A DNA stretch of 64,000 nucleotides from Halomonas ventosae. GTDB taxonomy: Bacteria > Pseudomonadota > Gammaproteobacteria > Pseudomonadales > Halomonadaceae. Below the pieces are notes generated by a model. It did no database searches, was not told where the DNA came from, and was given only the letters and a program-made list of their open reading frames with translations. Below are positions 1 through 64,000 of this stretch, piece after piece; position 1 is the stretch's first letter, and every line of letters starts with the position of its first letter. The stretch is from assembly GCF_004363555.1 (NCBI RefSeq), contig NZ_SNZJ01000026.1, forward strand, positions 1-64,000, written 5' to 3'. Both the position numbers and the translations under genes were made by a program.

Positions 1-2
1 GG

Positions 3-59
3 CTCGAGGCCATTCGGTCCTACTCGGGATACACCCAGGCTGTGAGCGGTGGTAGCTAA
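3..59 (+). CDS. possible 3' end of a gene entering from the left
   Basis: Frame 3 is open from the window edge to a TAA at 57-59 and encodes 18 residues ending YTQAVSGGS. This could be the C-terminus of an upstream plus-strand gene, but 57 bases are too few to show a family or to exclude chance. The other two plus frames also stop within 55 bases. Function unknown. Confidence 0.25.
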   Translation, partial: LEAIRSYSGYTQAVSGGS

Positions 60-82
60 TCACCCCTCACTGGAGAGACACA

Positions 83-142
83 AGGTCCTACGCCAGGGAA
101 GGCGTCGGTAGCGTACAGGGAGGTATTCACAGCGCCTCCTCG
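83..142 (-). repeat. copy A of a dispersed fold-back repeat
   Basis: Read on the minus strand, this 60-base segment matches bases 25212-25271 on the plus strand at 52 of 60 positions without gaps. The best-kept blocks are CGAGGAGGCGCTGTGAA at one end and TACCGACGCC and TGGCGTAGGACCT at the other. It contains a small hairpin (CGCC/GGCG arms around 6 bases). It lies in the gene-free first 177 bases, downstream of the hydrolase at 178-1089. The outer inverted arms seen in copy B are decayed here. Confidence 0.75.
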
Positions 143-177
143 CAGGCTTGTCGACGGATCAGCCCCGAGTGATACCT

Positions 178-1089
178 CTATCTGCGATAGCCTTGGGGGT
201 GGAAGGCGGTGATCCCCTCGACGAAGCGCCCACCGGGGCGATAGTGCTCGAGAAGCGAGAAGTGGTCATCGCCTTCCAGCACGGCTGACTCGACGCCGAT
301 ACCCTGCCCGCGTAAGTGCTTGGCGTAGGCCTGCATCTGGCGCGCGAACTCGCTGGACTCCTCGCCGCCGGCGACCAGCTGCACCCCCGCTGGGGCGCGG
401 CAGGGCTGCCGCACCGGGCTGTAGTCGCTCACGTCGCGGCCGGTGAGCTGCAGCTTGGGCTGCAGCCATGACCAGGGAAAGGGCCCGAGGTCATAGAGGC
501 CACTGACGCACAGCGTCCCCTTGATCAGGTCGTCAGGCAGGCCATAGTCGCCTTCCCAGTCGGTGGCCAGCAGCATGGCGCAGAGGTGCCCGCCGGCGGA
601 GTGGCCCGAGACGCTGATCTGGCGCGGGTCGACACCCAGTGCCCCCGCGTGCTGATAGACCCACGCCAGCGCCGCCCGGGCCTGGCGCACCACCTCGCCG
701 AACGCCACCGCGGGGCAGAGGGCGTAGTTGACCACCGCCACGGTGATGCCCGACGCCACCAGGCCGTCGACGACGAAGCCGAATTCCTTGTGGCTGAGCG
801 AGCGCCAGTAGCCGCCATGGAAGAAGAGGTGGCAGGGGACAGGCTTGCCCTCCTCTCCCCCCTCTGCTCTCTCCTCCGCTCTCCCCTCCCCCCTGCCCTC
901 GGCGTGGTAGAGGTCCAGGCACTCGGCGAGCGTGGGCCCGTAGGGCAGGTCGCGCGTCACCCGGTGGCGCTGGCGAGACGCCGCACTCCGATCATGCCAG
1001 TCGGCGAGCAGTACGGCGGGGTCCCGACCCCGCATGGGGTCGTAGGCGCGGTCGATCGCCTCCTGGGTCGCCAGGTCGCGATAGAGCAT
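178..1089 (-). CDS. alpha/beta hydrolase, kynurenine-formamidase-like
   Basis: 303-residue soluble alpha/beta-hydrolase. An oxyanion-hole HGGYW lies at residues 91-95, the nucleophile elbow GHSAGG places Ser164, an acidic GGEESSEF lies near 241-248, and GDDHF gives the likely catalytic His276. This arrangement resembles bacterial kynurenine formamidase-like esterases; the substrate cannot be told from sequence. Residues about 66-82 are an almost pure Gly/Glu/Arg/Ala stretch encoded by a polypurine tract, probably an expanded surface loop ahead of the first core strand. The gene follows dsbB with 6 bases between them, so it is probably the last gene of a gshA-dsbB-hydrolase operon. Confidence 0.8.
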   Translation of the reverse strand: MLYRDLATQEAIDRAYDPMRGRDPAVLLADWHDRSAASRQRHRVTRDLPYGPTLAECLDLYHAEGRGEGRAEERAEGGEEGKPVPCHLFFHGGYWRSLSHKEFGFVVDGLVASGITVAVVNYALCPAVAFGEVVRQARAALAWVYQHAGALGVDPRQISVSGHSAGGHLCAMLLATDWEGDYGLPDDLIKGTLCVSGLYDLGPFPWSWLQPKLQLTGRDVSDYSPVRQPCRAPAGVQLVAGGEESSEFARQMQAYAKHLRGQGIGVESAVLEGDDHFSLLEHYRPGGRFVEGITAFHPQGYRR

Positions 1090-1095
1090 GGCGCC

Positions 1096-1632
1096 CTAGC
1101 CCTGCCAGCGATAGCCGCGGCGCGGGCGATTGGCCGCCAGCAGCAGGCCCAGCGGGGCCAGGGCGAGCACCAGGAAGCCGGCCAGGGTCCAGCCGGGCAG
1201 CGAGATGCCGAGCAGCAGGAAGTCGATCTCGGCGCACTCTCCCGAGCCCGAGAGCACCTGGGCCAGCACCTGCTGCAGGGGCAGGATCTCCATCATGTAG
1301 TCGAGCCCCGGGCCGCAGCTCGGCACCTCGTCGGCCGGCAGCGACTGCAGCCACAGGTGGCGCCCCGCCACGGCGACGCCGCCGCCCACGGCGGCCAGCG
1401 ACAGCAGGCCGTAGATCACTGCCCCCGCGCGGCCCACGGGGTCGTGGATCGCGGCGACGAGGAAGACGGCGGCGGCGGCCAGCACGGCCACCCGCTGGAA
1501 GATGCACAGCGGGCAGGGCTCCAGCCCGACGACATGCTCGAGCCCCAGGGCCACGGCCATCATCAGCACGCAGAAGGCGAGGCCCGCGAGGCTCCACTCG
1601 CGGACCGAGAGGCGCCGAAGGTCGTCGATCAT
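1096..1632 (-). CDS. dsbB: DsbB, disulfide bond oxidoreductase (quinone-coupled)
   Basis: Inner-membrane protein of 178 residues with four predicted hydrophobic helices. The first periplasmic loop carries Cys40-Pro-Leu-Cys43 and the second loop has Cys106 and Cys133, the two redox pairs of DsbB. The family reoxidises periplasmic DsbA and passes electrons to ubiquinone. Its start codon overlaps the end of gshA by 4 bases, so glutathione synthesis and periplasmic disulfide formation are probably co-expressed here. The partner dsbA is not in the window. A dsbG gene lies at about 29.6 kb. Confidence 0.93.
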
Positions 1633-3302
1633 GACGTCTCTCCCGTCTGCAGCGGCGTGACGGCCCGCACCTCGCGGGCACGCTCGAAATAGCGGGACAG
1701 GAAGGCGTCGAAGCCCTCGGTCTCACCTGCCTCGAGGTCACGCTGCTGCGCCAGGGAGGTCGCCACCAGCTCGTCGAACAGCGCCTCCCGAGACGGGTCC
1801 ATGGGGGTATCACGGAAGGCTTGCGCCTGTTCCCGGGCGAGGCCCAGCATGGCCTCGACGAAGGACTCCCCGCTAGACTCGAGGCGCGCCAGCAGGCGCG
1901 CGGAGGGCGTCAGGGCGGGGTCGTCGAGGCGCGGCGACAGGGCCGCCAGCGCCTCGCCGTGAGGCTCGCCCTCTTCCAGGCGATCGAGCAGCTCGGCCAC
2001 CGCCACCATCTCGGTGAAGATCTCGCCGCCCCAGTCGGCGATGGAGCGGTGCCGGCCATCCTGCAGCAGGCGCAGCTCGGGGTCCCGGCCACGCTCGACC
2101 ACCAGGCGGCGATTGTCGTCGAGCCGGTCGCACTCGTCGTCGGGGATCCAGGGGCTCTCGCTGAGCAGGCACCACATCAGGAAGGTGTCGAGGAAGCGGA
2201 TCTGCGGCTCGTCCACCCCCAGCGGCAGGAAGGGGTTGAGGTCCAGGCAGCGCACCTCGATGTACTCCACGCCGCGAGCCTCCAGCGCCTGGCTGGGGGT
2301 CTCGTCATGGCGTGCCACCCGCTTGGGGCGGATGTCGCTGTAGTACTCGTTCTCGATCTGCAGGATGTTGGCGTTGAGCTGGCGCCACTCGTCGCCCTCC
2401 TTCACGCCCAGCTTCTGGTAGTCCTGCCAGGGCGTGGCGATGGCGTGGCGCAGGGTATTGACGTAGTTGGAGAGCGAGTTGAAGCAGATCTTCAGCTGCT
2501 CCTGGACCTTGTTCTGGTAGCCCAGGTCCGACATGCGCAGGCTGGTGGCGTGGCGCGACACCAGGGTGTCCTCGCCATGCCGCTGGAGCTTCTCGGGCAG
2601 CTCGCCGCTCGGCAGGAAGCTGCGGTCCAGCGCCGGCGAGGCGCCGAACAGGTAGAGCAGCAGCCAGCTGTGGCGGCGGAAGTTGCGGATCAGGCCGAAG
2701 TAGCGCGACGAGCGGTAGTCGCGCAGGGGGGTGTCGAGGTCACCCTCGAGCTCGCGCAGCAGCTGCCAGAGGTCATCGGGCAGCGAGACGTTGTAATGCA
2801 CCCCGGCAATGGACTGCATGATCCGCCCGTAGCGCAGGTCCAGGCCCTTGCGGTAGACGTGCTTCATGGTGCCCACGTTGGAGCGGCCGTAGTCGGCGAT
2901 GGGCACGCTGTCGTTGCCGTCCAGGCGCGCCGGCATGCTCGCCGGCCAGATCAGCTCGTCGTCCAGGTGCCGATAGCTGAAGCGGTGCAGGTCGGCGAGG
3001 AAGCCCATGGCATCGACTGGCCGACAGTAGACCGGGGTGATGTACTCCAGCAGCGCCTCGGAGTAGTCGGTGGTGATATGCGGGTGGGTCAGCTTGGAGC
3101 CCAGCGCGGCGGGATGGGGGGTGGCGGCGATGCGCCCCTCGCCGTCGACCCGCAACCCCTCCTTCTCGATGCCGCGGCGCAGGCGCCGGACCCGCCCCTG
3201 GTCGGCCAGGGACTTGAGGCGATCGACGCGGCTGGTGAACGATTCGGACAAGATGGTCACCCCATGTGTGGAAAGGCGGGCGCCATCGCGCCCGGCAAAC
3301 AT
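1629..3302 (-). CDS. gshA: glutamate-cysteine ligase
   Basis: First, ATP-dependent step of glutathione synthesis: L-glutamate plus L-cysteine to gamma-glutamylcysteine, in the cytoplasm. The protein matches the enterobacterial GshA class throughout, with blocks such as [36 protein letters not shown] and a C-terminal [12 protein letters not shown]. coli GshA is about 518 residues; this reading gives 557. The only upstream ATG is at 3302, but a TTG at 3251 has a well-placed GGGGTG ahead of it and would give [12 protein letters not shown], closer to the family N-terminus; GTG at 3260 is a third option. It overlaps dsbB by 4 bases and follows tex by about 33 bases. Confidence 0.93.
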
Positions 3303-3335
3303 CAGATTATGGTGCCGTCAGGCGACGCTTCAAGG

Positions 3336-5720
<2,385 letters not shown>

Positions 5721-5776
5721 GAAATCCTTGGCAATCAAACGTCCAGACGATCGCGACAAGGTACCACAATCGGGAT

Positions 5777-6274
5777 TCAGGCGGGGGCGAATCGCAGCGC
5801 CAGGCCGTTGTTGCACCAGCGCAGGCCGGTGGGCTCGGGGCCGTCGTCGAAGACGTGGCCCTGGTGGCCGCCGCACCGCGCGCAATGGTACTCGGTGCGG
5901 GGGAAGACCAGGAAGTAGTCGACGCTGGTCAGCAGGTGCCCCTCGACGTGCTCGAAGAAGCTCGGCCAGCCGGTCCCCGAGTCATACTTCATGGCGCTGG
6001 TGAACAGCAGCAGGTCACAGCCGGCACAGCGGTACTCGCCCTCGCGGGTCTCCTTGTCCAGCGGGCTCGAGAAGGCCGGCTCGGTGCCCTCCTCGCGCAG
6101 GATTTCGAACTGCTCGTCGCTCAGGCGCTCCCGCCACTCGGCCTCGGAGAGCTCCAGCACCTCGAGCCCCTCGGCACGCGAAAGGTCAGGCTTGGGCCGC
6201 GCCGAGGCCAGCCCCGGCAGCAGGCCGGCGAGGCTGCCGGCCCCCAGCACGCCTAGAAAATGCCGTCGTTTCAT
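5777..6274 (-). CDS. msrB: exported peptide-methionine (R)-S-oxide reductase MsrB
   Basis: 165-residue MsrB that reduces the R epimer of methionine sulfoxide in proteins. Zinc ligands are Cys83/Cys86 and Cys131/Cys134. The catalytic Cys154 lies in RWCNNG, and GTGWPSF is typical of the family. The N-terminus [20 protein letters not shown] looks like a twin-arginine signal, so the enzyme probably acts in the periplasm, unlike cytoplasmic E. coli MsrB. The start ATG at 6272-6274 is chosen because it begins the signal peptide. The gene is monocistronic or leads into tex. Confidence 0.92.
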
Positions 6275-6341
6275 GGTCTCTCTCCGTCGGTGATCGAATC
6301 CTGGCGCCAGCCTTCCCCTCGAGATGACGCCAGGACGCAAA

Positions 6342-6369
6342 CGGGGGAAGGAGCTGCCTCCTTCCCCCG
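6342..6369 (-). terminator. hairpin terminator downstream of pckA
   Basis: Perfect 12-bp stem CGGGGGAAGGAG / CTCCTTCCCCCG with a 4-base loop, 41 bases beyond the pckA stop. On the minus strand it is followed by TTTGCG, a weak T tract. It separates pckA from msrB. Confidence 0.8.
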
Positions 6370-6410
6370 CTCAGACCGTCGATGCCACCGACGGTTCGCC
6401 TTCGCGCGCC

Positions 6411-7979
6411 TCAGGTCAGGCTGGGGCCCGCCTTGGCGATCGCCTCGTTGACGCCCTCGAACTTCTTGAAGTTGTCGACGAACTTGGCGGCCAGCTCCTG
6501 GCGCTTGCGGTCGTAGGCGTTCTTGTCCTCCCAGGTCTCGCGCGGATCGAGCAGGCGGGAGTCGACACCCGGCACGGCGGTGGGCACCGCCAGGTTCAGG
6601 CCCTCGACCTGGCGCGTCTCGACGTCGCGCAGCACGCCGGACTGGATGGCGCTGATGATGGCGCGGGTGGTGGGGATCGAGAAGCGAGAGCCTCCCTCCC
6701 CGTAGGCACCCCCGGTCCAGCCGGTGTTGACCAGGTAGACCTGGGCATCCTTCTCGGCCACGCGCCTGACCAGCAGCTCGGCGTACTCGCGCGCCGGACG
6801 CGGGAAGAAGGGCGCGCCGAAGCAGGTGGAGAAGGTCGCCTCGAGCCCGGCGGTGGAACCCACCTCGGTAGAGCCCACCTTGGCCGTGTAGCCGGAGAGG
6901 AAGTGGTAGGCGGCCGCCTCCTTGGAGAGCACGGAGACCGGGGGCAGCACGCCGGACATGTCACAGGTGAGGAAGACGATGGCGTTGGGCTCGCCGGCGC
7001 GGTTCTCGGGCACGCGCTTATCGACGTGCTCCAGCGGGTAGGCGGCGCGGGAGTTCTGGGTCAGGCTGTCGTCGGCGTAGTCCGGCTCGCGGCGGTCGTC
7101 GAGGACCACGTTCTCCAGCACGGTGCCGAACTTGATGGCCTGCCAGATGATCGGCTCGTTCTTCTCGGAAAGGTCGATGCACTTGGCGTAGCAGCCGCCC
7201 TCGATGTTGAAGACGGTGCCCGGCCCCCAGCCGTGCTCGTCGTCACCGATCAGGTAGCGGGCCGGGTCGGCGGAGAGGGTGGTCTTGCCGGTGCCGGAGA
7301 GGCCGAAGAAGAGCGTGGTCTCGCCATCCTCGCCGACGTTGGCGGAACAGTGCATGGGCAGCACGTCGGCGGCCGGCAGCAGGAAGTTCTGCACCGAGAA
7401 CATCGCCTTCTTCATCTCGCCGGCATAGCGCATGCCGGCGATCAGCACCTTCTTCTGGGCGAAGTTGAGGATCACGCAGCCCTCGGAGTTGGTGCCGTCG
7501 CGGGCCGGATCGCACTCGAAGAAGGGGGCGTTGAGGATGGTCCACTCGTCCTTCACGGACGGGTTGTAGGCCTCGGGGCGCACGAACATGGTGCGGCCGA
7601 AGAGGTTGTGCCAGGCGGTCTCGGTGGTGACACGCACCGGCAGGTAGTGGACCGGGTCACTGCCCACGTGGAGCTCGGACACATAGTGCTCGCCGTCGGC
7701 CAGGTAGGCATCGACGCGGGCCCAGAGGGTATCGAACTTCTCGGCGTCGAACGGGCGGTTGACGCTGCCCCAGTCGATCTGGCCGCTGGTGCTCGCCTCG
7801 TCGACGATGAAGCGATCCTTGGGCGAACGGCCGGTGCGCTCGCCGGTGTTCACCACCAGGGCGCCGTTGGCGGCCAGGCGCCCTTCCCCGTTGGCCACTG
7901 CCCGCTCGATCAGCTCGGCGCTGCAGAGGTTGACGTGGGAAATGGCGGCTTGCTGGGGGGCGGCTTGAGTCGTGGTCAT
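6411..7979 (-). CDS. pckA: phosphoenolpyruvate carboxykinase (ATP)
   Basis: 522-residue cytoplasmic gluconeogenic enzyme: oxaloacetate plus ATP to PEP, CO2 and ADP. Seen: the kinase-1 P-loop [14 protein letters not shown], an [10 protein letters not shown] substrate-binding block near the N-terminus, and the metal-binding [12 protein letters not shown] region. The start ATG at 7977-7979 (MTTTQAAP) is preferred over an upstream Arg-rich extension. It is the last gene of the yrfG-hslR-hslO-pckA set, the same order as in E. coli. The 270-base gap before hslO, with a possible promoter, suggests it can also be transcribed alone. Confidence 0.95.
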
Positions 7980-8249
7980 GTCGTGTCCTGGGCCTTGCGG
8001 CCGCTTCTCTCTCGTGTGCCGGGCGTCGGTGACGCAACGTGGGTCATGCCATGATCGCCGTGCGCGGGTCATTGCCGTCTTGTGCTGGGCGATCGACCGG
8101 AAAAAACGGCGCCATTATGGCAAAAACCCGGCCGCCGGGAAACGCTGTTCTTGGGCGAAGTTCATGTAGTTTTACTACTACATCGGCACCGTTCACTACC
8201 GCTCACCCGATAACGCATGCTGCAACGCAGCGCCGCGGCATGACACTTC
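7980..8249 (-). promoter_or_regulatory. pckA upstream region with possible promoter and inverted repeat
   Basis: A 270-base gene-free gap between hslO and pckA. Read on the minus strand, CATAAT at 8119-8114 could be a -10 box, giving a leader of about 125 bases. Upstream of it, at 8164-8183, is an inverted repeat ATGTAGT-N6-ACTACAT, roughly 60-75 bases before the inferred start, where an activator would bind. No strong -35 box is visible. No riboswitch was recognised. Confidence 0.4.
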
Positions 8250-9125
8250 TCAGTGCAGGGTCGGCGGCTCCCCCTCGGGGCCCTCGAGCATCGCCTCGAC
8301 CTCGGACGCCGGGAAGTGGTAGCGGGTATGGCAGAAGTGGCACTGGGTATCGATGGCCCCCTGCTCGGCCAGTACCTCGTGGAGTTCCTGCGCGCCCAGG
8401 GTCATCAGCGCCGAGGCGATGCGCTCGCGGGAGCAGGTGCAGCCGAAGCGCAGCGCCTTGGGGTCGAAGACCCGCACCGTCTCCTCGTGGTAGAGACGGC
8501 GCAGCACCTCGAGCGGTTCGAGGCCGAGCAGCTCCTCCTCCTTGACGGTATCGGCCAGGTGCACGGTGCGCTCCCAGGCATCCACGTCCTGGTTCTGCGA
8601 CTCATCGGGCAGGCGCTGCAGCAGCAGGCCGCCGGCCCGTCGACCATCGGCGGCCAGCCACAGCCGCGTCGGCAGCTGCTCGGACTGGGCGAAGTAGGCG
8701 GCGAGGCAGCCGGCCAGGCTGTCGTATTCGAGGGCCACGATGCCCTGGTAGCGGTGGCCGTCGGTGGGGTCCAGGGTGATCATGATCTGCCCCTGACCCA
8801 CCAGCTCACGGAAGCCGGCGTTCTCGCCGGGAATCGCCGCGTCCTCGGCCAGGCGGGCAATGGCACGCAGCTCGCCGCCGGGGTTGGATTCGGCCATCAG
8901 CAGGGCGAGCGCGCCCTGGCCGCGCACCTCGATGCTCAGGGTGCCGTCGAGCTTGACGGTGTCGGTGAGCAGCGCCACCGCGGCGAGCAGCTCGCCGAGC
9001 AGGTGGTTCACCGCCGGCGGGTAGTCGTGGCGCTCGAGCACCTCGCCGTAGGCGCGCTCGAGGGTGACGATCTCGCCACGCACGTTGGTCTTGTCGAAGA
9101 GGAAACGCTGGATCTGGTCGGTCAT
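8250..9125 (-). CDS. hslO: redox-regulated holdase chaperone Hsp33
   Basis: 291-residue cytoplasmic chaperone activated by oxidation and unfolding. The C-terminal redox switch is present as GCTC (Cys-x-Cys) and CHFC (Cys-x-x-Cys), the four zinc-binding cysteines of Hsp33. The N-terminal substrate-binding domain begins [12 protein letters not shown]. It lies 12 bases after hslR on the same strand, in the conserved order yrfG-hslR-hslO-pckA. Confidence 0.95.
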
Positions 9126-9137
9126 GAGGCTCTCTGT

Positions 9138-9516
<379 letters not shown>

Positions 9517-9524
<8 letters not shown>

Positions 9525-10206
9525 GGACACCTCCCTCGCCCGCCGAAGGCGGCAGGTTGTCGGGCAGGATGCTGGCGAAGCGGTCCAGGGCGATGAACTC
9601 CTCGAGCTCCCGCTCCGGCCGGCGACTGTCGGGCTGCTTGATGCCCAGCAGGTGGCGGATGCCGAACTCCCGGGCACTCTCCAGCACCGAGGCGTTGTCG
9701 TCGATGAACAGGGTACGCTGCGGGTCGAAGGGCTCGACCTCCTGCAGGGCAAACCAGAAGGCCTGCTCCTCCTTGGGGACCCCGAGGTCCGCCGAGGAGA
9801 CGATGGCATCCAGGTAATCCTCCAGCCCGGTCAGCGGCAGCTTGAGCGCGAGGCTCGCCCGGTCGGCATTGGTGGCCAGCACCACCCGGGGATGGGCCGC
9901 CTTCAGCCAGCGGAGGAAGTCCAGGGCGTCGCTGCGCAGGCCGATCAGGTGCTGCACCTCCCGCTTGAGCGCCACCACGTCGACCCCCAGCTCGCGGCTC
10001 CAGTAGGCCAGGCTGTACCAGTTGAGGGTGCCCTGCTCACGGATGATCCGTGCGCGCAGCTCCTCCTGGGTCGCCTCGTCGAGGCGGTGCAGCTCCACGT
10101 AGCGCCGCGGCAGGTGCTCGAGCCAGAAGTGGCTGTCGAAATGCAGGTCCAGCAGGGTGCCGTCCATGTCCAGCAGGACGGTGTCGATGGCGCGCCAGTC
10201 GATCAT
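9517..10206 (-). CDS. yrfG: HAD-family hydrolase, YrfG type
   Basis: 229-residue HAD phosphatase. Motif I is LLDMDGTLLDLHFD near the N-terminus (nucleophile first Asp), motif II is LATNAD, motif III is the Lys in VPKEEQ, and motif IV is LFIDDN. E. coli YrfG is reported as a purine-nucleotide phosphatase; the specificity here is inferred only from orthology and synteny. The start ATG at 10204-10206 (MIDWRAIDTVLLDMDG) excludes an upstream Arg/Pro stretch. It is divergent from nudE across 140 bases, as in enterobacteria, although igaA is missing between them. Confidence 0.9.
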
Positions 10207-10346
10207 CGCTACTCCGGGGGTGAGTCGGGGGCCGTTGGGACGTAGTATTGTATCGAATCGCCATCCGGGGCGCACAGCGCCGCTCTGGCCTCCACCACAT
10301 GCCCCTTTCGCCCGCCCCTGTCGCTCTCCAACAAGGAAGTCCGCCC

Positions 10347-10952
10347 ATGTCCGACCCGCACGACGCCTCCCGGCCCTGGCCCGTCAAGCCCCACATCCTC
10401 GACCGGCGCAGCGTGGCACGCAGTCGCCTGTTCCACGTCGAGGAGCTGGACCTGCGCTTCTCCAACGGCGCCGAGCGCACCTTCGAGCGGCTCACCGGCA
10501 CCGGCCAGGGCATCGGCGCGGTAATGATCGTGGCCATGCCCGACCCGGAGCACGTGCTGCTCATCCGCGAGTATGCCGCCGGCTTCGAGGACTACGTGCT
10601 GACCCTGCCCAAGGGGCTCGTGGACCCCGGCGAGGACATCGTCACCGCGGCCAACCGCGAGCTGATGGAGGAGTGCGGCTTCGGCGCCAACCGCATCGAG
10701 CCGCTGGTGGAGCTGTCGCTGGCCCCCAACTACATGCGCCATCGCATGCAGGTGCTGCTGGCCAGCGACCTCTACCCCAGGCGCCTGCCCGGCGACGAAC
10801 CGGAGCCGCTGATCGTGGAGACCCACGCCATCGACGAGCTCTCGGCCCTGCTGGCCCGGGAGGACTTCCACGAGGCCCGCGCCATCGCCGCGCTGTTCAT
10901 CGCCCGGGACAAGCTGCGCAGCGAGGCGCCGGTGGACGCCGGGCTCTGGTGA
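10347..10952 (+). CDS. nudE: ADP-compounds hydrolase NudE (Nudix)
   Basis: 201-residue Nudix hydrolase. The Nudix box runs from GLVDPGE to RELMEECGF, with all consensus Gly, Glu and Arg-Glu positions filled. NudE cleaves ADP-ribose, Ap3A and NADH-type dinucleotides. The start ATG at 10347 has AAGGAAGT about 8 bases upstream and gives MSDPHDASRPW. It is divergent from yrfG and convergent with the ydgJ-type gene, with 5 bases between stop codons. Confidence 0.9.
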   Translation: MSDPHDASRPWPVKPHILDRRSVARSRLFHVEELDLRFSNGAERTFERLTGTGQGIGAVMIVAMPDPEHVLLIREYAAGFEDYVLTLPKGLVDPGEDIVTAANRELMEECGFGANRIEPLVELSLAPNYMRHRMQVLLASDLYPRRLPGDEPEPLIVETHAIDELSALLAREDFHEARAIAALFIARDKLRSEAPVDAGLW

Positions 10953-10957
10953 GCCCT

Positions 10958-12046
10958 CTAGCGTGAGTGCAGCCGGCGCAGGGCACTCTTGCCGTCCTTG
11001 AGCTTGACCCAGCGCCCCTGGCGGTAGCTGTCGAGCCCGGTCTCCAGCAGGGTCATCACGTCCAGCGCCGACTCGCTGGTCACCGGCGGCGGGGTGCCCT
11101 CGAGCAGGGTCCTCGCGATGCCGGCATAGAAGGCGGGGTAGTCCCCCGGCACGGCCGGTGCCTCGCGGCTCGCCAGGGAGGTCGCTTCGCCCTCCCCCTC
11201 GTCGAGGGTCAGGGTGCCGGGCGAGGGATCCACCCCCCAGCCCGGCGACGGGGCCTGCCCTTCCTTGAGCCAGGCCTCCTGGGGGTCGAGCCCGTACTTC
11301 ACGAAACTGCCCCGGGTGCCGTGGACTCGGAAGCGCGGGGTCGGCTCGGCCACCAGGGAGCTGGCCTGCAGGCTCACCCGCAGGTGGTCGTACTCCAGCA
11401 ACGCCAGGAAGTCATCGTCCACCTCGGCCCCCTCGCGCGAGCTGGCGAGCTCCAGCAGGATCGCCTTGGGCATGCCGAAGAGCTGCCGGGCCTGGTCGAG
11501 CAGGTGCGGGCCGAGGTCATACCAGATGCCCCCGCCCGGCTTGTGGTGGTCACGCCAGCGGTCGGTGACCCGGGGACGGAAGCGGTCGAAGCGCGATTCC
11601 AGCGCCACCACCCGCCCCAGGGTCCCCTCGTCGAGCAGCGCCTTGAGGGTCAGGAAGTCGCTGTCCCAGCGACGATTGTGGAAGACGCTCAGCAGGCGAT
11701 CGGCGCCATCGGCCTGGGCCTTGAGCAGGCGGGCCTCGGAGGCGCTGACGCTGAAGGGCTTGTCGATCACCACGTGCCTGCCGGCCGTCAGCGCCGCCTT
11801 GGCCAGCGGGAAGTGGGTGTCGTTGGGAGTGGCGATCACCACCAGGTCGATGTCTCGTCGGGCAAACAGCGGCGCCGCCTTGGGCAGCACCTCGACCTCG
11901 GGGAGGTCGGCCTTGACGCGCTCGGCATCGCCGCTGACCACGGCGGTCAGCTCCAGGCCGGGCGCGGCCTGGATCAGCGGGGCGTGGAAGGTGCGCCCGG
12001 CCATGCCGTAGCCGACCAGGCCGACGTTGAGGGTCTGTGTCTTCAT
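10958..12046 (-). CDS. ydgJ: Gfo/Idh/MocA-family oxidoreductase, YdgJ type
   Basis: 362-residue NAD(P)-dependent oxidoreductase. The N-terminal Rossmann fold has VGLVGYGMAGRTFHAPLI, the EKP-type signature appears as VVIDKPFSVSASEA, and the C-terminal domain contains SVFHNRRWDSDFLTLK and GSFVKYGLDPQE, very close to E. coli YdgJ. The sugar or polyol substrate is unknown. The start ATG at 12044-12046 gives MKTQTLNVGLVGYG. It sits downstream of ilvD (82-base gap) on the same strand. The gap has a GC-rich inverted segment that may be an ilvD terminator. Confidence 0.88.
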   Translation of the reverse strand: MKTQTLNVGLVGYGMAGRTFHAPLIQAAPGLELTAVVSGDAERVKADLPEVEVLPKAAPLFARRDIDLVVIATPNDTHFPLAKAALTAGRHVVIDKPFSVSASEARLLKAQADGADRLLSVFHNRRWDSDFLTLKALLDEGTLGRVVALESRFDRFRPRVTDRWRDHHKPGGGIWYDLGPHLLDQARQLFGMPKAILLELASSREGAEVDDDFLALLEYDHLRVSLQASSLVAEPTPRFRVHGTRGSFVKYGLDPQEAWLKEGQAPSPGWGVDPSPGTLTLDEGEGEATSLASREAPAVPGDYPAFYAGIARTLLEGTPPPVTSESALDVMTLLETGLDSYRQGRWVKLKDGKSALRRLHSR

Positions 12047-12128
12047 CGTGCGGGCTTCCCTGCAGGGGTCATGGGGCCCGGCCTTCGGCAAAGGCTCGCG
12101 TCGCCTGGCGTCCGGCCGGGTCTCAGGC

Positions 12129-13973
12129 TCAGTCTAGCCGGGTCAGGTCGCGCACCGCACCCTTGTCGGCGGAGGTCGCCAGCAGGGCATAGGCCTTGAG
12201 CGCCGCCGAGACCTTGCGGTCGCGCTGGATACTCGGCTTCCAGGCCTCGCTGCCCTTCGCCTCCTCCGCCTCGCGACGGCGGGCGAGCTCCTCGTCGGGG
12301 AGCTTCACGTCGATGCGCCGATTGGGGATGTCGATGCGGATGAGGTCGCCGCTCTCCACCAGCCCGATGGCGCCGCCGGCGGCGGCCTCCGGCGAGGCGT
12401 GGCCGATGGAGAGCCCCGAGGTGCCACCGGAGAACCGCCCATCGGTGAGCAGCGCGCACGCCTTGCCCAGCCCCTTGGACTTCAGGTAGCTGGTCGGGTA
12501 GAGCATCTCCTGCATGCCGGGGCCGCCCCTGGGCCCCTCGTAGCGGATGACGACCACCTCGCCCTCCTTCACCTGGCCACCGAGGATATGCTCCACCGCC
12601 TGGTCCTGGGACTCCACCACGTGGGCCGGGCCCTCGAAGACCAGGATCGACTCGTCGACGCCGGCGGTCTTCACCACGCAGCCGTCCTCGGCGATGTTGC
12701 CCTTGAGCACCGCCAGCCCCCCCTCGCGGGAGAAGGCATGCTCGAGGTCACGGATGCAGCCGCCGGCCCGGTCGCCGTCGAGGCTCGGCCAGCGGGCAGC
12801 CTGGGAGAAGGCCTCCTGGGTGGGGATGCCACCCGGGCCGGCCTTGTAGAACTCCACCACCTCGGGGCTCGGCGAGCGCATGATGTCCCACTCGTCCAGG
12901 GCGTCCTTGAGGGTATCGCCGTAGACGGTGGGCACCCGGGTATCCAGCACCCCGGCGCGGTCCAGCTCGCCGAGGATGGCCATGATGCCGCCGGCGCGAT
13001 GGCAGTCCTCGATATGGTACTGCTGGGTGTTGGGGGCCAGCTTGCAGAGCTGCGGTACCTCCCGGGAGAGACGGTCGATGTCGGCCATGGTGAAGTCCAC
13101 CTCGCCCTCCTGGGCGGCGGCCAGCAGGTGCAGGATGGTGTTGGTGGAGCCGCCCATGGCGATGTCCAGGGTCATGGCGTTCCTGAACGCCGCCTTCGAG
13201 CCGATGGCCCGCGGCAGCAGGTGCGCCTCGTTGCCCTCGTAGACCCGCTTGGCCAGTTCGACGATGCGGCTTCCCGCCTCTTCGAACAGCCGGCGGCGGT
13301 CGGCGTGGGTGGCAAGCACGGTGCCGTTGCCCGGCAACGCGAGGCCCAGGGCCTCCATCAGGCAGTTCATGGAGTTGGCGGTGAACATGCCCGAGCAGCT
13401 GCCGCAGGTCGGGCAGGCGCTGCGCTCGATCTCCTCGATCTCCTCGTCGCTGTAGCGGTCGTCGGCGGCCGAGATCATCGCATCGATCAGGTCGATGCCG
13501 TGGTCGAGCAGCTTGGTCTTGCCCGCCTCCATGGGCCCGCCGGAGACGAAGATCACCGGGATGTTGAGGCGCATGGCGGCGTTGAGCATCCCGGGGGTGA
13601 TCTTGTCGCAGTTGGAGATGCAGACCAGGGCATCGGCGCAGTGGGCGTTGACCATGTACTCGACGCTGTCGGCGATCAGGTCGCGGCTCGGCAGCGAATA
13701 GAGCATGCCGTCGTGGCCCATGGCGATGCCGTCGTCCACCGCGATGGTGTTGAACTCCTTGGCCACGCCGCCCGCCTTCTCGATCTCGCGGGCCACCAGC
13801 TGCCCCATGTCCTTCAGGTGTACGTGGCCCGGCACGAACTGGGTGAAGGAGTTGGCCACGGCGATGATCGGCTTGTGGAAGTCGTCATCCTTCATGCCGG
13901 TGGCACGCCACAGGGCGCGGGCGCCGGCCATGTTGCGGCCGGCGGTGGTGGTGCGGGAACGATACTCGGGCAT
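12129..13973 (-). CDS. ilvD: dihydroxy-acid dehydratase
   Basis: 614-residue iron-sulfur dehydratase of valine/isoleucine (and pantothenate) synthesis. Cys122 in [10 protein letters not shown] and the [11 protein letters not shown] block (Cys187, 190, 193) are the cluster-binding region, and [13 protein letters not shown] and PCTP-region-like motifs are in place. The length equals the E. coli enzyme (616). Start [17 protein letters not shown] is canonical. It stands alone, 97 bases downstream of thiQ on the same strand, apart from other ilv genes. Confidence 0.95.
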
Positions 13974-14070
13974 GGTGTCCTCTTCTCATCGTGCAGCCGC
14001 CTTGTGCCGGCGGCTCGGGTGTCCAGTCAGCCCCAGATTCTGTCACGCGCCCGGCCGTCAGGCCAGTCGC

Positions 14071-14724
14071 TCAGGCCAAGGGGCGCAGCCGGCCGCCCTC
14101 CAGCCGGCAGCGCCGGTCGGCCAGCGCCTCGATGTCGTCGCGGTCGTGGCTGACCAGCACCACCGCCGCCCCCGCGGCCTTCTGGCGGCGCACCAGGGCC
14201 CAGAGGCCGTCGCGGGTCGCCTCGTCCAGGCCGGAGAAGGGCTCGTCGAGCAGCAGGACCCGGGAGCCGCGCAGCAGCGCTCGCAGCAGCGCCACGCGCT
14301 GGCGCTGGCCGCCGGAGAGCTCCCCGGGCAGGCGGTCATGCAGCCCCTCGAGCCCCACCTCGGCCAGCCCCTCATGGATGCGGGCACGCTGCTCGCGGGT
14401 TAGCTTCATGTCCGGCGCCAGCCCCAGCCCCACGTTGAGCCAGACCGGCAGCTGGTCGAAGAGGTTGTGCTCCTGGAAGACGGTGGTAATGCCGCGCTCC
14501 CAGGGCGGCAGCGCCAGCAGGTCCTGGCCCTGCCAGGCGAGCGTGCCGCCGGCGGGCTCGAGGAACCCCGCCAGCAGCCCCAGCAGGGTGCTCTTGCCGG
14601 AACCGGACGGCCCCTCCACCGACAGACACTCGCCCGGGGCGAGCCGGAAGCTGAAGTGGAAGTCCGGCGTCTCGCCGGGCTCAAAGCGGTCGTAGTGGAA
14701 GCTCAGGTCACGACACTCGAGCAT
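14071..14724 (-). CDS. thiQ: thiamine ABC transporter ATPase
   Basis: 217-residue ABC ATPase. Walker A is GPSGSGKSTL, the signature LSGGQRQRVALLRAL, and Walker B LLLDEPFSGLD. ELSGGQ-type spacing and N-terminal MLECRDLSFHYDRF resemble ThiQ. It overlaps thiP by 17 bases and is the last gene of thiBPQ, energising import of thiamine and its phosphates. Confidence 0.92.
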   Translation of the reverse strand: MLECRDLSFHYDRFEPGETPDFHFSFRLAPGECLSVEGPSGSGKSTLLGLLAGFLEPAGGTLAWQGQDLLALPPWERGITTVFQEHNLFDQLPVWLNVGLGLAPDMKLTREQRARIHEGLAEVGLEGLHDRLPGELSGGQRQRVALLRALLRGSRVLLLDEPFSGLDEATRDGLWALVRRQKAAGAAVVLVSHDRDDIEALADRRCRLEGGRLRPLA

Positions 14725-16381
14725 GGCGCTCCTCGCGGGTGTGGCGGTTCCAGGGGTAACGGGGCGGACGACGGGTCAGCCAGCCCAGCAGCACGAAGAC
14801 CAGCACCACCAGCACCAGCAGCACCAGTGCCGTGGCGGCGGCGCCCTGCCAGCGATAGCCGCCCAGCTGCTGGTAGAGCAGCATCGGCAGGGTCGGCGCC
14901 GAGGGGCTGCCGAACAGGGCGATAACGCTGAAGTCACCCAGCGACAGGGTCATGGCATAGGCCAGCGCCAGGGCCAGGGGGCGGCGCAGCCGCGGCCAGA
15001 CCAGCCAGCGCAGCCGGGCCCGTCCGCGGATGCCGAACTGGTCGGCCAGGCGCTCCTCGGATGCCGACAAACCCGGCAGGGCCCCGCGCACCACCTGCAT
15101 GGCGAAGGGCAGTGCCATGAAGGCATTGACCAGCACCACCAGGGCATAGCCCTGCCAGCCGCTGCCCAGGGTCGGGCGCAGCAGCAGGAAGAGCCCGGTG
15201 CCCAGCACTAGGGAGGGGATCACCAGGATCAGCTGACCGCCCCCCTCCATCAGCAGCGCCGCCCCGCCGTGGCGGCGGGCCTTGAGCCAGCGGCTGCCCA
15301 CCAGCAGGGCCACCGCCAGCGACAGGGCCCCGGCCCCCGCGCCCAGGGCCATCACCAGGCTGCGCGCCGCCGCCGGCCACAGGCTCGCGCTGCTCGGCAG
15401 CTCGGGCAGCCCGCTGAGTCCCGCCAGCACCACCGCGGCGAGCGGCGGCAGCAGCAGTGCCGCCAGGGCGGTGAGCCAGGCCGCATCGGTGAGCCGCGAG
15501 ACGCCGACGCCGTCGCGCCGGTGCCAGCGCCCGCCGGCCGGCAGGGCGGCGCTGCCGACCACCAGCGAGGGCGACCCGCCCCGGGAGAGGGCCAGCAGCC
15601 ACAGCGACAGGCAGATGACCAGCTGGGTCAGCGCCAGCAGGGCCGCCAGGGCCAGGTCATGGTCGAACTTGAGCGCCTGGTAGAGCGCCACCTCCAGGGT
15701 CGAGGAGCGCGGCCCGCCGCCCAGCGTCATGACGATGGCGAAGCTGGTGAAGCAGAGGGTGAAGACCAGCGCCGCCAGGCGCGGCAGCAGCGGTGCAAGG
15801 CGCGGCCACTCCAGGGTGCGCCAGAGGGTCGCCCGCGTCAGCCCCAGTTGGGAGGCCAGCCGCCAGTGCGCCGCGGGGGCCGTCTCCAGAGCCTGAAGCA
15901 TCAGCCGGGCCGAGAGCGGCAGGTTGTAGAAGACATGGGCCAGCACGATGCCGGAGAGCCCATAGAGATAGCCCGACTCCGCGCCGGTCAGCCACTCCCA
16001 GAGCGGCGCCGCCCAGCCGCGCCGGCCGTGCACCGCCACCAGGCCGAACAGGCCGATCAGCGTGGGCAGCACCAGCGAGAGCTCCATGGCCCGCAGCAGC
16101 AGGGCGCGACCCGGGAAGCGCGGTCGCCGCGCCAGGGCCAGGGCCACCGGCACGGCGAGCCCCACCGCCAGCAGGGTCGAGAGGGTCGCCTGCCAGAGGG
16201 TGAAGCGCAGCACGGCGGCCAGCCACGGCTCCTGCCACAGCGCGGCCGGGTGCAGGCCGCGGGCCTGCCACAGCAGCGCCCCGAGGCTGCCGAGCCCCAG
16301 CCCCACCACCGCCGTCAGGGCGGCGAGGCCGAGCCCCGGCGGCCAGCGCGAGAGCGTGGCCCAGCGTGAGGCTGTAGTCAC
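14708..16381 (-). CDS. thiP: thiamine ABC transporter permease
   Basis: About 557-residue inner-membrane permease made of two homologous halves, each with a binding-protein-dependent transport (EAA) loop, and about 12 hydrophobic segments, as in E. coli ThiP (536). There is no good ATG. The GTG at 16381 (MTTASRWATLSRW) lies 5 bases after the thiB stop and gives the family-like N-terminus. An in-frame GTG at 16411 would add 10 residues and overlap thiB by 25 bases. It forms the channel for ThiB-bound thiamine. Confidence 0.9.
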   Translation of the reverse strand: MTTASRWATLSRWPPGLGLAALTAVVGLGLGSLGALLWQARGLHPAALWQEPWLAAVLRFTLWQATLSTLLAVGLAVPVALALARRPRFPGRALLLRAMELSLVLPTLIGLFGLVAVHGRRGWAAPLWEWLTGAESGYLYGLSGIVLAHVFYNLPLSARLMLQALETAPAAHWRLASQLGLTRATLWRTLEWPRLAPLLPRLAALVFTLCFTSFAIVMTLGGGPRSSTLEVALYQALKFDHDLALAALLALTQLVICLSLWLLALSRGGSPSLVVGSAALPAGGRWHRRDGVGVSRLTDAAWLTALAALLLPPLAAVVLAGLSGLPELPSSASLWPAAARSLVMALGAGAGALSLAVALLVGSRWLKARRHGGAALLMEGGGQLILVIPSLVLGTGLFLLLRPTLGSGWQGYALVVLVNAFMALPFAMQVVRGALPGLSASEERLADQFGIRGRARLRWLVWPRLRRPLALALAYAMTLSLGDFSVIALFGSPSAPTLPMLLYQQLGGYRWQGAAATALVLLVLVVLVFVLLGWLTRRPPRYPWNRHTREERHARVS

Positions 16382-16386
16382 CTCGC

Positions 16387-17385
16387 TCAGCGCACGCTGG
16401 CGTTGAGCCACTCGCGGATCCAGGCACGACGGTTCTCGCGCACCTCCTCGGGGGTAAAGGTCAGGCTCCGTGGCTGGATCAGGCGGTCGAACACCTCGGG
16501 CAAGTCGTCACCCAAATCGATGGCCGGGTTCATGACGTTGCCCAGGGGGATATGGCGCTGGAAGTCCGGCGTCAGCATGAAGGCCAGGAAGTCGCGGGCC
16601 AGCGCCGGCTGCTCGGTATTCGCCACCATGGCGGCGGTCTCCACCTGCAGGTAGTGGCCCTCCTCGAACTCGGCGGCCTGGTAGCGGTCGGTCTCCTCCA
16701 CCGCCATGTGGTAAGCCGGCGAGGTGGCGTAGGAGAGCACCATGGGCGCCTCGCCGTTCATGAACAGCGAGAAGTAGGCCTGGCTCCAGCTGTTGGTGAC
16801 GGTCAGCACCCGCTCGTTGAGCTTCGCCCAGACGGCCGGGGCCTCCTCCCCGTAGACGTGCTTGATCCACAGCAGCAGGCCCTGGCCGGTGACGCTGGTG
16901 CGTGGGTCCTGGAGGATCAGCTGGACGTCGTCCGGGGCCTCGAGCAGTTCACGGAAGCTGCCCGGCGGCTGGTCGAGCTGTTCGGTGTCGTAGACGAAGG
17001 CGAAGTGGCCCCAGTCGTAGGGCAGGAAGGTGTCATCAGCCCAGTCGATGGGCAGCGCAAGGGGAGCTGTGTCGACCCGGTGGGGAGCCAGCAGCTCAAG
17101 CTCGCGGGCCTCGGCCATCAGGTTCATGTCGAGGCCGAGCACCAGGTCCGCCGCGGTGCCCTCCCCCTCCAGACGCAGGCGCTGGAGGATGTCGACGCCG
17201 CCGTCCAGGGCCACGAAGCGCAGGTCGCAGTCGCCGCAGCGCGCCTCGAAGGCGGCCTCGATGCCGGGCCCGGGTCCCCACTCGGAGACGAAGGAGTCGT
17301 AGGTATAGACGGTAAGCGTTCGCTCGGCGGCGGATGCGGTGCCCGCCGCTACCAGTGTCAGGATCAGGGCTGCCGGTCTTGTCAT
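16387..17385 (-). CDS. thiB: thiamine-binding periplasmic protein
   Basis: 332-residue secreted binding protein with signal peptide MTRPAALILTLVAAGTASA. The mature start (LTVYTYDSFVSEWGPGPGI), ADLVLGLDMNL, QDPRTSVTGQGLLLW, and VLSYATSPAYHM closely follow E. coli ThiB, supporting thiamine/TMP/TPP specificity rather than iron. ATG at 17383-17385 is taken as the start; an ATG at 17403 is possible. No THI-box (TPP riboswitch) is visible between it and lon. Confidence 0.93.
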   Translation of the reverse strand: MTRPAALILTLVAAGTASAAERTLTVYTYDSFVSEWGPGPGIEAAFEARCGDCDLRFVALDGGVDILQRLRLEGEGTAADLVLGLDMNLMAEARELELLAPHRVDTAPLALPIDWADDTFLPYDWGHFAFVYDTEQLDQPPGSFRELLEAPDDVQLILQDPRTSVTGQGLLLWIKHVYGEEAPAVWAKLNERVLTVTNSWSQAYFSLFMNGEAPMVLSYATSPAYHMAVEETDRYQAAEFEEGHYLQVETAAMVANTEQPALARDFLAFMLTPDFQRHIPLGNVMNPAIDLGDDLPEVFDRLIQPRSLTFTPEEVRENRRAWIREWLNASVR

Positions 17386-17407
17386 GGGATGTCCCGTTGT
17401 CATGGAT

Positions 17408-17441
17408 AACCCCGGCATCGGCTCGGCACCGACCCGGGGTT
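17408..17441 (-). terminator. hairpin between lon and thiB
   Basis: Arms AACCCCGG / CCGGGGTT enclose a second small stem (TCGG / CCGA). It lies about 55 bases past the lon stop and just before the thiB start on the minus strand. There is no T tract, so it may be a weak lon terminator or a leader structure for thiB. Confidence 0.45.
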
Positions 17442-17495
17442 GTCTTGCCGCTTACCGCTCATGACGTGCGGCGCAGGCCGAGCCGGCTTTGCCGG

Positions 17496-19928
17496 TCAAC
17501 CGAACACCACCCTGGCCACGTCACGGTAGCGGCCGGCGAAATGCACCGTCATGCCCTCCTTGAGGTAGTCGGGCAGCTCGTCGTAGTCGCGCCGGTTGGC
17601 CTCGGGCAGGATCAGCTCGAAGATGTCGCTGCGTCGGGCGGCGATCACCTTCTCGCGAATGCCGCCCACCGGCAGCACCTGGCCGGTCAGGGTCAGCTCG
17701 CCGGTCATCGCCAGCGGTCGGTCAATGGACCGGTGCCGGGCCAGCGACAGCAGCGCGGTGGCCATGGTGACCCCGGCGGAGGGGCCATCCTTGGGCGTGG
17801 CCCCCTCCGGCACGTGCAGGTGGACGAAGGCCGAGTCGAAGAAGTCCGCATCGGCGCCGTACTCGCCCAGGTGGCCGAGCACGAAGCTGTAGGCGATGTT
17901 GGCCGACTCCTTCATGACGTCGCCGAGCTGGCCGGTGAGCTTGAAGCCGCGGTCCAGGGCGTGCACCTTGCCGGCCTCGACGGAGAGCGTGGCGCCGCCC
18001 ATGGCGGTCCAGGCCAGGCCGGTGACCACGCCCTCGCCCTTCATCACCTGCTCCTTGCGGAAGATCGGCGGCCCCAGGTACTGCTCGAGATTGTTCACCG
18101 AGACCCGTACCGACTGCTGGTCATTCTCCAGCAGCTTCACCGCCGCCTTGCGCACGATGCGGTGCAGCTGCTTCTCGAGCTGGCGCACCCCCGCCTCGCG
18201 GGCGTAGCCCTCGATCACCTGGCGCAGCGCCGCCTCGGTGAGGTTGATGCGCTTCTTGGGCATGCGGTCGCGCTTGAGCAGCTTGGGCCACAGGTGGTGC
18301 TTGGCGATGGCCACCTTCTCCTCGGCGATGTAGCCGGAGAGGCGGATCTGCTCCATGCGGTCGAGCAGCACCGGGGGGATCGCGTCCAGGGTGTTGGCGG
18401 TGCACACGAAGAGCACCTTGGAGAGGTCCAGGCGCACGTCGAGGTAGTGGTCCAGGAAGTCGACGTTCTGCTCCGGGTCGAGCACCTCGAGCAGGGCCGA
18501 GGCGGGGTCGCCCTGGAAGGACTGCCCCATCTTGTCGATCTCGTCGAGCATGATCACCGGGTTCTCGACCTCGACCTCCTTGAGGGCCTGGGCCAGCTTG
18601 CCGGGCATGGCCCCGATGTAGGTACGGCGATGCCCCTTGATCTCGGCCTCGTCGCGCATGCCGCCCACCGAGAAGCGATAGAACTCGCGGCCCAGGGCGT
18701 CGGCGATGGAACGCCCCACCGAGGTCTTGCCGACCCCGGGGGGGCCGACCAGCAGCAGGATGGAGCCCCCCACATCACCCTTGAAGGTGCCCTCGGCGAG
18801 GAACTCGACGATACGCTCCTTGACGTCCTTCAGGCCGTCATGGTCGCGGTCGAGCACCGACCGGGCATGGGCCAGGTCGAGCTGGTCCTGGCTGCGCACC
18901 CCCCAGGGCATGGCGGTGAGCCAGTCCAGGTAGTTGCGGGTGGTGCCATATTCCGGCGAGCCGGTCTCCAGCACCGAGAGCTTGTCGAGCTCGTCGTCGA
19001 TGCGCTCCATGACCCGCTCCGGCACCACGCGCCCCTCCAGGCGGGCACGGAAGGTGTCGACATCGTTCTCGCGGTCGTCCTTGGAGATGCCAAGCTCGCG
19101 CTGGATCACCTTGAGCTGCTCGCGCAGGAAGAACTCCCGCTGGCGCTCCTGCATCTGGGCATTGACCTGGTCGCTGATCTCGCTCTGCAGCTGGGCGACC
19201 TCGATCTCCTTGCGCAGCAGGGGCAGTACCTTCTGCATGCGGGCCATCACCGGCATGGTCTCCAGCACGTCCTGCAGCTCGGGGCCCTTGGCCGAGGTGA
19301 TGGCCGCGGCGAAGTCGGTCAGCGGGCCGGGCTCGTGGGGGCTGAAGCGGTTCAGGTAGTGCTTGAGCTCCTCGCCGTAGAGCGGGTTGATCGGCAGCAG
19401 CTCCTTGATGCCGTTGATCAGCGCCATGGCATAGGCGCGGGTCTCGTCCTCCTCGACGTCCACCGGCTCGCGGGGATAGCTCACCTCCACCAGGTAGGGC
19501 GGCGTGCGGGAGAGCCAGCGCTGGATGCGGAAGCGGCGCACGCCCTGGGCGATGAACTGGATCTGCTGCTCCTCGCCCTGCAGCTTGTGCACCTTGACCG
19601 CGGTGCCGATCTCGGGGAAGTCCTCGTCGCCGAGCTCCTCGACTCCCGTCTCGCCGACGAAGGCCAGGCCCACGGTATGGTGCGGCGTGTTGCCGACGCG
19701 GCGGATGGTCTCCTCCCAGCGCTCGCGGTTGACCACCAGCGGCTGGACCTGGGCGGGAAAGAAGGGCCGGTTGTGGATCGGCAGCAGGTAGATGCGCTCG
19801 GGCAGCGAGTCGCTGGCGGGCACCACCGCGTGGTGGCCCTCCTCGCCCGGCCGCTCGTCGTAGGAGGCGTCGTCGCTGTTGGCCTGGATCCAGTCCAGGC
19901 CATCCTGCGCTTCGTGGTCGTCGCTCAT
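17496..19928 (-). CDS. lon: ATP-dependent serine protease Lon
   Basis: 810-residue cytoplasmic AAA+ protease. The N-terminal substrate domain is preceded by an acidic extension of about 40 residues not typical of E. coli Lon (784). Walker [10 protein letters not shown] is at about 395-403, Walker B is IMLDEIDKM, and the proteolytic serine is in the motif DGPSAG with a downstream [10 protein letters not shown] that carries the catalytic lysine. GAGG lies about 9 bases before the ATG. Lon degrades misfolded and regulatory proteins. No clp or hup gene is adjacent, unlike the usual clpX-lon-hupB order. Confidence 0.96.
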
Positions 19929-20006
19929 GCGTTCCTCGTCCTGGATCGTCGGGATGGGTTCCCGGGGCTGCCCTCAGGAATGCGGGCACCGGCGCCCGAC
20001 TTCAAG

Positions 20007-21269
20007 TCACTGCAGTCGCTCGAGGGCCGGCGGCAGCGGGCGGCCGTTGATCCGCACCCGGCCACGCACCACGTCGACCTCCAGGTCCTGGGTGTCCAGC
20101 GGCAGGCCGAGCCACAGGGCCACCACCTTGGGCACCTGGTGCCAGGTGAGGTCACCGTAGAGCCGCGCCCGCCAGCGGGCCTGCTCGCTGGCCTGGTCAT
20201 CGGGATCTGCGAGTGCGACCAGGCTCAGCTCCTCTAGCCGGCGCGAATCGAAGAACAGCGCCCCGTCACCCCGCGCGTCCAGCCCCAGCATCGGGCTGTC
20301 CAGGGCGATGGCATGAATGTCCAGGCGTGGCGAATCCTGGAGCATGGCCAGCAGCTGCGGCTCCAGGCGCGCGAGCAGCTCGCGGCCGTCCTGGGCGGCA
20401 TCGCCCCGGGCCGCCTCGTCGCGCAGTACCGCCAGCACGCTGCGCAGGGCGTCGGCGTTGACCCGCGACAGCTCCAGGGCAACACGGCCGGCGAGCAGCA
20501 CCTGCTCCGCCGTCACCAGTCGGTCCAGGGTCAGCTCGCTCTCGACGCGCAGCTCCTGCTCGTCGAGGACCGTGCGGCTGTGCAGGACCAGCCCATGGGC
20601 CTCCAACTCGAGGTCCGGCTGATGCCAGCCCAGTCGCTCCACCTTGAGCAGGTCCTGCTGGCTGAAGTGGTAGGCGCCCTCGGTATAGGCGTAGCGGCTC
20701 TCCAGGGTGGTCGGCCCCGCTTCCAGGGTGACCGGGCCATCGCTGAGCCGCCAGGGCGCAAGCCGGGCCTGCAGCCGCCAGTCGCCGTAGACGCCGCCGA
20801 AGGTGATCCGCCCGCCGCGAAAGTCGAGCTCGCGCCCCGCCTGGCTGACGATGAAGGGCGCCAGCTCGAGGTGCCCCTCCAGGGTCGCGCCGAGAGTGCG
20901 ATAGCGGGCCTGCAAGGTGGGCGGGGTCGAGGGAAGCGCGTCGCCGAACAGGCGCCGGTCGCCCGGCCCGAAATGCGGTCTCAGTTCGCCGTCGATGCGG
21001 GTGCTGATCACCCCGTGACGCGCCACGTAGGGCAGCTCCAGGTGCCAGGCCTGGCCGAAGCGGGGGGTCAGGTGGAGGGTGCCGCGGGACTCGAGCCAGC
21101 CGCGGTCGACGTCGCTGCGTTTCACCGCGAGCTCCCCCCGGGCGGCGAGGTCATCCAGGGCCCGGGCGAGTTCGCGCTCGAAGAGCACGCCGGAGAGGTA
21201 CTGGGCGATGCCCCAGAGCAGCGCCAGCCCCACCACCAGCGGGACGATCAGTCGTTCCTTGCGCATCAT
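20007..21269 (-). CDS. DUF945 (YdgA-like) membrane-anchored protein
   Basis: 420-residue protein with one N-terminal membrane anchor (LIVPLVVGLALLWGIAQYL) and a large extracytoplasmic beta-rich region. The opening (AxxxSGVLFERELARALDDL, then SDVDRGWLESRGTL) is the DUF945/YdgA pattern. Biochemical function is unknown. Two overlapping ATGs (21269, 21266) can serve as start. It lies between pgpA and lon, on the same strand, with about 75 bases on either side. Confidence 0.8.
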   Translation of the reverse strand: MMRKERLIVPLVVGLALLWGIAQYLSGVLFERELARALDDLAARGELAVKRSDVDRGWLESRGTLHLTPRFGQAWHLELPYVARHGVISTRIDGELRPHFGPGDRRLFGDALPSTPPTLQARYRTLGATLEGHLELAPFIVSQAGRELDFRGGRITFGGVYGDWRLQARLAPWRLSDGPVTLEAGPTTLESRYAYTEGAYHFSQQDLLKVERLGWHQPDLELEAHGLVLHSRTVLDEQELRVESELTLDRLVTAEQVLLAGRVALELSRVNADALRSVLAVLRDEAARGDAAQDGRELLARLEPQLLAMLQDSPRLDIHAIALDSPMLGLDARGDGALFFDSRRLEELSLVALADPDDQASEQARWRARLYGDLTWHQVPKVVALWLGLPLDTQDLEVDVVRGRVRINGRPLPPALERLQ

Positions 21270-21344
21270 GGCATTCCTTACCCGCGCCTTGTGCGGACCA
21301 CTCCTGTGTCGTCGGGACGCTGACGAACTTTCGTTGCCGCCGGA

Positions 21345-21818
21345 TCAGTGGAGCCAGAACCACAGGTGCATGGTACTCCATGCATAGGCGGCCGCGAGGA
21401 CATCGTCGATCATGATGCCGAAGCCGCCGGCCACCCGCCGGTCCGCCCAGCGGATCGGCCAGGGCTTGAAGACATCGAAGATGCGGAAGACCACGAACCC
21501 CCAGAGGGCGGCCTCCCAGGAGAAGGGCACCGCCGCCATGGTCAGCCAGTAGCCGACGAACTCGTCCCAGACGATGCCCGAGTGGTCGTGGACCCCCAGG
21601 TCGTGGGAGGTCTTGTCGCACAGCCAGATGCCCCACAGGAAGGTCACCGCCACCAGGCCCAGGTACCAGCCCAGCGGCAGCTCGGACATCAGCCAGTAGA
21701 AGGGGATCGCGGCCAGGGTACCGAAGGTACCGGGCGCGAAGGGCACGGTGCCGCTGCCCAGCCCGAAGGCCAGGAAGTGCACGGGGCGTCGCCAGACGCT
21801 GGCGGGGGCCTGGTTCAT
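21345..21818 (-). CDS. pgpA: phosphatidylglycerophosphatase A
   Basis: 157-residue integral inner-membrane phosphatase that makes phosphatidylglycerol from PGP. Family motifs are FGLGSGTVPFAPGTFGT, the acidic IVWDEFVGYW, FRIFDVFKPWPI and GIMIDDVLAA, with about four hydrophobic helices. The start ATG at 21816-21818 overlaps the thiL stop by 4 bases. It is the last gene of the nrdR...pgpA operon, as in many gammaproteobacteria. Confidence 0.94.
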   Translation of the reverse strand: MNQAPASVWRRPVHFLAFGLGSGTVPFAPGTFGTLAAIPFYWLMSELPLGWYLGLVAVTFLWGIWLCDKTSHDLGVHDHSGIVWDEFVGYWLTMAAVPFSWEAALWGFVVFRIFDVFKPWPIRWADRRVAGGFGIMIDDVLAAAYAWSTMHLWFWLH

Positions 21819-22774
21819 GGGGCACCCTCTCCCGGGAAGTGCTGCCAGCCCCGCTCGCCGGTGACTGTCACCCCCCGCAGGCCGGGCTGGTCGCTGACGC
21901 GACCGATCACCGTCAGGGGCAGGTCCAGGGCGGCCAGCCGGGCGCGGGCCTCGTCGAGGTGTTCGGGGGGCAGGCCGAGCAGCAGCTCGTAGTCGTCGCC
22001 GCCATGGAGCCCCGCCTGCCGGGCCCCCTCCTCGCCCAGCGCTGCCACCAGGCCCTCGGCCAGGGGCAGCGTGTCGGGCATCAGCTCGGCCCCGACACCC
22101 GAGGCCTCGAGGACATGCCCGAGGTCGGCCAGCAGGCCGTCGGAGATGTCGATGGCGGCACTGGCCAGGCCGCGCAGGGCCAGGCCTGCCTCGAGGCGCG
22201 GCAGCGGGTGGAGATAGCGTTCGAGCAGCGGATGGCCGGTGTCCCGCTCGCCGCGGCGCCATAGGGCCAGCCCCCCGGCACCGCCTCCCAACGCACCGGT
22301 CACCGCCAGCAGGTCGCCCGGCCGGGCCCCGCTGCGGGTCAATGCCTGCTCGGCGGGCACCTCGCCCATCACCGTCACGCCGATGGACAGCGTCCCGCGG
22401 GTCACGTCGCCGCCCACCAGGGCCGTGCCGGTGACATCGCAGAGCTCGTGGAAGCCCCGCGCGAAATCCGCCAGCCAGGCATCGTCATCGGCCGCCGGCA
22501 GGGTCAGCGACATCAGGCACCAGCGGGCACGGGCGCCCATGGCGGCGAGGTCGCTCAGGCTTACCGCCAGCGCCCGGCGGCCGACCGCCACGGCCGGCGC
22601 ATCCTCGGGAAAGTGGATGCCGGCCACCGAGGTATCGACGCTGACCGCGAGCCGCTGACCCGGCGTCGGGGCCAGCAGGGTGCAGTCGTCCCCCACGCCC
22701 AGGGTCACGCCGGCCTCCGCCCCCGGCGGGTCGGGGGTAAAGAAGCGGGTGATGAGCTCGAATTCGCTGTGCAT
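21815..22774 (-). CDS. thiL: thiamine-monophosphate kinase
   Basis: 319-residue AIR-synthase-fold kinase that makes thiamine diphosphate from TMP. Motifs: GVGDDCTLLAPTPG near the N-terminus, SVDTSVAGIHFP, GGDVTRG, DISDGLLADLGH and LHGGDDYELL. It complements the thiBPQ importer 4 kb away. It is translationally coupled to pgpA and follows nusB by 13 bases. Confidence 0.95.
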   Translation of the reverse strand: MHSEFELITRFFTPDPPGAEAGVTLGVGDDCTLLAPTPGQRLAVSVDTSVAGIHFPEDAPAVAVGRRALAVSLSDLAAMGARARWCLMSLTLPAADDDAWLADFARGFHELCDVTGTALVGGDVTRGTLSIGVTVMGEVPAEQALTRSGARPGDLLAVTGALGGGAGGLALWRRGERDTGHPLLERYLHPLPRLEAGLALRGLASAAIDISDGLLADLGHVLEASGVGAELMPDTLPLAEGLVAALGEEGARQAGLHGGDDYELLLGLPPEHLDEARARLAALDLPLTVIGRVSDQPGLRGVTVTGERGWQHFPGEGAP

Positions 22775-22787
22775 CAGGGACGGACCT

Positions 22788-23291
22788 TCAGCGGCGGCGC
22801 GCGGAGACCTCGGCGGATCGCAGTCGCACGGCGAGCTTGTCGAGGATGCCGTTGACGTACTTGTGCCCGTCGGTGGCGCCGAAGGACTTGGCCAGCTCGA
22901 CCCCCTCGTTGATCACCGCGCGATAGGGCACCTCGAGGCGACGCGAGAGCTCGTAGGCACCCAGGCGCAGGATCGCCAGCTCGATGGGATCGAGGTCCTC
23001 CAGGCGCCGGTCGAGCAGCGGCGCGATGGCGGCGTCGAGCTCACGGCGCTGGTCGGCCACGTTGTGCAGCAGCTCGTGGAAGAGCGCCAGGTCGGCGATC
23101 TCCATCACCTTGTGCCAGTTCTCGTGGTCCTCGAGATCGTCGTCGGCCACCTGGCTGCGGAACTCGGCCTCCACGGCGCTGATCGACTTGCCGGTCATCT
23201 GCCACTGGTAGAGGCCCTGCACCGCCAGCTCACGCGCCGCATGGCGGGACTGCTGGGCCTTCGACGGGGCCCGGGAGCGCTCGCCGCTCAT
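22788..23291 (-). CDS. nusB: transcription antitermination factor NusB
   Basis: 167-residue all-helical RNA-binding factor of the rRNA antitermination complex (with NusE/S10 and boxA RNA). Seen: [31 protein letters not shown], and [11 protein letters not shown] at the C-terminus. It is longer than E. coli NusB (139) through N- and C-terminal basic extensions. It overlaps ribH by 4 bases. Confidence 0.94.
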
Positions 23292-23788
23292 GCCTCACCC
23301 CCGTCGTCGGCATCGTCGCCGAAGCAGCGCAGCAGCGAGACCATCTCCATGGCCGCCATGGCCGCCTCGGCGCCCTTGTTGCCGGCCTTGGTGCCGGCGC
23401 GCTCGATGGCCTGCTCGATGGACTCGACGGTCAGCACGCCATTGGCCACCGGGGTGTCGAACTCCAGCTGAAGGTTGCCCATGGCGGTGTTGCAGCCGCC
23501 GGCGACGTACTCGAAGTGCGGGGTGCCGCCGCGGATCACCGCCCCAAGGGCGATCACCGCATCAGGGCGGGCTACCTGCAGCACGCGCTTGATGGCCAGC
23601 GGCAGCTCCCAGGCGCCGGGCACGTGGACGATATCGATGCCCTGCGGGTCGACGCCATGGCGCACCAGGCTGTCCACGGCGCCCTCGACCAGGCTGTCCA
23701 CCACATGATGATTGAAGCGGCCGACCACGATCACGTAGCGGCCATCGACGTCGACGAAGCTGCCTTCGACTTGGGAAATCGGTTGCAT
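23288..23788 (-). CDS. ribH: 6,7-dimethyl-8-ribityllumazine synthase
   Basis: 166-residue lumazine synthase that condenses DHBP and aminoribityluracil, the penultimate step of riboflavin synthesis. Motifs: [44 protein letters not shown] and [14 protein letters not shown]. The start ATG at 23786-23788 gives MQPISQVEG. It overlaps nusB by 4 bases and follows ribBA by about 80 bases. Confidence 0.95.
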
Positions 23789-23869
23789 GGTTCTGTGTCC
23801 TGAGAGATCCGGGGCTTGAGGGTCCGGCAGGCATGACCGGGGGGCCATGCCACGATATGAAAGGCGGCG

Positions 23870-25033
23870 CTAGTTGTCGCCCTGCCCGGCAGTCGCCTGC
23901 TCGCCGGGCTCCAGTCGTTCCACCACCTCGAGGTCGAAGCCGGAGAGGGCCGAGAACTTCCAGGGCGAGCTCAGCAGACGCATCCTGCCCACCCCCAGGT
24001 GGCGCAGGATCTGCGAGCCGGTGCCGATGGTCAGGTAGTTGCCGGCGCCATCGGAGTCGCTGGTGCGCGGCGGCCGCCGGCGCTCGAGGAACACCTCGAG
24101 CATGGCATGGAGGTCCTGGCGCGGACGCCCGTCGTCGAGCAGCACGAAGACGCCGTGCTCGGCCTGCGCCACCTCGGCGACCGCCTGCTGGGCGGTCCAG
24201 CTCGGCTTGTCGCCCTTCTGCAGGGCGAGCAGGTCGCGCATCGGGTTGGCCAGGTGCACGCGAACCGTGGTCAGCGCCTCGGGGTGCGGATGGCCCTTGA
24301 CCAGCGCCAGGTGATGGGCGCCCTGGATGCTGTCGCGGAAGACGTGCAGGTTGAGCTCGCCGAAGGCGGTCTGCACCGGGGTCGACTCCACCGGCTGCAC
24401 GGTCTGCTCGTTGTGGATGCGGTAGTGGATCAGGTCGGCGATGGTGCCCATCTTCAGGCCATGCTCGACGGCGAAGCGCTCGAGCTCCGCCCGGCGGGCC
24501 ATGCTGCCGTCCTCGTTCATGACCTCGCAGATCACGCCGCTGGGATCGAGGCCGGCCAGGGCGGAGAGGTCGCAGGCCGCCTCGGTATGGCCGGCGCGTC
24601 GCAGCACTCCGCCGGGCTCGGCCATCAGCGGGAAGATGTGGCCGGGCTGGACGATGTCGGCGGCCACCGCGTCACGGGCGACCGCGGCGCGCACGGTGCG
24701 CGCCCGGTCGGCGGCGGAGATACCGGTGGTCACACCCTCGGCGGCCTCGATGGAGAGGGTGAACTTGGTCCCGAAGCCGGAGCCGTTGTCGCGCACCATC
24801 AGCGGCAGCTGGAGACGCTCGCAGCGCTCGCGGGTCATCGGCAGGCAGATCAGGCCCCTGGCGTGGCGCGCCATGAAGTTGATGTGCTCGGCCTCGACCT
24901 TCTCGGCGGCCATGATGATGTCGCCTTCGTTCTCGCGATCCTCGTCATCCATCAGGATCACCATCCGGCCCTGACGAATGTCCTCGACCAGTTCTTCGAT
25001 GGGGGCCAGGCCCCCGGATGAGGAGTGCACCAT
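23870..25033 (-). CDS. ribBA: DHBP synthase with degenerate GTP cyclohydrolase II domain (RibBA-type)
   Basis: 387 residues. The N-terminal half (about 1-205) is a complete 3,4-dihydroxy-2-butanone-4-phosphate synthase: [29 protein letters not shown] and GHTEAACDL. The C-terminal half resembles RibA ([31 protein letters not shown]) but has none of the three zinc-binding cysteines of the GTP cyclohydrolase II motif, so it is probably inactive there. Such RibB-with-RibA-like-tail proteins occur in pseudomonads and relatives, so a separate ribA is expected elsewhere. No FMN riboswitch was found upstream. Confidence 0.92.
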
Positions 25034-25307
25034 GGAGTCTCCATTGATTCAGCGTGGTGGCTGTCGTCATCCGACGACGAGCGGGTCGCCATCGGGCGTC
25101 GCCACCTCGAAACCGCGTCAGGGTACCGTGGCGCGTCGACGGGCGCCAGTAAACAGCCCTGTCGCTGGGCGCAAGTTCATCCAACTCGGAGCTGACCCGG
25201 CAACAGGTCTACGAGGAGGCGCTGTGAACCCATCCTTGGGCGCTACCGACGCCATCCATGGCGTAGGACCTCCTCTGCGACCTGTCCCCGGCGCTCCTCG
25301 CACAAGG
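25034..25307. other. gene-free junction where ribE would be expected
   Basis: 274 bases between ribD and ribBA. The part nearest ribD holds a fold-back repeat (25203-25285). The rest (25034-25202) is non-coding, with no FMN riboswitch and no long open frame on either strand. In the pseudomonad arrangement this slot holds riboflavin synthase. A promoter for ribBA-ribH-nusB-thiL-pgpA may lie here, but no clear -35/-10 pair was seen. Confidence 0.6.
25203..25285 (+). repeat. copy B of dispersed fold-back repeat, with terminal inverted arms
   Basis: An 83-base element with 17-base imperfect terminal inverted repeats: ACAGGTCTACGAGGAGG pairs with CCTCCTCTGCGACCTGT at 14 of 17 positions. Its interior contains a hairpin CGCCAT-CC-ATGGCG. 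Bases 25212-25271 match copy A (83-142, opposite strand) at 52 of 60 positions. It carries no gene and ends 22 bases beyond the ribD stop, so its RNA hairpin could act as a ribD-distal stabiliser or terminator. Confidence 0.8.
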
Positions 25308-26456
25308 TCACTGCGATGTCTGCGTACGCCGCCGTAGCCGGGCGGTGATGCGCCAGTCGCTGCCCACGGCGCGGATATCGAGGATCTCCAGTCCCTTCTG
25401 CTGGGCCATCAGGGTCAGGCCCGGCAGCTCGAAGAGCGGACGGGCCTCACCGCCGAGCAGGGTCGGCGCCACGAACAGCTGCATCTCGTCGATCAGGCCG
25501 GCCTGGAGCATGGCACCGGCCAGCGTCGCCCCGGTTTCCAGCAGCACCTCGTTGGCCTGCTCGGCCTCGGCCAGGTGGCGCAGCAGGGCGTCGAGGTCGA
25601 CGCGGCCGTCGGGGCCCGCGTCCATCGCCACCACCTCGGCGCCGGCGGCCTGGAGCCGCTCGCGCCGCTCGGGGTCGTGGTCGCCCAGGGTGGCCACCAG
25701 GGTGCGGCCGGGTTCGCGCAGGCAGGCCGCGGCCAGGGGCAGGCGCAGCCGGGAGTCCACCACCACGCGCAGCGGCTGGCGGGCAGCGAGCGCCTCGCCC
25801 TCGGGCAGCTCGAGCTGCTCGGGGCGCACGGTGAGCCGCGCGTTGTCGAAGATGATCGACTCGACCCCGGTGAGGATGGCGCTGGAGCGGGCACGCAGGC
25901 GCTGCACCTCGCGGCGGGCCTGGGGCCCGGTGATCCACTGGGACTCACCGGAGCGCATGGCGGTGCGGCCGTCGAGGCTCATGGCCATCTTCAGGCGCAC
26001 GAAGGGCCGGCCGTGGGACATGCGCATCACGAAACCGGGATTGAGCGCCAGCGCCTCCTCCTCGAGCAGGCCCACCGCCACCTCGATGCCGGCGGCACGC
26101 AGCCGGGCAATGCCCCGGCCGGCAACCCGGGGGTTGGGGTCCTGCATGGCCACCACCACCCGCGTCACGCCGGCCTCGACCAGCGCCAGGGCACAGGGGC
26201 CGGTGCGCCCCTGATGGGAGCAGGGCTCCAGGGTCACGTAGGCGGTGGCGCCGCGGGCCTGCTCCCCCGCCGCTCGCAGGGCGTGGATCTCGGCATGGGG
26301 CTCGCCGGCCCGCTCATGCCAGCCCTCGCCGACCACCCGGCCATTCTTGACCAGCACGCAGCCCACCCGGGGGTTGGGGTCGGTGGTATAGCGCCCGCGG
26401 CGCGCCAGCGTCAGGGCGCGCGCCATCCAGGTCTCGGGGAAGGCATGCTGCGCCAT
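25308..26456 (-). CDS. ribD: bifunctional pyrimidine deaminase/reductase RibD
   Basis: 382 residues. The N-terminal deaminase has zinc ligands His54 (HAE motif), Cys79 and Cys88 (PCSHQGRTGPC). The C-terminal NADPH reductase domain contains VRLKMAMSLDGRTA and later NEVLLETGATLAGAML. It converts the GTP-derived pyrimidine to 5-amino-6-ribitylamino-uracil phosphate. The start ATG overlaps the nrdR stop (TGATG), and the fold-back repeat follows its stop. Confidence 0.95.
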   Translation of the reverse strand: MAQHAFPETWMARALTLARRGRYTTDPNPRVGCVLVKNGRVVGEGWHERAGEPHAEIHALRAAGEQARGATAYVTLEPCSHQGRTGPCALALVEAGVTRVVVAMQDPNPRVAGRGIARLRAAGIEVAVGLLEEEALALNPGFVMRMSHGRPFVRLKMAMSLDGRTAMRSGESQWITGPQARREVQRLRARSSAILTGVESIIFDNARLTVRPEQLELPEGEALAARQPLRVVVDSRLRLPLAAACLREPGRTLVATLGDHDPERRERLQAAGAEVVAMDAGPDGRVDLDALLRHLAEAEQANEVLLETGATLAGAMLQAGLIDEMQLFVAPTLLGGEARPLFELPGLTLMAQQKGLEILDIRAVGSDWRITARLRRRTQTSQ

Positions 26457-26941
26457 CAGGAGGCTCCCGACGGGTCCGTGGGGAAGCCGGGTTCCTGGGC
26501 CAGACGGTCGATCTCGGCGCGGAACTCGTCGATGTCCTGGAAGCTGCGATAGACCGAGGCGAAGCGGATGTAGGCCACCTGGTCGAGGCGCTTGAGGGCC
26601 TGCATCACCTCCTCGCCGATGTCTCGGGCATGGATCTCGCGCTCGCCACGGGCGCGCAGGTTCTGGCGTATCCGCTCCACCGCCGCCTCGATGGACTCGG
26701 CGCTGACCGGTCGCTTCTCCAGCGCCCGCAGCATGCCGGCGCGCAGCTTGGCCTCGTCGAACACCTCCCGCGTGCCATCGGACTTGATCACTCGCGGCAT
26801 CACCAGCTCGGCGGTCTCGTAGGTGGTGAAGCGCTCGCCGCAGGCCGCGCACTGGCGCCGCCGCCGTACCTGGTCGCCATCCGCCACCAGCCGAGAGTCG
26901 GTCACGCGCGTGTCGTTGGCGCCACAGAAGGGGCAATGCAT
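26456..26941 (-). CDS. nrdR: transcriptional repressor NrdR
   Basis: 161-residue repressor of ribonucleotide reductase genes. N-terminal zinc ribbon: Cys3-x-x-Cys6 and Cys31-x-x-Cys34, with VTDSR and RRRRQC between. The ATP-cone follows ([16 protein letters not shown]). The start ATG at 26939-26941 gives MHCPFCGAN. It leads the nrdR-ribD operon and is divergent from the GH13_18 gene across 142 bases. Confidence 0.95.
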
Positions 26942-27083
26942 AGGGATAACCCGAGGTCGTTGGAAAGGCTGTCGCCGCATTGTAACGGTTCGCGAGGAGA
27001 GCGCCCAGCGACGCAGCGCCGCCCCGAGATGGCACGCGACCTGCAAGGGAGTGGCATTCCCTGGCCGACCACCGGAGCCCACC

Positions 27084-28919
27084 ATGCCCCTGCCCCGCTC
27101 CCTCGCCCACCCCCTGGACGAGGCCGCCTTCGGCGCCCGCGCCCGCGAGCACCTCGACCTGCTCTACGGGCCCCGCCGGGAGGAGGTGCTGCGCCGTCTG
27201 ATGACGCTGCTCTCGCACCATCGCGGTGCCATGCCCTCCGCTGGGACGCCAGGCGACGCCCCCTTGTGGAGCGAGCGAGACCAGTGGCTGATCGCCTACG
27301 GCGACAGCCTGCTCGACGGCGACACCCCGCCCCTGGCGGTGCTCCATGACTTCCTCGCGGCACGCCTGCCCGACAGCTTCAGCGGCGTGCATGTGCTGCC
27401 CTTCTTTCCCTGGAGCAGCGACGACGGTTTCTCGGTGATCCACTACCGGGAAGTGGACCCGGCCCTGGGCGACTGGCGCCACCTGCGCCGGCTGGCCGAA
27501 CGCGGGGACCTGATCGTCGACCTGGTGCTGAACCATGTCTCCCGGGAGTCGCTGTGGTTCGTCGACTACCTCTCCGGCAGCCTGCCGGGGCGCGACTACT
27601 TCATCGAGATGGACCCGGCCACCGACCTCTCCGCGGTGGTGCGGCCGCGCAGCTCCCCGCTGCTGGTGCCGGTGCCGACCCGCCGCGGCACGCGCCACCT
27701 CTGGGCGACCTTCTCCGAGGACCAGATCGACCTGAACTTCGCCAATCCCGACGTGCTGCTGGAATTCATCGGCATCCTGCTCTTCTACCTGGCGCAGGGC
27801 GCAAGGGTGATCCGCCTGGACGCCATCGCCTTCCTGTGGAAGGTGCCCGGCACGCCCTGTGTCCACCTGCCCGAGACCCATGAGGTGGTGCGCCTGCTGC
27901 GGGCCGTGGTCGACCACATGGCGCCGGGCACCCTGCTGCTGACCGAGACCAACGTGCCCCACCGGGAGAACCTCAGCTACCTTGGTCTGCATCGCCTTTC
28001 AGGCGGGGGTCTGGAGCGTCATTCAGACGGGGGACTCGATCGGCGCTCAGACGGGCAGGAAGAGGGTACGGAAGTCCCGGACGAGGCGCACCTGGTCTAC
28101 CAGTTCCCCCTCCCGCCGCTGCTGCTGCATACCCTCACCAGCGGCGAGGCGGCCACCCTCGCCCGCTGGCTGGAGAGCCTGCCCGACCTGCCGCCAGGGT
28201 GCAGCTACGTCAACTTCACCGCCAGCCATGACGGCATCGGCGTCCGCCCGCTGGAGGGCTGGCTGCCGGACCACGAGGTCGAGGCCCTGCTGGAGCTGAT
28301 GCACCGCTTCGGCGGGTTCGTCAGCATGCGCACCGACTCCCGGGGCCAGGACATCCCCTACGAGATCAACATCACCTGGTTCGAGGCCATGAAGGGCACC
28401 CGCCGGGGGGCCGACCCCTGGCAGGTGGAGCGCTTCCTGTGCAGCCAGCACCTGATGCTGGCCCTGCAGGGCATTCCCGCCCTCTACGTGCATTCACTGA
28501 CCGCCACCCTCAACGACCTGGAGGGGGTCGAGCGCAGCGGCCGCCTGCGGGCGATCAACCGCCGCCGCTGGCAGCGCCGCGAGCTCGAGGAGCTGCTCGA
28601 CAGCCGCAACACGCCGACCCGCGAGGTGTTCCTGGCCCTGACGCGTCGCCTGGCGGTGCGCCGCCGGGAGCCCTGCTTCCATCCGGACGCGCCCCAGCGC
28701 GTGGTGCCCGCCCCGCCGGCGCTGCTGGTGGTGGAGCGAGGGCCACTGCCCGATGGCCGACGCCTGCTGGCGATCCACAACGTCACCGACCGGCGCCAGC
28801 CGCTCGAGCTGGACGTTCTCGACGGCCCCGGCTGGATCGACCTGCTGGAGGATGTGCCCTGGACGCGGGAAGCGAGCCTGGCCCCCTACCGCAGCCTGTG
28901 GCTGCTGGCTCCGGGCTGA
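27084..28919 (+). CDS. GH13 subfamily-18 sugar phosphorylase (sucrose / glucosylglycerate / glucosylglycerol phosphorylase type)
   Basis: 611-residue alpha-amylase-fold enzyme. The likely nucleophile Asp246 lies in [12 protein letters not shown], the acid/base Glu288 in LLTETNVPH, and the transition-state Asp383 in [26 protein letters not shown] near 102-118 is typical of sucrose-phosphorylase relatives. These enzymes reversibly phosphorolyse alpha-glucosides such as sucrose, glucosylglycerate or glucosylglycerol. With gpgS-gpgP in the same window, glucosylglycerate is the best guess for substrate. Residues about 302-332 are an extra Gly/Arg/Asp-rich loop with an 8-residue tandem repeat right after the acid/base region. 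The start ATG at 27084 gives [16 protein letters not shown]. Confidence 0.82.
28008..28055 (+). repeat. in-frame 24-base tandem repeat in the GH13_18 gene
   Basis: Two adjacent 24-base units encode GLERHSDG (residues 309-316) and GLDRRSDG (317-324). They sit in a loop of about 30 residues absent from typical relatives, where the acid/base strand is followed almost directly by DEAHLVYQF. The reading frame is kept. Confidence 0.75.
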
Positions 28920-29384
28920 TCAGTGCCCCGCGTGCTCGCCATCATCCTGCATCTCCATGGGCTGCACCCGCTCGACCGGGGCCTCGACGGTCAGGGTCTC
29001 GCCGTTGTCGAGGGTCAGGGTGAGCTCGACGCTCTCGCCCTCGACCGGGATCCTGGCCAGTTCGAAGAGCATCAGGTGCCAGCCGCCGGGCGCCAGCCGC
29101 ACGGTCTCGCCGGCAGGCACCGGGATCGTCTCGACCTGACGCATCTGCATCACGCCATCCACCATCACGTGGTTGTGAAGCTCCAGGCTGCCGGCCAGGG
29201 GCGAGCTGCCCCCGACCAGCGCCAGGTCCGTCTCGCCCGGGTTGGTCAGTGCCATGAAGGCGGCGGTGGTCGGCGACCCCGGCGGCACCGCCCGCACCCG
29301 GGCCTCCTCAACGGTGAGGGACTGGGCCAGGGCAGTGGCGCTGAACAGCGAGAACAGGACCAGCGGCAGGGCTGCGATGCGCAT
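28920..29384 (-). CDS. PCuAC-type periplasmic copper chaperone
   Basis: 154-residue exported protein. Signal peptide MRIAALPLVLFSLFSATALA, then a cupredoxin-like domain with the H-M-x10-M-x21-H-x-M copper motif seen as His70/His72, Met81, and His103-x-Met105, and a His/Asp/Glu-rich tail ending EHAGH. The family delivers Cu(I) to cytochrome oxidase CuA/CuB sites. The start at 29384 is chosen to begin the signal peptide; ATG at 29399 would add five residues. Its stop abuts the convergent GH13_18 stop, so the two transcripts overlap at their ends. Confidence 0.88.
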   Translation of the reverse strand: MRIAALPLVLFSLFSATALAQSLTVEEARVRAVPPGSPTTAAFMALTNPGETDLALVGGSSPLAGSLELHNHVMVDGVMQMRQVETIPVPAGETVRLAPGGWHLMLFELARIPVEGESVELTLTLDNGETLTVEAPVERVQPMEMQDDGEHAGH

Positions 29385-29603
29385 GTCGGTCGACTCCATG
29401 GGCTCAAGGGAACGCATCGAGCTTACCCTGCCTCGCCGTTGACGGGGAGCGGGCTGCGACATCGCGTCCCGCCGGCGGGGGCAGGCATTAATCCATGGCT
29501 AATGGGCGCGTGGCAGGATGGGAACTCTCGGCCCCCCAGCGGGTCCCCACGACACCCCCTGGCGACGTTCCTTCATGACAGTTCTTCATCACAGGATAAC
29601 GCA

Positions 29604-30368
29604 ATGCGCTCTCTCCCCCTCTCCCTGACGGCCGGCCTGATCACGCTCTCGCTGACCTCGGCGCTCGCCGCCGAGGAGCACTGGCCGGCCCCGGTCCAGG
29701 CCCTGGTGGACCAGGGCCTGGAGATCCACGGCGAGTTCGCGGCCCCGGGCGGCCTCAGCGGCTACGCCGCCAGCCACCGGGGTCGCGAGATGGCCGTCTA
29801 CCTCACGCCGGACGGCGACCATGCCGTGGTCGGCACCCTGCTCGACGCCGAGGGCAACGACCTCTCCGCCGCGCCACTGGACGAGCACGTGCGCAGAGTC
29901 CAGGAGGCCGAGGTGTGGAAGCAGCTCGAGGAGAGCCACTGGATCCAGGACGGCGACCCACAGGCAGGGCGCGTGATCTACACCTTCACCGACCCCAACT
30001 GCCCCTACTGCGCCCGCTTCCACGACCAGAGCCGCCCCTGGGTCGAGGCCGGCGAGGTGCAGCTGCGCCACATCATGGTCGGCATCCTGAAGAGCGACAG
30101 CCCGGCCAAGGCGGCTGCGCTGCTCGGCGCCGAGGATCCCGCCGCGGCCCTGCAGGCACACCAGGAGAGCGACAGTGGCATCGCCGCCTCCGCCCAGTCC
30201 CGCGAGATCGAGGAGCAGGTCTATGCCAACAACCAGCTCTTCGAGGGCCTGGGACTGATGGCCACGCCCACCACCTACTACCGCAACGAGGCCGGCCGCC
30301 TGGATAAGGTCGAGGGAGCGCCAGACGAGGCGCGCCTCGAGGCGATGATGGGCTCGCCGCGCCCCTGA
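29604..30368 (+). CDS. dsbG: thiol:disulfide interchange protein DsbG-like
   Basis: 254-residue periplasmic protein. Signal peptide about 1-22 (ends LAA), an N-terminal dimerisation-type region, then a thioredoxin domain with Cys133-Pro-Tyr-Cys136 (FTDPNCPYC) and a cis-proline loop ATPTTYY. CPYC matches DsbG rather than DsbC (CGYC). DsbG reduces sulfenylated or mis-paired cysteines in the periplasm. AGGATA precedes the ATG at 29604. The 219-base gap upstream, shared with the divergent PCuAC gene, holds nothing else recognised. Confidence 0.88.
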   Translation: MRSLPLSLTAGLITLSLTSALAAEEHWPAPVQALVDQGLEIHGEFAAPGGLSGYAASHRGREMAVYLTPDGDHAVVGTLLDAEGNDLSAAPLDEHVRRVQEAEVWKQLEESHWIQDGDPQAGRVIYTFTDPNCPYCARFHDQSRPWVEAGEVQLRHIMVGILKSDSPAKAAALLGAEDPAAALQAHQESDSGIAASAQSREIEEQVYANNQLFEGLGLMATPTTYYRNEAGRLDKVEGAPDEARLEAMMGSPRP

Positions 30369-30398
30369 CGCCGCTGCCCACACTTCCCTGCCACGCAA

Positions 30399-30431
30399 AC
30401 GGGCCCCGCTGCCATCGGTAGCGGGGCCCGT
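30399..30431. terminator. bidirectional hairpin terminator between dsbG and tsdA
   Basis: Perfect 12-bp stem ACGGGCCCCGCT / AGCGGGGCCCGT with a 9-base loop, between the convergent stops of dsbG and tsdA. The minus-strand side is followed by TTTGCG. Confidence 0.82.
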
Positions 30432-30451
30432 CGCGTCGTCACCGGAGCGGA

Positions 30452-31417
30452 TCAGCCGTCGAGGGGAGTCGGGTTCTCGCCGAAGTCGGCATGGTCGCCC
30501 AGGCGACGGCCGTCGATCTCGTCCCCGTAGAACCCATGGTGGTTGTGGAAGATCTCGTCGGTCTCGTCCACGGACTCCAGGGTGCGGCGCCGCGGGTCCT
30601 GGGGCCGTTCGTGGCTGTTGATGAAGGCCGCCACGTCCCAGGCCTGCTGGTCGGAGAGCGAGTAGGGCTTGCCCAGCGGCATGTTGGCCTTGATGAAGTT
30701 GGCGGCGGTATTCACCCGGTGCATGCCGGCGCCCCAGTTGTAGGCCCCGTCGCCCCACAGCGGCGGGAAGACCTGTCGCTCGCCGACCTTCTGGCCCTGG
30801 CCCTCCTCACCGTGGCAGACCGCGCACTGCTGGGCATACACCTCGGCACCGCGCTCGCGGTCGGCGCCCTGCTCGGTCTCCTCGAGCTTGGGATAGCCGC
30901 GACCCGGCATCGACTCGTTGATCGGCGCGCCAGTGGCCATCCAGTGCAGGTAGGTCTGCATGGCGACCAGCGGCTCGCTGCCGTACTCCGGCGGCTTGCC
31001 GTTCATGGAGTAGGTGAAGCAGCCCTGGATGCGCTCGGCCAGGGTATTGACCTTGTCGTTCTTGCCCCGATAGGCCGGGTAGACGCCGAAGGAGGCCCAC
31101 ATCGGCGCCGAGTTGGCGAGCCGGCCGGCATCGAGGTGGCAGTTCGCGCAGTTCTGGTCGTTGAAGACGTACTCGCCGCGCAGTGCCTGGGTGTTGACGA
31201 AGAGGTCGCGGCCCTTGCGCACCATCTCCCCGTACTGGTTGTCGGGGATGTCGCGCTCGTGGGGTGGCTGGAAGGTGATCTCGCCCTCGGGAGCCTCGGG
31301 CAACGGGACCTGGTAGTCGCGCTCGGTCGCGTCGTCCTGGGCAACCGCGGCCAGGGAGAGGCTCAGGGCCGAGGCCAGGGTGCCGGCGATCAGCAGGTGG
31401 GATGTGCGCTGGTTCAT
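30452..31417 (-). CDS. tsdA: TsdA-like dihaem thiosulfate dehydrogenase
   Basis: 321-residue exported dihaem cytochrome c. Signal peptide about 1-27; haem motifs Cys90-Ala-Asn-Cys-His94 and Cys198-Ala-Val-Cys-His202. Cys133 in GCFTYSMNGK matches the unusual haem-ligating cysteine of TsdA enzymes, next to VAMQTYLHWMATGAP. TsdA oxidises two thiosulfates to tetrathionate in the periplasm. It is overlapped 4 bases by tsdB upstream and ends the operon regulator-kinase-tsdB-tsdA. SoxA-like function is less likely because of the Cys-ligand and SMNGK context. Confidence 0.85.
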   Translation of the reverse strand: MNQRTSHLLIAGTLASALSLSLAAVAQDDATERDYQVPLPEAPEGEITFQPPHERDIPDNQYGEMVRKGRDLFVNTQALRGEYVFNDQNCANCHLDAGRLANSAPMWASFGVYPAYRGKNDKVNTLAERIQGCFTYSMNGKPPEYGSEPLVAMQTYLHWMATGAPINESMPGRGYPKLEETEQGADRERGAEVYAQQCAVCHGEEGQGQKVGERQVFPPLWGDGAYNWGAGMHRVNTAANFIKANMPLGKPYSLSDQQAWDVAAFINSHERPQDPRRRTLESVDETDEIFHNHHGFYGDEIDGRRLGDHADFGENPTPLDG

Positions 31418-32109
31418 TGACCGTCCTCCTCTTGCGCCCGGGTCTCTCGCTCGGCGATGCGCTCCGGCAGGGTGGCGTAGTAGTCGGCGATCATCGCGAC
31501 CTGCTCCTCGTCGAGCCGCTCGGCGATGCCCACCATCAGGTCGTTGGGGTCGTTGTGGCGCTTGCCGTCGCGCCACGCCTCGAGCTGGCTGACGATATAG
31601 CCCGCGTGCTGGCCCGCCAGCGGCGGGAAGGTGGCGCCGACGCCCTGGCCATTGGGGCCGTGGCACTGGCTGCAGGCCGGGATCATCTTGCCCTCGGCCC
31701 AGTCACCGCGCTCGGCCAGCCACTCGGCCTCGTCGGTCGGATCGGCGGCACGGTAGGCAGTGGGCAGTTCCGGCCAGGGCTCCATCTCGGCGTAGTAGAC
31801 CGCCACATCGGCGATCTGCTGGTCGTCCAGCATGTTGGCAAAGGCCATCATGGTGGCACTCTCGCGCCGTCCTTCCTTGATGTCATGCAGCTGCTTGGCG
31901 ATGTACTCCGCCGGCAGCCCCGCCAGGCGCGGCCAGGACTCGCCCTGGGGGTTGTTCATGCCCATGCCGTCGGCCTGGTGGCAGGCCACGCAGGCACCGG
32001 CCGCCTGCTGGCCGCGCTCGGCATCGCCCTCCAGGGCCTGGGCCTGACCGGCGGCCAGGCCCAGGCCCAGCAGCAGGCCGAGCCCGCTCGCGATCCTCAT
32101 GCTCGTCAT
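31414..32109 (-). CDS. tsdB: TsdB-like dihaem cytochrome c4, electron acceptor
   Basis: 231-residue exported cytochrome c4-type protein. Signal peptide about 1-25; haem motifs Cys40-Val-Ala-Cys-His44 and Cys146-Ser-Gln-Cys-His150, with YIAKQL and YIVSQLEAWRDGKR repeated around each haem. In tsdBA organisms such a c4 accepts electrons from TsdA and passes them to oxidase. It overlaps both the kinase gene (4 bases) and tsdA (4 bases), so all three are translationally coupled. Confidence 0.85.
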   Translation of the reverse strand: MTSMRIASGLGLLLGLGLAAGQAQALEGDAERGQQAAGACVACHQADGMGMNNPQGESWPRLAGLPAEYIAKQLHDIKEGRRESATMMAFANMLDDQQIADVAVYYAEMEPWPELPTAYRAADPTDEAEWLAERGDWAEGKMIPACSQCHGPNGQGVGATFPPLAGQHAGYIVSQLEAWRDGKRHNDPNDLMVGIAERLDEEQVAMIADYYATLPERIAERETRAQEEDGQ

Positions 32110-33500
32110 CTCGGGTCACCCTCGTCGTTGTCATTGATCCCTTGCGGGGTTCCTTCCCGGGCCGGCCCTGCCGGTCCCGTCGACCTCGGCGTCAGCGGCA
32201 GCGTCAGCCGGGCCTCCAGCCCGCCCCCCTCGGGGCGGGAAAATGCCAGCCCTCCACCGAAGCGCTCGGCGATGGCGGCGACGATGGCCAGCCCCAGGCC
32301 ACTGCCCTGCCGGCGGCTGGCCCGCCAGAACCGGCGCGGCAGCTGCTCGAGCTGGGCATCGTCGACCCCGGGGCCATGGTCCCTGACCCCATAGGTCAGC
32401 GTCTGGCCATCCGCGTCGAGGCGGGCGGCGACCTCCACGGGGCTCTCCCCGGGACCGTGGCGGAGGGCGTTGTCCACCAGGTTGCGCAGCGCGGTGATCG
32501 CCAGTTCGCGAGGCACCGCCAGTTCCACCTCGGGCCAGGCCTCGGGCAGCGCGAAGCGCTGCCGGTCGCTTGCCGAGGCGTCGCGCAGCGCCAGCTCCAC
32601 CACGTCGGCGGCGCGGCTGGCCTCGCCGTCCTCGAAGTGTAGCCGCCCTTCCACCCGCGCCAGCATCAGCAGCTGGTCCAGGGTCCGCGACAGGCGCGCC
32701 ACGCCCTCCTCGGCATGGTCCAGCGACTGGCGTGCCGCCTCGCCCTCGACCCGGCTGGCCACCTGCAGGTGGGTCTTGATGGCCGTCAGCGGGGTGCGCA
32801 GCTCGTGGGCGGCGTCGTTGGTGAAGCGCTGCTCGCGCACGATGGTCTGCTGGATGCGCGCCAGCAGGCCGTTGAGTGTCTCCACCAGCGGGCGGATCTC
32901 CACCGGCACGCCATGGGTCGCCACCGGCGCCAGGGCATCCGGATGGCGGCGGGCCAGCGCATCGCGCAGCCTGCCCAGCGGCCGCAGCCCCCTCACCACG
33001 CCGAGCCACAGCGCCAGCAGGCTGCCGGCCAGCGCCACCACGAAGGGCACCACCGCCACCTGCAGCACGTTGCGCATCAGCAGGTCGCGCTCGTCCATGC
33101 GGTCGGCGGTGGTGATGGTCAAGCCGCCCCGCTCGTAGGTGAACACTCGCCAGGTCACGCCGCCCTCCTCGCGGTAGGCATGCCCCGGCTCCCGGGCCTG
33201 CAGGATGTCTTCCATGTCGGTATGGGTGCGCGCGATGATCTCGCCGCGGGGCGAGTGCACCTGGCAGGCCAGCCCCTCGATGGGCGGAATCGAGAGGGCA
33301 CGCTGGTCGGCCTGTTCCCAGACGTCCAGCGGCAGCTGGGCCATCAGCCCGGCCACCATGCGGGCCGACTGGGCGAGCCGCTGGTCCAGGGTCTTCTCCA
33401 CCTGCTGGTGAAGGTCGCGCATCAGCCAGGCGGCGGCCAGGCCCCACAGCAGCAGCAGGGTCAGACCCAGGGTCAGCACCAGGCGCGTGCGCAGGCTCAT
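32106..33500 (-). CDS. sensor histidine kinase (QseC/PmrB-like)
   Basis: 464-residue inner-membrane kinase. TM1 about 8-27, a periplasmic domain about 28-147, TM2 about 148-168, a HAMP-like linker, then phosphoacceptor His232 in DAAHELRTPLTA. ATP-binding boxes follow: NLVDNALRHGP (N), DHGPGV (G1) and GSGLGLAI (G2). Coupled by 4-base overlaps to the regulator upstream and tsdB downstream, so it probably senses something connected with thiosulfate or the periplasmic redox state; the ligand is unknown. Confidence 0.92.
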   Translation of the reverse strand: MSLRTRLVLTLGLTLLLLWGLAAAWLMRDLHQQVEKTLDQRLAQSARMVAGLMAQLPLDVWEQADQRALSIPPIEGLACQVHSPRGEIIARTHTDMEDILQAREPGHAYREEGGVTWRVFTYERGGLTITTADRMDERDLLMRNVLQVAVVPFVVALAGSLLALWLGVVRGLRPLGRLRDALARRHPDALAPVATHGVPVEIRPLVETLNGLLARIQQTIVREQRFTNDAAHELRTPLTAIKTHLQVASRVEGEAARQSLDHAEEGVARLSRTLDQLLMLARVEGRLHFEDGEASRAADVVELALRDASASDRQRFALPEAWPEVELAVPRELAITALRNLVDNALRHGPGESPVEVAARLDADGQTLTYGVRDHGPGVDDAQLEQLPRRFWRASRRQGSGLGLAIVAAIAERFGGGLAFSRPEGGGLEARLTLPLTPRSTGPAGPAREGTPQGINDNDEGDPR

Positions 33501-34198
33501 GCCCGACCGGCCCCGTGGCGGTGCGGCACCTCCACCGCGGAGGGCTTGCCCAGCCGGTACCCCAGGCCGCGCACCGTCTCGATCACCCGGCTGCCGAGCT
33601 TGCGGCGCAGGTGGTGGATGTGCACGTTGAGCGCATTGCTCTCCACCTCCTCGTTCATGCCGTAGAGGCTGTCCTTGAGCTGGCCGGCGGTCAGCACGCT
33701 GCGCGGCGCCTGGAGGAAGGCCTCCAGCAGCACCAGCTCGCGGCGCGAGAGGCTCACCGCCCGCCCCGCCACGCTGACCTCGCGGGAGACCGGATCCAGG
33801 CACAGCGGGCCATGCTCGACCAGCGCCCGGGAGCGCCCGGCGGCCCGGCGCAGCAGGGCCTGCAGGCGCGCCACCAGCTCGTCCAGGTCGAAGGGCTTCA
33901 CCAGGTAGTCATCGGCCCCCACATGCAGTCCCTCGATGCGATCGCTCACCGCGTCGCGGGCGGTGAGGATCAGCACCGGGGTATCCACGCCGGCCCTGCG
34001 CCACTCCTCGAGAAGCAGCATGCCGTCACCGTCGGGCAGGCCCCGGTCGAGGATGACCACATCGCTCGACACGGTTTCCATGGCCGAGCGTGCCTCGGCC
34101 ATGGAGCTCACATGGTCGATGACGAAGTCATAGACGGCCAGGCCGGCCTGGATGCCCGACGCCACCAGGGCATCGTCCTCGATGAGCAGTACGTGCAT
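33497..34198 (-). CDS. OmpR-family response regulator (QseB/PmrA-like)
   Basis: 233 residues. Receiver domain with acidic pocket Asp8-Asp9, phospho-site Asp51 (VVILDRGLPDGDG), and the conserved Lys in YLVKPF. The C-terminal winged helix contains LSRREL and NVHIHHLRRKLG...IETVRGLGYRL. The start ATG at 34196-34198 follows GAGG by about 10 bases. Direct CTTAA repeats upstream at 34242-34268 suggest autoregulation. It is the first gene of the operon that ends with tsdA. Confidence 0.94.
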   Translation of the reverse strand: MHVLLIEDDALVASGIQAGLAVYDFVIDHVSSMAEARSAMETVSSDVVILDRGLPDGDGMLLLEEWRRAGVDTPVLILTARDAVSDRIEGLHVGADDYLVKPFDLDELVARLQALLRRAAGRSRALVEHGPLCLDPVSREVSVAGRAVSLSRRELVLLEAFLQAPRSVLTAGQLKDSLYGMNEEVESNALNVHIHHLRRKLGSRVIETVRGLGYRLGKPSAVEVPHRHGAGRA

Positions 34199-34241
34199 GA
34201 CTGGGAATCCTCGTGATGTGCGACATCCTGTCACCCGGCCA

Positions 34242-34268
34242 TTAAGAAGGCGTTAAGCCGTCATAAGG
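34242..34268 (-). promoter_or_regulatory. PmrA/QseB-type direct-repeat box upstream of the regulator gene
   Basis: On the minus strand there are two CTTAA repeats, CTTAAC-GCCTT-CTTAAT, with exact 11-base period, and a weaker third copy CCTTA one more period upstream. This is the pattern bound by PmrA/QseB-class OmpR regulators. It lies 44-70 bases before the regulator start and 30 bp upstream of no other gene, so it most likely controls the regulator-kinase-tsdBA operon. Confidence 0.65.
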
Positions 34269-34293
34269 CTAGAACGATTCGCGCTCGTCCATT

Positions 34294-34328
34294 GGTCGCA
34301 AGCTCAGGGTCGCAACTTCCGGGTCGCA
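34294..34328 (+). repeat. three direct GGTCGCA repeats with 14-base period
   Basis: GGTCGCA occurs at 34294, 34308 and 34322, spaced exactly 14 bases. The block lies between the regulator-operon promoter region and the yeeE terminator. No gene covers it. It could be a protein-binding array or a short slippage product. Confidence 0.55.
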
Positions 34329-34334
34329 GAAAAG

Positions 34335-34359
34335 CCCCCGCCGGCAGGGCCGGCGGGGG
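34335..34359 (-). terminator. terminator after the YeeE/YedE genes
   Basis: An 11-bp stem CCCCCGCCGGC / GCCGGCGGGGG with a 3-base loop, followed on the minus strand by GCTTTTCTG. It is 25 bases past the stop of the gene at 34384-34812 and insulates the next operon. Confidence 0.85.
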
Positions 34360-34383
34360 ACGGTGGCCGGTGTTCAGGCAGTG

Positions 34384-34812
34384 TCATCCCCTGGCAGGGA
34401 TCGCCCGGGCCAGGAACCAGCCGGCCACCATGGCCACCAGCATGGCGAGAAGCGGGCCGGTGAGCCCGGCGATGGACGCGAAGGCCGGTCCCGGGCAGTA
34501 GCCGGAGAGGCCCCAGCCGATGCCGAACAGCGCGGCTCCGCCGATCAGGCGACCGTCGATGTCCTGACGGGTGGGCAGCTGGAAGCGCTCGCCGAACACC
34601 GGGTTGGGGCGACGCAGCACCAGCCGGTAGCCGATGAAGTTGGTGATCACGGCGCCGCCCAGCACGAACATCAGCGTCGGGTCCCAGGCCCCGGCGACAT
34701 CCAGGAAGCCCAGCACCCGGGCCGGGTCGGTCATGCCGGAAATGGCCAGGCCGAGACCGAAGATCAGCCCCGCGACATAGCCCATGATCGTCTTCAGGGT
34801 CTCGGTCTTCAT
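34384..34812 (-). CDS. YeeE/YedE-family half-transporter, C-terminal type
   Basis: 142-residue membrane protein with about four hydrophobic helices and the Cys motif GLSGYCPGPA. YeeE/YedE proteins import thiosulfate or other sulfur compounds through conserved cysteines. Here the fold is split in two genes: this one starts inside the stop of the next (overlap 4 bases), so the pair probably forms one channel. The ATG at 34810-34812 gives MKTETLKTIMGY. Confidence 0.88.
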   Translation of the reverse strand: MKTETLKTIMGYVAGLIFGLGLAISGMTDPARVLGFLDVAGAWDPTLMFVLGGAVITNFIGYRLVLRRPNPVFGERFQLPTRQDIDGRLIGGAALFGIGWGLSGYCPGPAFASIAGLTGPLLAMLVAMVAGWFLARAIPARG

Positions 34813-35270
34813 GCACCACCTCCGATCACGTGCCGGACCACGAACACGGTGACGATCGCCGCCACCAGGAAGGTCACGGTAGCCACCATCGAGCGCACCG
34901 AGAGTCGGGAGAGGCCGCAGACGCCATGGCCGCTGGTGCAACCGCTACCCAGGCCCGTGCCCAGGCCGACCAGCAGGCCGGCGACGAGCATCAGCGGCAC
35001 GCCGCCGGCGGGCTCGCCGATCACCTCGCCCGGGGCGCCGGCCACGTTGCCGAGCCCGCCACCGGCCAGCAGCACCAGCACGGGGCCGCTGACCAGCCCC
35101 AGCACGAAGGCCAGGCGCCAGGCGCTGTCCCCCTGGGGCCGGGCGGTGACCAGGGTGCCGATGATCCCGCTGATGCCGGCGATGCGGCCCAGGGTGGCCA
35201 TCAGCCAGGTGGCCGAGAGGCCGATCAGCACACCGCCGATCAGCCCCTGAAGGCTTGCCGTCCAATCCAC
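34809..35270 (-). CDS. YeeE/YedE-family half-transporter, N-terminal type
   Basis: 153-residue membrane protein with about four helices and the signature GCTSGHGVCGLSRLSVRS, which holds the sulfur-relaying cysteines. It forms a pair with the downstream gene. Located between a SulP permease and the tsd operon, it probably brings in thiosulfate or sulfane sulfur; the substrate is inferred from family and neighbours. Confidence 0.88.
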   Translation of the reverse strand: MDWTASLQGLIGGVLIGLSATWLMATLGRIAGISGIIGTLVTARPQGDSAWRLAFVLGLVSGPVLVLLAGGGLGNVAGAPGEVIGEPAGGVPLMLVAGLLVGLGTGLGSGCTSGHGVCGLSRLSVRSMVATVTFLVAAIVTVFVVRHVIGGGA

Positions 35271-35383
35271 GTCATATCTCCTCTAGTGTCAGGGTACCGG
35301 TCGTCCATCCGGTTCAGCGGCCCGCGCCGAAGCGCCCTGCCCCGCCTGTCGTCGGCGAAAACGGGGCGATGCACGCGCCGGCC

Positions 35384-37147
35384 CTACTTGCTGGCTGCCA
35401 GCCCGGCCTCGCCGCAGACGCGGTCCGAGACCGCGTCGACATTGTCGCGCAAGGCCCGCCAGGCGTCATAGGTGCTCAGGAACACCCTGCCGGTCAGCTC
35501 ATGGCAGAATTCCGTATGCTGCAGCCGATCCATCACCGGCCCCTTGACCTCGGCCAGGTGCAGGGTGACGGCGGAGTCCTTGAGCCGCGCATTGATCGCC
35601 TCCAGGCTCTCCAGCGCCGAGGCATCGATGACGTTCACCGCCTGGCAGGCCAGCACGATGTGCTCGAGGCCCGGCTGGCGGGCCGCCAGCGCCATCACGG
35701 TGTCCTCCAGATAGCGGGCATTGGCGAAGTAGAGGCTCTCGTCGACCCGCAGGATGGCGATCCGCTCGTCGGTCTCGACCTCGTGGCGCCGCACGTTGCG
35801 AAAGTGCTCGCTGCCGGGCACCCGCCCCACCACCGCGCTGTGCGGGCGGCTGGTGCGATACAGGTGAAGGCCGAGCGACAGACCCACGCCGACCAGGATC
35901 CCGCTCTCCACGCCATGGGCCAGGGTCAGCACCAGGGTGGCCAGCATGGCCACGCCATCGGCCCGGGAATAGGCCCAGGTGCGCCGAATGGCGGGCAGGT
36001 CGATCAGGGTGCCCACCGCGACGATGATCGTGGCGGCAAGCGTCGCCTTGGGCAGGAAAGCCAGGGGCGTGGTCAGCGCCAGCGTGGCCACGGCGATGCC
36101 CAGGGCGGTGAAGGCGCCAGCGAGAGGCGTGGCGGCACCGGCCTCGAAGTTGACCACCGACCGGGAGAAACCGCCGGATACCGGCGAGCCGCCGCTGGTG
36201 CCCGCCCCGATATTGGCGAGCCCCATGGCGATCAGCTCCTGGTTGGGGTCGATCCGCTGGCGCCGCTTGGCGGCCAGGGTCTGGGCCACCGAGACCGACT
36301 CGACGAAGCCCACCAGGCTGATCAGCACCGCCGCCGGCAGCAGGCTCGACCACAGCTCGGGATCCAGGCTCGGCAGGGCCAGGGAAGGCAGGCCGCTGGG
36401 CACCTCGCCGACCAGGGCGACACCCTGCTGGCCGAGGCCCAGCCCCCAGGCCAGCAGGGTGGTGGCGACCACCGCCGAGACCGGCGCGGCCTTTGCCACC
36501 AGGTCGGCGACCGTTGCCGACAGCCCCAGGCGCCTCAGGCCGCCCTTCAGATGGCGTCGGCACAGCAGCAGGTAGCCCCAGACACCGAGCCCGATCGCCA
36601 GTGTGATGACGTTGGTGTCCGCAAGCCCCGCGACCAGCGCCGAGCCCATCTCCACCAGGTTGTGGCCGGACGCTTCCACGCCCAGCACGTGTCTCAGCTG
36701 GCTGGCGGCGATCAGGATGCCCGAGGCGGTGACAAAGCCCGAGATCACCGGGTGACTGAGGAAATTGGCGAGGAACCCCAGGCGCAGCACCCCCATGGTC
36801 ACCAGGACCAGGCCGGAGAGGGCCGCCAGCACCAGGGCCGCCCCGACGTACTCCGCACTGCCGGGAGTGGCGATGCCGGAGAGCGCCGAGGCGGTCATCA
36901 GCGAGGCCACCGCCACCGGCCCCACCGCCAGGGTGGCGCTGGTGCCGAAGAGGGCATAGAGCACCAGCGGCAGCATGCTGGCGTAGAGCCCCACTTCCGG
37001 CGGCAGGCCGGCCAGCAGGGCATAGGCCAGCGCCTGGGGCACCAGCATCAGGGTGACGATCACCGCCGCCACCAGGTCACGCGCCAGCACATCGCGCCGG
37101 TAGCCGTGCAGCCAGCCGATCAGGGGAATCCAGCGTGAAGGGATCAT
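35384..37147 (-). CDS. SulP-family anion (sulfate-type) permease with STAS domain
   Basis: 587 residues. A membrane domain of 10-14 helices (SulP blocks MLVPQALAYALLAGLPPEVGLYAS-type start, and GSPVSGGFSRSVVNFEAGA) is followed by a C-terminal STAS domain from about 440 (DERIAILRVDESLYFANA, VNVIDASALESLEAI). Family members carry sulfate, bicarbonate or other anions. In this sulfur island sulfate or sulfite export or uptake is plausible. 30 bases separate its start from the SQR gene on the same strand. Confidence 0.9.
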   Translation of the reverse strand: MIPSRWIPLIGWLHGYRRDVLARDLVAAVIVTLMLVPQALAYALLAGLPPEVGLYASMLPLVLYALFGTSATLAVGPVAVASLMTASALSGIATPGSAEYVGAALVLAALSGLVLVTMGVLRLGFLANFLSHPVISGFVTASGILIAASQLRHVLGVEASGHNLVEMGSALVAGLADTNVITLAIGLGVWGYLLLCRRHLKGGLRRLGLSATVADLVAKAAPVSAVVATTLLAWGLGLGQQGVALVGEVPSGLPSLALPSLDPELWSSLLPAAVLISLVGFVESVSVAQTLAAKRRQRIDPNQELIAMGLANIGAGTSGGSPVSGGFSRSVVNFEAGAATPLAGAFTALGIAVATLALTTPLAFLPKATLAATIIVAVGTLIDLPAIRRTWAYSRADGVAMLATLVLTLAHGVESGILVGVGLSLGLHLYRTSRPHSAVVGRVPGSEHFRNVRRHEVETDERIAILRVDESLYFANARYLEDTVMALAARQPGLEHIVLACQAVNVIDASALESLEAINARLKDSAVTLHLAEVKGPVMDRLQHTEFCHELTGRVFLSTYDAWRALRDNVDAVSDRVCGEAGLAASK

Positions 37148-37177
37148 GAAGGTCTCGTCATCTGCGGTGAATCCTGC

Positions 37178-38431
37178 TCAGTGACGTCGCGCCGGTCGGG
37201 CCAGCCACTCGTGTCCCTTGAGCATGCCGTTCCAGTAGAGCCAGGGCAGCTGCTTGGCCTTGAGCCACCAGGCCCGGCGAGTCGCCCGGGTGCCCTCGTT
37301 GACCCAGCGCGGGAAGGTCGGCTGCAGGGCGCCACCATAGCCGAACTCGGCCAGCACGATGCGCCCTCGCTCCACGGTCAGCGGGCAGGAGCCATAGCCC
37401 AGGTAGGCCGCCGACAACGGTGTCGCGTCCAGGGTGGCCAGCAGGTTCTCGGCCACCACCGGCGCCTGCTTGCGCACCGCCGCCGCGGTCTTGGCATTGG
37501 CCGTACCGCTGGCGTCGCCCAGGCCGAACACCGCCGGGTAATGGGCGTGCTGCAGCGTCTCGGGATCGAGGTCCAGCCAGCCACCGGCATTGGCGAGCCC
37601 CGATTCGGCAATGAAGGCCGGGGCCTTCTGGGGCGGCACCGCATGCAGCATGTCGAAGGGGCGCTCCGCGGTGCGCTCCCCGTCCTCGCCGGATACGACG
37701 AACCGTGCCGTGCGCGATGGGCCATCCACGGCCACCAGGCGATGACCGAAGGCCTTCTCGATGCCGTAGCGCGTGATGTAGCCCTCGAGGGCCGGCACAT
37801 AGTCCGCCACGCCGAACAGCGCTTCCCCGGCGTTGCAGAAGCTCACCTCGATCCCGTCCAGGCGCCCCCGGCGATGCCAGTGGTCGCAGGAGAGGTACAT
37901 GGCCTTCTGCGGGGCACCGGCGCACTTGATCGGCATCGGCGGCTGAGTGAACAGCGCCCGGCCCTTCTCCAGCGACTGCACCAGCGACCAGGTGTAGGGC
38001 GCCAGGTCGAAACGGTAGTTGGAGGTCACGCCGTTCTGGCCCAGCGTCTGCTCCAGCCCCTCGATCGCGCCCCAGTCGATGACCAGTCCGGGCGCCACCA
38101 CCAGCCGGGAATAGCCGAGGCGCCGGCCATCGGCCAGCACCACCTCGCCGCCTTGCGGGTCGACGCGTTCGGCGCCGACCGCATACCAGCTGGCCCTGTC
38201 GGGAATCACATCGCCCATGGGACGGCGAGTAATGGCGGCCGGGAATACCCCGCCGCCCACCAGGGTCCAGCCAGGCTGGTAGCTGTGCGTCTCGGCAGGG
38301 TCGACGATGGCGATGTCCAGGTCGCCGCGGCGCTTCAGCAGGCTCGCGGTGACTGCGATGCCCGCCGCGCCGCCGCCGATGACGACGACATCATGATGAC
38401 GGGACGAACTCTCGGGGGTCGGGTGGTGCAT
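37178..38431 (-). CDS. sqr: sulfide:quinone oxidoreductase, type II (SQOR-like)
   Basis: 417-residue FAD protein. The dinucleotide fold is VVVIGGGAAGIAV (about 15-27). Catalytic cysteines sit in IKCAGAPQK (Cys170) and GYGSCPL (Cys349), motifs shared with mitochondrial SQOR, as are ETLQHAHYPAVFGLGD and LPWLYWNGMLKG near the membrane-facing C-terminus. It oxidises sulfide to sulfane sulfur (persulfide) and reduces quinone at the inner membrane. The persulfide-dioxygenase-type genes just upstream fit the next step. Downstream 30 bases is the SulP permease. Confidence 0.9.
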   Translation of the reverse strand: MHHPTPESSSRHHDVVVIGGGAAGIAVTASLLKRRGDLDIAIVDPAETHSYQPGWTLVGGGVFPAAITRRPMGDVIPDRASWYAVGAERVDPQGGEVVLADGRRLGYSRLVVAPGLVIDWGAIEGLEQTLGQNGVTSNYRFDLAPYTWSLVQSLEKGRALFTQPPMPIKCAGAPQKAMYLSCDHWHRRGRLDGIEVSFCNAGEALFGVADYVPALEGYITRYGIEKAFGHRLVAVDGPSRTARFVVSGEDGERTAERPFDMLHAVPPQKAPAFIAESGLANAGGWLDLDPETLQHAHYPAVFGLGDASGTANAKTAAAVRKQAPVVAENLLATLDATPLSAAYLGYGSCPLTVERGRIVLAEFGYGGALQPTFPRWVNEGTRATRRAWWLKAKQLPWLYWNGMLKGHEWLARPARRH

Positions 38432-38479
38432 GGCATGGCTCCAGGGCGTCGTTATCGTTGTCGTGGGGGGGGGCGCCTG

Positions 38480-38899
38480 TCAGTTCTCGAGCATCTCGCG
38501 GATCGGCTGCGGATCATGGCCGGCCTTGTGGGCCGCGGCCAGCAGCGCCGGGATATCGCAGCCGGCCTCCCGGGAGCGGGCATGGGCCCAGAGGTGCACG
38601 GCCCGCTTGCCGGTCCTGCAAAAGGCGAGGATGGGAGTGGGCAAGCCGTCGAGGGCCTGGCCGAAGGCCGTGATGTCGGCCTCCGAGTATTCGCCCGGGG
38701 TGACCGGGATAGAGCGCCATTCAAGGCCCAGCTCGGCGGCTCGGGCACTCAGGGCGCGGTCGTCGGGGTGGTCCTCGGCCTCGCCGGGACGGCGGTTGCA
38801 GATCACCGAGCGGAAGCCGCGGCGGGCGACCTCGTCAAGATCGGCGGGCGTCACGGCATCGGTGATGGCGAAGCCGGGTTCGAGTTCATGGATCTGCAT
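38480..38899 (-). CDS. DUF442 / TIGR01244-type phosphatase-like sulfur protein
   Basis: 139-residue cytoplasmic protein with a dual-specificity-phosphatase-like loop FCRTGKRA (Cys94, Arg99), also seen in the front domain of Blh (beta-lactamase-like hydrolase fusion) proteins. In sulfur-oxidising clusters it accompanies persulfide dioxygenase and SQR and may act as a sulfurtransferase. Here it is separate and lies 41 bases after the first dioxygenase gene. Whether the Cys handles phosphate or sulfane sulfur is unknown. Confidence 0.85.
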   Translation of the reverse strand: MQIHELEPGFAITDAVTPADLDEVARRGFRSVICNRRPGEAEDHPDDRALSARAAELGLEWRSIPVTPGEYSEADITAFGQALDGLPTPILAFCRTGKRAVHLWAHARSREAGCDIPALLAAAHKAGHDPQPIREMLEN

Positions 38900-38940
38900 G
38901 GGCGCTCTCCTGGGGAGATGAAGTCCGGGAAGATAGTCGA

Positions 38941-39810
38941 TCAGAACTTGTTGATCGGCACCTTGAGGTAGACCTGGCCGTTATCCTCGGCCGGCGGCAT
39001 ATGGCCGGCGCGCATGTTGACCTGCACCGAGGGCAGGATCAGCCGGGGCATGTCCAGGGTCGCGTCGCGCTCGGTCCGCATCTTCACGAACGCCTCCTCG
39101 CTGACGCCTTCGTGGACATGGACGTTGTGGGCGCGCTGCTCTGCCACGCTGGTCTCGTGCTGGTACTCCTCGCGCTCCGGCGCCTTGTAGTCGTGGCACA
39201 GGAAGAGGCGCGTCTCGCCCGGCAGCGCCAGCACCTTCTGGATGGAGCGATAGAGGGTGCGGGCGTCACCGCCCGGGAAGTCGCAGCGGGCGGTGCCGTA
39301 ATCGGGCATGAACAGGGTATCGCCGACGAAGGCGGCATCGCCGATCACGTAGGTCAGGCAGGCCGGGGTGTGACCCGGGGTGTGCAGCACCCGCCCCTCC
39401 AGGTTGCCGATGGTGAAGGTGTTACCCTCCTCGAAGAGGCGGTCGAACTGGCTGCCGTCACGGGCGAACTCGGGGCCGGCATTGAAGGCCTTGCCGAAAA
39501 CGTCCTGCACCACGGTGATGTTGGCGCCGATGCCGGTCAGCCCGCCCAGCCTCTCGTGCAGGTAGGGCGCGGCAGAGAGGTGGTCGGCGTGGACGTGGGT
39601 CTCGAGGATCCACGCCACCTCGAGGCCGTTGTCACGCACGAAGGCGATGATCTCGTCGGCGGAGCGCACGTCGGTGCGGCCGGCGGCGTAATCGAAGTCG
39701 AGCACCGAATCGAGGATCGCACACGCCTTGCTGTCGGGATCCTGCACCACGTAGCTGAAGGTGTTGGTGGGCTCGTCGAAGAAGTGGGTCACGCTTGGCT
39801 GCTGGGACAT
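38941..39810 (-). CDS. persulfide-dioxygenase-type metallo-beta-lactamase (copy 1)
   Basis: 289-residue MBL-fold protein. Metal ligands THVHADHLS (His72, His74, Asp76, His77), LHTPGHTP, and GDTLFMPDYGTARCDFPGGDA typical of ETHE1/PDO and Blh proteins. Such enzymes oxidise glutathione persulfide to sulfite. It is the first gene of a set ending with SQR, SulP and YeeE. The 161-base upstream gap contains an AT-rich stretch at 39856-39905 that may be the promoter. Confidence 0.88.
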   Translation of the reverse strand: MSQQPSVTHFFDEPTNTFSYVVQDPDSKACAILDSVLDFDYAAGRTDVRSADEIIAFVRDNGLEVAWILETHVHADHLSAAPYLHERLGGLTGIGANITVVQDVFGKAFNAGPEFARDGSQFDRLFEEGNTFTIGNLEGRVLHTPGHTPACLTYVIGDAAFVGDTLFMPDYGTARCDFPGGDARTLYRSIQKVLALPGETRLFLCHDYKAPEREEYQHETSVAEQRAHNVHVHEGVSEEAFVKMRTERDATLDMPRLILPSVQVNMRAGHMPPAEDNGQVYLKVPINKF

Positions 39811-39934
39811 GGGGAACGACCTCCATCGAATGTCACTGGCCGGGTGGTGAGGTCAGCTTATCGCAATCAAAGTTCTAAGAATAGATTATTTTGCTATATA
39901 TAACCGGCGATGGATGACATCCCTGCCATCCGGG

Positions 39935-39960
39935 AGGCCCGTCGCCGCGGCGACGGGCCT
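39935..39960. terminator. 26-base perfect palindrome between the two MBL genes
   Basis: AGGCCCGTCGCCG followed immediately by its complement, no spacer. It begins 12 bases past the stop of the second MBL gene (minus strand). There is no T run. It could be a terminator stem or an operator; the position favours a terminator. Confidence 0.55.
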
Positions 39961-39971
39961 GTTGCAGGCAG

Positions 39972-40883
39972 TCATTCCCAGGCGGCGCCTTCCAGGGCAT
40001 CCAGCGGGATCTTCAGGTAGCGCTTGCCGTTGGCCTCGGGCTCCGGGAGTCGACCGCCCAGGGTATTCACCTGCAGGGAGTGCAGGATCAGCTTGGGCAT
40101 CGGCAGCTCGCTGTCGCGCTCATCGCGCATTGCCGCGTAGTCATCCTCGGTGACGCCGCCGGCCAGGTGCTTGTTGGTCTCGCGCTGCTCGCGCACCGTG
40201 CTCTCCCACTGCGGCTCGCGGCCGTCGGGCATGTAGTCGTGGCCGGTGAACAGCCGGGTCTCGTCGGGCAGCGCCAGGATGTCCTGGATGGACTGCCAGA
40301 GCTGGTGGGCATCGCCCCCCGGGAAGTCGGCCCGAGCAGTGCCGAAGTCCGGCTGGAAGATGGTGTCATGGACGAAGGCGGCATCGCCGATCATGTAGGT
40401 GATCGAGGCCAGGGTATGGCCCGGCGAGAACATTACCCGCACCTCCAGCTCGCCGATGGGGAACGCATCGCCCTCGGCGAACAGCCGATCCCATTGCGAG
40501 CCGTCCGCGGGGAAGTCGGGCCAGTGGTAGATCTCCTTCCACAGCTTCTGTACCTCGACCACCTTCTCGCCGATGGCGGTGGGGGCGCCTGTCTTCTCAC
40601 GCAGGTATTGCGCCGCCGAGAAGTGGTCGGCATGGGGATGGGTATCGAGAATCCACTGCACCTCGAGCCCCTGCTCCTTCACATAGGTCAGCAGCTCGTC
40701 GGCATGGTGGGTGGCGGTGGCCCCGGACTTCTCGTCGAAGTCATGGACCGGGTCGATGATCGCGCACTGGCGGGTCGCCGGGTCGCTCACCACGTATTGC
40801 ACGCTGAAGGTGCGCGGGTCGAAGAAACCGGCCACGTCGGGAGTGCCGGCACCACTGCTCGGGGAGAGGGCGAAGGTCTTCAT
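39972..40883 (-). CDS. persulfide-dioxygenase-type metallo-beta-lactamase (copy 2)
   Basis: 303-residue paralogue of the gene at 38941. Ligands DTHPHADHFS (His82, His84, Asp86, His87), FSPGHTLAS, GDAAFVHDTIFQPDFGTARADFPGGDA and a C-terminal RYLKIPLDALEG. It differs from copy 1 in having THPHAD and VHDTIF instead of VGDTLF, so metal or substrate preference may differ. It has its own upstream region (40884-41099) with the palindrome AGCACATTGTGCT at about 40947-40959. Confidence 0.85.
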   Translation of the reverse strand: MKTFALSPSSGAGTPDVAGFFDPRTFSVQYVVSDPATRQCAIIDPVHDFDEKSGATATHHADELLTYVKEQGLEVQWILDTHPHADHFSAAQYLREKTGAPTAIGEKVVEVQKLWKEIYHWPDFPADGSQWDRLFAEGDAFPIGELEVRVMFSPGHTLASITYMIGDAAFVHDTIFQPDFGTARADFPGGDAHQLWQSIQDILALPDETRLFTGHDYMPDGREPQWESTVREQRETNKHLAGGVTEDDYAAMRDERDSELPMPKLILHSLQVNTLGGRLPEPEANGKRYLKIPLDALEGAAWE

Positions 40884-41099
40884 GGGTCACCTCCTGATGG
40901 CGCCCGGCCTCGACCGGGCGGTGATTTCAAATTCGGGAATAAACTTAGCACATTGTGCTCTATACACCGATTGAGGCCGTGCATGGTCGCGATAGTTCCA
41001 GACTGCCCCGAAATCAACCTGCTCGCCCCCAACGCAAGGCGCCCGCAACCCGGAGGTCGCAGGCGCCTTGTGGAACACTACCGTCCCGAGCCGCGCTGC
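40884..41099. promoter_or_regulatory. intergenic region with palindrome and possible terminator
   Basis: 216 gene-free bases. A 13-base palindrome AGCACA-T-TGTGCT lies in an AT-rich patch at about 40947-40959, where the promoter of the second MBL gene would be. At 41035-41070, arms CAAGGCGCC / GGCGCCTTG flank an 18-base inner stem; this is probably the terminator of the DUF2892 gene. No T tract follows. Confidence 0.45.
41035..41070 (-). terminator. probable terminator of the DUF2892 gene
   Basis: 9-bp arms CAAGGCGCC and GGCGCCTTG, 30 bases past the stop at 41100, with further pairing inside. No clear T run on the minus strand, so strength is uncertain. Confidence 0.5.
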
Positions 41100-41291
41100 C
41101 TACTCGTTCGGCTTGCGGGTATTGATACCCAGCAGTTTCCAGGCCGGGCAGAAGTTGAACAGGCCGGTGGCCAGCGGCACCACGCCGATCCAGCCCCAGA
41201 CGCCGATGGTGCCGGTCAGGGCCAGCAGGATCAGCACGGCCCCGACCACGATACGGGCCATCTTGTCGATACCGCCCACGTTGCTCTTCAT
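41100..41291 (-). CDS. DUF2892 (YgaP-like) small inner-membrane protein
   Basis: 63 residues, two hydrophobic segments (ARIVVGAVLILLALTGTIGVW and WIGVVPLATGLFNFCP), the hallmark VGGIDKMARIVVGA start and FNFCPAWKLLGI end of DUF2892. The same domain anchors the rhodanese YgaP in E. coli. The gene neighbours a DsrE-like and a rhodanese gene, so it may be the membrane part of a sulfur relay. Single conserved Cys in NFCPAWK. Confidence 0.82.
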   Translation of the reverse strand: MKSNVGGIDKMARIVVGAVLILLALTGTIGVWGWIGVVPLATGLFNFCPAWKLLGINTRKPNE

Positions 41292-41320
41292 GACGGACTC
41301 CTTGGGTTCGCTTCGGACGC

Positions 41321-41815
41321 TCAGAAGCTGTAAACGGGGATGGACGGGTCGCGCATCATCTCGGCCATCGGACCGGGAGCGGCCACGCCGACGCCCTCGC
41401 GCAGGTTGTCCTCGCCCAGATCGCTGTTGGGCAGATAGATCGCGCAGACATCCACCTGGGCGCCCTTCTCCATCAACATCTGCAGGATACCTTCCGGCTT
41501 GACCTGGCCAGCCGGATTGCTCGGGGGCGTGTTGATCGCCTCGGCACTTTCATAGCCCTCGACGGCCAGGTGGCCGGCGGCGTCGCAGAGCAGGATATGC
41601 AGGTCGGTGCCCTGCTGCTGCATGGCGTTGGAGAGGATCATCGCCATGCCCTGGGTCTGCAGTGAATCGCTGGTCAGGATCACCAGTGCCTTGTCGTCCA
41701 TGGCCTTGCCGCCCTCGGCCTCGCCCCCGTGGCTGTCGGCCATGGCGGCAGCGGAGAGGCCGAGGACGGCAGCGGCGGCGGCGGCGGCCAGGGTCAGTGT
41801 CTTCGTGATGGTCAT
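41321..41815 (-). CDS. exported DsrE-like protein
   Basis: 164 residues. Signal peptide about 1-26 (Ala-rich, cleavage after SAAAMA), then a DsrE/F-fold-like domain with Cys77 (LLCDAAGH) and Cys124 (VDVCAIYLPN); the latter occupies the sulfur-carrying position of DsrE-family proteins. Normal DsrE proteins are cytoplasmic, so a periplasmic version is notable. Cotranscription with the rhodanese (70-base gap) is likely. A role as a sulfane-sulfur carrier is inference. Confidence 0.78.
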   Translation of the reverse strand: MTITKTLTLAAAAAAAVLGLSAAAMADSHGGEAEGGKAMDDKALVILTSDSLQTQGMAMILSNAMQQQGTDLHILLCDAAGHLAVEGYESAEAINTPPSNPAGQVKPEGILQMLMEKGAQVDVCAIYLPNSDLGEDNLREGVGVAAPGPMAEMMRDPSIPVYSF

Positions 41816-41885
41816 GTGTTCACCTTGTCGTTTCGTTCGGGATGGCAGGCTTCACCCTGACGGGCCGGAGGCCTGCTGATGGCAT

Positions 41886-42473
41886 TCACTCCGCCGGGCG
41901 CCAGGCGACGTCGGGGTCGATCTCGTAGCTCCAGGGCAGCCCGGAATTGCGCCAGCCATTGACCGCCCTCACGCCCCTGGAATCGCCCTCCTCGAGCTTG
42001 CCGCCCTCGAAGCCATCGGTCACCGAGTAGACCTGGCTGAAGCCCATCTCGGCGATCAGGTCGGCAGCCGGTGCGCTGCGGGTGGAACCGGAGCGGCACA
42101 TGACGATGATCGGGTCGTCCTCGCCCATCTCCAGGGCCTCCAGCTCGGCGCGCACCTGGGCCTCGAAGTCGGCATTCCTGACCATCGGCCAGCTCTTCGC
42201 CTCCTCGTCGAAGTTGTCACGGTCGGCCAGCACCCAGGGCACGTGGATATCGGTGGGCTCGGCGAAGCCGGTGAACTTGATCTCGATGGGGTCGCGCACG
42301 TCGACCAGCACGGCCCGGTCGTTCTCCTGCATCAGTTCATGGGCCTCGCTCGCCGTGACGTAGAGCCCCAGTTGGGTCTCCCGGTAGGCGGGAACCTCTT
42401 CCTCGGCCAGTGCCGGGGCGGCAACCAGAGTCGCCGCCAGCAGGGAACCAACCAGCAGGTGCGTCATTTTCAT
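41886..42473 (-). CDS. exported rhodanese-domain sulfurtransferase
   Basis: 195 residues with a signal peptide (MKMTHLLVGSLLAATLVAAPALA) and a rhodanese domain: VLVDVRDPIEIKFTGF and active Cys126 in the loop CRSGSTRS, followed by a GFSQVYSVTDGFEGG block. The family moves sulfane sulfur (for example from thiosulfate). GAGGG lies about 10 bases before the ATG at 42471-42473. It probably leads the small set rhodanese, DsrE-like, DUF2892. An FNR-like site lies upstream at 42563-42576. Confidence 0.88.
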   Translation of the reverse strand: MKMTHLLVGSLLAATLVAAPALAEEEVPAYRETQLGLYVTASEAHELMQENDRAVLVDVRDPIEIKFTGFAEPTDIHVPWVLADRDNFDEEAKSWPMVRNADFEAQVRAELEALEMGEDDPIIVMCRSGSTRSAPAADLIAEMGFSQVYSVTDGFEGGKLEEGDSRGVRAVNGWRNSGLPWSYEIDPDVAWRPAE

Positions 42474-42562
42474 AACAAAACCCTCTAAGCAAATAACTTT
42501 TTCCTTTAGCACTGAAGTCTAGTCCAATGCCGCATCGTCTGCATGAGGCATCTGGACGCACC

Positions 42563-42576
42563 TTGATTCAGGTCAA
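42563..42576. promoter_or_regulatory. FNR/Anr-like site upstream of the exported rhodanese
   Basis: TTGAT-TCAG-GTCAA matches the FNR consensus TTGAT-N4-ATCAA at 9 of 10 fixed positions and lies 90 bases before the rhodanese start. It suggests oxygen-responsive expression of this part of the sulfur island, if functional. Confidence 0.45.
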
Positions 42577-42659
42577 CGTGGCGGGAGCAAGGAGGACAAT
42601 GGGCAGCCGGAGGAGACCATCAGGGTGAGCCAGCGAAGCGCATCGCTGGGCGGGCCCGC

Positions 42660-44069
42660 TCAGAGCTCGATACGGTCACCGTAGGCGGGAATCTCGGCAT
42701 CGATGTCGCTCTCGGCCAGCGCCGCCTGCAGCGCCAGCTGGGCCCCGGGCTCGCCGTGCACCAGGTAGAAGCGGGGGCGGTTGCGGAAGGCCCCGGCCCA
42801 GCCCAGCAGCTGGGTCTGGCCGGCATGGGCCGAGAAACCGCCGATGGTGTGGACCTTCGCCTTTACCGCCAGCTCCCGGCCCATGACGCGGATCCGCTCG
42901 GCGCCGTCGACGATCTGGCGCCCCACCGTGCCCGCGGCCTGGAAGCCCACGATCACCAGCCGGGTATCGGGCTTCTCCAGGTTGTAGCGGAAGTGGTGGA
43001 TGATGCGCCCGCCGTTGCACATCCCGGCCCCGGCGATGATGATCGCCCCGCCGTGGATGCGGTTGATGGCCATGGACTCCTCCACCGTGCGGGTCATGCG
43101 CAGGATCGGCAGGTACTGGCTGGTATCGCCGCTGGCCGCCACGTTGAGCACCTTGAGGTCCTCGGGATCCAGCGACTTGCGTGCCCGGTGGTAGAGCTCG
43201 GTGACCTTGATCGCCATGGGGCTGTCCAGGAACACCATCTGCTGGCGTAGCCGCCCCTCGTGGTAGAGCACGCTCAGGTGATAGAGGATCTCCTGGGTAC
43301 GCCCCACGGCGAAGGCGGGAATCAGCACGTTGCCGCCGGCGGCATGGGCCTCCTCCAGCACGCGGGCGAACTCCTCGAGGGTCTCCTCCAGCGGTCGATG
43401 GTCGCGGTCGCCATAGGTGCTCTCCATCAGCACCAGGTCGGCGTCATAGAGCTTCTCGGGATCCTTCATCAGCACCGAGCTGGAATTGCCCAGGTCCCCC
43501 GAGAAGACCAGCCGCTTCGTCTGCTCTCCGGAGGGTAAGGCCAGCTCGACGATGGCCGACCCGAGGATGTGGCCGGCGTCGCGGAACACCAGGCTGGCCC
43601 CGCCGGGCAGTTCGACCGGCTGGCCATAGGGGTGGGACTCGCAGAGCGCCAGGGTCTGTTCCACGTCCTCCAGCGCGTAGAGCGGTTCGACCAGCGGCTT
43701 GCCGTTGCGCTTGCGCCACTTGTTCTCCCACTCGACGTCCTTGGCCATGATGAAGGCGGCGTCCTGGAGCATGATCTCCAGCAGGTCGCGGGTGCCCCGT
43801 GTGCAGTGGATCGGCCCACGATATCCCTCCCGCACCAGCTTGGGCAGCAGCCCCGAATGGTCGAGATGGCCATGGGAGAGCACCACCGCCTCGAGCTCCC
43901 GAGGCAGGCTTCCGAAGGACCTGGCGTTGGCCTCGTCGGCGTCGCTACCGCCCTGATGCAGGCCACACTCCAGCAGCAGCTTGTGCGAGCGGCCATTGCC
44001 GTCCAGTTCGATGAGATAGCGCGACCCGGTGACCTCCTTGACCGCGCCCTGGAAGGTGAGTGTCGACAT
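42660..44069 (-). CDS. beta-CASP metallo-beta-lactamase (RNA processing type)
   Basis: 469-residue protein of the CPSF73-like class. MBL motif 2 is SHGHLDHSG, and DAGHILGSAIVEL, LVFSGDLGNSSS, MESTYGDRDH and the C-terminal beta-CASP motifs (IPAFAVGRTQEILY, AGAGMCNGGRI, HTIGGFSAHAGQ) are present. Such proteins are exo/endonucleases on RNA, but the substrate in bacteria is often unknown. The ATG at 44067-44069 gives MSTLTFQGAVKEVTGS. It has no obvious link to the sulfur genes. Confidence 0.9.
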   Translation of the reverse strand: MSTLTFQGAVKEVTGSRYLIELDGNGRSHKLLLECGLHQGGSDADEANARSFGSLPRELEAVVLSHGHLDHSGLLPKLVREGYRGPIHCTRGTRDLLEIMLQDAAFIMAKDVEWENKWRKRNGKPLVEPLYALEDVEQTLALCESHPYGQPVELPGGASLVFRDAGHILGSAIVELALPSGEQTKRLVFSGDLGNSSSVLMKDPEKLYDADLVLMESTYGDRDHRPLEETLEEFARVLEEAHAAGGNVLIPAFAVGRTQEILYHLSVLYHEGRLRQQMVFLDSPMAIKVTELYHRARKSLDPEDLKVLNVAASGDTSQYLPILRMTRTVEESMAINRIHGGAIIIAGAGMCNGGRIIHHFRYNLEKPDTRLVIVGFQAAGTVGRQIVDGAERIRVMGRELAVKAKVHTIGGFSAHAGQTQLLGWAGAFRNRPRFYLVHGEPGAQLALQAALAESDIDAEIPAYGDRIEL

Positions 44070-44362
44070 GGTCTCGCTCCTTGTAGCCGAGGAACTGCGG
44101 GTAGCCGAGGAACAGGGCGAGGAGACGTCCCCGGCCTGCTCCCTCACCTCAGCATAACGGATTCGCGACCGACCGGCGTCATTCGAGCCACTCCCCTTGA
44201 CGAGGGTCATACCGCATCGGGCAGGCCGTCAAACAGGTTCTCCCGATACCAGGAAAGGCATGACGACATGCCTGGCAAAGGCAAGAGATTCACTGGCCAT
44301 TGCTGGCGTTCTTTCGCTATGATGAACGTCATATATTCCACCCATACAATGGAAGAAGACAG
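44070..44362. other. gene-free region between the beta-CASP gene and gntK
   Basis: 293 bases with divergent promoters expected. Two direct copies of GTAGCCGAGGAAC lie near 44084-44113. At 44318-44333 is an inverted repeat TATGA-N6-TCATA, 30 bases before the gntK start. No small gene or riboswitch was seen. Confidence 0.5.
44318..44333 (+). promoter_or_regulatory. possible gntK operator (inverted repeat)
   Basis: TATGA-TGAACG-TCATA, centred about 37 bases upstream of the gntK ATG, overlaps a possible -10 (TATGAT). Position would suit a repressor; the protein is not identified. Confidence 0.35.
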
Positions 44363-44872
44363 ATGAAATCCACGCCGATATTCGCGCTGGTCATGGGGGT
44401 TTCAGGGTCCGGGAAGTCTCACGTCGGCAAGCGCCTTGCCGAGGCCATCGGTGCCGACTTCATCGATGCCGATGACCACCACAGTGCCAGCAGCATCGCC
44501 AAGATGTCGCGTGGCGAACCCCTCAACGACGGCGACCGGGAGGGCTGGCTCGAGACCCTTGCCGGTTTCTTCCGTGACCATGCTCGCCAGGGGCGTTCGC
44601 TGGTGATCGGCTGCTCGGCGCTCAAGCGCCGCTACCGCGACCAGCTGCGTACGGGAGCGCCGGCACTGCGGATCCTCTATCTGCACGGCAGCCGGGAGCT
44701 GCTGCTGGCACGACTGCGCGCCCGCCAGGGGCATTTCTTCCAGGGCGATCACATGCTGGACAGCCAGCTTCGCGACCTGGAACTCCCAGGCGACGACGAG
44801 GCGATTCGCCTGGATATCTCCCTCTCACCGGAGGAGATCGTGTCACGATTTATCGAGCGAATCGACGCCTGA
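44363..44872 (+). CDS. gntK: gluconokinase
   Basis: 169-residue cytoplasmic kinase that phosphorylates D-gluconate to 6-phosphogluconate. P-loop MGVSGSGKSHVG, then DADDHHSASSIAKMSRGEPLND (substrate loop) and GCSALKRRYRD. GGAAGAAG lies about 8 bases before ATG 44363. It is convergent with a TRAP transporter and may handle sugar acids brought in by it. Confidence 0.94.
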   Translation: MKSTPIFALVMGVSGSGKSHVGKRLAEAIGADFIDADDHHSASSIAKMSRGEPLNDGDREGWLETLAGFFRDHARQGRSLVIGCSALKRRYRDQLRTGAPALRILYLHGSRELLLARLRARQGHFFQGDHMLDSQLRDLELPGDDEAIRLDISLSPEEIVSRFIERIDA

Positions 44873-44918
44873 CCCCTGCCCTTTTTTGGCAGGAAACGCC
44901 AGCAACGAGGCAAGGAAA

Positions 44919-44940
44919 AGGGAGGCCATTCGGCCTCCCT
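44919..44940. terminator. bidirectional terminator between gntK and the TRAP operon
   Basis: 9-bp stem AGGGAGGCC / GGCCTCCCT with loop ATTC, preceded by AAAA and followed by CTTTT, so each strand has a short T run after the stem. It separates convergent gntK and dctM. Confidence 0.85.
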
Positions 44941-44973
44941 CTTTTCATGCCTTCTTTTGCCTCTCTCCTGCTG

Positions 44974-46275
44974 CTATAGCGGCCAGATGGCGAGCTGCGG
45001 CCAGATGAGAAGGGCCGCCAGCACGCACAGCTGGATCGCCATGAAGGGCAGCACCGAGACGTAGATGTCCTTCAGGCTGATGTCCGGCGGCGCCACGCTC
45101 TTCAGGTAGAAGGCGGCGGGGCCGAACGGTGGCGACAGGAACGACACCTGCATGTTCACCGCGAACAGGATGCCGAACCAGATCGGGTCGTAGCCCAGCT
45201 GGGTGACGATGGGCAGGAAGATCGGCAGGGCCAGCATGGCGATGCCGATCCAGTCCAGGAACAGCCCCAGCACCAGCATGATCGCCATCATCACCAGGAT
45301 GATCACGATCGGCGCCACCTCGAGCCCCAGGATCATCCCCGAGACGAAGCGGTTGCCGCCCATCAGGTTGTAGACCCCCACCAGCGCCGCGGCGCCGATG
45401 CCGATCCAGATGATCATGCCGCAGGTGAAGAGCGTCTGGCCCAGGCTATGGTGCAGCATCGCCACGCTGAACTCGCCGCGCAGCACGATGGCCAGCATCA
45501 CCCCGAACACCCCCATGGCCGCCGCCTCGGTGACCGAGGCGATGCCGCCATAGATGGTGCCCAGCACCAGGAAGGCGATCATCCCCGGCAGCAGGATCGC
45601 CTTGACCGCCTCGAGCTTGCTGGTGAAGGGGTTGTCCTGGGTCTCGGCGGTGAGCGGCGGGCCCATCGCCGGGTTCTTCAGGCAGCGCACCAGCACGTAG
45701 GCGATGTAGGAGCCCATCAGGATCACCGCCGGGGTGATCGCCGCGGTGAACAGCTCGGCGATGGAGACGCTGGCGATCAGGCCGTAGATGATCAGCACGA
45801 TCGACGGCGGCATCATGGTGCCCAGCGCCCCGCCGGCGCACACCACGCCGATGGAGAGTCGCTTGTCGTAGCCCAGGCGCAGCATCTGCGGCAGCGCCAG
45901 GATGCCCAGCAGCACGATCTCGCCGCCGATGATCCCCGACAGCGCGGCGAGGAAGAAGGCCACCACGATGGTCTGCACCGCCACGCCGCCGGGTAGCCGT
46001 CCGGCGAACACCCGCATGGCGTTGAACAGGTCCTTGGCAATGCCCGAGCGGTCGAGCAGCGAGGCCATCAGCACGAACATCGGCACCGCCACCAGCGAGT
46101 ACTCGGTGATGAAGCTGAACACCCGGCTGGTGACCAGCGGCAGCGCCGTCTCGCCGAACCAGCCGAAGGTGAAGACCATCGCCACCAGGCCGGTGATGAA
46201 GGCCAGCGGCAGGCCGGTGACCAGCAGGCCGAAGATGGCGGCGATCATCAGGATCGTGGCCGTCCCGATATCCAT
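44974..46275 (-). CDS. dctM: TRAP transporter large permease DctM
   Basis: 433-residue membrane protein with about 12 hydrophobic segments; SLLDRSGIAKDLFNAM, GGEIVLLGILALPQML and GAAALVGVYNLMGGNRF fit DctM/FcbT3. TRAP transporters use sodium to import organic acids captured by a periplasmic binder. Its start overlaps the dctQ stop (TGATG). Confidence 0.93.
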   Translation of the reverse strand: MDIGTATILMIAAIFGLLVTGLPLAFITGLVAMVFTFGWFGETALPLVTSRVFSFITEYSLVAVPMFVLMASLLDRSGIAKDLFNAMRVFAGRLPGGVAVQTIVVAFFLAALSGIIGGEIVLLGILALPQMLRLGYDKRLSIGVVCAGGALGTMMPPSIVLIIYGLIASVSIAELFTAAITPAVILMGSYIAYVLVRCLKNPAMGPPLTAETQDNPFTSKLEAVKAILLPGMIAFLVLGTIYGGIASVTEAAAMGVFGVMLAIVLRGEFSVAMLHHSLGQTLFTCGMIIWIGIGAAALVGVYNLMGGNRFVSGMILGLEVAPIVIILVMMAIMLVLGLFLDWIGIAMLALPIFLPIVTQLGYDPIWFGILFAVNMQVSFLSPPFGPAAFYLKSVAPPDISLKDIYVSVLPFMAIQLCVLAALLIWPQLAIWPL

Positions 46276-46874
46276 CAGCGTGTCTCCTTATCGGTAGGCT
46301 CGGGGGCCGCAGGACGGGCGCGAATCGACTGCACCAGGTGCAGCAGGGCCTGCAGGGTCATCAGCGCCAGGGCGAAGAGGATCATGCCCTTCACCAGCGC
46401 CGGAAAGGGCGGGTTCCAGGAGGTGCCGGAGCGCTCCAGCTGCCACTCGCCCAGCGGGTTGTGGGAGGCGCGCCAGAACATGTGGAAGGCGGCATAGCTC
46501 ATGGCCAGGCAGAAGCCCAGGGTCACCAGGTCGTTGAAGCGGTCCATCCAGCACCTGAGGCGCGGGCCGGCGCTGTCATAGAGGACCTTGACGCGGATAT
46601 GGCTGTTGCGGGCCAGCGCCGCGGGGCCGCCCAGCGCGAAGGTCACGGCGACCAGGAAGACCACGGACTCGTGCACCCAGGAGGTAGGATTGTTGAAGCC
46701 GTAGCGCAGGAACACCTCGACCACGCTGATGCCCATGGCGATCAGCACCAGCCAGGCGGCGCCGCGGGCGCCCCGGGCCACCAGGCGGTCCAGGGCGGTG
46801 CGTTCGGGACCGAGTTCCTCGGCCTGATCGACCAGCTCGGCCGGGTCGCGGTTGTCGGGAGAAAGTTGGGTCAT
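46275..46874 (-). CDS. dctQ: TRAP transporter small permease DctQ
   Basis: 199-residue DctQ-type protein with four helices and the conserved WVHESVVFLVAVTFALGG region. It is longer than average (about 160-180) in the style of the mannitol/chloroaromatic FcbT2 group. ATG 46874 (MTQLSPDNRDP) is preferred; a GTG at 46889 would add five residues. Confidence 0.9.
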   Translation of the reverse strand: MTQLSPDNRDPAELVDQAEELGPERTALDRLVARGARGAAWLVLIAMGISVVEVFLRYGFNNPTSWVHESVVFLVAVTFALGGPAALARNSHIRVKVLYDSAGPRLRCWMDRFNDLVTLGFCLAMSYAAFHMFWRASHNPLGEWQLERSGTSWNPPFPALVKGMILFALALMTLQALLHLVQSIRARPAAPEPTDKETR

Positions 46875-46949
46875 GACGGGTCTCTTCACGCATCGTCCGG
46901 GCGGGGCCCGGACGATGGTCGGCTTGCCAGGGGGTGGATGTCGGCCGGC

Positions 46950-47981
46950 TTACATCAGGTTGCGGGCCTGGAGGAACTCGACCACGGAGTCGTAGATCTT
47001 CTGGTTCATCTCGCTGCGCTCGGCCCACTCGGCCCACTCTTCCTTGGCGATGGTGCGGAACTTGGCGCGTTCCTCCGGGGCCATGTCGATCAGCTCGATC
47101 TCCGGGTTCTGGCGCGCCTCGGCCACCGCCTCGAGGTCCAGCTTCTTGAGCTCGAAGACCATCTCGTAGGCCAGCTTGTCCACCGAGGTCTCCAGTATCG
47201 CCTGGAGGTCTTCCGGCAGGCCGTCCCAGATCTCCTTGTTGAGCGACACGGAGACCATGGGCAGCGAGTGGAAGCCCGGGTAGTTGGGGTAGTTGGCGAA
47301 GCTGTGCAGCCCCTGGCTGTGGTTGGTGGAGAACACCGTGTAGTCGGCGGCGTCGATCACCCCCTTCTCCAGCGAGGTGTAGACCTCGGAACCCGGCAGG
47401 TTCACCGGAGCGGCACCGGCCTTCTCGAAGATGTTGTAGACCATGCCCTCCGGGGCGCGGACCTTGAGCCCCTCGAGGTCCTCCACGGTGCGGATCGGTC
47501 GCTTGGAGGGGAAGGACTCGAGGCCGGTGGCGGCGGCGCCGATCAGCTGCACGCCGTAGGGGTTGACCAGCTCGTTGTAGAGTTCCTCGCCACCGCCGTG
47601 GTTCATGTACTCCAGGAACTCCAGCGGGTCGCCCCAGGCGCCCACCAAGTTGCCCAGCATGCCGAAGGCCGGGTCGCGGCCGGAGAAGTAGCTGGGGTCG
47701 GTGAGATGGCCCTGGAGGATGCCGGACTGCACGGCATCCAGGGTCTGGTTGGCCTGCACCACGGCGTTGACGGGCAGGATCTCGATCTCGATGCGGCCGT
47801 CGGACATGGTGTTGACGTTCTCGGCCCAGGCCTTCTTGAGCTCGAACTGCGGCTCGCCCGAGGTCTCCGAGGTCTGGAAGGTCCACTCGTACTCGGCGGC
47901 CTGGGCGGAGAAGGCCAGTGCGCCGAGCACGGCGGCGGTCAGGCCCTTGAGGGCAAAGGAGCGTGGCGTGGTCTGTTGCAT
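46950..47981 (-). CDS. dctP: TRAP transporter substrate-binding protein DctP
   Basis: 343-residue secreted binder; signal peptide about 1-28 (ends FSAQA). The conserved arginine of carboxylate binding is expected in GLKVRAPEGM near 168-177. HGDYTVFSTNH-like DAADYTVFSTNHSQGL and NYPNYPGFHSLP are typical of the FcbT1-like group. The first gene of dctPQM. The substrate is unknown; adjacency to gntK and an FCD-type regulator suggests a sugar acid. Confidence 0.9.
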   Translation of the reverse strand: MQQTTPRSFALKGLTAAVLGALAFSAQAAEYEWTFQTSETSGEPQFELKKAWAENVNTMSDGRIEIEILPVNAVVQANQTLDAVQSGILQGHLTDPSYFSGRDPAFGMLGNLVGAWGDPLEFLEYMNHGGGEELYNELVNPYGVQLIGAAATGLESFPSKRPIRTVEDLEGLKVRAPEGMVYNIFEKAGAAPVNLPGSEVYTSLEKGVIDAADYTVFSTNHSQGLHSFANYPNYPGFHSLPMVSVSLNKEIWDGLPEDLQAILETSVDKLAYEMVFELKKLDLEAVAEARQNPEIELIDMAPEERAKFRTIAKEEWAEWAERSEMNQKIYDSVVEFLQARNLM

Positions 47982-48052
47982 GGTGCGTTTCCTTCTTCAG
48001 CGCATGAGGGTTGTTGTTGTCGGTGCGGGACACCGGGAGGGAGGCGAACCGG

Positions 48053-48847
48053 TCAGCCCGGTTCGGGAACGTCTGCGCCCGGCAGGCGCAGGCGTGGCGG
48101 AGGATGGTCGAACAGGCTCTCGAACCCCAGGTCCAGCCCGGTGCGCTCTAGCACCGAGAGGGCCGCCTGCTCGGCCGCATCGGGCTGGCGCAGGCGGATC
48201 GCCTCCATCAGCCGGCGGTGGCGCTCCATGCTGTCGCTCAGCTCCGCGGCGCTGTGGTTGGAGGTCTCCACCAGCAGGCCGATGGCCGGCTTGAGCATGT
48301 GGCTGAGCTGGGCCCACAGCAGGTTGTGGGTGGCCGCGAAGATCGCCTCGTGGAAGGCCACGTCGTGCTCGTCGTGGCTGCGCCCCTCGCAGCGGCGATC
48401 GGGCGCCTCCAGGGCGCGGATCATGTTGTGCCAGGCGGTCTCGATGGCGAGCAGGTCGGCGGCGGTGGCATGTACCGCCGCCAGGCGCGCCATGAAGGGC
48501 TCCACGGCCACCCGGAAGGCGAAGATGTCGCGCTGGATGCGCGGGTTGGGCTGGGCGAAGCGGGCCATCCAGTCGCTGACCCGGGGATCCAGCAGGTGCC
48601 AGTCGGTGAGCTCGCGCACCCGGCTGCCCTGCCCCGAGATGCGCGTCAGCATGCCGGCCGAGACCAGCTGCTGCAGGGCGCTGCGCACGGTGCTGCGGCT
48701 GACGCCGTAGCGCGCGCAGAGGTCCAGCTCCCGAGGCAGGAAGCGGCCCGGCGGGTGCTCGCCGGCGAAGATCGCCCGGGCCAGGTCCTCGGCGATATCG
48801 GGCTTGTGGGCGAGCGTGCGCCCGGTCGGGGGCTGGCGCGATGGCAT
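48053..48847 (-). CDS. GntR/FadR-family regulator with FCD ligand domain
   Basis: 264 residues. The N-terminal winged helix has PGRFLPRELDLCARYGVSRST-type DNA-binding helix and LVSAGMLTRISGQGSRV. The C-terminal FCD all-helical domain holds DEHDVAFHEAIFAATHN with metal/acid-binding His residues. DWHLLDPRVSDWMARF resembles sugar-acid regulators such as DgoR. It is 71 bases upstream of dctP on the same strand and probably controls the TRAP genes, and itself through 48884-48898. Confidence 0.9.
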   Translation of the reverse strand: MPSRQPPTGRTLAHKPDIAEDLARAIFAGEHPPGRFLPRELDLCARYGVSRSTVRSALQQLVSAGMLTRISGQGSRVRELTDWHLLDPRVSDWMARFAQPNPRIQRDIFAFRVAVEPFMARLAAVHATAADLLAIETAWHNMIRALEAPDRRCEGRSHDEHDVAFHEAIFAATHNLLWAQLSHMLKPAIGLLVETSNHSAAELSDSMERHRRLMEAIRLRQPDAAEQAALSVLERTGLDLGFESLFDHPPPRLRLPGADVPEPG

Positions 48848-48883
48848 GGGGCTCTCGACGACTCCTGTACGACTTGATGCAAG

Positions 48884-48898
48884 CTATGTCGGACATAG
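48884..48898. promoter_or_regulatory. probable GntR autoregulatory operator
   Basis: Perfect palindrome CTATGTC-G-GACATAG, 37 bases before the gntR start. Seven-base arms around one base are of the size used by FCD-type GntR proteins. A weaker TGTC-N7-GACA lies in the gap before dctP (about 48016-48030). Confidence 0.5.
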
Positions 48899-48925
48899 GG
48901 TCGCCCAGATGCTGCGGCCGTGCCT

Positions 48926-50164
48926 TTAGACTTTGGTCACAGACGGCTCCCCTGCGGCGTTGTCGCGCTCCACCGCCTGGACCATGCGCTCGGGCAGGTC
49001 GGGGATCGCCGCCCGGACCCGGTTCCAGCTGGGGATGAAGGGCCGCTCGCCGGGGTTGTCGAGAAAGGCGCTGCCGGCCTCGAGCAGGTTGGCGGCGAAC
49101 AGCTCCACCGCCTGCTCCTCGGCGTGGCGGTCGAGCCGCAGGCCATTCATCACGGCATCGTGGTCATAGGCCTCGATCAGGTCCAGCGCCAGGCGGTAGT
49201 AGGTCGCCTTCAGGGTGCGAAAGCCCTCGGCGCTGAAGGTCACGCCCTGGGTAGCGAGCTTGCGGTAGAGCGCCTTGGCGATGTCCAGGCTCATGCGGTT
49301 GAGGCCGCCGGAGGCGTCCTCGGCGGAGACCGGCTGGTGCTTGTGGTCGTAGGCATCGGCCAGGTCCACCTGGCAGAGCCGCTTGGTGGAGTAGTTGCGG
49401 TGCACCTCGGAGAGCACGCCGATCTCCAGCCCCCAGTCGGCGGGAATGCGGATGCCGTCGAGCACCTCGCTGCGCATGGAGAACTCGCCGGAGAGCGCAT
49501 AGCGGTAGCTGTCCAGGTACTCCAGGTAGGGCAGCGGGCCGTGCATCTGCTTGAGCGCCCGCAGCAGCGGGGTGACCATCAGCCGCGAGACCCGGCCGTT
49601 GAGCCGGCCCTCGGCGATGCGCGGGTAGTAGCCCTTGCAGAACTCGTAGTTGAAGTGGGGATGGGCCACCGGATAGAAGAGCCGCGCCAGCAGGCCGCGG
49701 TCGTAGGTGAGGATATCGCAGTCATGCAACGCCACCACCCGGCCGCGGCCGGAGGCCTGGACGTAGCCGGCGCAGTACCAGACGTTGCGCCCCTTGCCGG
49801 GCTGCTGAGGCGCCAGGCCCTGCGCCTCGAGCTCGGCATCCAGCGCCCGCAGCCGGGGACCGTCGTTCCACAGGATGCGGTGGTGCTGGGGCAGGCGGGC
49901 GAAGAAGTCCCGGGCCTGCAGGAACTGCTCGCGGTCGGCCCGATCGAGACCGATCACCACCTCGGCGAGGTAGGGCACCCGGCGGAGCTCCTCGACGATA
50001 TGGGCCAGCGCCGGCCCCTCCAGCTCGGTGAAGAGCGACGGCAGGATCAGGCTCATGGGGCGACGGGCGGAGAAGGCGACCAGCTCCTCCTCGAGGGCCG
50101 CAAGCGGCCGGCGAGTCAGGTTGTGGAAGTCGGTGATGATGCCGTTCTGGTGGAAGTCGCTCAT
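48926..50164 (-). CDS. gpgS: glucosyl-3-phosphoglycerate synthase
   Basis: 412-residue GT81-type glycosyltransferase. The DxD-like metal/nucleotide motif is ALHDCDIL (148-150), with GKGRNVWY ahead of it and GLEIGVLSEVHRNY and GGLNRMSLDIAKALYRKL behind. It joins NDP-glucose to 3-phosphoglycerate to make glucosyl-3-phosphoglycerate, the first step to glucosylglycerate, a compatible solute. Mannosyl-phosphoglycerate activity is an alternative. Start ATG 50162-50164 overlaps the gpgP stop by 4 bases. Confidence 0.87.
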   Translation of the reverse strand: MSDFHQNGIITDFHNLTRRPLAALEEELVAFSARRPMSLILPSLFTELEGPALAHIVEELRRVPYLAEVVIGLDRADREQFLQARDFFARLPQHHRILWNDGPRLRALDAELEAQGLAPQQPGKGRNVWYCAGYVQASGRGRVVALHDCDILTYDRGLLARLFYPVAHPHFNYEFCKGYYPRIAEGRLNGRVSRLMVTPLLRALKQMHGPLPYLEYLDSYRYALSGEFSMRSEVLDGIRIPADWGLEIGVLSEVHRNYSTKRLCQVDLADAYDHKHQPVSAEDASGGLNRMSLDIAKALYRKLATQGVTFSAEGFRTLKATYYRLALDLIEAYDHDAVMNGLRLDRHAEEQAVELFAANLLEAGSAFLDNPGERPFIPSWNRVRAAIPDLPERMVQAVERDNAAGEPSVTKV

Positions 50165-51078
50165 GCCGTCGCCCTCCCGGCCCCGCCACGGCTGGCGTGC
50201 CTCACCGCCGGCCCTGGCCGGCGGTCGGCTCGCCCCCACCAGTGGGCCACCCCCTCGGCCCAGCCGGCGGGGCCGGTGGCCTCGCTGCAATAGAGCGCCG
50301 GCTGGCGGGGGGGCGACACCGCCAGGCCATGGCAGCCACGGATCACTACCGCCTGGTCCACCGTCTCGAGCATGGGAATATCGTTGGGACCGTCACCCAG
50401 CGCCAGAGTCTGGGGACGGCAGCCACGCAGCGCCTCGAAGCGCTCGATCAGCCAGGCGACGGCGCTGCCCTTGTGGCAATCCCCGGTGACGTGCCAGAAG
50501 CGCCCGCCGCGCACCAGGCGCAGGCCGTCGCCCTCGAGCCCCGCCCGGAAACGCGCGAGGCCGTCGTCCGAGTCCTCCCAGAGCAACGGCTCGCTGCCCT
50601 CGCGCAGCCGCGCCAGACGCGCCTCGGGCTCTGACAGGCCGGTGAAGGCCACCAGGTCGTCGAGGGGCATCTCGCTCATGGTGGTGAAGCGAACTCCCAG
50701 CCGCTCCCGCCAGACCCAGAGGCGCTGGCGGATGAGGCCGATATCGACGCCCAGGGTCCTGATCGCCATGCCATCGGCGGCAGCGCCGCGATCCAGCCGG
50801 GCATGGCACCAGGCCGGCGGCAGCCCGGCCAGGGCGCCGTTCTCGGCGATGAAGGGCGCCTCCTCGAGGCCGAGTTCCCGACGCAGCGGCACGACCTCGC
50901 TGCGGGTCTTGCTGGTCACCGGGATCACCGGCACCCCGAGTTCCTTCAGGCGCGCCAGCCAGTCGCGGGCCGGCGACCAGTCGTAGCCGTGGTGGTCGAG
51001 CAGCGAGCCATCCAGGTCGGTGAAGAGCAGGCGCGGGCGCCGGGCGGGATCAGGGGGCGAGGCGGGTATCGAGGGCAT
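50161..51078 (-). CDS. gpgP: glucosyl/mannosyl-3-phosphoglycerate phosphatase (HAD-IIB)
   Basis: 305-residue HAD phosphatase of the MpgP family. Motif I is LLFTDLDGSLLDHH (Asp21, Asp23), motif II VTSKTR, motif IV GDGPNDIPML. The central cap contains SEMPLDDLVAFTGLS, typical of MPG phosphatases. It removes phosphate from GpgS product to give glucosylglycerate. The C-terminal tail is Arg/Gly/Pro-rich. The start ATG at 51076-51078 gives MPSIPASPPDPARRPR. Confidence 0.87.
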   Translation of the reverse strand: MPSIPASPPDPARRPRLLFTDLDGSLLDHHGYDWSPARDWLARLKELGVPVIPVTSKTRSEVVPLRRELGLEEAPFIAENGALAGLPPAWCHARLDRGAAADGMAIRTLGVDIGLIRQRLWVWRERLGVRFTTMSEMPLDDLVAFTGLSEPEARLARLREGSEPLLWEDSDDGLARFRAGLEGDGLRLVRGGRFWHVTGDCHKGSAVAWLIERFEALRGCRPQTLALGDGPNDIPMLETVDQAVVIRGCHGLAVSPPRQPALYCSEATGPAGWAEGVAHWWGRADRRPGPAVRHASRGGAGRATA

Positions 51079-51217
51079 GGCGTCACAGGCTCCGGGTCGT
51101 GGACTCGCCATGCCCCATGCAGGGCGCGTGCCAGGGCGGGACAGAGCACCCGTCCCTTGGGCCTCACGGTGAGGCACGCCCGGGGGTCGAGACGGCTGCA
51201 CCCGTCGCAGGCACGAA

Positions 51218-51251
51218 AACGCCCCGCCATGGTGCATCCTGGCGGGGCGTT
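51218..51251 (-). terminator. terminator downstream of glyA
   Basis: Perfect 12-bp stem AACGCCCCGCCA / TGGCGGGGCGTT with 10-base loop, 44 bases past the glyA stop, followed on the minus strand by TTCG after CGTTTT. Strong rho-independent type. Confidence 0.85.
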
Positions 51252-51294
51252 CGGGGCCCTGGCCTCAGCCGGGGTCAGTCAGCGACAGGGCGTC

Positions 51295-52560
51295 TCAGCG
51301 GTAGACCGGCAGGCGGGCGCAGACCGCCTCGACCTTGGCCTTGACCTCGGCCTCGATGGCGGCGGTGTCGTCCCCCGCCGCCATGACGTCGAGGATGTCG
51401 CAGATCCAGCCGGCGAGCTCCTGGCACTCCGCCGCGCCGAAGCCGCGGGTGGTCACCGCCGGGGTGCCGATGCGCAGGCCCGAGGTGACGAAGGGGCTCT
51501 GCGGGTCGCCGGGCACGGCGTTCTTGTTGACGGTGATGTGGGCGCGGCCCAGGGCGGCGTCCGCGTCCTTGCCGGTCAGGCCCTGCTTGATCAGCGAGAG
51601 CAGGAAGAGGTGGTCCTCGGTGCCGCCGGAGACCACCTCGAAGCCGCGCTCGATGAACACGGAGGCCATGGTCTGGGCGTTCTTCACCACCTGCTGCTGG
51701 TAGGTCTTGAACTCGGGCTCCATGGCCTCCTTGAAGCAGATCGCCTTGGCGGCGATGACGTGCTCCAGCGGGCCGCCCTGCCCGCCCGGGAAGACCGCGG
51801 ACTGCAGCTTCTTCTCGATGGCCTCGTCGCCCTCGGCGGAAAGGATCAGGCCGCCACGCGGGCCGCGCAGGGTCTTGTGGGTAGTGGTGGTGACCACATG
51901 GGCGTGGGGCAGCGGGGTCGGATAGACGCCGGCGGCCACCAGCCCCGCCACGTGGGCCATGTCGACCAGCAGGTAGGCACCCACCTCGTCGGCGATCTCG
52001 CGGAACTTCGCCCAGTCGATGACCTGGGAGTAGGCGGAGAAGCCGGCGATGATCATCTTGGGCCGGTGCTCGCGAGCCAGGGCCGCCACCTCGGCATAGT
52101 CGATCAGGCCGCCCTCGCCCAGGCCGTACTGTACGGCGTGGTAGTGCTTGCCGGAGAAGTTGGGCTTGGCGCCGTGGGTCAGGTGGCCGCCGGCATCGAG
52201 GCTCATGCCCAGGATGGTGTCGCCCGGCTTGACCAGCGCCTGGAAGACCGCACCGTTGGCCTGGGAGCCGGAGTGGGGCTGGACGTTGGCATAGCTCGCG
52301 CCGAACAGCTCCTTGGCGTAGTCGATGGCGAGCTGCTCGACGATGTCCACGTACTCACAGCCGCCATAGTAGCGCTTGCCGGGATAGCCTTCCGCGTACT
52401 TGTTGGTCAGCTGGCTGCCCTGGGCCTCCATCACCCTCGGGCTTGCGTAGTTCTCGGAGGCGATCAGCTCGATGTGCGCTTCCTGGCGTGCGACTTCCTT
52501 CTGCATCGCATCGAACAGGGCGTCATCGAAACCGGCAATCTGCATGTCACGGCTGAACAT
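51295..52560 (-). CDS. glyA: serine hydroxymethyltransferase
   Basis: 421-residue PLP enzyme that interconverts serine and glycine with tetrahydrofolate. The PLP lysine lies in [39 protein letters not shown], and PHSGSQAN are canonical, and length matches E. coli GlyA (417). Start ATG 52558-52560 gives [13 protein letters not shown]. Upstream at 52623-52636 is a small palindrome. Confidence 0.96.
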
Positions 52561-52622
52561 CGGCGGGAAACCTCGCAAAACGGGGGAATCTGGGGGGCAC
52601 ATGATACCCCAGCCCCCGGTGG

Positions 52623-52636
52623 CTTTCACATGAAAG
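52623..52636. promoter_or_regulatory. small inverted repeat upstream of glyA
   Basis: CTTTCA-CA-TGAAAG, 63 bases before the glyA start. It may be an operator; it does not match a PurR box or the usual MetR arrangement. Confidence 0.3.
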
Positions 52637-52701
52637 GCGGTCATGGCCAACCGCTGGATCCTTCATGGGTGCAGGGCGACGCGGCCGGCCCGCCGATCGC
52701 C

Positions 52702-54096
52702 TCAACGACTCTCCACCTGCATCTCGAGCCGCCCGGGCAGTGCCAGGGGATCGGCGGAGAGGGCCTCCAGCTCGCTGTCGGCGGGCAGGGTCAGCTGGAC
52801 AGCGAGCTCGCGTGCCTCGCCGGCCATCATCGCCACCAGGCCGGTGAGGATGGCCTCGACCTCGGGGCCGAGCATCATGCCGAAGCCCTGCGCCTGGGTA
52901 CGCGCCTGCTCCAGGAAGACCGCCTCGCTGATGCCCTGGCTTGCCGCCATGACCACCGGCAGCCGACCGAAGAGCCCCAGGTCCGACAGGGTCGCGTCGA
53001 CCCGCCCGCCCAGCAGGGTCACACCCTCCAGGCTCTCCATCTCGGCCAGGAAGGCGGCCGGCGCCGCGCCTTCGGGCAGGCGCACCGGCAGGTCGGCATC
53101 CAGCACCCAGCCGAAGGCCTCCTCGGCGGTGACATCCAGCTCGCCGAGCAGCCGGGTGGCGTCGCCTTCCATCTCCCAGCGTCCGGTGGAGACCGCATCG
53201 AGGCGCAGTGTTCCGCTGCCCCCGGTCAGCACGTTGCTGGCCATGCGCAGCCGGGTGCGCTCCTCCTCGGGGGCCAGGGCGATCATGCGGGCCAGGTCAA
53301 GCTCCAGCGCCTCGAGGCGCATGCCGCCCTCGCCGTCCTGCAGGTCGCCATCGACCTCGAGCCCCGCCAGGGTCGCCACCAAGCGGTCGGAGTCGATCGC
53401 CAGGTCACGCAGCTCCAGGCGGTCGAGCTCCCGCTCCTCCTCCGGCCCCTCGAGGCCACGCAGCCCCTCGACCCGGGCGAACGCCAGGGAGACGGTGCCG
53501 CTGCCGAACTCTCCCTCTCCCTCGGCCTGCCCCTCGACCCCGTTGAGCTCCAGGCTGTCGATGGCCTCGCGGGACAGGCCGGTGGCCTGCAGGCGCTCGA
53601 CGCTGACCCGGCCATCTCCCTCGCCGAACCCCTCCCCCAGCTCCTGGCCGGCGAACTCGGCGGCCAGCGCCTCGATCTCGAGCCCGGCGATCCGCAGGCC
53701 CGCCGGCCAGCTCTCCTCGTGGAGAGGCAGCACCGCCCGGGTGGGGTCATCGAGGCGCAGGGTCGCGGCGCTCAGCTGCGTCCGTTCGCGGCCGGGGGTC
53801 TCCAGGCGGAGGCCCTCGAGACGCACCTCGTCGGGGCTGTCGTAGTCGCCACTGACCACATAGCGGTCGAGCCACAGCTGCTGTCCCTCGGGGCCGACGA
53901 AGTGCAGCTCCCGCGCGGTGACGCGGTCGCGAAGCAGCGCCGCCGAGACCTCGCCGATCTCGAGGCGTCCTTCGCTGGCGAACAGCGCCCGCAGGTCGGC
54001 CTCCAGGCGCTCGGCCGGGCCGGGCTCGGCAAGAGCCGGCAGGGAGACGGACAGCGTCAGGGCGGCAAGGATGGCCTTCCAGGGCATCGGGCGCAT
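52702..54096 (-). CDS. large secreted protein of unknown function
   Basis: 464 residues. Signal peptide about 1-23 (ends LPALA), then a cysteine-free, strongly acidic region rich in short beta-strand-like repeats such as VRLEGLRLETPGRERTQL, LELNGVEGQAEGEGE and LDRLELRDLAIDSDRLVATL. The pattern suggests a repetitive beta-sheet fold comparable with AsmA/DUF945-type envelope proteins, but no family was recognised. Monocistronic between glyA and the polyphosphate phosphotransferase. Confidence 0.7.
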   Translation of the reverse strand: MRPMPWKAILAALTLSVSLPALAEPGPAERLEADLRALFASEGRLEIGEVSAALLRDRVTARELHFVGPEGQQLWLDRYVVSGDYDSPDEVRLEGLRLETPGRERTQLSAATLRLDDPTRAVLPLHEESWPAGLRIAGLEIEALAAEFAGQELGEGFGEGDGRVSVERLQATGLSREAIDSLELNGVEGQAEGEGEFGSGTVSLAFARVEGLRGLEGPEEERELDRLELRDLAIDSDRLVATLAGLEVDGDLQDGEGGMRLEALELDLARMIALAPEEERTRLRMASNVLTGGSGTLRLDAVSTGRWEMEGDATRLLGELDVTAEEAFGWVLDADLPVRLPEGAAPAAFLAEMESLEGVTLLGGRVDATLSDLGLFGRLPVVMAASQGISEAVFLEQARTQAQGFGMMLGPEVEAILTGLVAMMAGEARELAVQLTLPADSELEALSADPLALPGRLEMQVESR

Positions 54097-54169
54097 GGGC
54101 GCACCTCCGGTGTGGGCGTGGCGGGAACTGGTCAGCAGTCTAGCGTCATCGCGTCGCGGCAGGCCAGAC

Positions 54170-55597
54170 TCAGTGCGGCGAGGCCAGGCGCATCTCCAGC
54201 CGGCGATTGACCTCCTCGATCACGGCGAGGCGCGCCCGGCGCTTGTCGTCGCAGGCGATCAGCGTCCATTCGGCGCCCGGCGACTGGGTGCGGGCGAACA
54301 TCTCGTCGATGGCCCGCTCGTAGTCCTCCCAGCGCTCGCGGTTGCGCCAGTCCTCGTCGGTGAGCTTGTGACGCTTGTGGGGCGTGGCAGCCCGGGCCTC
54401 GAAGCGGCGCAGCTGCTCCTCCTGGCTGATGGCCAGGAACAGCTTGCCGAGCACGGCGCCATGGGCCAGCAGCTGGCGCTCGAACTCGCGGATCTCCGCA
54501 TAGGCACGCCGCCAGGCCGACTCCGGGGCCAGCCCCTCGACCCGCTCCACCAGCACCCTGCCGTACCAGCTGCGATCGAAGATGGCGATGCGCCCGTCGG
54601 CCGGCAGGCGGCGCCAGAAGCGCCAGGCCCAGGGCAGCGCCAGCTCCTCGTCGCTGGGGGCGGCGATGCGATGGACCCGGTACTGGCGGGCATCCAGTGA
54701 CGCGGTGACCCGGTGGATGCTGCCCCCCTTCCCCGCCGCGTCGAGCCCCTCGAAGGCCAGTACCACCGGGATGCGCCGGCGGGCCATCTCCCGGGCGTTG
54801 ATGGCCAGGCGTCCCTGGGCCTCGACGAGCCGTTCGGCATAGTCCGACTTCTTCAACGGCGCCGCCCCCCGGGGCCCGGCATGACGTATCGAGGGCGGTG
54901 CCGGGGTCTCGCAGGGTACGCTCTCAGTCACCTCGGCGGGCCGAGCGGGCGGCGCGACCAGGGTCTCGTGCAGCAGGGCCCCCACCCGCTGGAGCTGCGG
55001 GGCGGGGTCTTGGAAGGCGAGCCGCCGCCAGGGGGCATGGTCGGCCGCGGTGGCGTCGCGCATCTCGCGGCCCAGCGCGGCGATGGCGGCATGCTGCAGG
55101 TGGCGCTGCCAGTCGGTGGCGCTCAGCTGCCAGGCACGGGCCGGGTCCGCCTGCAGTGCCTGCAGGTGACGACGCTGGGCAGGTCGGTCGATGTCCATCC
55201 ACAGCTTGAGCAGCACCACGCCCTCGGCGGCCAGTTCGGCCTCGAAGGCTCGGATCTCCGCCAGCCTGTCGCGGAAGGCACCCGGCGAGAGACGCCGTTC
55301 GGCGCGGGCGAAGAGCGCGTCGCCGTACCAGCCATGGATGAAGATGCCGATGCGGCCGCGATCGGGGACCCGCCGCCAGAAGCGCCACCAGTAGGGTCGC
55401 TCGCGCTCCTCGCTGCTGGGCGCCAGGGCATGCACCTCGGTGTGGCGATTCTCGAGCCAGTGGTTGAGCTCGTTGACCAGCCGCCCCTTGCGGGTGACGG
55501 CATGGCCGGTGAGCAGCAGCATCACCGCCCGCTCCTGAAGGCGGGCGAGGTCGAGCTGAGCCTCCAGCAGGCGGGCGCGCAGGGTAGCGGTCTTCAT
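54170..55597 (-). CDS. polyphosphate:AMP phosphotransferase (double PPK2)
   Basis: 475 residues with two PPK2 domains. The C-terminal one has Walker A FEGLDAAGKGGS (283-293) and Walker B IAIFDRSWYGR (338-347), with a lid arginine-rich segment. The N-terminal one lacks the Asp of the Walker A (TGHAVTRKGR near 30-39) and has IFIHGWYGD instead of FDRSWY, so it is probably inactive. The family makes ADP from AMP and polyphosphate. It lies 9 bases after the ybbP-like gene, on the same strand. Confidence 0.9.
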   Translation of the reverse strand: MKTATLRARLLEAQLDLARLQERAVMLLLTGHAVTRKGRLVNELNHWLENRHTEVHALAPSSEERERPYWWRFWRRVPDRGRIGIFIHGWYGDALFARAERRLSPGAFRDRLAEIRAFEAELAAEGVVLLKLWMDIDRPAQRRHLQALQADPARAWQLSATDWQRHLQHAAIAALGREMRDATAADHAPWRRLAFQDPAPQLQRVGALLHETLVAPPARPAEVTESVPCETPAPPSIRHAGPRGAAPLKKSDYAERLVEAQGRLAINAREMARRRIPVVLAFEGLDAAGKGGSIHRVTASLDARQYRVHRIAAPSDEELALPWAWRFWRRLPADGRIAIFDRSWYGRVLVERVEGLAPESAWRRAYAEIREFERQLLAHGAVLGKLFLAISQEEQLRRFEARAATPHKRHKLTDEDWRNRERWEDYERAIDEMFARTQSPGAEWTLIACDDKRRARLAVIEEVNRRLEMRLASPH

Positions 55598-55606
55598 GGC
55601 CGCGCC

Positions 55607-58203
55607 TCAGGCCTCGCCCAGCAGGCCGAGGCTGGCCGCGGGTGCCCGCTGGCGCAGGCCCCGGGAGAGCAGGTGACCGATGAGGCCGATCAGCAGCGCA
55701 CCGACCGGCGGCAGGGTCAGCCACAGCAGCCAGTGGATCCGCGGGGCCAGGTCGAACCAGGCCAGGTAGATCCCCGCGGCCGCCAGCTCCGCCAGCAGGG
55801 CGCCCATCAGCCCGCTGGCCAGCCCCAGCACGGCGAATTCCGCCGCCTGCATCCGCGACAGCAGCCTGTTGCTGGCGCCGAACACCCGCAGCAGGCCACT
55901 CTCGTGGGCCCGCACCGGCAGGCTGGCGATCAGCGCCGCATAGAGCACGCTGATGCCGGCCAGCAGCACGAAGCCCAGCACCAGCTCCACCGCCCGGGTG
56001 ACCTGGGTCAGCACCTCGCGGACCTGGCCGAGGATGGCCTCCACGTCGAGCAGGGTGACGCCCGGGAACTCCCGCACCAGCTGGCGCAGCAGGTCGCGGT
56101 CGTCGTCGCCGAGATGGAAGGCGGTGATGTAGCTATGGCCGAAACGCTCCAGGGTTGCCGGCGGGAAGATCACGTAGAAGTTGGGCCGGAAGCTCTCCCA
56201 GTCGAGGCTGCGCAGGCTGGTCACCTCGCCGGTGACCGCGTCGCTGCCGATGGTGAAGGTCAGGCGATCGCCCAGGGCAATGCCCAGGCGCTCGGCCAGG
56301 CCGTCTTCCATGGAGATCGGCACCGCCGCCTCGCTGGCCGTGGGGGGCGGCTCGGCGGCCACCTCGTCCAGCCAGCCGCCCGTCTCGCTGTCCTGGCCCT
56401 CGGCGAACCACTCCCCCGCCACCACCCGGTTGCCCTCGGGCAGGGTCTCGCGCCAGGTCAGGTTGAGTTCGCGACGCAGGGCATTGTCGCCCCGCGACTC
56501 GGCGGGCACGGCCTCCTGCGGGACCTGGTCGTTGATGGCGGTGAGGCGCCCACGGACCATGGGATAGAGGGCGCTGCGGGCATCGGCGGCCCCCGCCAGG
56601 GCCGAGGCGAAGGCGTCCCGCTCCTGGGGCTGGATATTGATGGCGAAGTGGTTGGGGGTGTCCGCCGGCAGCTGGGCCTGCCAGGTGGTCAGCAGGTCGC
56701 CGCGCACCAGGGCGATCATCGCCACGGCGAAGAAGGTCACCGAGAAGGCCAGCAGCTGGCCGAGGCTCGCCTGGCGGCGCCGCGCCAGCTGCTGGCCGCC
56801 CAGCCGCACGGCCGTGGCCAGGCCATCCGCCGGGCCCCGGCCACGCGGCAGCCGGGCGGTGCCCCGCAGCACCAGACCCAGCAGCACGCCGCCGAGCCCC
56901 CAGAGCACCACCAGCATCACCAGCCCCCCCAGCAGCAGGCCGGCGGCAAGCCACGGGTCGCCGGAGTAGAGCCACAGCAGGCCGCCGAAGACCAGGGCGG
57001 CGAAGCCCACCACCACCCAGGCCGAGGGCGGCAGCGGGTCCAGCTCGCGGCGCAGTACCTTGAGGGCGCTGACCCGCTTGAGGCGCAGCAGGGTCGGCCC
57101 GGCGAAGCCGGCCAGCACCGCCAGGGCGGTGAACACCCCGAGCCACAGCGGCAGCATGCCGGGCGCCGGCAGGCTGAACGGCAGGAAGGTCGAGAGCAGC
57201 CGCACCAGCAGCGCCTGCCCGGCCAGCCCCAGCAGGGCGCCCAGCGCCGAGGAGGCCAGCGCCAGCCACAGCAGCTGCAGCACGAACAGCCGCAGCAGCT
57301 CGCGCTGGGTGGCGCCGAAGCAGCGCAGCAGCGCCGCGGTATCCAGGTGGCGGTCGACGTAGCGCCGGGTCGACATGGCCACGGCGACCCCGGCCAGCAG
57401 CACGGCGGCGAGTCCCGCCAGGCCAAGGTACTTCTCGGCGCGTGCCAGGGCATTGCCCAGCTGGGGACGGTCCTGGCGCACGTCGCGCACCTCTACCCCC
57501 TCGCGACGTAGCCGCTGCAGCAGCGGCTCGATGCGGGCCACCGCCTCGGCGCTGCCGGCGGCCAGCAGCTCGAACTCCACCCGCGAGCCCTCCTGGACCA
57601 GGCCGGTGGCGTCCAGGTCGTCGCGGTGCATCATCAGCCGCGGGTTGAAGCTGCCGAAGCCCGCCGACTGGTCGGGCTCGCGCTCGATCACGCCGCCGAC
57701 CTCGAGCTCGGTCTCGCCCAGGCGCAGCCGGTCCCCCACCTCGAGCTCCATCAGCAGGGCGAGGCGCGGCGCCACCCAGGCCTCGCCCGGTGCCGGGCCA
57801 TGGGCCAGCGACTCGACGCCATTGCCGCGGTCCACCCGGGCCGTGCCGTAGTGCGGATAGACCGAGTCGACCACCTTGAGGCTGGCCGGCTGGAAGCGGT
57901 CGCCGCGGCTGACCATGGAGACCATGTCGACCTGGTCGGAGAGCGTCAGGCCGGCCTCCTCGAGGGCCCGGCGGACCGACGCCTCGAAGGGCCGGCCCTG
58001 CTCCAGCACCACGTCGCCGCCCGCGAGCTGGCCCGCCTGGCGGGTCAGGCCGCGATCCAGGCGGTCGAGGAAGAAGCCGATCATGGTCGAGGCGGCCACC
58101 GCCAGCGCCAGCGCCAGCGCCAGGGCGCGCACGTCGGCGGCGCGCAGGTCACGGATCAGGCCCCGGGCCGAGAGGCGCAACAGGGCCGGCCAGGCGGTGC
58201 GGC

Positions 58204-58207
<4 letters not shown>
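55607..58207 (-). CDS. ybbP: ABC transporter permease, YbbP type (FtsX domains)
   Basis: 866-residue membrane protein. N-terminal TM then a large periplasmic domain, three TM helices in FtsX-like arrangement near 260-400, a second periplasmic domain, and three more near the C-terminus (VLGFVLLAGISVLYAALIASLPVRAHES). It pairs with YbbA. The complex is suspected to extract lipids or outer-membrane components; substrate unproven. It overlaps ybbA by 4 bases. Confidence 0.9.
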
Positions 58208-58918
<711 letters not shown>

Positions 58919-58920
<2 letters not shown>

Positions 58921-59635
58921 GGCGAAGGGTTTCCCTGTAGGTGCGTTGGGCCGGCATGCACCCGGCCGGCTCGCGGGGCGCTGGCACGCAGCGCTCTGGT
59001 TGGCGCTGCTCTTGCTGTCGTCGTTGCTGCTGGCCGGCGGGGCGGCGCAGGCGTCGACGCGACCGGTGCTGCTGGTGATGGGCGACAGCCTGAGCGCCGC
59101 CTACGGCATCGAGCAGCAGGCCGGCTGGGTCAGTCTGCTGCAGGCGCGCCTGGACGGGAAGGCGCAGGTGGTCAACGCCAGCATCAGCGGCGAGACCTCC
59201 AGCGGCGCCGCCGCCCGGCTGCCCGACCTTCTCGGACAGCACGAGCCGGATATCGTTGTGATGGAGCTCGGCGGCAACGACGGCCTGCGCGGCCTGCCGC
59301 CCGGCCAGTTCGAGGCCAACATGGCCACCATGGTCGAGGCCAGCCGGGCCTCGGGCGCCGAGGTGCTGCTGCTCGGCATCGACATCCCGCCGAACTACGG
59401 CCGGGCCTACCGCAACGCCTTCACCGCGGTCTACACGCGGCTGGCCGAGGAGTACGAGCTGCCGCTGGTGCCATTCCTGCTCGAGGGCGTGGCCCTGGAG
59501 GAGGAGCTGATGCAGGACGATGGCATCCATCCCACTGCCGCCGCCCAGCCGCTGATCCTGGAGAACGTCTGGCCACGCCTCGCGCCGCTGCTGGAGGCCA
59601 ACGGCGCCGTGGTGGCAAAGAGCGCTCAGGACTGA
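58919..59635 (+). CDS. tesA: multifunctional acyl-CoA thioesterase / lysophospholipase TesA
   Basis: 238 residues with an unusually long signal-peptide region (hydrophobic about 26-45, ending AAQA), then an SGNH hydrolase: MGDSLSAAYG (Ser nucleophile), GGNDGLRG, and DGIHPTAAAQ (catalytic Asp/His). GAGAGGAG is positioned 6 bases before ATG 58919. Divergent from ybbA, as in E. coli. Its 3' end overlaps the convergent EamA gene by 10 bases. Confidence 0.93.
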
Positions 59636-60531
59636 GCCACCGGCGCGGGCGTCTTCTGCCACTGCTGCAGCGCCAGGCCCCCGAGGATCAGCACCAGGCC
59701 CACCAGGGTGGAGGCGAGGATCGGCTCGCCCACCACCAGGAAGAGCAGCAGCAGCGACACCGGCGGCGAGAGGAAGATCAGGTTGGAGACCTTCGCCGTG
59801 CGCGAGACCCGGTGCACGGCCAGCTGCCAGAGCACGAAGGCGATGCCCATCTCGAACAGCCCCACGTAGATACCGGCCCCCAGCGCCGTCCAGCCGTGCC
59901 ACTGAAGGCCCGGCCCGGCCAGCAGCAGGACCGTGAGCACCGGCACGCCGACGCTGAAGTTCTGCCACTGGGCCACCAGCGGCGGGCGATGGTCGCGGGC
60001 ATTGAGCAGCCAGTAGAGCGCCCAGAGCAGCGTCGAGGCGAGCGCCAGGCCGACGCCGAGCGGGTCGGCGAAGGCCACGTCGAACACCGCCCCGCGGGTG
60101 GCGATCACCCACACCCCTGCGTAGGCGATCAGCCCCGCCAGGACGTCCATGCGGGTCAGCCGCTGGCCCAGCAGCGGCACCGCCAGGAAGGCCATCGCCA
60201 GCGCCCAGGTGTAGTTGAGCGCCATGGCCTCCTGGCCGGGCAGGCGGTCGTAGGCGCCGAACAGCACCAGGTAGTAGGCCACCGGATTCATCAGCCCCGC
60301 CCAGGCGGCGGTGCGCCAGCCGCGCCTCAGCGCCTGGCCCAGCAGCCCCTGGCGCGCCACCAGCACGCCGATCAGTGCCCAGGAGACCAGCGAGGCGAGC
60401 CACATCAGCGCCAGCGGCGACATGTGGGCGAGCGCCACCTTGAAGGCGGTGGCCACGGTGGACCACAGCGCCACCGCCCCCAGCCCGAAGAGCATCGCCT
60501 GGCGATCACCGCTCATGGGCGTCGGGCTCAT
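59626..60531 (-). CDS. EamA/DMT-family transporter
   Basis: 301-residue inner-membrane protein with ten hydrophobic helices in two EamA repeats (GLGAVALWSTVATAFKVAL; LALASTLLWALYWLLNAR). Drug/metabolite or amino-acid export is typical; the substrate is unknown. Ten bases overlap with tesA at the stop ends; its ATG overlaps the stop of the small Rdx gene by 4 bases. Confidence 0.88.
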   Translation of the reverse strand: MSPTPMSGDRQAMLFGLGAVALWSTVATAFKVALAHMSPLALMWLASLVSWALIGVLVARQGLLGQALRRGWRTAAWAGLMNPVAYYLVLFGAYDRLPGQEAMALNYTWALAMAFLAVPLLGQRLTRMDVLAGLIAYAGVWVIATRGAVFDVAFADPLGVGLALASTLLWALYWLLNARDHRPPLVAQWQNFSVGVPVLTVLLLAGPGLQWHGWTALGAGIYVGLFEMGIAFVLWQLAVHRVSRTAKVSNLIFLSPPVSLLLLFLVVGEPILASTLVGLVLILGGLALQQWQKTPAPVAQS

Positions 60532-60797
60532 CGGTCGAGGTGTCCCAGGTCACGGCCGGGAGCCAGGCGGTCGCGCACCGCCTGCTTGAGGGCCTTGATG
60601 TCGGGGAAGCCGCCGTCGCGCCTGCGCTCCCAGAGCGAGGCCTCATCAAGGAGGATCTCGAAGTGGCCGCCTTGGGAGGGCACCAGGGCCACCTCCTCCA
60701 GCTCCTCGCCGAAGGTGGAGAGCAGCTCCTGGGCGTACCAGGCACTGCGCAGCAACCACTGGCACTGGGTACAGTAGTGGATTCGAATACGTGACAT
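60528..60797 (-). CDS. SelT/SelW/SelH-like (Rdx) small redox protein, cysteine form
   Basis: 89 residues with the thioredoxin-like motif Cys9-Thr-Gln-Cys12 (HYCTQCQW) where selenoprotein relatives carry selenocysteine. FEILLDEASLWERRRDGGFPD is the rest of the Rdx signature. Presumed thiol redox role. It precedes the EamA gene in a two-gene operon, and its start nearly touches the divergent MFS gene region. Confidence 0.87.
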   Translation of the reverse strand: MSRIRIHYCTQCQWLLRSAWYAQELLSTFGEELEEVALVPSQGGHFEILLDEASLWERRRDGGFPDIKALKQAVRDRLAPGRDLGHLDR

Positions 60798-60853
60798 GGA
60801 ACCTCGAGTGTCGCGACAATGGGCCTCCCGATGATACCAGCCAGGGAGTTCCG

Positions 60854-62167
60854 ATGGCCGCCCCCGAGATCAACCAGACCCGCCTCTTCGAGTGGCTCAC
60901 CGGTGACGAGGACAGCCGGATGTGCCGGGACATCCCGGACGAGGCCTGCAACGAGCAGCCGCGCAACTTCTTCCTGCACCTGGTGGCGGCACTCGGCAAC
61001 AAGCTGGCCGACGAGCTCTCCAGCGCCCGCCTGGTACTGCCCTGGTTGCTGGGGGTGATCGGCGCCCCGCTGTGGATGGTCGGCCTGCTGGTGCCGATCC
61101 GCGAGTCCGGTGCTCTGCTGCCCCAGCTGTTCGTGGCCGGCTTCATCCGGCTCAAGCCCAAACGCAAGTGGGTCTGGGTGCTGGGCGGCCTGCTCCAGGC
61201 GGCCGCCGCCGCGGTGCTGGCCCTGCTCGCACTGTTCGGCTCGGGCGCCGTCGGTGGGGGTCTGGTACTCGCCGTGCTGGTGGCGCTGTCGCTGGCCCGG
61301 GGCCTGTCGTCGATCGCCACCAAGGACGTGATGGGCAAGACCATCGCCAAGCAGCGCCGCGGCACCCTGATGGGCTGGAGCGGCAGCGTGGCCGGCGGGG
61401 TGACCCTGGCCGCCGGCGGCGTGCTGATGCTGTTCGGTGACCGTCCCGGGGAGCTGGCGCTGGCCGTGCTGCTCGGGGTGGCGGCGCTGGGCTGGGCCGT
61501 CAATGCCCTGTGCGCGGCGCGCATCAAGGAGACACCCGGCGCCGTGGAGGGCGGCGAGAATGTCTGGGACAGCGTCAAGCTGGGGCTGCGCCTGCTGCGC
61601 GACGACCGCGCCTTCCTGCACTTCAACCTCTCCCGCGCCCTGCTGCTGGCCAGCGCCCTGGCCCTGCCCTATGTGGCGCTGCTCGGCCAGCAGCAGAGCG
61701 GCGCCGAGCTTGGCGGCCTGGGCATCCTGATCGTGGTCTCGGGGCTTGCCGGCATGCTGGCGAGCCCGATCTGGGGCAAGCGCGCCGATGCCTCGAGCCG
61801 ACGGGTGATGCGCGACGGCGGCCTCGGCACCGCGGCGGGCTGCCTGCTCGGGGCGGCCTTCGCCTGGCTGCCCGGTGCCTGGAGCGAGAGCGTCTGGCCC
61901 TATGCGCTGGTCTACGCGCTGCTGGTGATCGTCCATGCCGGCGTTCGCCTGGGCCGCAAGACCTACATCGTCGACATGGCCGGCGCCGACAAGCGCGCCC
62001 TCTACGTGGCGCTCTCCAACACCCTCACGGGCGTGCTGATGCTGGTCGTGGGCGGGGTCGTCGGCCTGCTCGCCCAGTGGCTCGGCAGCGCCGGGCTACT
62101 GGCCTGCCTGGCACTGATGGGCCTCGGCGCGGCCGCCAGCGCCTGGCGCCTGCCCGAGGTGCAATGA
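60854..62167 (+). CDS. MFS-family transporter
   Basis: 437-residue membrane protein with 11-12 hydrophobic segments. ATG 60854 follows CAGGGAG by 6 bases. It contains LARGLSSIATKDVMGKTIAKQRRGTLMGW in the loop between the halves' helices 4-5 and ASPIWGKRADASSRR. Substrate unknown. It lies upstream of the short LOV gene with 115 bases between. Confidence 0.87.
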   Translation: MAAPEINQTRLFEWLTGDEDSRMCRDIPDEACNEQPRNFFLHLVAALGNKLADELSSARLVLPWLLGVIGAPLWMVGLLVPIRESGALLPQLFVAGFIRLKPKRKWVWVLGGLLQAAAAAVLALLALFGSGAVGGGLVLAVLVALSLARGLSSIATKDVMGKTIAKQRRGTLMGWSGSVAGGVTLAAGGVLMLFGDRPGELALAVLLGVAALGWAVNALCAARIKETPGAVEGGENVWDSVKLGLRLLRDDRAFLHFNLSRALLLASALALPYVALLGQQQSGAELGGLGILIVVSGLAGMLASPIWGKRADASSRRVMRDGGLGTAAGCLLGAAFAWLPGAWSESVWPYALVYALLVIVHAGVRLGRKTYIVDMAGADKRALYVALSNTLTGVLMLVVGGVVGLLAQWLGSAGLLACLALMGLGAAASAWRLPEVQ

Positions 62168-62282
62168 CCCACCGGCACGCCGGCGCGTTGAAATCCCGAC
62201 GCCGGCTGGCCATGATGAGGGCAATATCCCGCCCCTTGCCGCCGAGCGATGCGCCAAGGGCACCGCGACAGGAACCCCCTGC

Positions 62283-62717
62283 ATGAAACGATCCCCCCTG
62301 ATCAGCCCGGAACTGCTGGAACGCATCATCGATGCCTCCGAGGACGGCATCGTGGTCGCCGAGCAGGAGGGCGACGAGAACATCCTGATCTACGTCAACC
62401 AGGGCTTCGAGCGCCTCACCGGCTACAGCGCCGACGAGATCCTCTACCAGGACTGCCGCTTCCTGCAGAACGAGGACCGCGACCAGCCGGGGCTCGATGC
62501 CATCCGCAAGGCCCTGAAGTCGGGTCGTCCCTGCCGCGAGGTGCTGCGCAACTATCGCAAGGACGGCACCCTGTTCTACAACGAGCTCTCCATCACCCCC
62601 ATGTACGACGAGGATGACCACCTCACCTACTTCATCGGGGTGCAGAAGGATGTGACCGAGCGCGTCGAGGCCCAGCTGGAACTCGAGCGGCTCAAGGCCG
62701 AACACGGCCTCACCTGA
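62283..62717 (+). CDS. short LOV-domain blue-light receptor
   Basis: 144 residues that are almost entirely one LOV (light-oxygen-voltage) domain. Photoactive Cys58 lies in YQDCRFLQ, the FMN-binding Asn90 in LRNYRKDG, Asn100 in FYNELSI, and the signalling Gln121 in FIGVQKDV, all conserved positions. Flanking helices (LLERIIDASEDG; VEAQLELERLKAEH) are those of short LOV proteins such as PpSB1-LOV of Pseudomonas putida. No output domain. Presumed FMN-adduct photoswitch; partner unknown. AGGA lies about 12 bases before the ATG. Confidence 0.92.
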   Translation: MKRSPLISPELLERIIDASEDGIVVAEQEGDENILIYVNQGFERLTGYSADEILYQDCRFLQNEDRDQPGLDAIRKALKSGRPCREVLRNYRKDGTLFYNELSITPMYDEDDHLTYFIGVQKDVTERVEAQLELERLKAEHGLT

Positions 62718-62756
62718 GAGCGCAGAGGCGGCGGCGAAAAAAAGTCTTCCGGGGGC

Positions 62757-62815
62757 TTGTCCCCGGCCCACCTTGCAGCTATACAGCCAGCAGGCAACGG
62801 CCGTTGCCTGCTGGC
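62757..62815 (+). promoter_or_regulatory. sigma-70-like promoter with 30-base perfect palindrome at the start site
   Basis: TTGTCC at 62757-62762, a 17-base spacer and TATACA at 62780-62785 make a plausible promoter. Directly after the -10 box, bases 62786-62815 form GCCAGCAGGCAACGG joined to its exact complement. The palindrome would cover +1 to about +25 and may be an operator or an RNA hairpin. It lies between the LOV gene stop and the small gene at 62904. Confidence 0.5.
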
Positions 62816-62903
62816 GCTTCAGGTTCCGCACCCGGGACGGGAAGCGATCGTATGATCCGCCGGACCTTGCAGCGTTCGGCCCCGGGCCATGGGAGGACGT
62901 CGC

Positions 62904-63104
62904 ATGAGCCATGAACCCCTTCTCGATACCACCGACGACGATCAGGACTACCTGGAAGCGGTCAACGACGACTACGGTCGCGTCCGCCCCAGCAGTCGTG
63001 CCGATACCCTGAGGGCAAGGCGACGCGTGGAGGCCCTCATCGAGGAGCGCCGCCTGCGCCGCGCCATCGAGGACGACTGGGACCTCGAGGAAGAGGAAGA
63101 GTAA
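62904..63104 (+). CDS. small PA3496-like protein
   Basis: 66 residues, highly charged: acidic N-terminus (DTTDDDQDYLEAVNDDYG), basic middle (RARRRVEALIEERRLRRAIEDD) and poly-Glu end. This resembles the PA3496 family, sometimes named putative envelope-integrity protein; the function is not established. ATG 62904 is preferred to one at 62889. Terminator follows at 63118. Confidence 0.75.
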   Translation: MSHEPLLDTTDDDQDYLEAVNDDYGRVRPSSRADTLRARRRVEALIEERRLRRAIEDDWDLEEEEE

Positions 63105-63117
63105 CCCCTGCCCTCGG

Positions 63118-63148
63118 CCCGGGGACGCTGGCCTTTGGCGTCCCCGGG
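63118..63148 (+). terminator. terminator after the PA3496-like gene
   Basis: 11-bp stem CCCGGGGACGC / GCGTCCCCGGG with a 9-base loop, 14 bases past the stop, followed by CTCTATC. It insulates the next gene, ettA. Confidence 0.7.
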
Positions 63149-63193
63149 CTCTATCATCGTGGCCACTGACATCCCCCAACCAAGTGGCTTTCC

Positions 63194-64000
<807 letters not shown>

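Follow-up and report, generated by a model that had tools for sequence, protein, structure and literature searches.

A rhodanese and a protein of predicted DsrE fold, both probably exported, are encoded side by side in Halomonas ventosae, and the evidence leans modestly towards their forming a periplasmic module for the transfer of sulfane sulfur, with the PmpA/PmpB transporter pair as its likely acceptor in this genome. The window, that is, the whole stretch of 64,000 nucleotides that was analysed, is part of contig C26 of a 4.02 Mb genome in 49 contigs, whose nearest named relatives, among the best 80 of 135, are Halomonas. The first-pass annotation had placed three genes here, and their presence is confirmed by their coordinates and, for the first and the third, by Pfam. 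In 5' to 3' order along the minus strand they are:

41889-42473, minus strand: putatively exported single-domain rhodanese, 195 aa, read from an ATG (stop codon at 41886-41888), with Cys126 in CRSGSTRS (PF00581, E 4.9e-9)
41321-41815, minus strand: putatively exported DsrE-fold protein, 164 aa, with invariant Cys77 and Cys124 (AlphaFold2 fold; superposition on YchN, TusD and DsrE; alignment of 41 sequences)
41100-41291, minus strand: DUF2892/YgaP-like transmembrane protein, 63 aa (PF11127, E 8e-23)

The rhodanese and DsrE-like genes travel together. Of 151 genomes in the family, 25 carry the DsrE-like gene, as do 13 of 369 in a sample of the class and 11 of 398 in a sample of the phylum, the window genome being counted in each. 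A close rhodanese, defined by at least 56% identity and E < 1e-60, occurs in 18 of the 151 family genomes; weaker matches were excluded, such as the short fragment and the broken gene seen in one genome (G051). Both genes are present in 17 of these genomes, the rhodanese alone in 1, the DsrE-like gene alone in 8 and neither in 125, which gives a Fisher p of 1.5e-15 that is overstated because the 151 genomes are related. Given this co-occurrence and the adjacency of the two genes in 14 of the 17 genomes, where 61 to 160 bp separate them, their grouping is not due to chance. The 8 of 25 DsrE-bearing genomes that have no close rhodanese nevertheless count against the proposed module. Among named relatives, the best 80 of 135 were kept, and 71 of these loci extend 1.5 kb or more beyond the gene in each direction; a rhodanese gene lies within 1.5 kb of the DsrE-like gene on the same strand in 36 of the 71, and within 6 kb on either strand in 41. 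Rhodanese and DUF2892 genes both accompany the DsrE-like gene in 19 of the 71 loci.

Both proteins were initially credited with signal peptides, and this part of the annotation stands: each N-terminus begins with charged residues, and a hydrophobic core and an Ala-x-Ala-type site follow. Export was called in related loci by a crude, home-made rule that looks for a hydrophobic core and an Ala-x-Ala-type site, and this rule returned 43 of 43 rhodaneses and 77 of 79 DsrE-like proteins. Applied to families taken as cytoplasmic, it called 0 of 26 copies of the first persulfide dioxygenase (PDO), 6 of 40 of the second, 1 of 28 DUF442 proteins and 4 of 27 beta-CASP proteins. The rule is imperfect: it also called 10 of 11 SQRs, owing to their hydrophobic FAD-binding N-terminus. 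With a stricter threshold, 41 of 44 rhodaneses and 74 of 89 DsrE-like proteins are called exported. Two DsrE-like copies (L100 and L113) have no clear signal peptide by eye, which weighs against the module; elsewhere, signal-peptide-like N-termini in nearly all relatives indicate that both proteins are probably exported.

The rhodanese scores 37 bits against PF00581, for which the curated cutoff is 22.2, and its active-site loop, Cys126-Arg-Ser-Gly, is invariant in an alignment of 26 sequences. It is the single copy of its type among ten rhodanese-domain matches in the genome. The solved relatives nearest to it by sequence are 2fsx, 8w14 from Acinetobacter, 1qxn (the Sud protein of Wolinella) and GlpE, the similarity to Sud being weak (E 4.3e-7). 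A structure model of the rhodanese was set aside, as its pLDDT of 66 is too poor for detail. A second exported-looking type, a two-domain sulfurtransferase of 312 aa that matches PF00581 twice, lies beside the DsrE-like gene in two genomes of the class sample (L216 and L217), the only two among the 112 DsrE loci searched in which it is present. That the DsrE-like gene should stand next to two different types of exported-looking rhodanese favours the proposed module. Fusions of the two proteins were also sought: the open frames reported reach at most 284 aa, except for a seemingly spurious long frame of 1015 aa in G724 that runs into the DsrE frame. Export had been presented as the unusual feature of this rhodanese, a view that has to be given up. 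Precedents for exported rhodaneses exist in PspE, in Wolinella Sud and in an exported Acidithiobacillus rhodanese, and export as such is not unusual in this group. Periplasmic rhodaneses are also listed for cable bacteria in the accessible portion of PMC13047784.

The relationship of the second protein to DsrE is borne out by its predicted fold and not by family models. At a Pfam limit of E 5 (where filters drop most matches above 0.1), PF02635 gave no match to it, and the single match was a chance one to PepSY_2 (E 0.45); NCBIfam gave none at E 1 or below. Across the whole genome, PF02635 matched two adjacent genes only (C1:204524-205308), the window gene not being among them, and phmmer against the PDB gave one chance-level match (E 0.34). 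Sequence profiles give no proof of kinship to DsrE, and this counts against the module. The AlphaFold2 model, built from an alignment of 41 sequences from the window and the named genomes, has a mean pLDDT of 85.6, with ten-residue blocks from residue 41 onward at 90 to 98. VIA-align superposes it on E. coli YchN with a Z of 15.1 (113 residues, 1.9 A), on TusD with 13.2 and on DsrE with 12.8; the top ten rows, which also include SSO1126 and Swol_2425, span Z 12.8 to 15.1, and the next row falls to 5.7. An intermediate relative, L215, reaches 19.3 bits with PF02635, just below the cutoff of 22.7. Since the predicted fold superposes, PF02635 is unmatched and L215 lies just under the cutoff, the protein is, as modelled, a divergent DsrE-fold protein that stands outside PF02635 by threshold.

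Sulfur transfer had been proposed to run between rhodanese Cys126 and Cys124 of the DsrE-like protein. Both residues are invariant in their respective alignments, but a second invariant cysteine, Cys77, had been overlooked. Cys77 (in LLCD) and Cys124 (in V-x-V-C) are retained in all 41 DsrE-like sequences, which are 42 to 92% identical to the window protein; in the model they directly follow strands 71-76 and 120-123, respectively. Alignment by hhalign with 30 TusD sequences placed Cys124 on TusD Cys78, a non-significant result (E 0.066), and a global run aligned five residues only. Cys124 probably occupies the catalytic cysteine position of TusD and DsrE. The predicted DsrE fold and the two invariant cysteines are among the points in favour of the module.

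DUF2892 is, as first described, a separate gene beside the pair (80.8 bits with PF11127, Pfam cutoff 25.3), encoding 63 aa and not fused to a rhodanese domain as in YgaP. Its membership of the module does not hold in general, as it lies within 1.5 kb of the DsrE-like gene on the same strand in only 39 of the 71 loci. Among 47 adjacent DUF2892 copies that were read, 39 have two tail cysteines and 8 have one. The window copy (41100-41291) is of the latter kind, with an arginine at the place of the second cysteine near the C-terminus. In view of its patchy occurrence and of the missing cysteine in the window copy, DUF2892 is best regarded as a neighbour in the membrane that the module can do without.

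After a gap of 216 bp, the minus strand continues from DUF2892 into a run of sulfur genes, in which a two-component system stands between the transporter halves and tsdB-tsdA:

39972-40883, minus strand: persulfide-dioxygenase-like metallo-beta-lactamase 1 (PF00753; dioxygenase half, 140-423, of the Blh model NF040641, 562.7 bits, below the whole-protein cutoff of 625)
38941-39810, minus strand: persulfide-dioxygenase-like metallo-beta-lactamase 2 (PF00753; dioxygenase half of NF040641, 401 bits, below the cutoff of 625)
38480-38899, minus strand: DUF442/TIGR01244 sulfurtransferase-like protein (TIGR01244, 103 bits, above the cutoff of 85.85; PF04273)
37178-38431, minus strand: SQR-like flavoprotein (best NCBIfam model type III SQR, 166.7 bits, below the cutoff of 525)
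35384-37147, minus strand: SulP anion transporter with STAS domain (PF00916 and PF01740)
34809-35270, minus strand: PmpA/YedE1-type half of a YeeE transporter, a name that we assume from position and family (PF04143, E 0.001, 19.1 bits, below the cutoff of 27; NF052577 weak)
34384-34857, minus strand, start approximate: PmpB/YedE2-type half of a YeeE transporter, which we take to be PmpB (PF20398, E 6.8e-44)
31414-32109, minus strand: TsdB-like diheme cytochrome c (PF00034, PF13442; gene order)
30452-31417, minus strand: TsdA-like diheme cytochrome, thiosulfate dehydrogenase (PF21342 SoxA/TsdA domain, E 1.4e-11)

From this arrangement we infer a sequence of transfers. The rhodanese would load sulfane sulfur from thiosulfate or polysulfide onto Cys126 and hand it to Cys124 of the DsrE-fold protein, in which Cys77 would offer a second thiol; the PmpA/PmpB pair would be the likely acceptor in this genome and would pass the sulfur into the cytoplasm, where it would be available to the two persulfide dioxygenases and the DUF442 protein. 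SulP would transport the anion product, and DUF2892 would take no obligatory part. As the window carries PmpA/PmpB-type genes, two PDO-like genes and a DUF442 gene, a path from the rhodanese through the DsrE-fold protein to PmpAB would be the likeliest one here. Either TsdA or YeeE had been envisaged as the destination of the sulfur. TsdA joins two thiosulfates without any persulfide donor or carrier and is for that reason an unlikely acceptor. The YeeE alternative remains plausible in the form of PmpA/PmpB: according to the available text of PMC10812762, YedE1E2 of Cupriavidus, a pair 59% identical to PmpA and PmpB of Serratia, brings zero-valent sulfur into E. coli, and does so faster when a PDO consumes GSSH. 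PmpAB cannot be the sole acceptor, since PmpA lies within 10 kb of the DsrE-like gene in only 29 of 63 well-covered loci, a figure that tells against the proposed route as a general one.

The sulfur setting of the pair recurs beyond the window. In a set of 29 loci (L100-L118 and L131-L140), 15 carry, within 8.5 kb, a gene homologous to one of the window's sulfur genes, the rhodanese included. When the one Vreelandella locus (L111) is removed, leaving only copies outside the family, the count is 14 of 28, against 0 of 28 control regions (Fisher p 1.4e-5). The controls comprise 20 regions, each 16 kb long, of which 18 come from genomes that carry such loci, and eight more, in which one cytochrome bd gene and nothing else was found. 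On the opposite side of the balance, the rhodanese is the sole window-type gene in 4 of the 14 positive loci (L101, L105, L107 and L110), and the other 14 loci have no window sulfur gene within 8.5 kb. Among these negative loci, L100 has an octaheme cytochrome gene, L109 has DUF2892, and L134 and L137 have cytochrome bd; two strains of a single species account for L117 and L118, and the contigs of L114 and L115 are shorter than 6.2 kb. Eight strong DsrE-like matches come from the class-level sample: L215, L216 and L217 have clear sulfur or rhodanese neighbours, L221 has only a SLAC1/TDT-type transporter, and L214 (probably the same genome as L117), L218, L219 and L220 have no such neighbour. 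Four weaker matches from that sample (L222-L225) have no sulfur or rhodanese neighbour either. In L215 the order is pdo-pmpA-pmpB-sulP-dsrE-DUF442, with the ATG of dsrE overlapping the stop codon of sulP, so that the DsrE-like gene sits inside a cluster for import and oxidation. Three unrelated enzymes of thiosulfate or tetrathionate (TsdA, a TtrA-like protein and a TIGR04315-type octaheme cytochrome) are encoded near the DsrE-like gene in different genomes. Sulfane sulfur outside the inner membrane is the common thread of these neighbourhoods. The initial reading of the locus as a sulfur module is thereby upheld as to exported, carrier-type proteins that are paired genetically, with two types of rhodanese, near genes of sulfur oxidation; what changes is the role of DUF2892, the choice of acceptor and the weight given to export.

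A different function can be drawn from the same neighbourhoods, namely that the pair is a general periplasmic buffer against sulfane sulfur and sulfide stress, which would shield envelope thiols or electron-transport enzymes from polysulfide and deliver nothing to an importer. Such a role is conceivable though rather unlikely. Cytochrome bd resists sulfide, and in two loci (L103, from Neptunomonas, and L135) genes for cytochrome bd and for SQR relatives with a Tat-like motif (by eye) lie beside the DsrE-like gene; L139 has a Tat-type SQR without cytochrome bd, and L134 and L137 have cytochrome bd alone. No Tat motif was seen in the SQR-like flavoprotein of the window, which is the sole match in its genome to the Tat-bearing SQR relative of L103. 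The 34 of 63 well-covered loci in which PmpA is not near would also suit a buffer. Against it, L215 and many Halomonas loci place the DsrE-like gene within clusters for import and oxidation.

It is less probable still that the pair is an accessory of tetrathionate or thiosulfate respiration, handling sulfane sulfur freed around TsdA, TtrABC or the octaheme cytochrome much as Sud does for polysulfide reductase. In the Vreelandella locus L054, TtrB-, NrfD- and TtrA-like genes follow the trio, with TtrA about 2.3 kb behind it; the TtrA-like protein scores 1297 bits against a cutoff of 1750, and the TtrB-like protein 402 against 416. A TtrA-like gene stands at the same spacing in L053, L055 and L058, where TtrA was the only gene checked, and farther off in L059, L060, L070 and L073. 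In L041 the gene directly behind the trio encodes an octaheme cytochrome, and such a gene is found within 1.7 kb of the DsrE-like gene in eight more loci (L098, L100, L102, L104, L107, L131, L195 and L196, the last with the gene split across two frames); the one copy scanned, from L100, scores 627 with TIGR04315 (cutoff 375). TsdA is present in 19 of the 100 loci scanned. However, 63 of the 100, some of them short and some duplicates, have none of the three enzymes, and to our knowledge the TsdA, Ttr and octaheme cytochrome enzymes need no carrier in vitro. Finally, that the neighbourhoods reflect a response to arsenic or another oxyanion, and not sulfur oxidation, is scarcely credible: an ACR3/bile-acid-symporter-like transporter (by eye) is present in 11 of 112 DsrE loci, some of them duplicates, and an ArsR-type regulator in 10 of 112 (confirmed by Pfam in L098), against 0 of 28 controls in both cases, but arsenic resistance is too rare a theme among these loci, sulfur genes are the more frequent neighbours, and ArsR regulators also sense sulfane sulfur (BigR, SqrR).

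The preferred reading, a periplasmic transfer module, has relatives among known systems. Sud (1qxn) and PspE are likewise exported single-domain rhodaneses; Sud passes polysulfide sulfur to a respiratory enzyme, and we know of no DsrE-fold partner for either protein. DsrE-fold carriers are known from cytoplasmic relays. The predicted fold of the window protein is that of TusD, DsrE and YchN (PF02635; Z 12.8 to 15.1), and its Cys124 probably sits where their catalytic cysteine does. It differs from them in that it looks exported, is unmatched by PF02635, has the invariant Cys77 and does not belong to a TusBCD or DsrEFH gene set; the TusD of the window genome lacks a cysteine where strand 2 ends (by eye). 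The Rhd-TusA-DsrE carriers of the hdr cluster in Acidithiobacillus and others resemble the window pair in that a rhodanese and a DsrE-superfamily protein are encoded with sulfur-oxidation genes (PMC2754497, available part). By contrast, the rhodanese and TusA of that system are cytoplasmic and its DsrE is at the inner membrane, feeding Hdr (PMC2754497, available part), while both window proteins have signal-peptide-like N-termini by the crude rule; the hdr-cluster DsrE also belongs to a different sequence family. With YedE1E2/PmpAB and PDO the window has in common the clustering of YeeE half-genes with PDO genes; the available text of PMC10812762 notes rhodanese genes near yedE genes, and contains no mention that we found of an exported rhodanese or a DsrE partner.

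On a wider view, two kinds of exported rhodanese may charge an unrecognised exported DsrE-fold family, unmatched by Pfam and NCBIfam models, which then passes sulfur to an acceptor that depends on the lineage; as an undescribed periplasmic relay, this is put forward tentatively, the chances being somewhat against it. The acceptors may include the PmpAB importer with PDO, a Tat-exported SQR and tetrathionate-type respiratory enzymes. No description of an exported DsrE-fold family paired with exported rhodaneses was found in the literature searched, which lacks most subscription papers, and neither rhodanese nor DsrE occurs in the accessible part of PMC8014003. If true, the relay would be an extracytoplasmic counterpart of the Rhd-TusA-DsrE relay. 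A conserved exported family of this kind would reveal the way in which persulfide is dealt with outside the inner membrane by heterotrophic sulfur oxidisers such as Halomonas, Vreelandella and Marinobacter. PmpAB, the importer of zero-valent sulfur, would gain a candidate donor, and the link from thiosulfate and tetrathionate chemistry to cytoplasmic PDO would become testable in tractable strains.

Several further observations concern the locus and its relatives. The tsdBA block of the window is preceded by a regulator and followed by dsbG and rib genes, an order that matches the Halomonas arrangement described in the available part of PMC9237845. That text describes one rhodanese gene as special to H. 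titanicae SOB56 and also mentions a DsrMKJOP/DsrEFH cluster, and no mention of the exported rhodanese/DsrE pair was found in it. In L054 (10981-16055), the TtrB-like protein also scores above the cutoff of the DsrO model (234.8 against 200). By analogy, the 'DsrMKJOP without DsrAB' of strain SOB56 (PMC9237845, available part) may be a Ttr-like cluster of the kind seen in L054.

The two PDO-like genes of the window (38941-40883) form a tandem of divergent copies, and the DUF442 half of Blh is a separate gene; some relatives have no DUF442 gene or have only one of the PDOs. A promoter and terminator scan of 40800-42700 gave no promoter-like site and one terminator-like stem, not above shuffled sequences. 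The perfect palindrome AGCACAATGTGCT at about 40947-40959, 5' of the first PDO gene, was rejected as an operator, its core recurring in 1 of the 80 named loci, at a different place. In L134 (8182-8682) and L137 (8467-8967), a 167-aa protein with a hydrophobic N-terminus is encoded directly after the DsrE-like gene and adjoining the cytochrome bd genes; for the L134 copy, Pfam gave no match at E 1e-4. In L098, L195 and L197, the last being likely the same genome as L098, the surroundings of the DsrE-like gene include a regulator of the ArsR type, a gene that by eye is ACR3/bile-acid-symporter-like, and a gene for an octaheme cytochrome. A canonical DsrE protein in L222 (5641-6081) resembles the window protein in its family and its signal-peptide-like N-terminus, and differs in matching PF02635 (E 2.1e-12) and in its CPMC motif; no homologue of either rhodanese type was found in its locus. 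Its counterpart in L223 (7792-8232) is of the same exported-looking, CPMC-bearing DsrE type.
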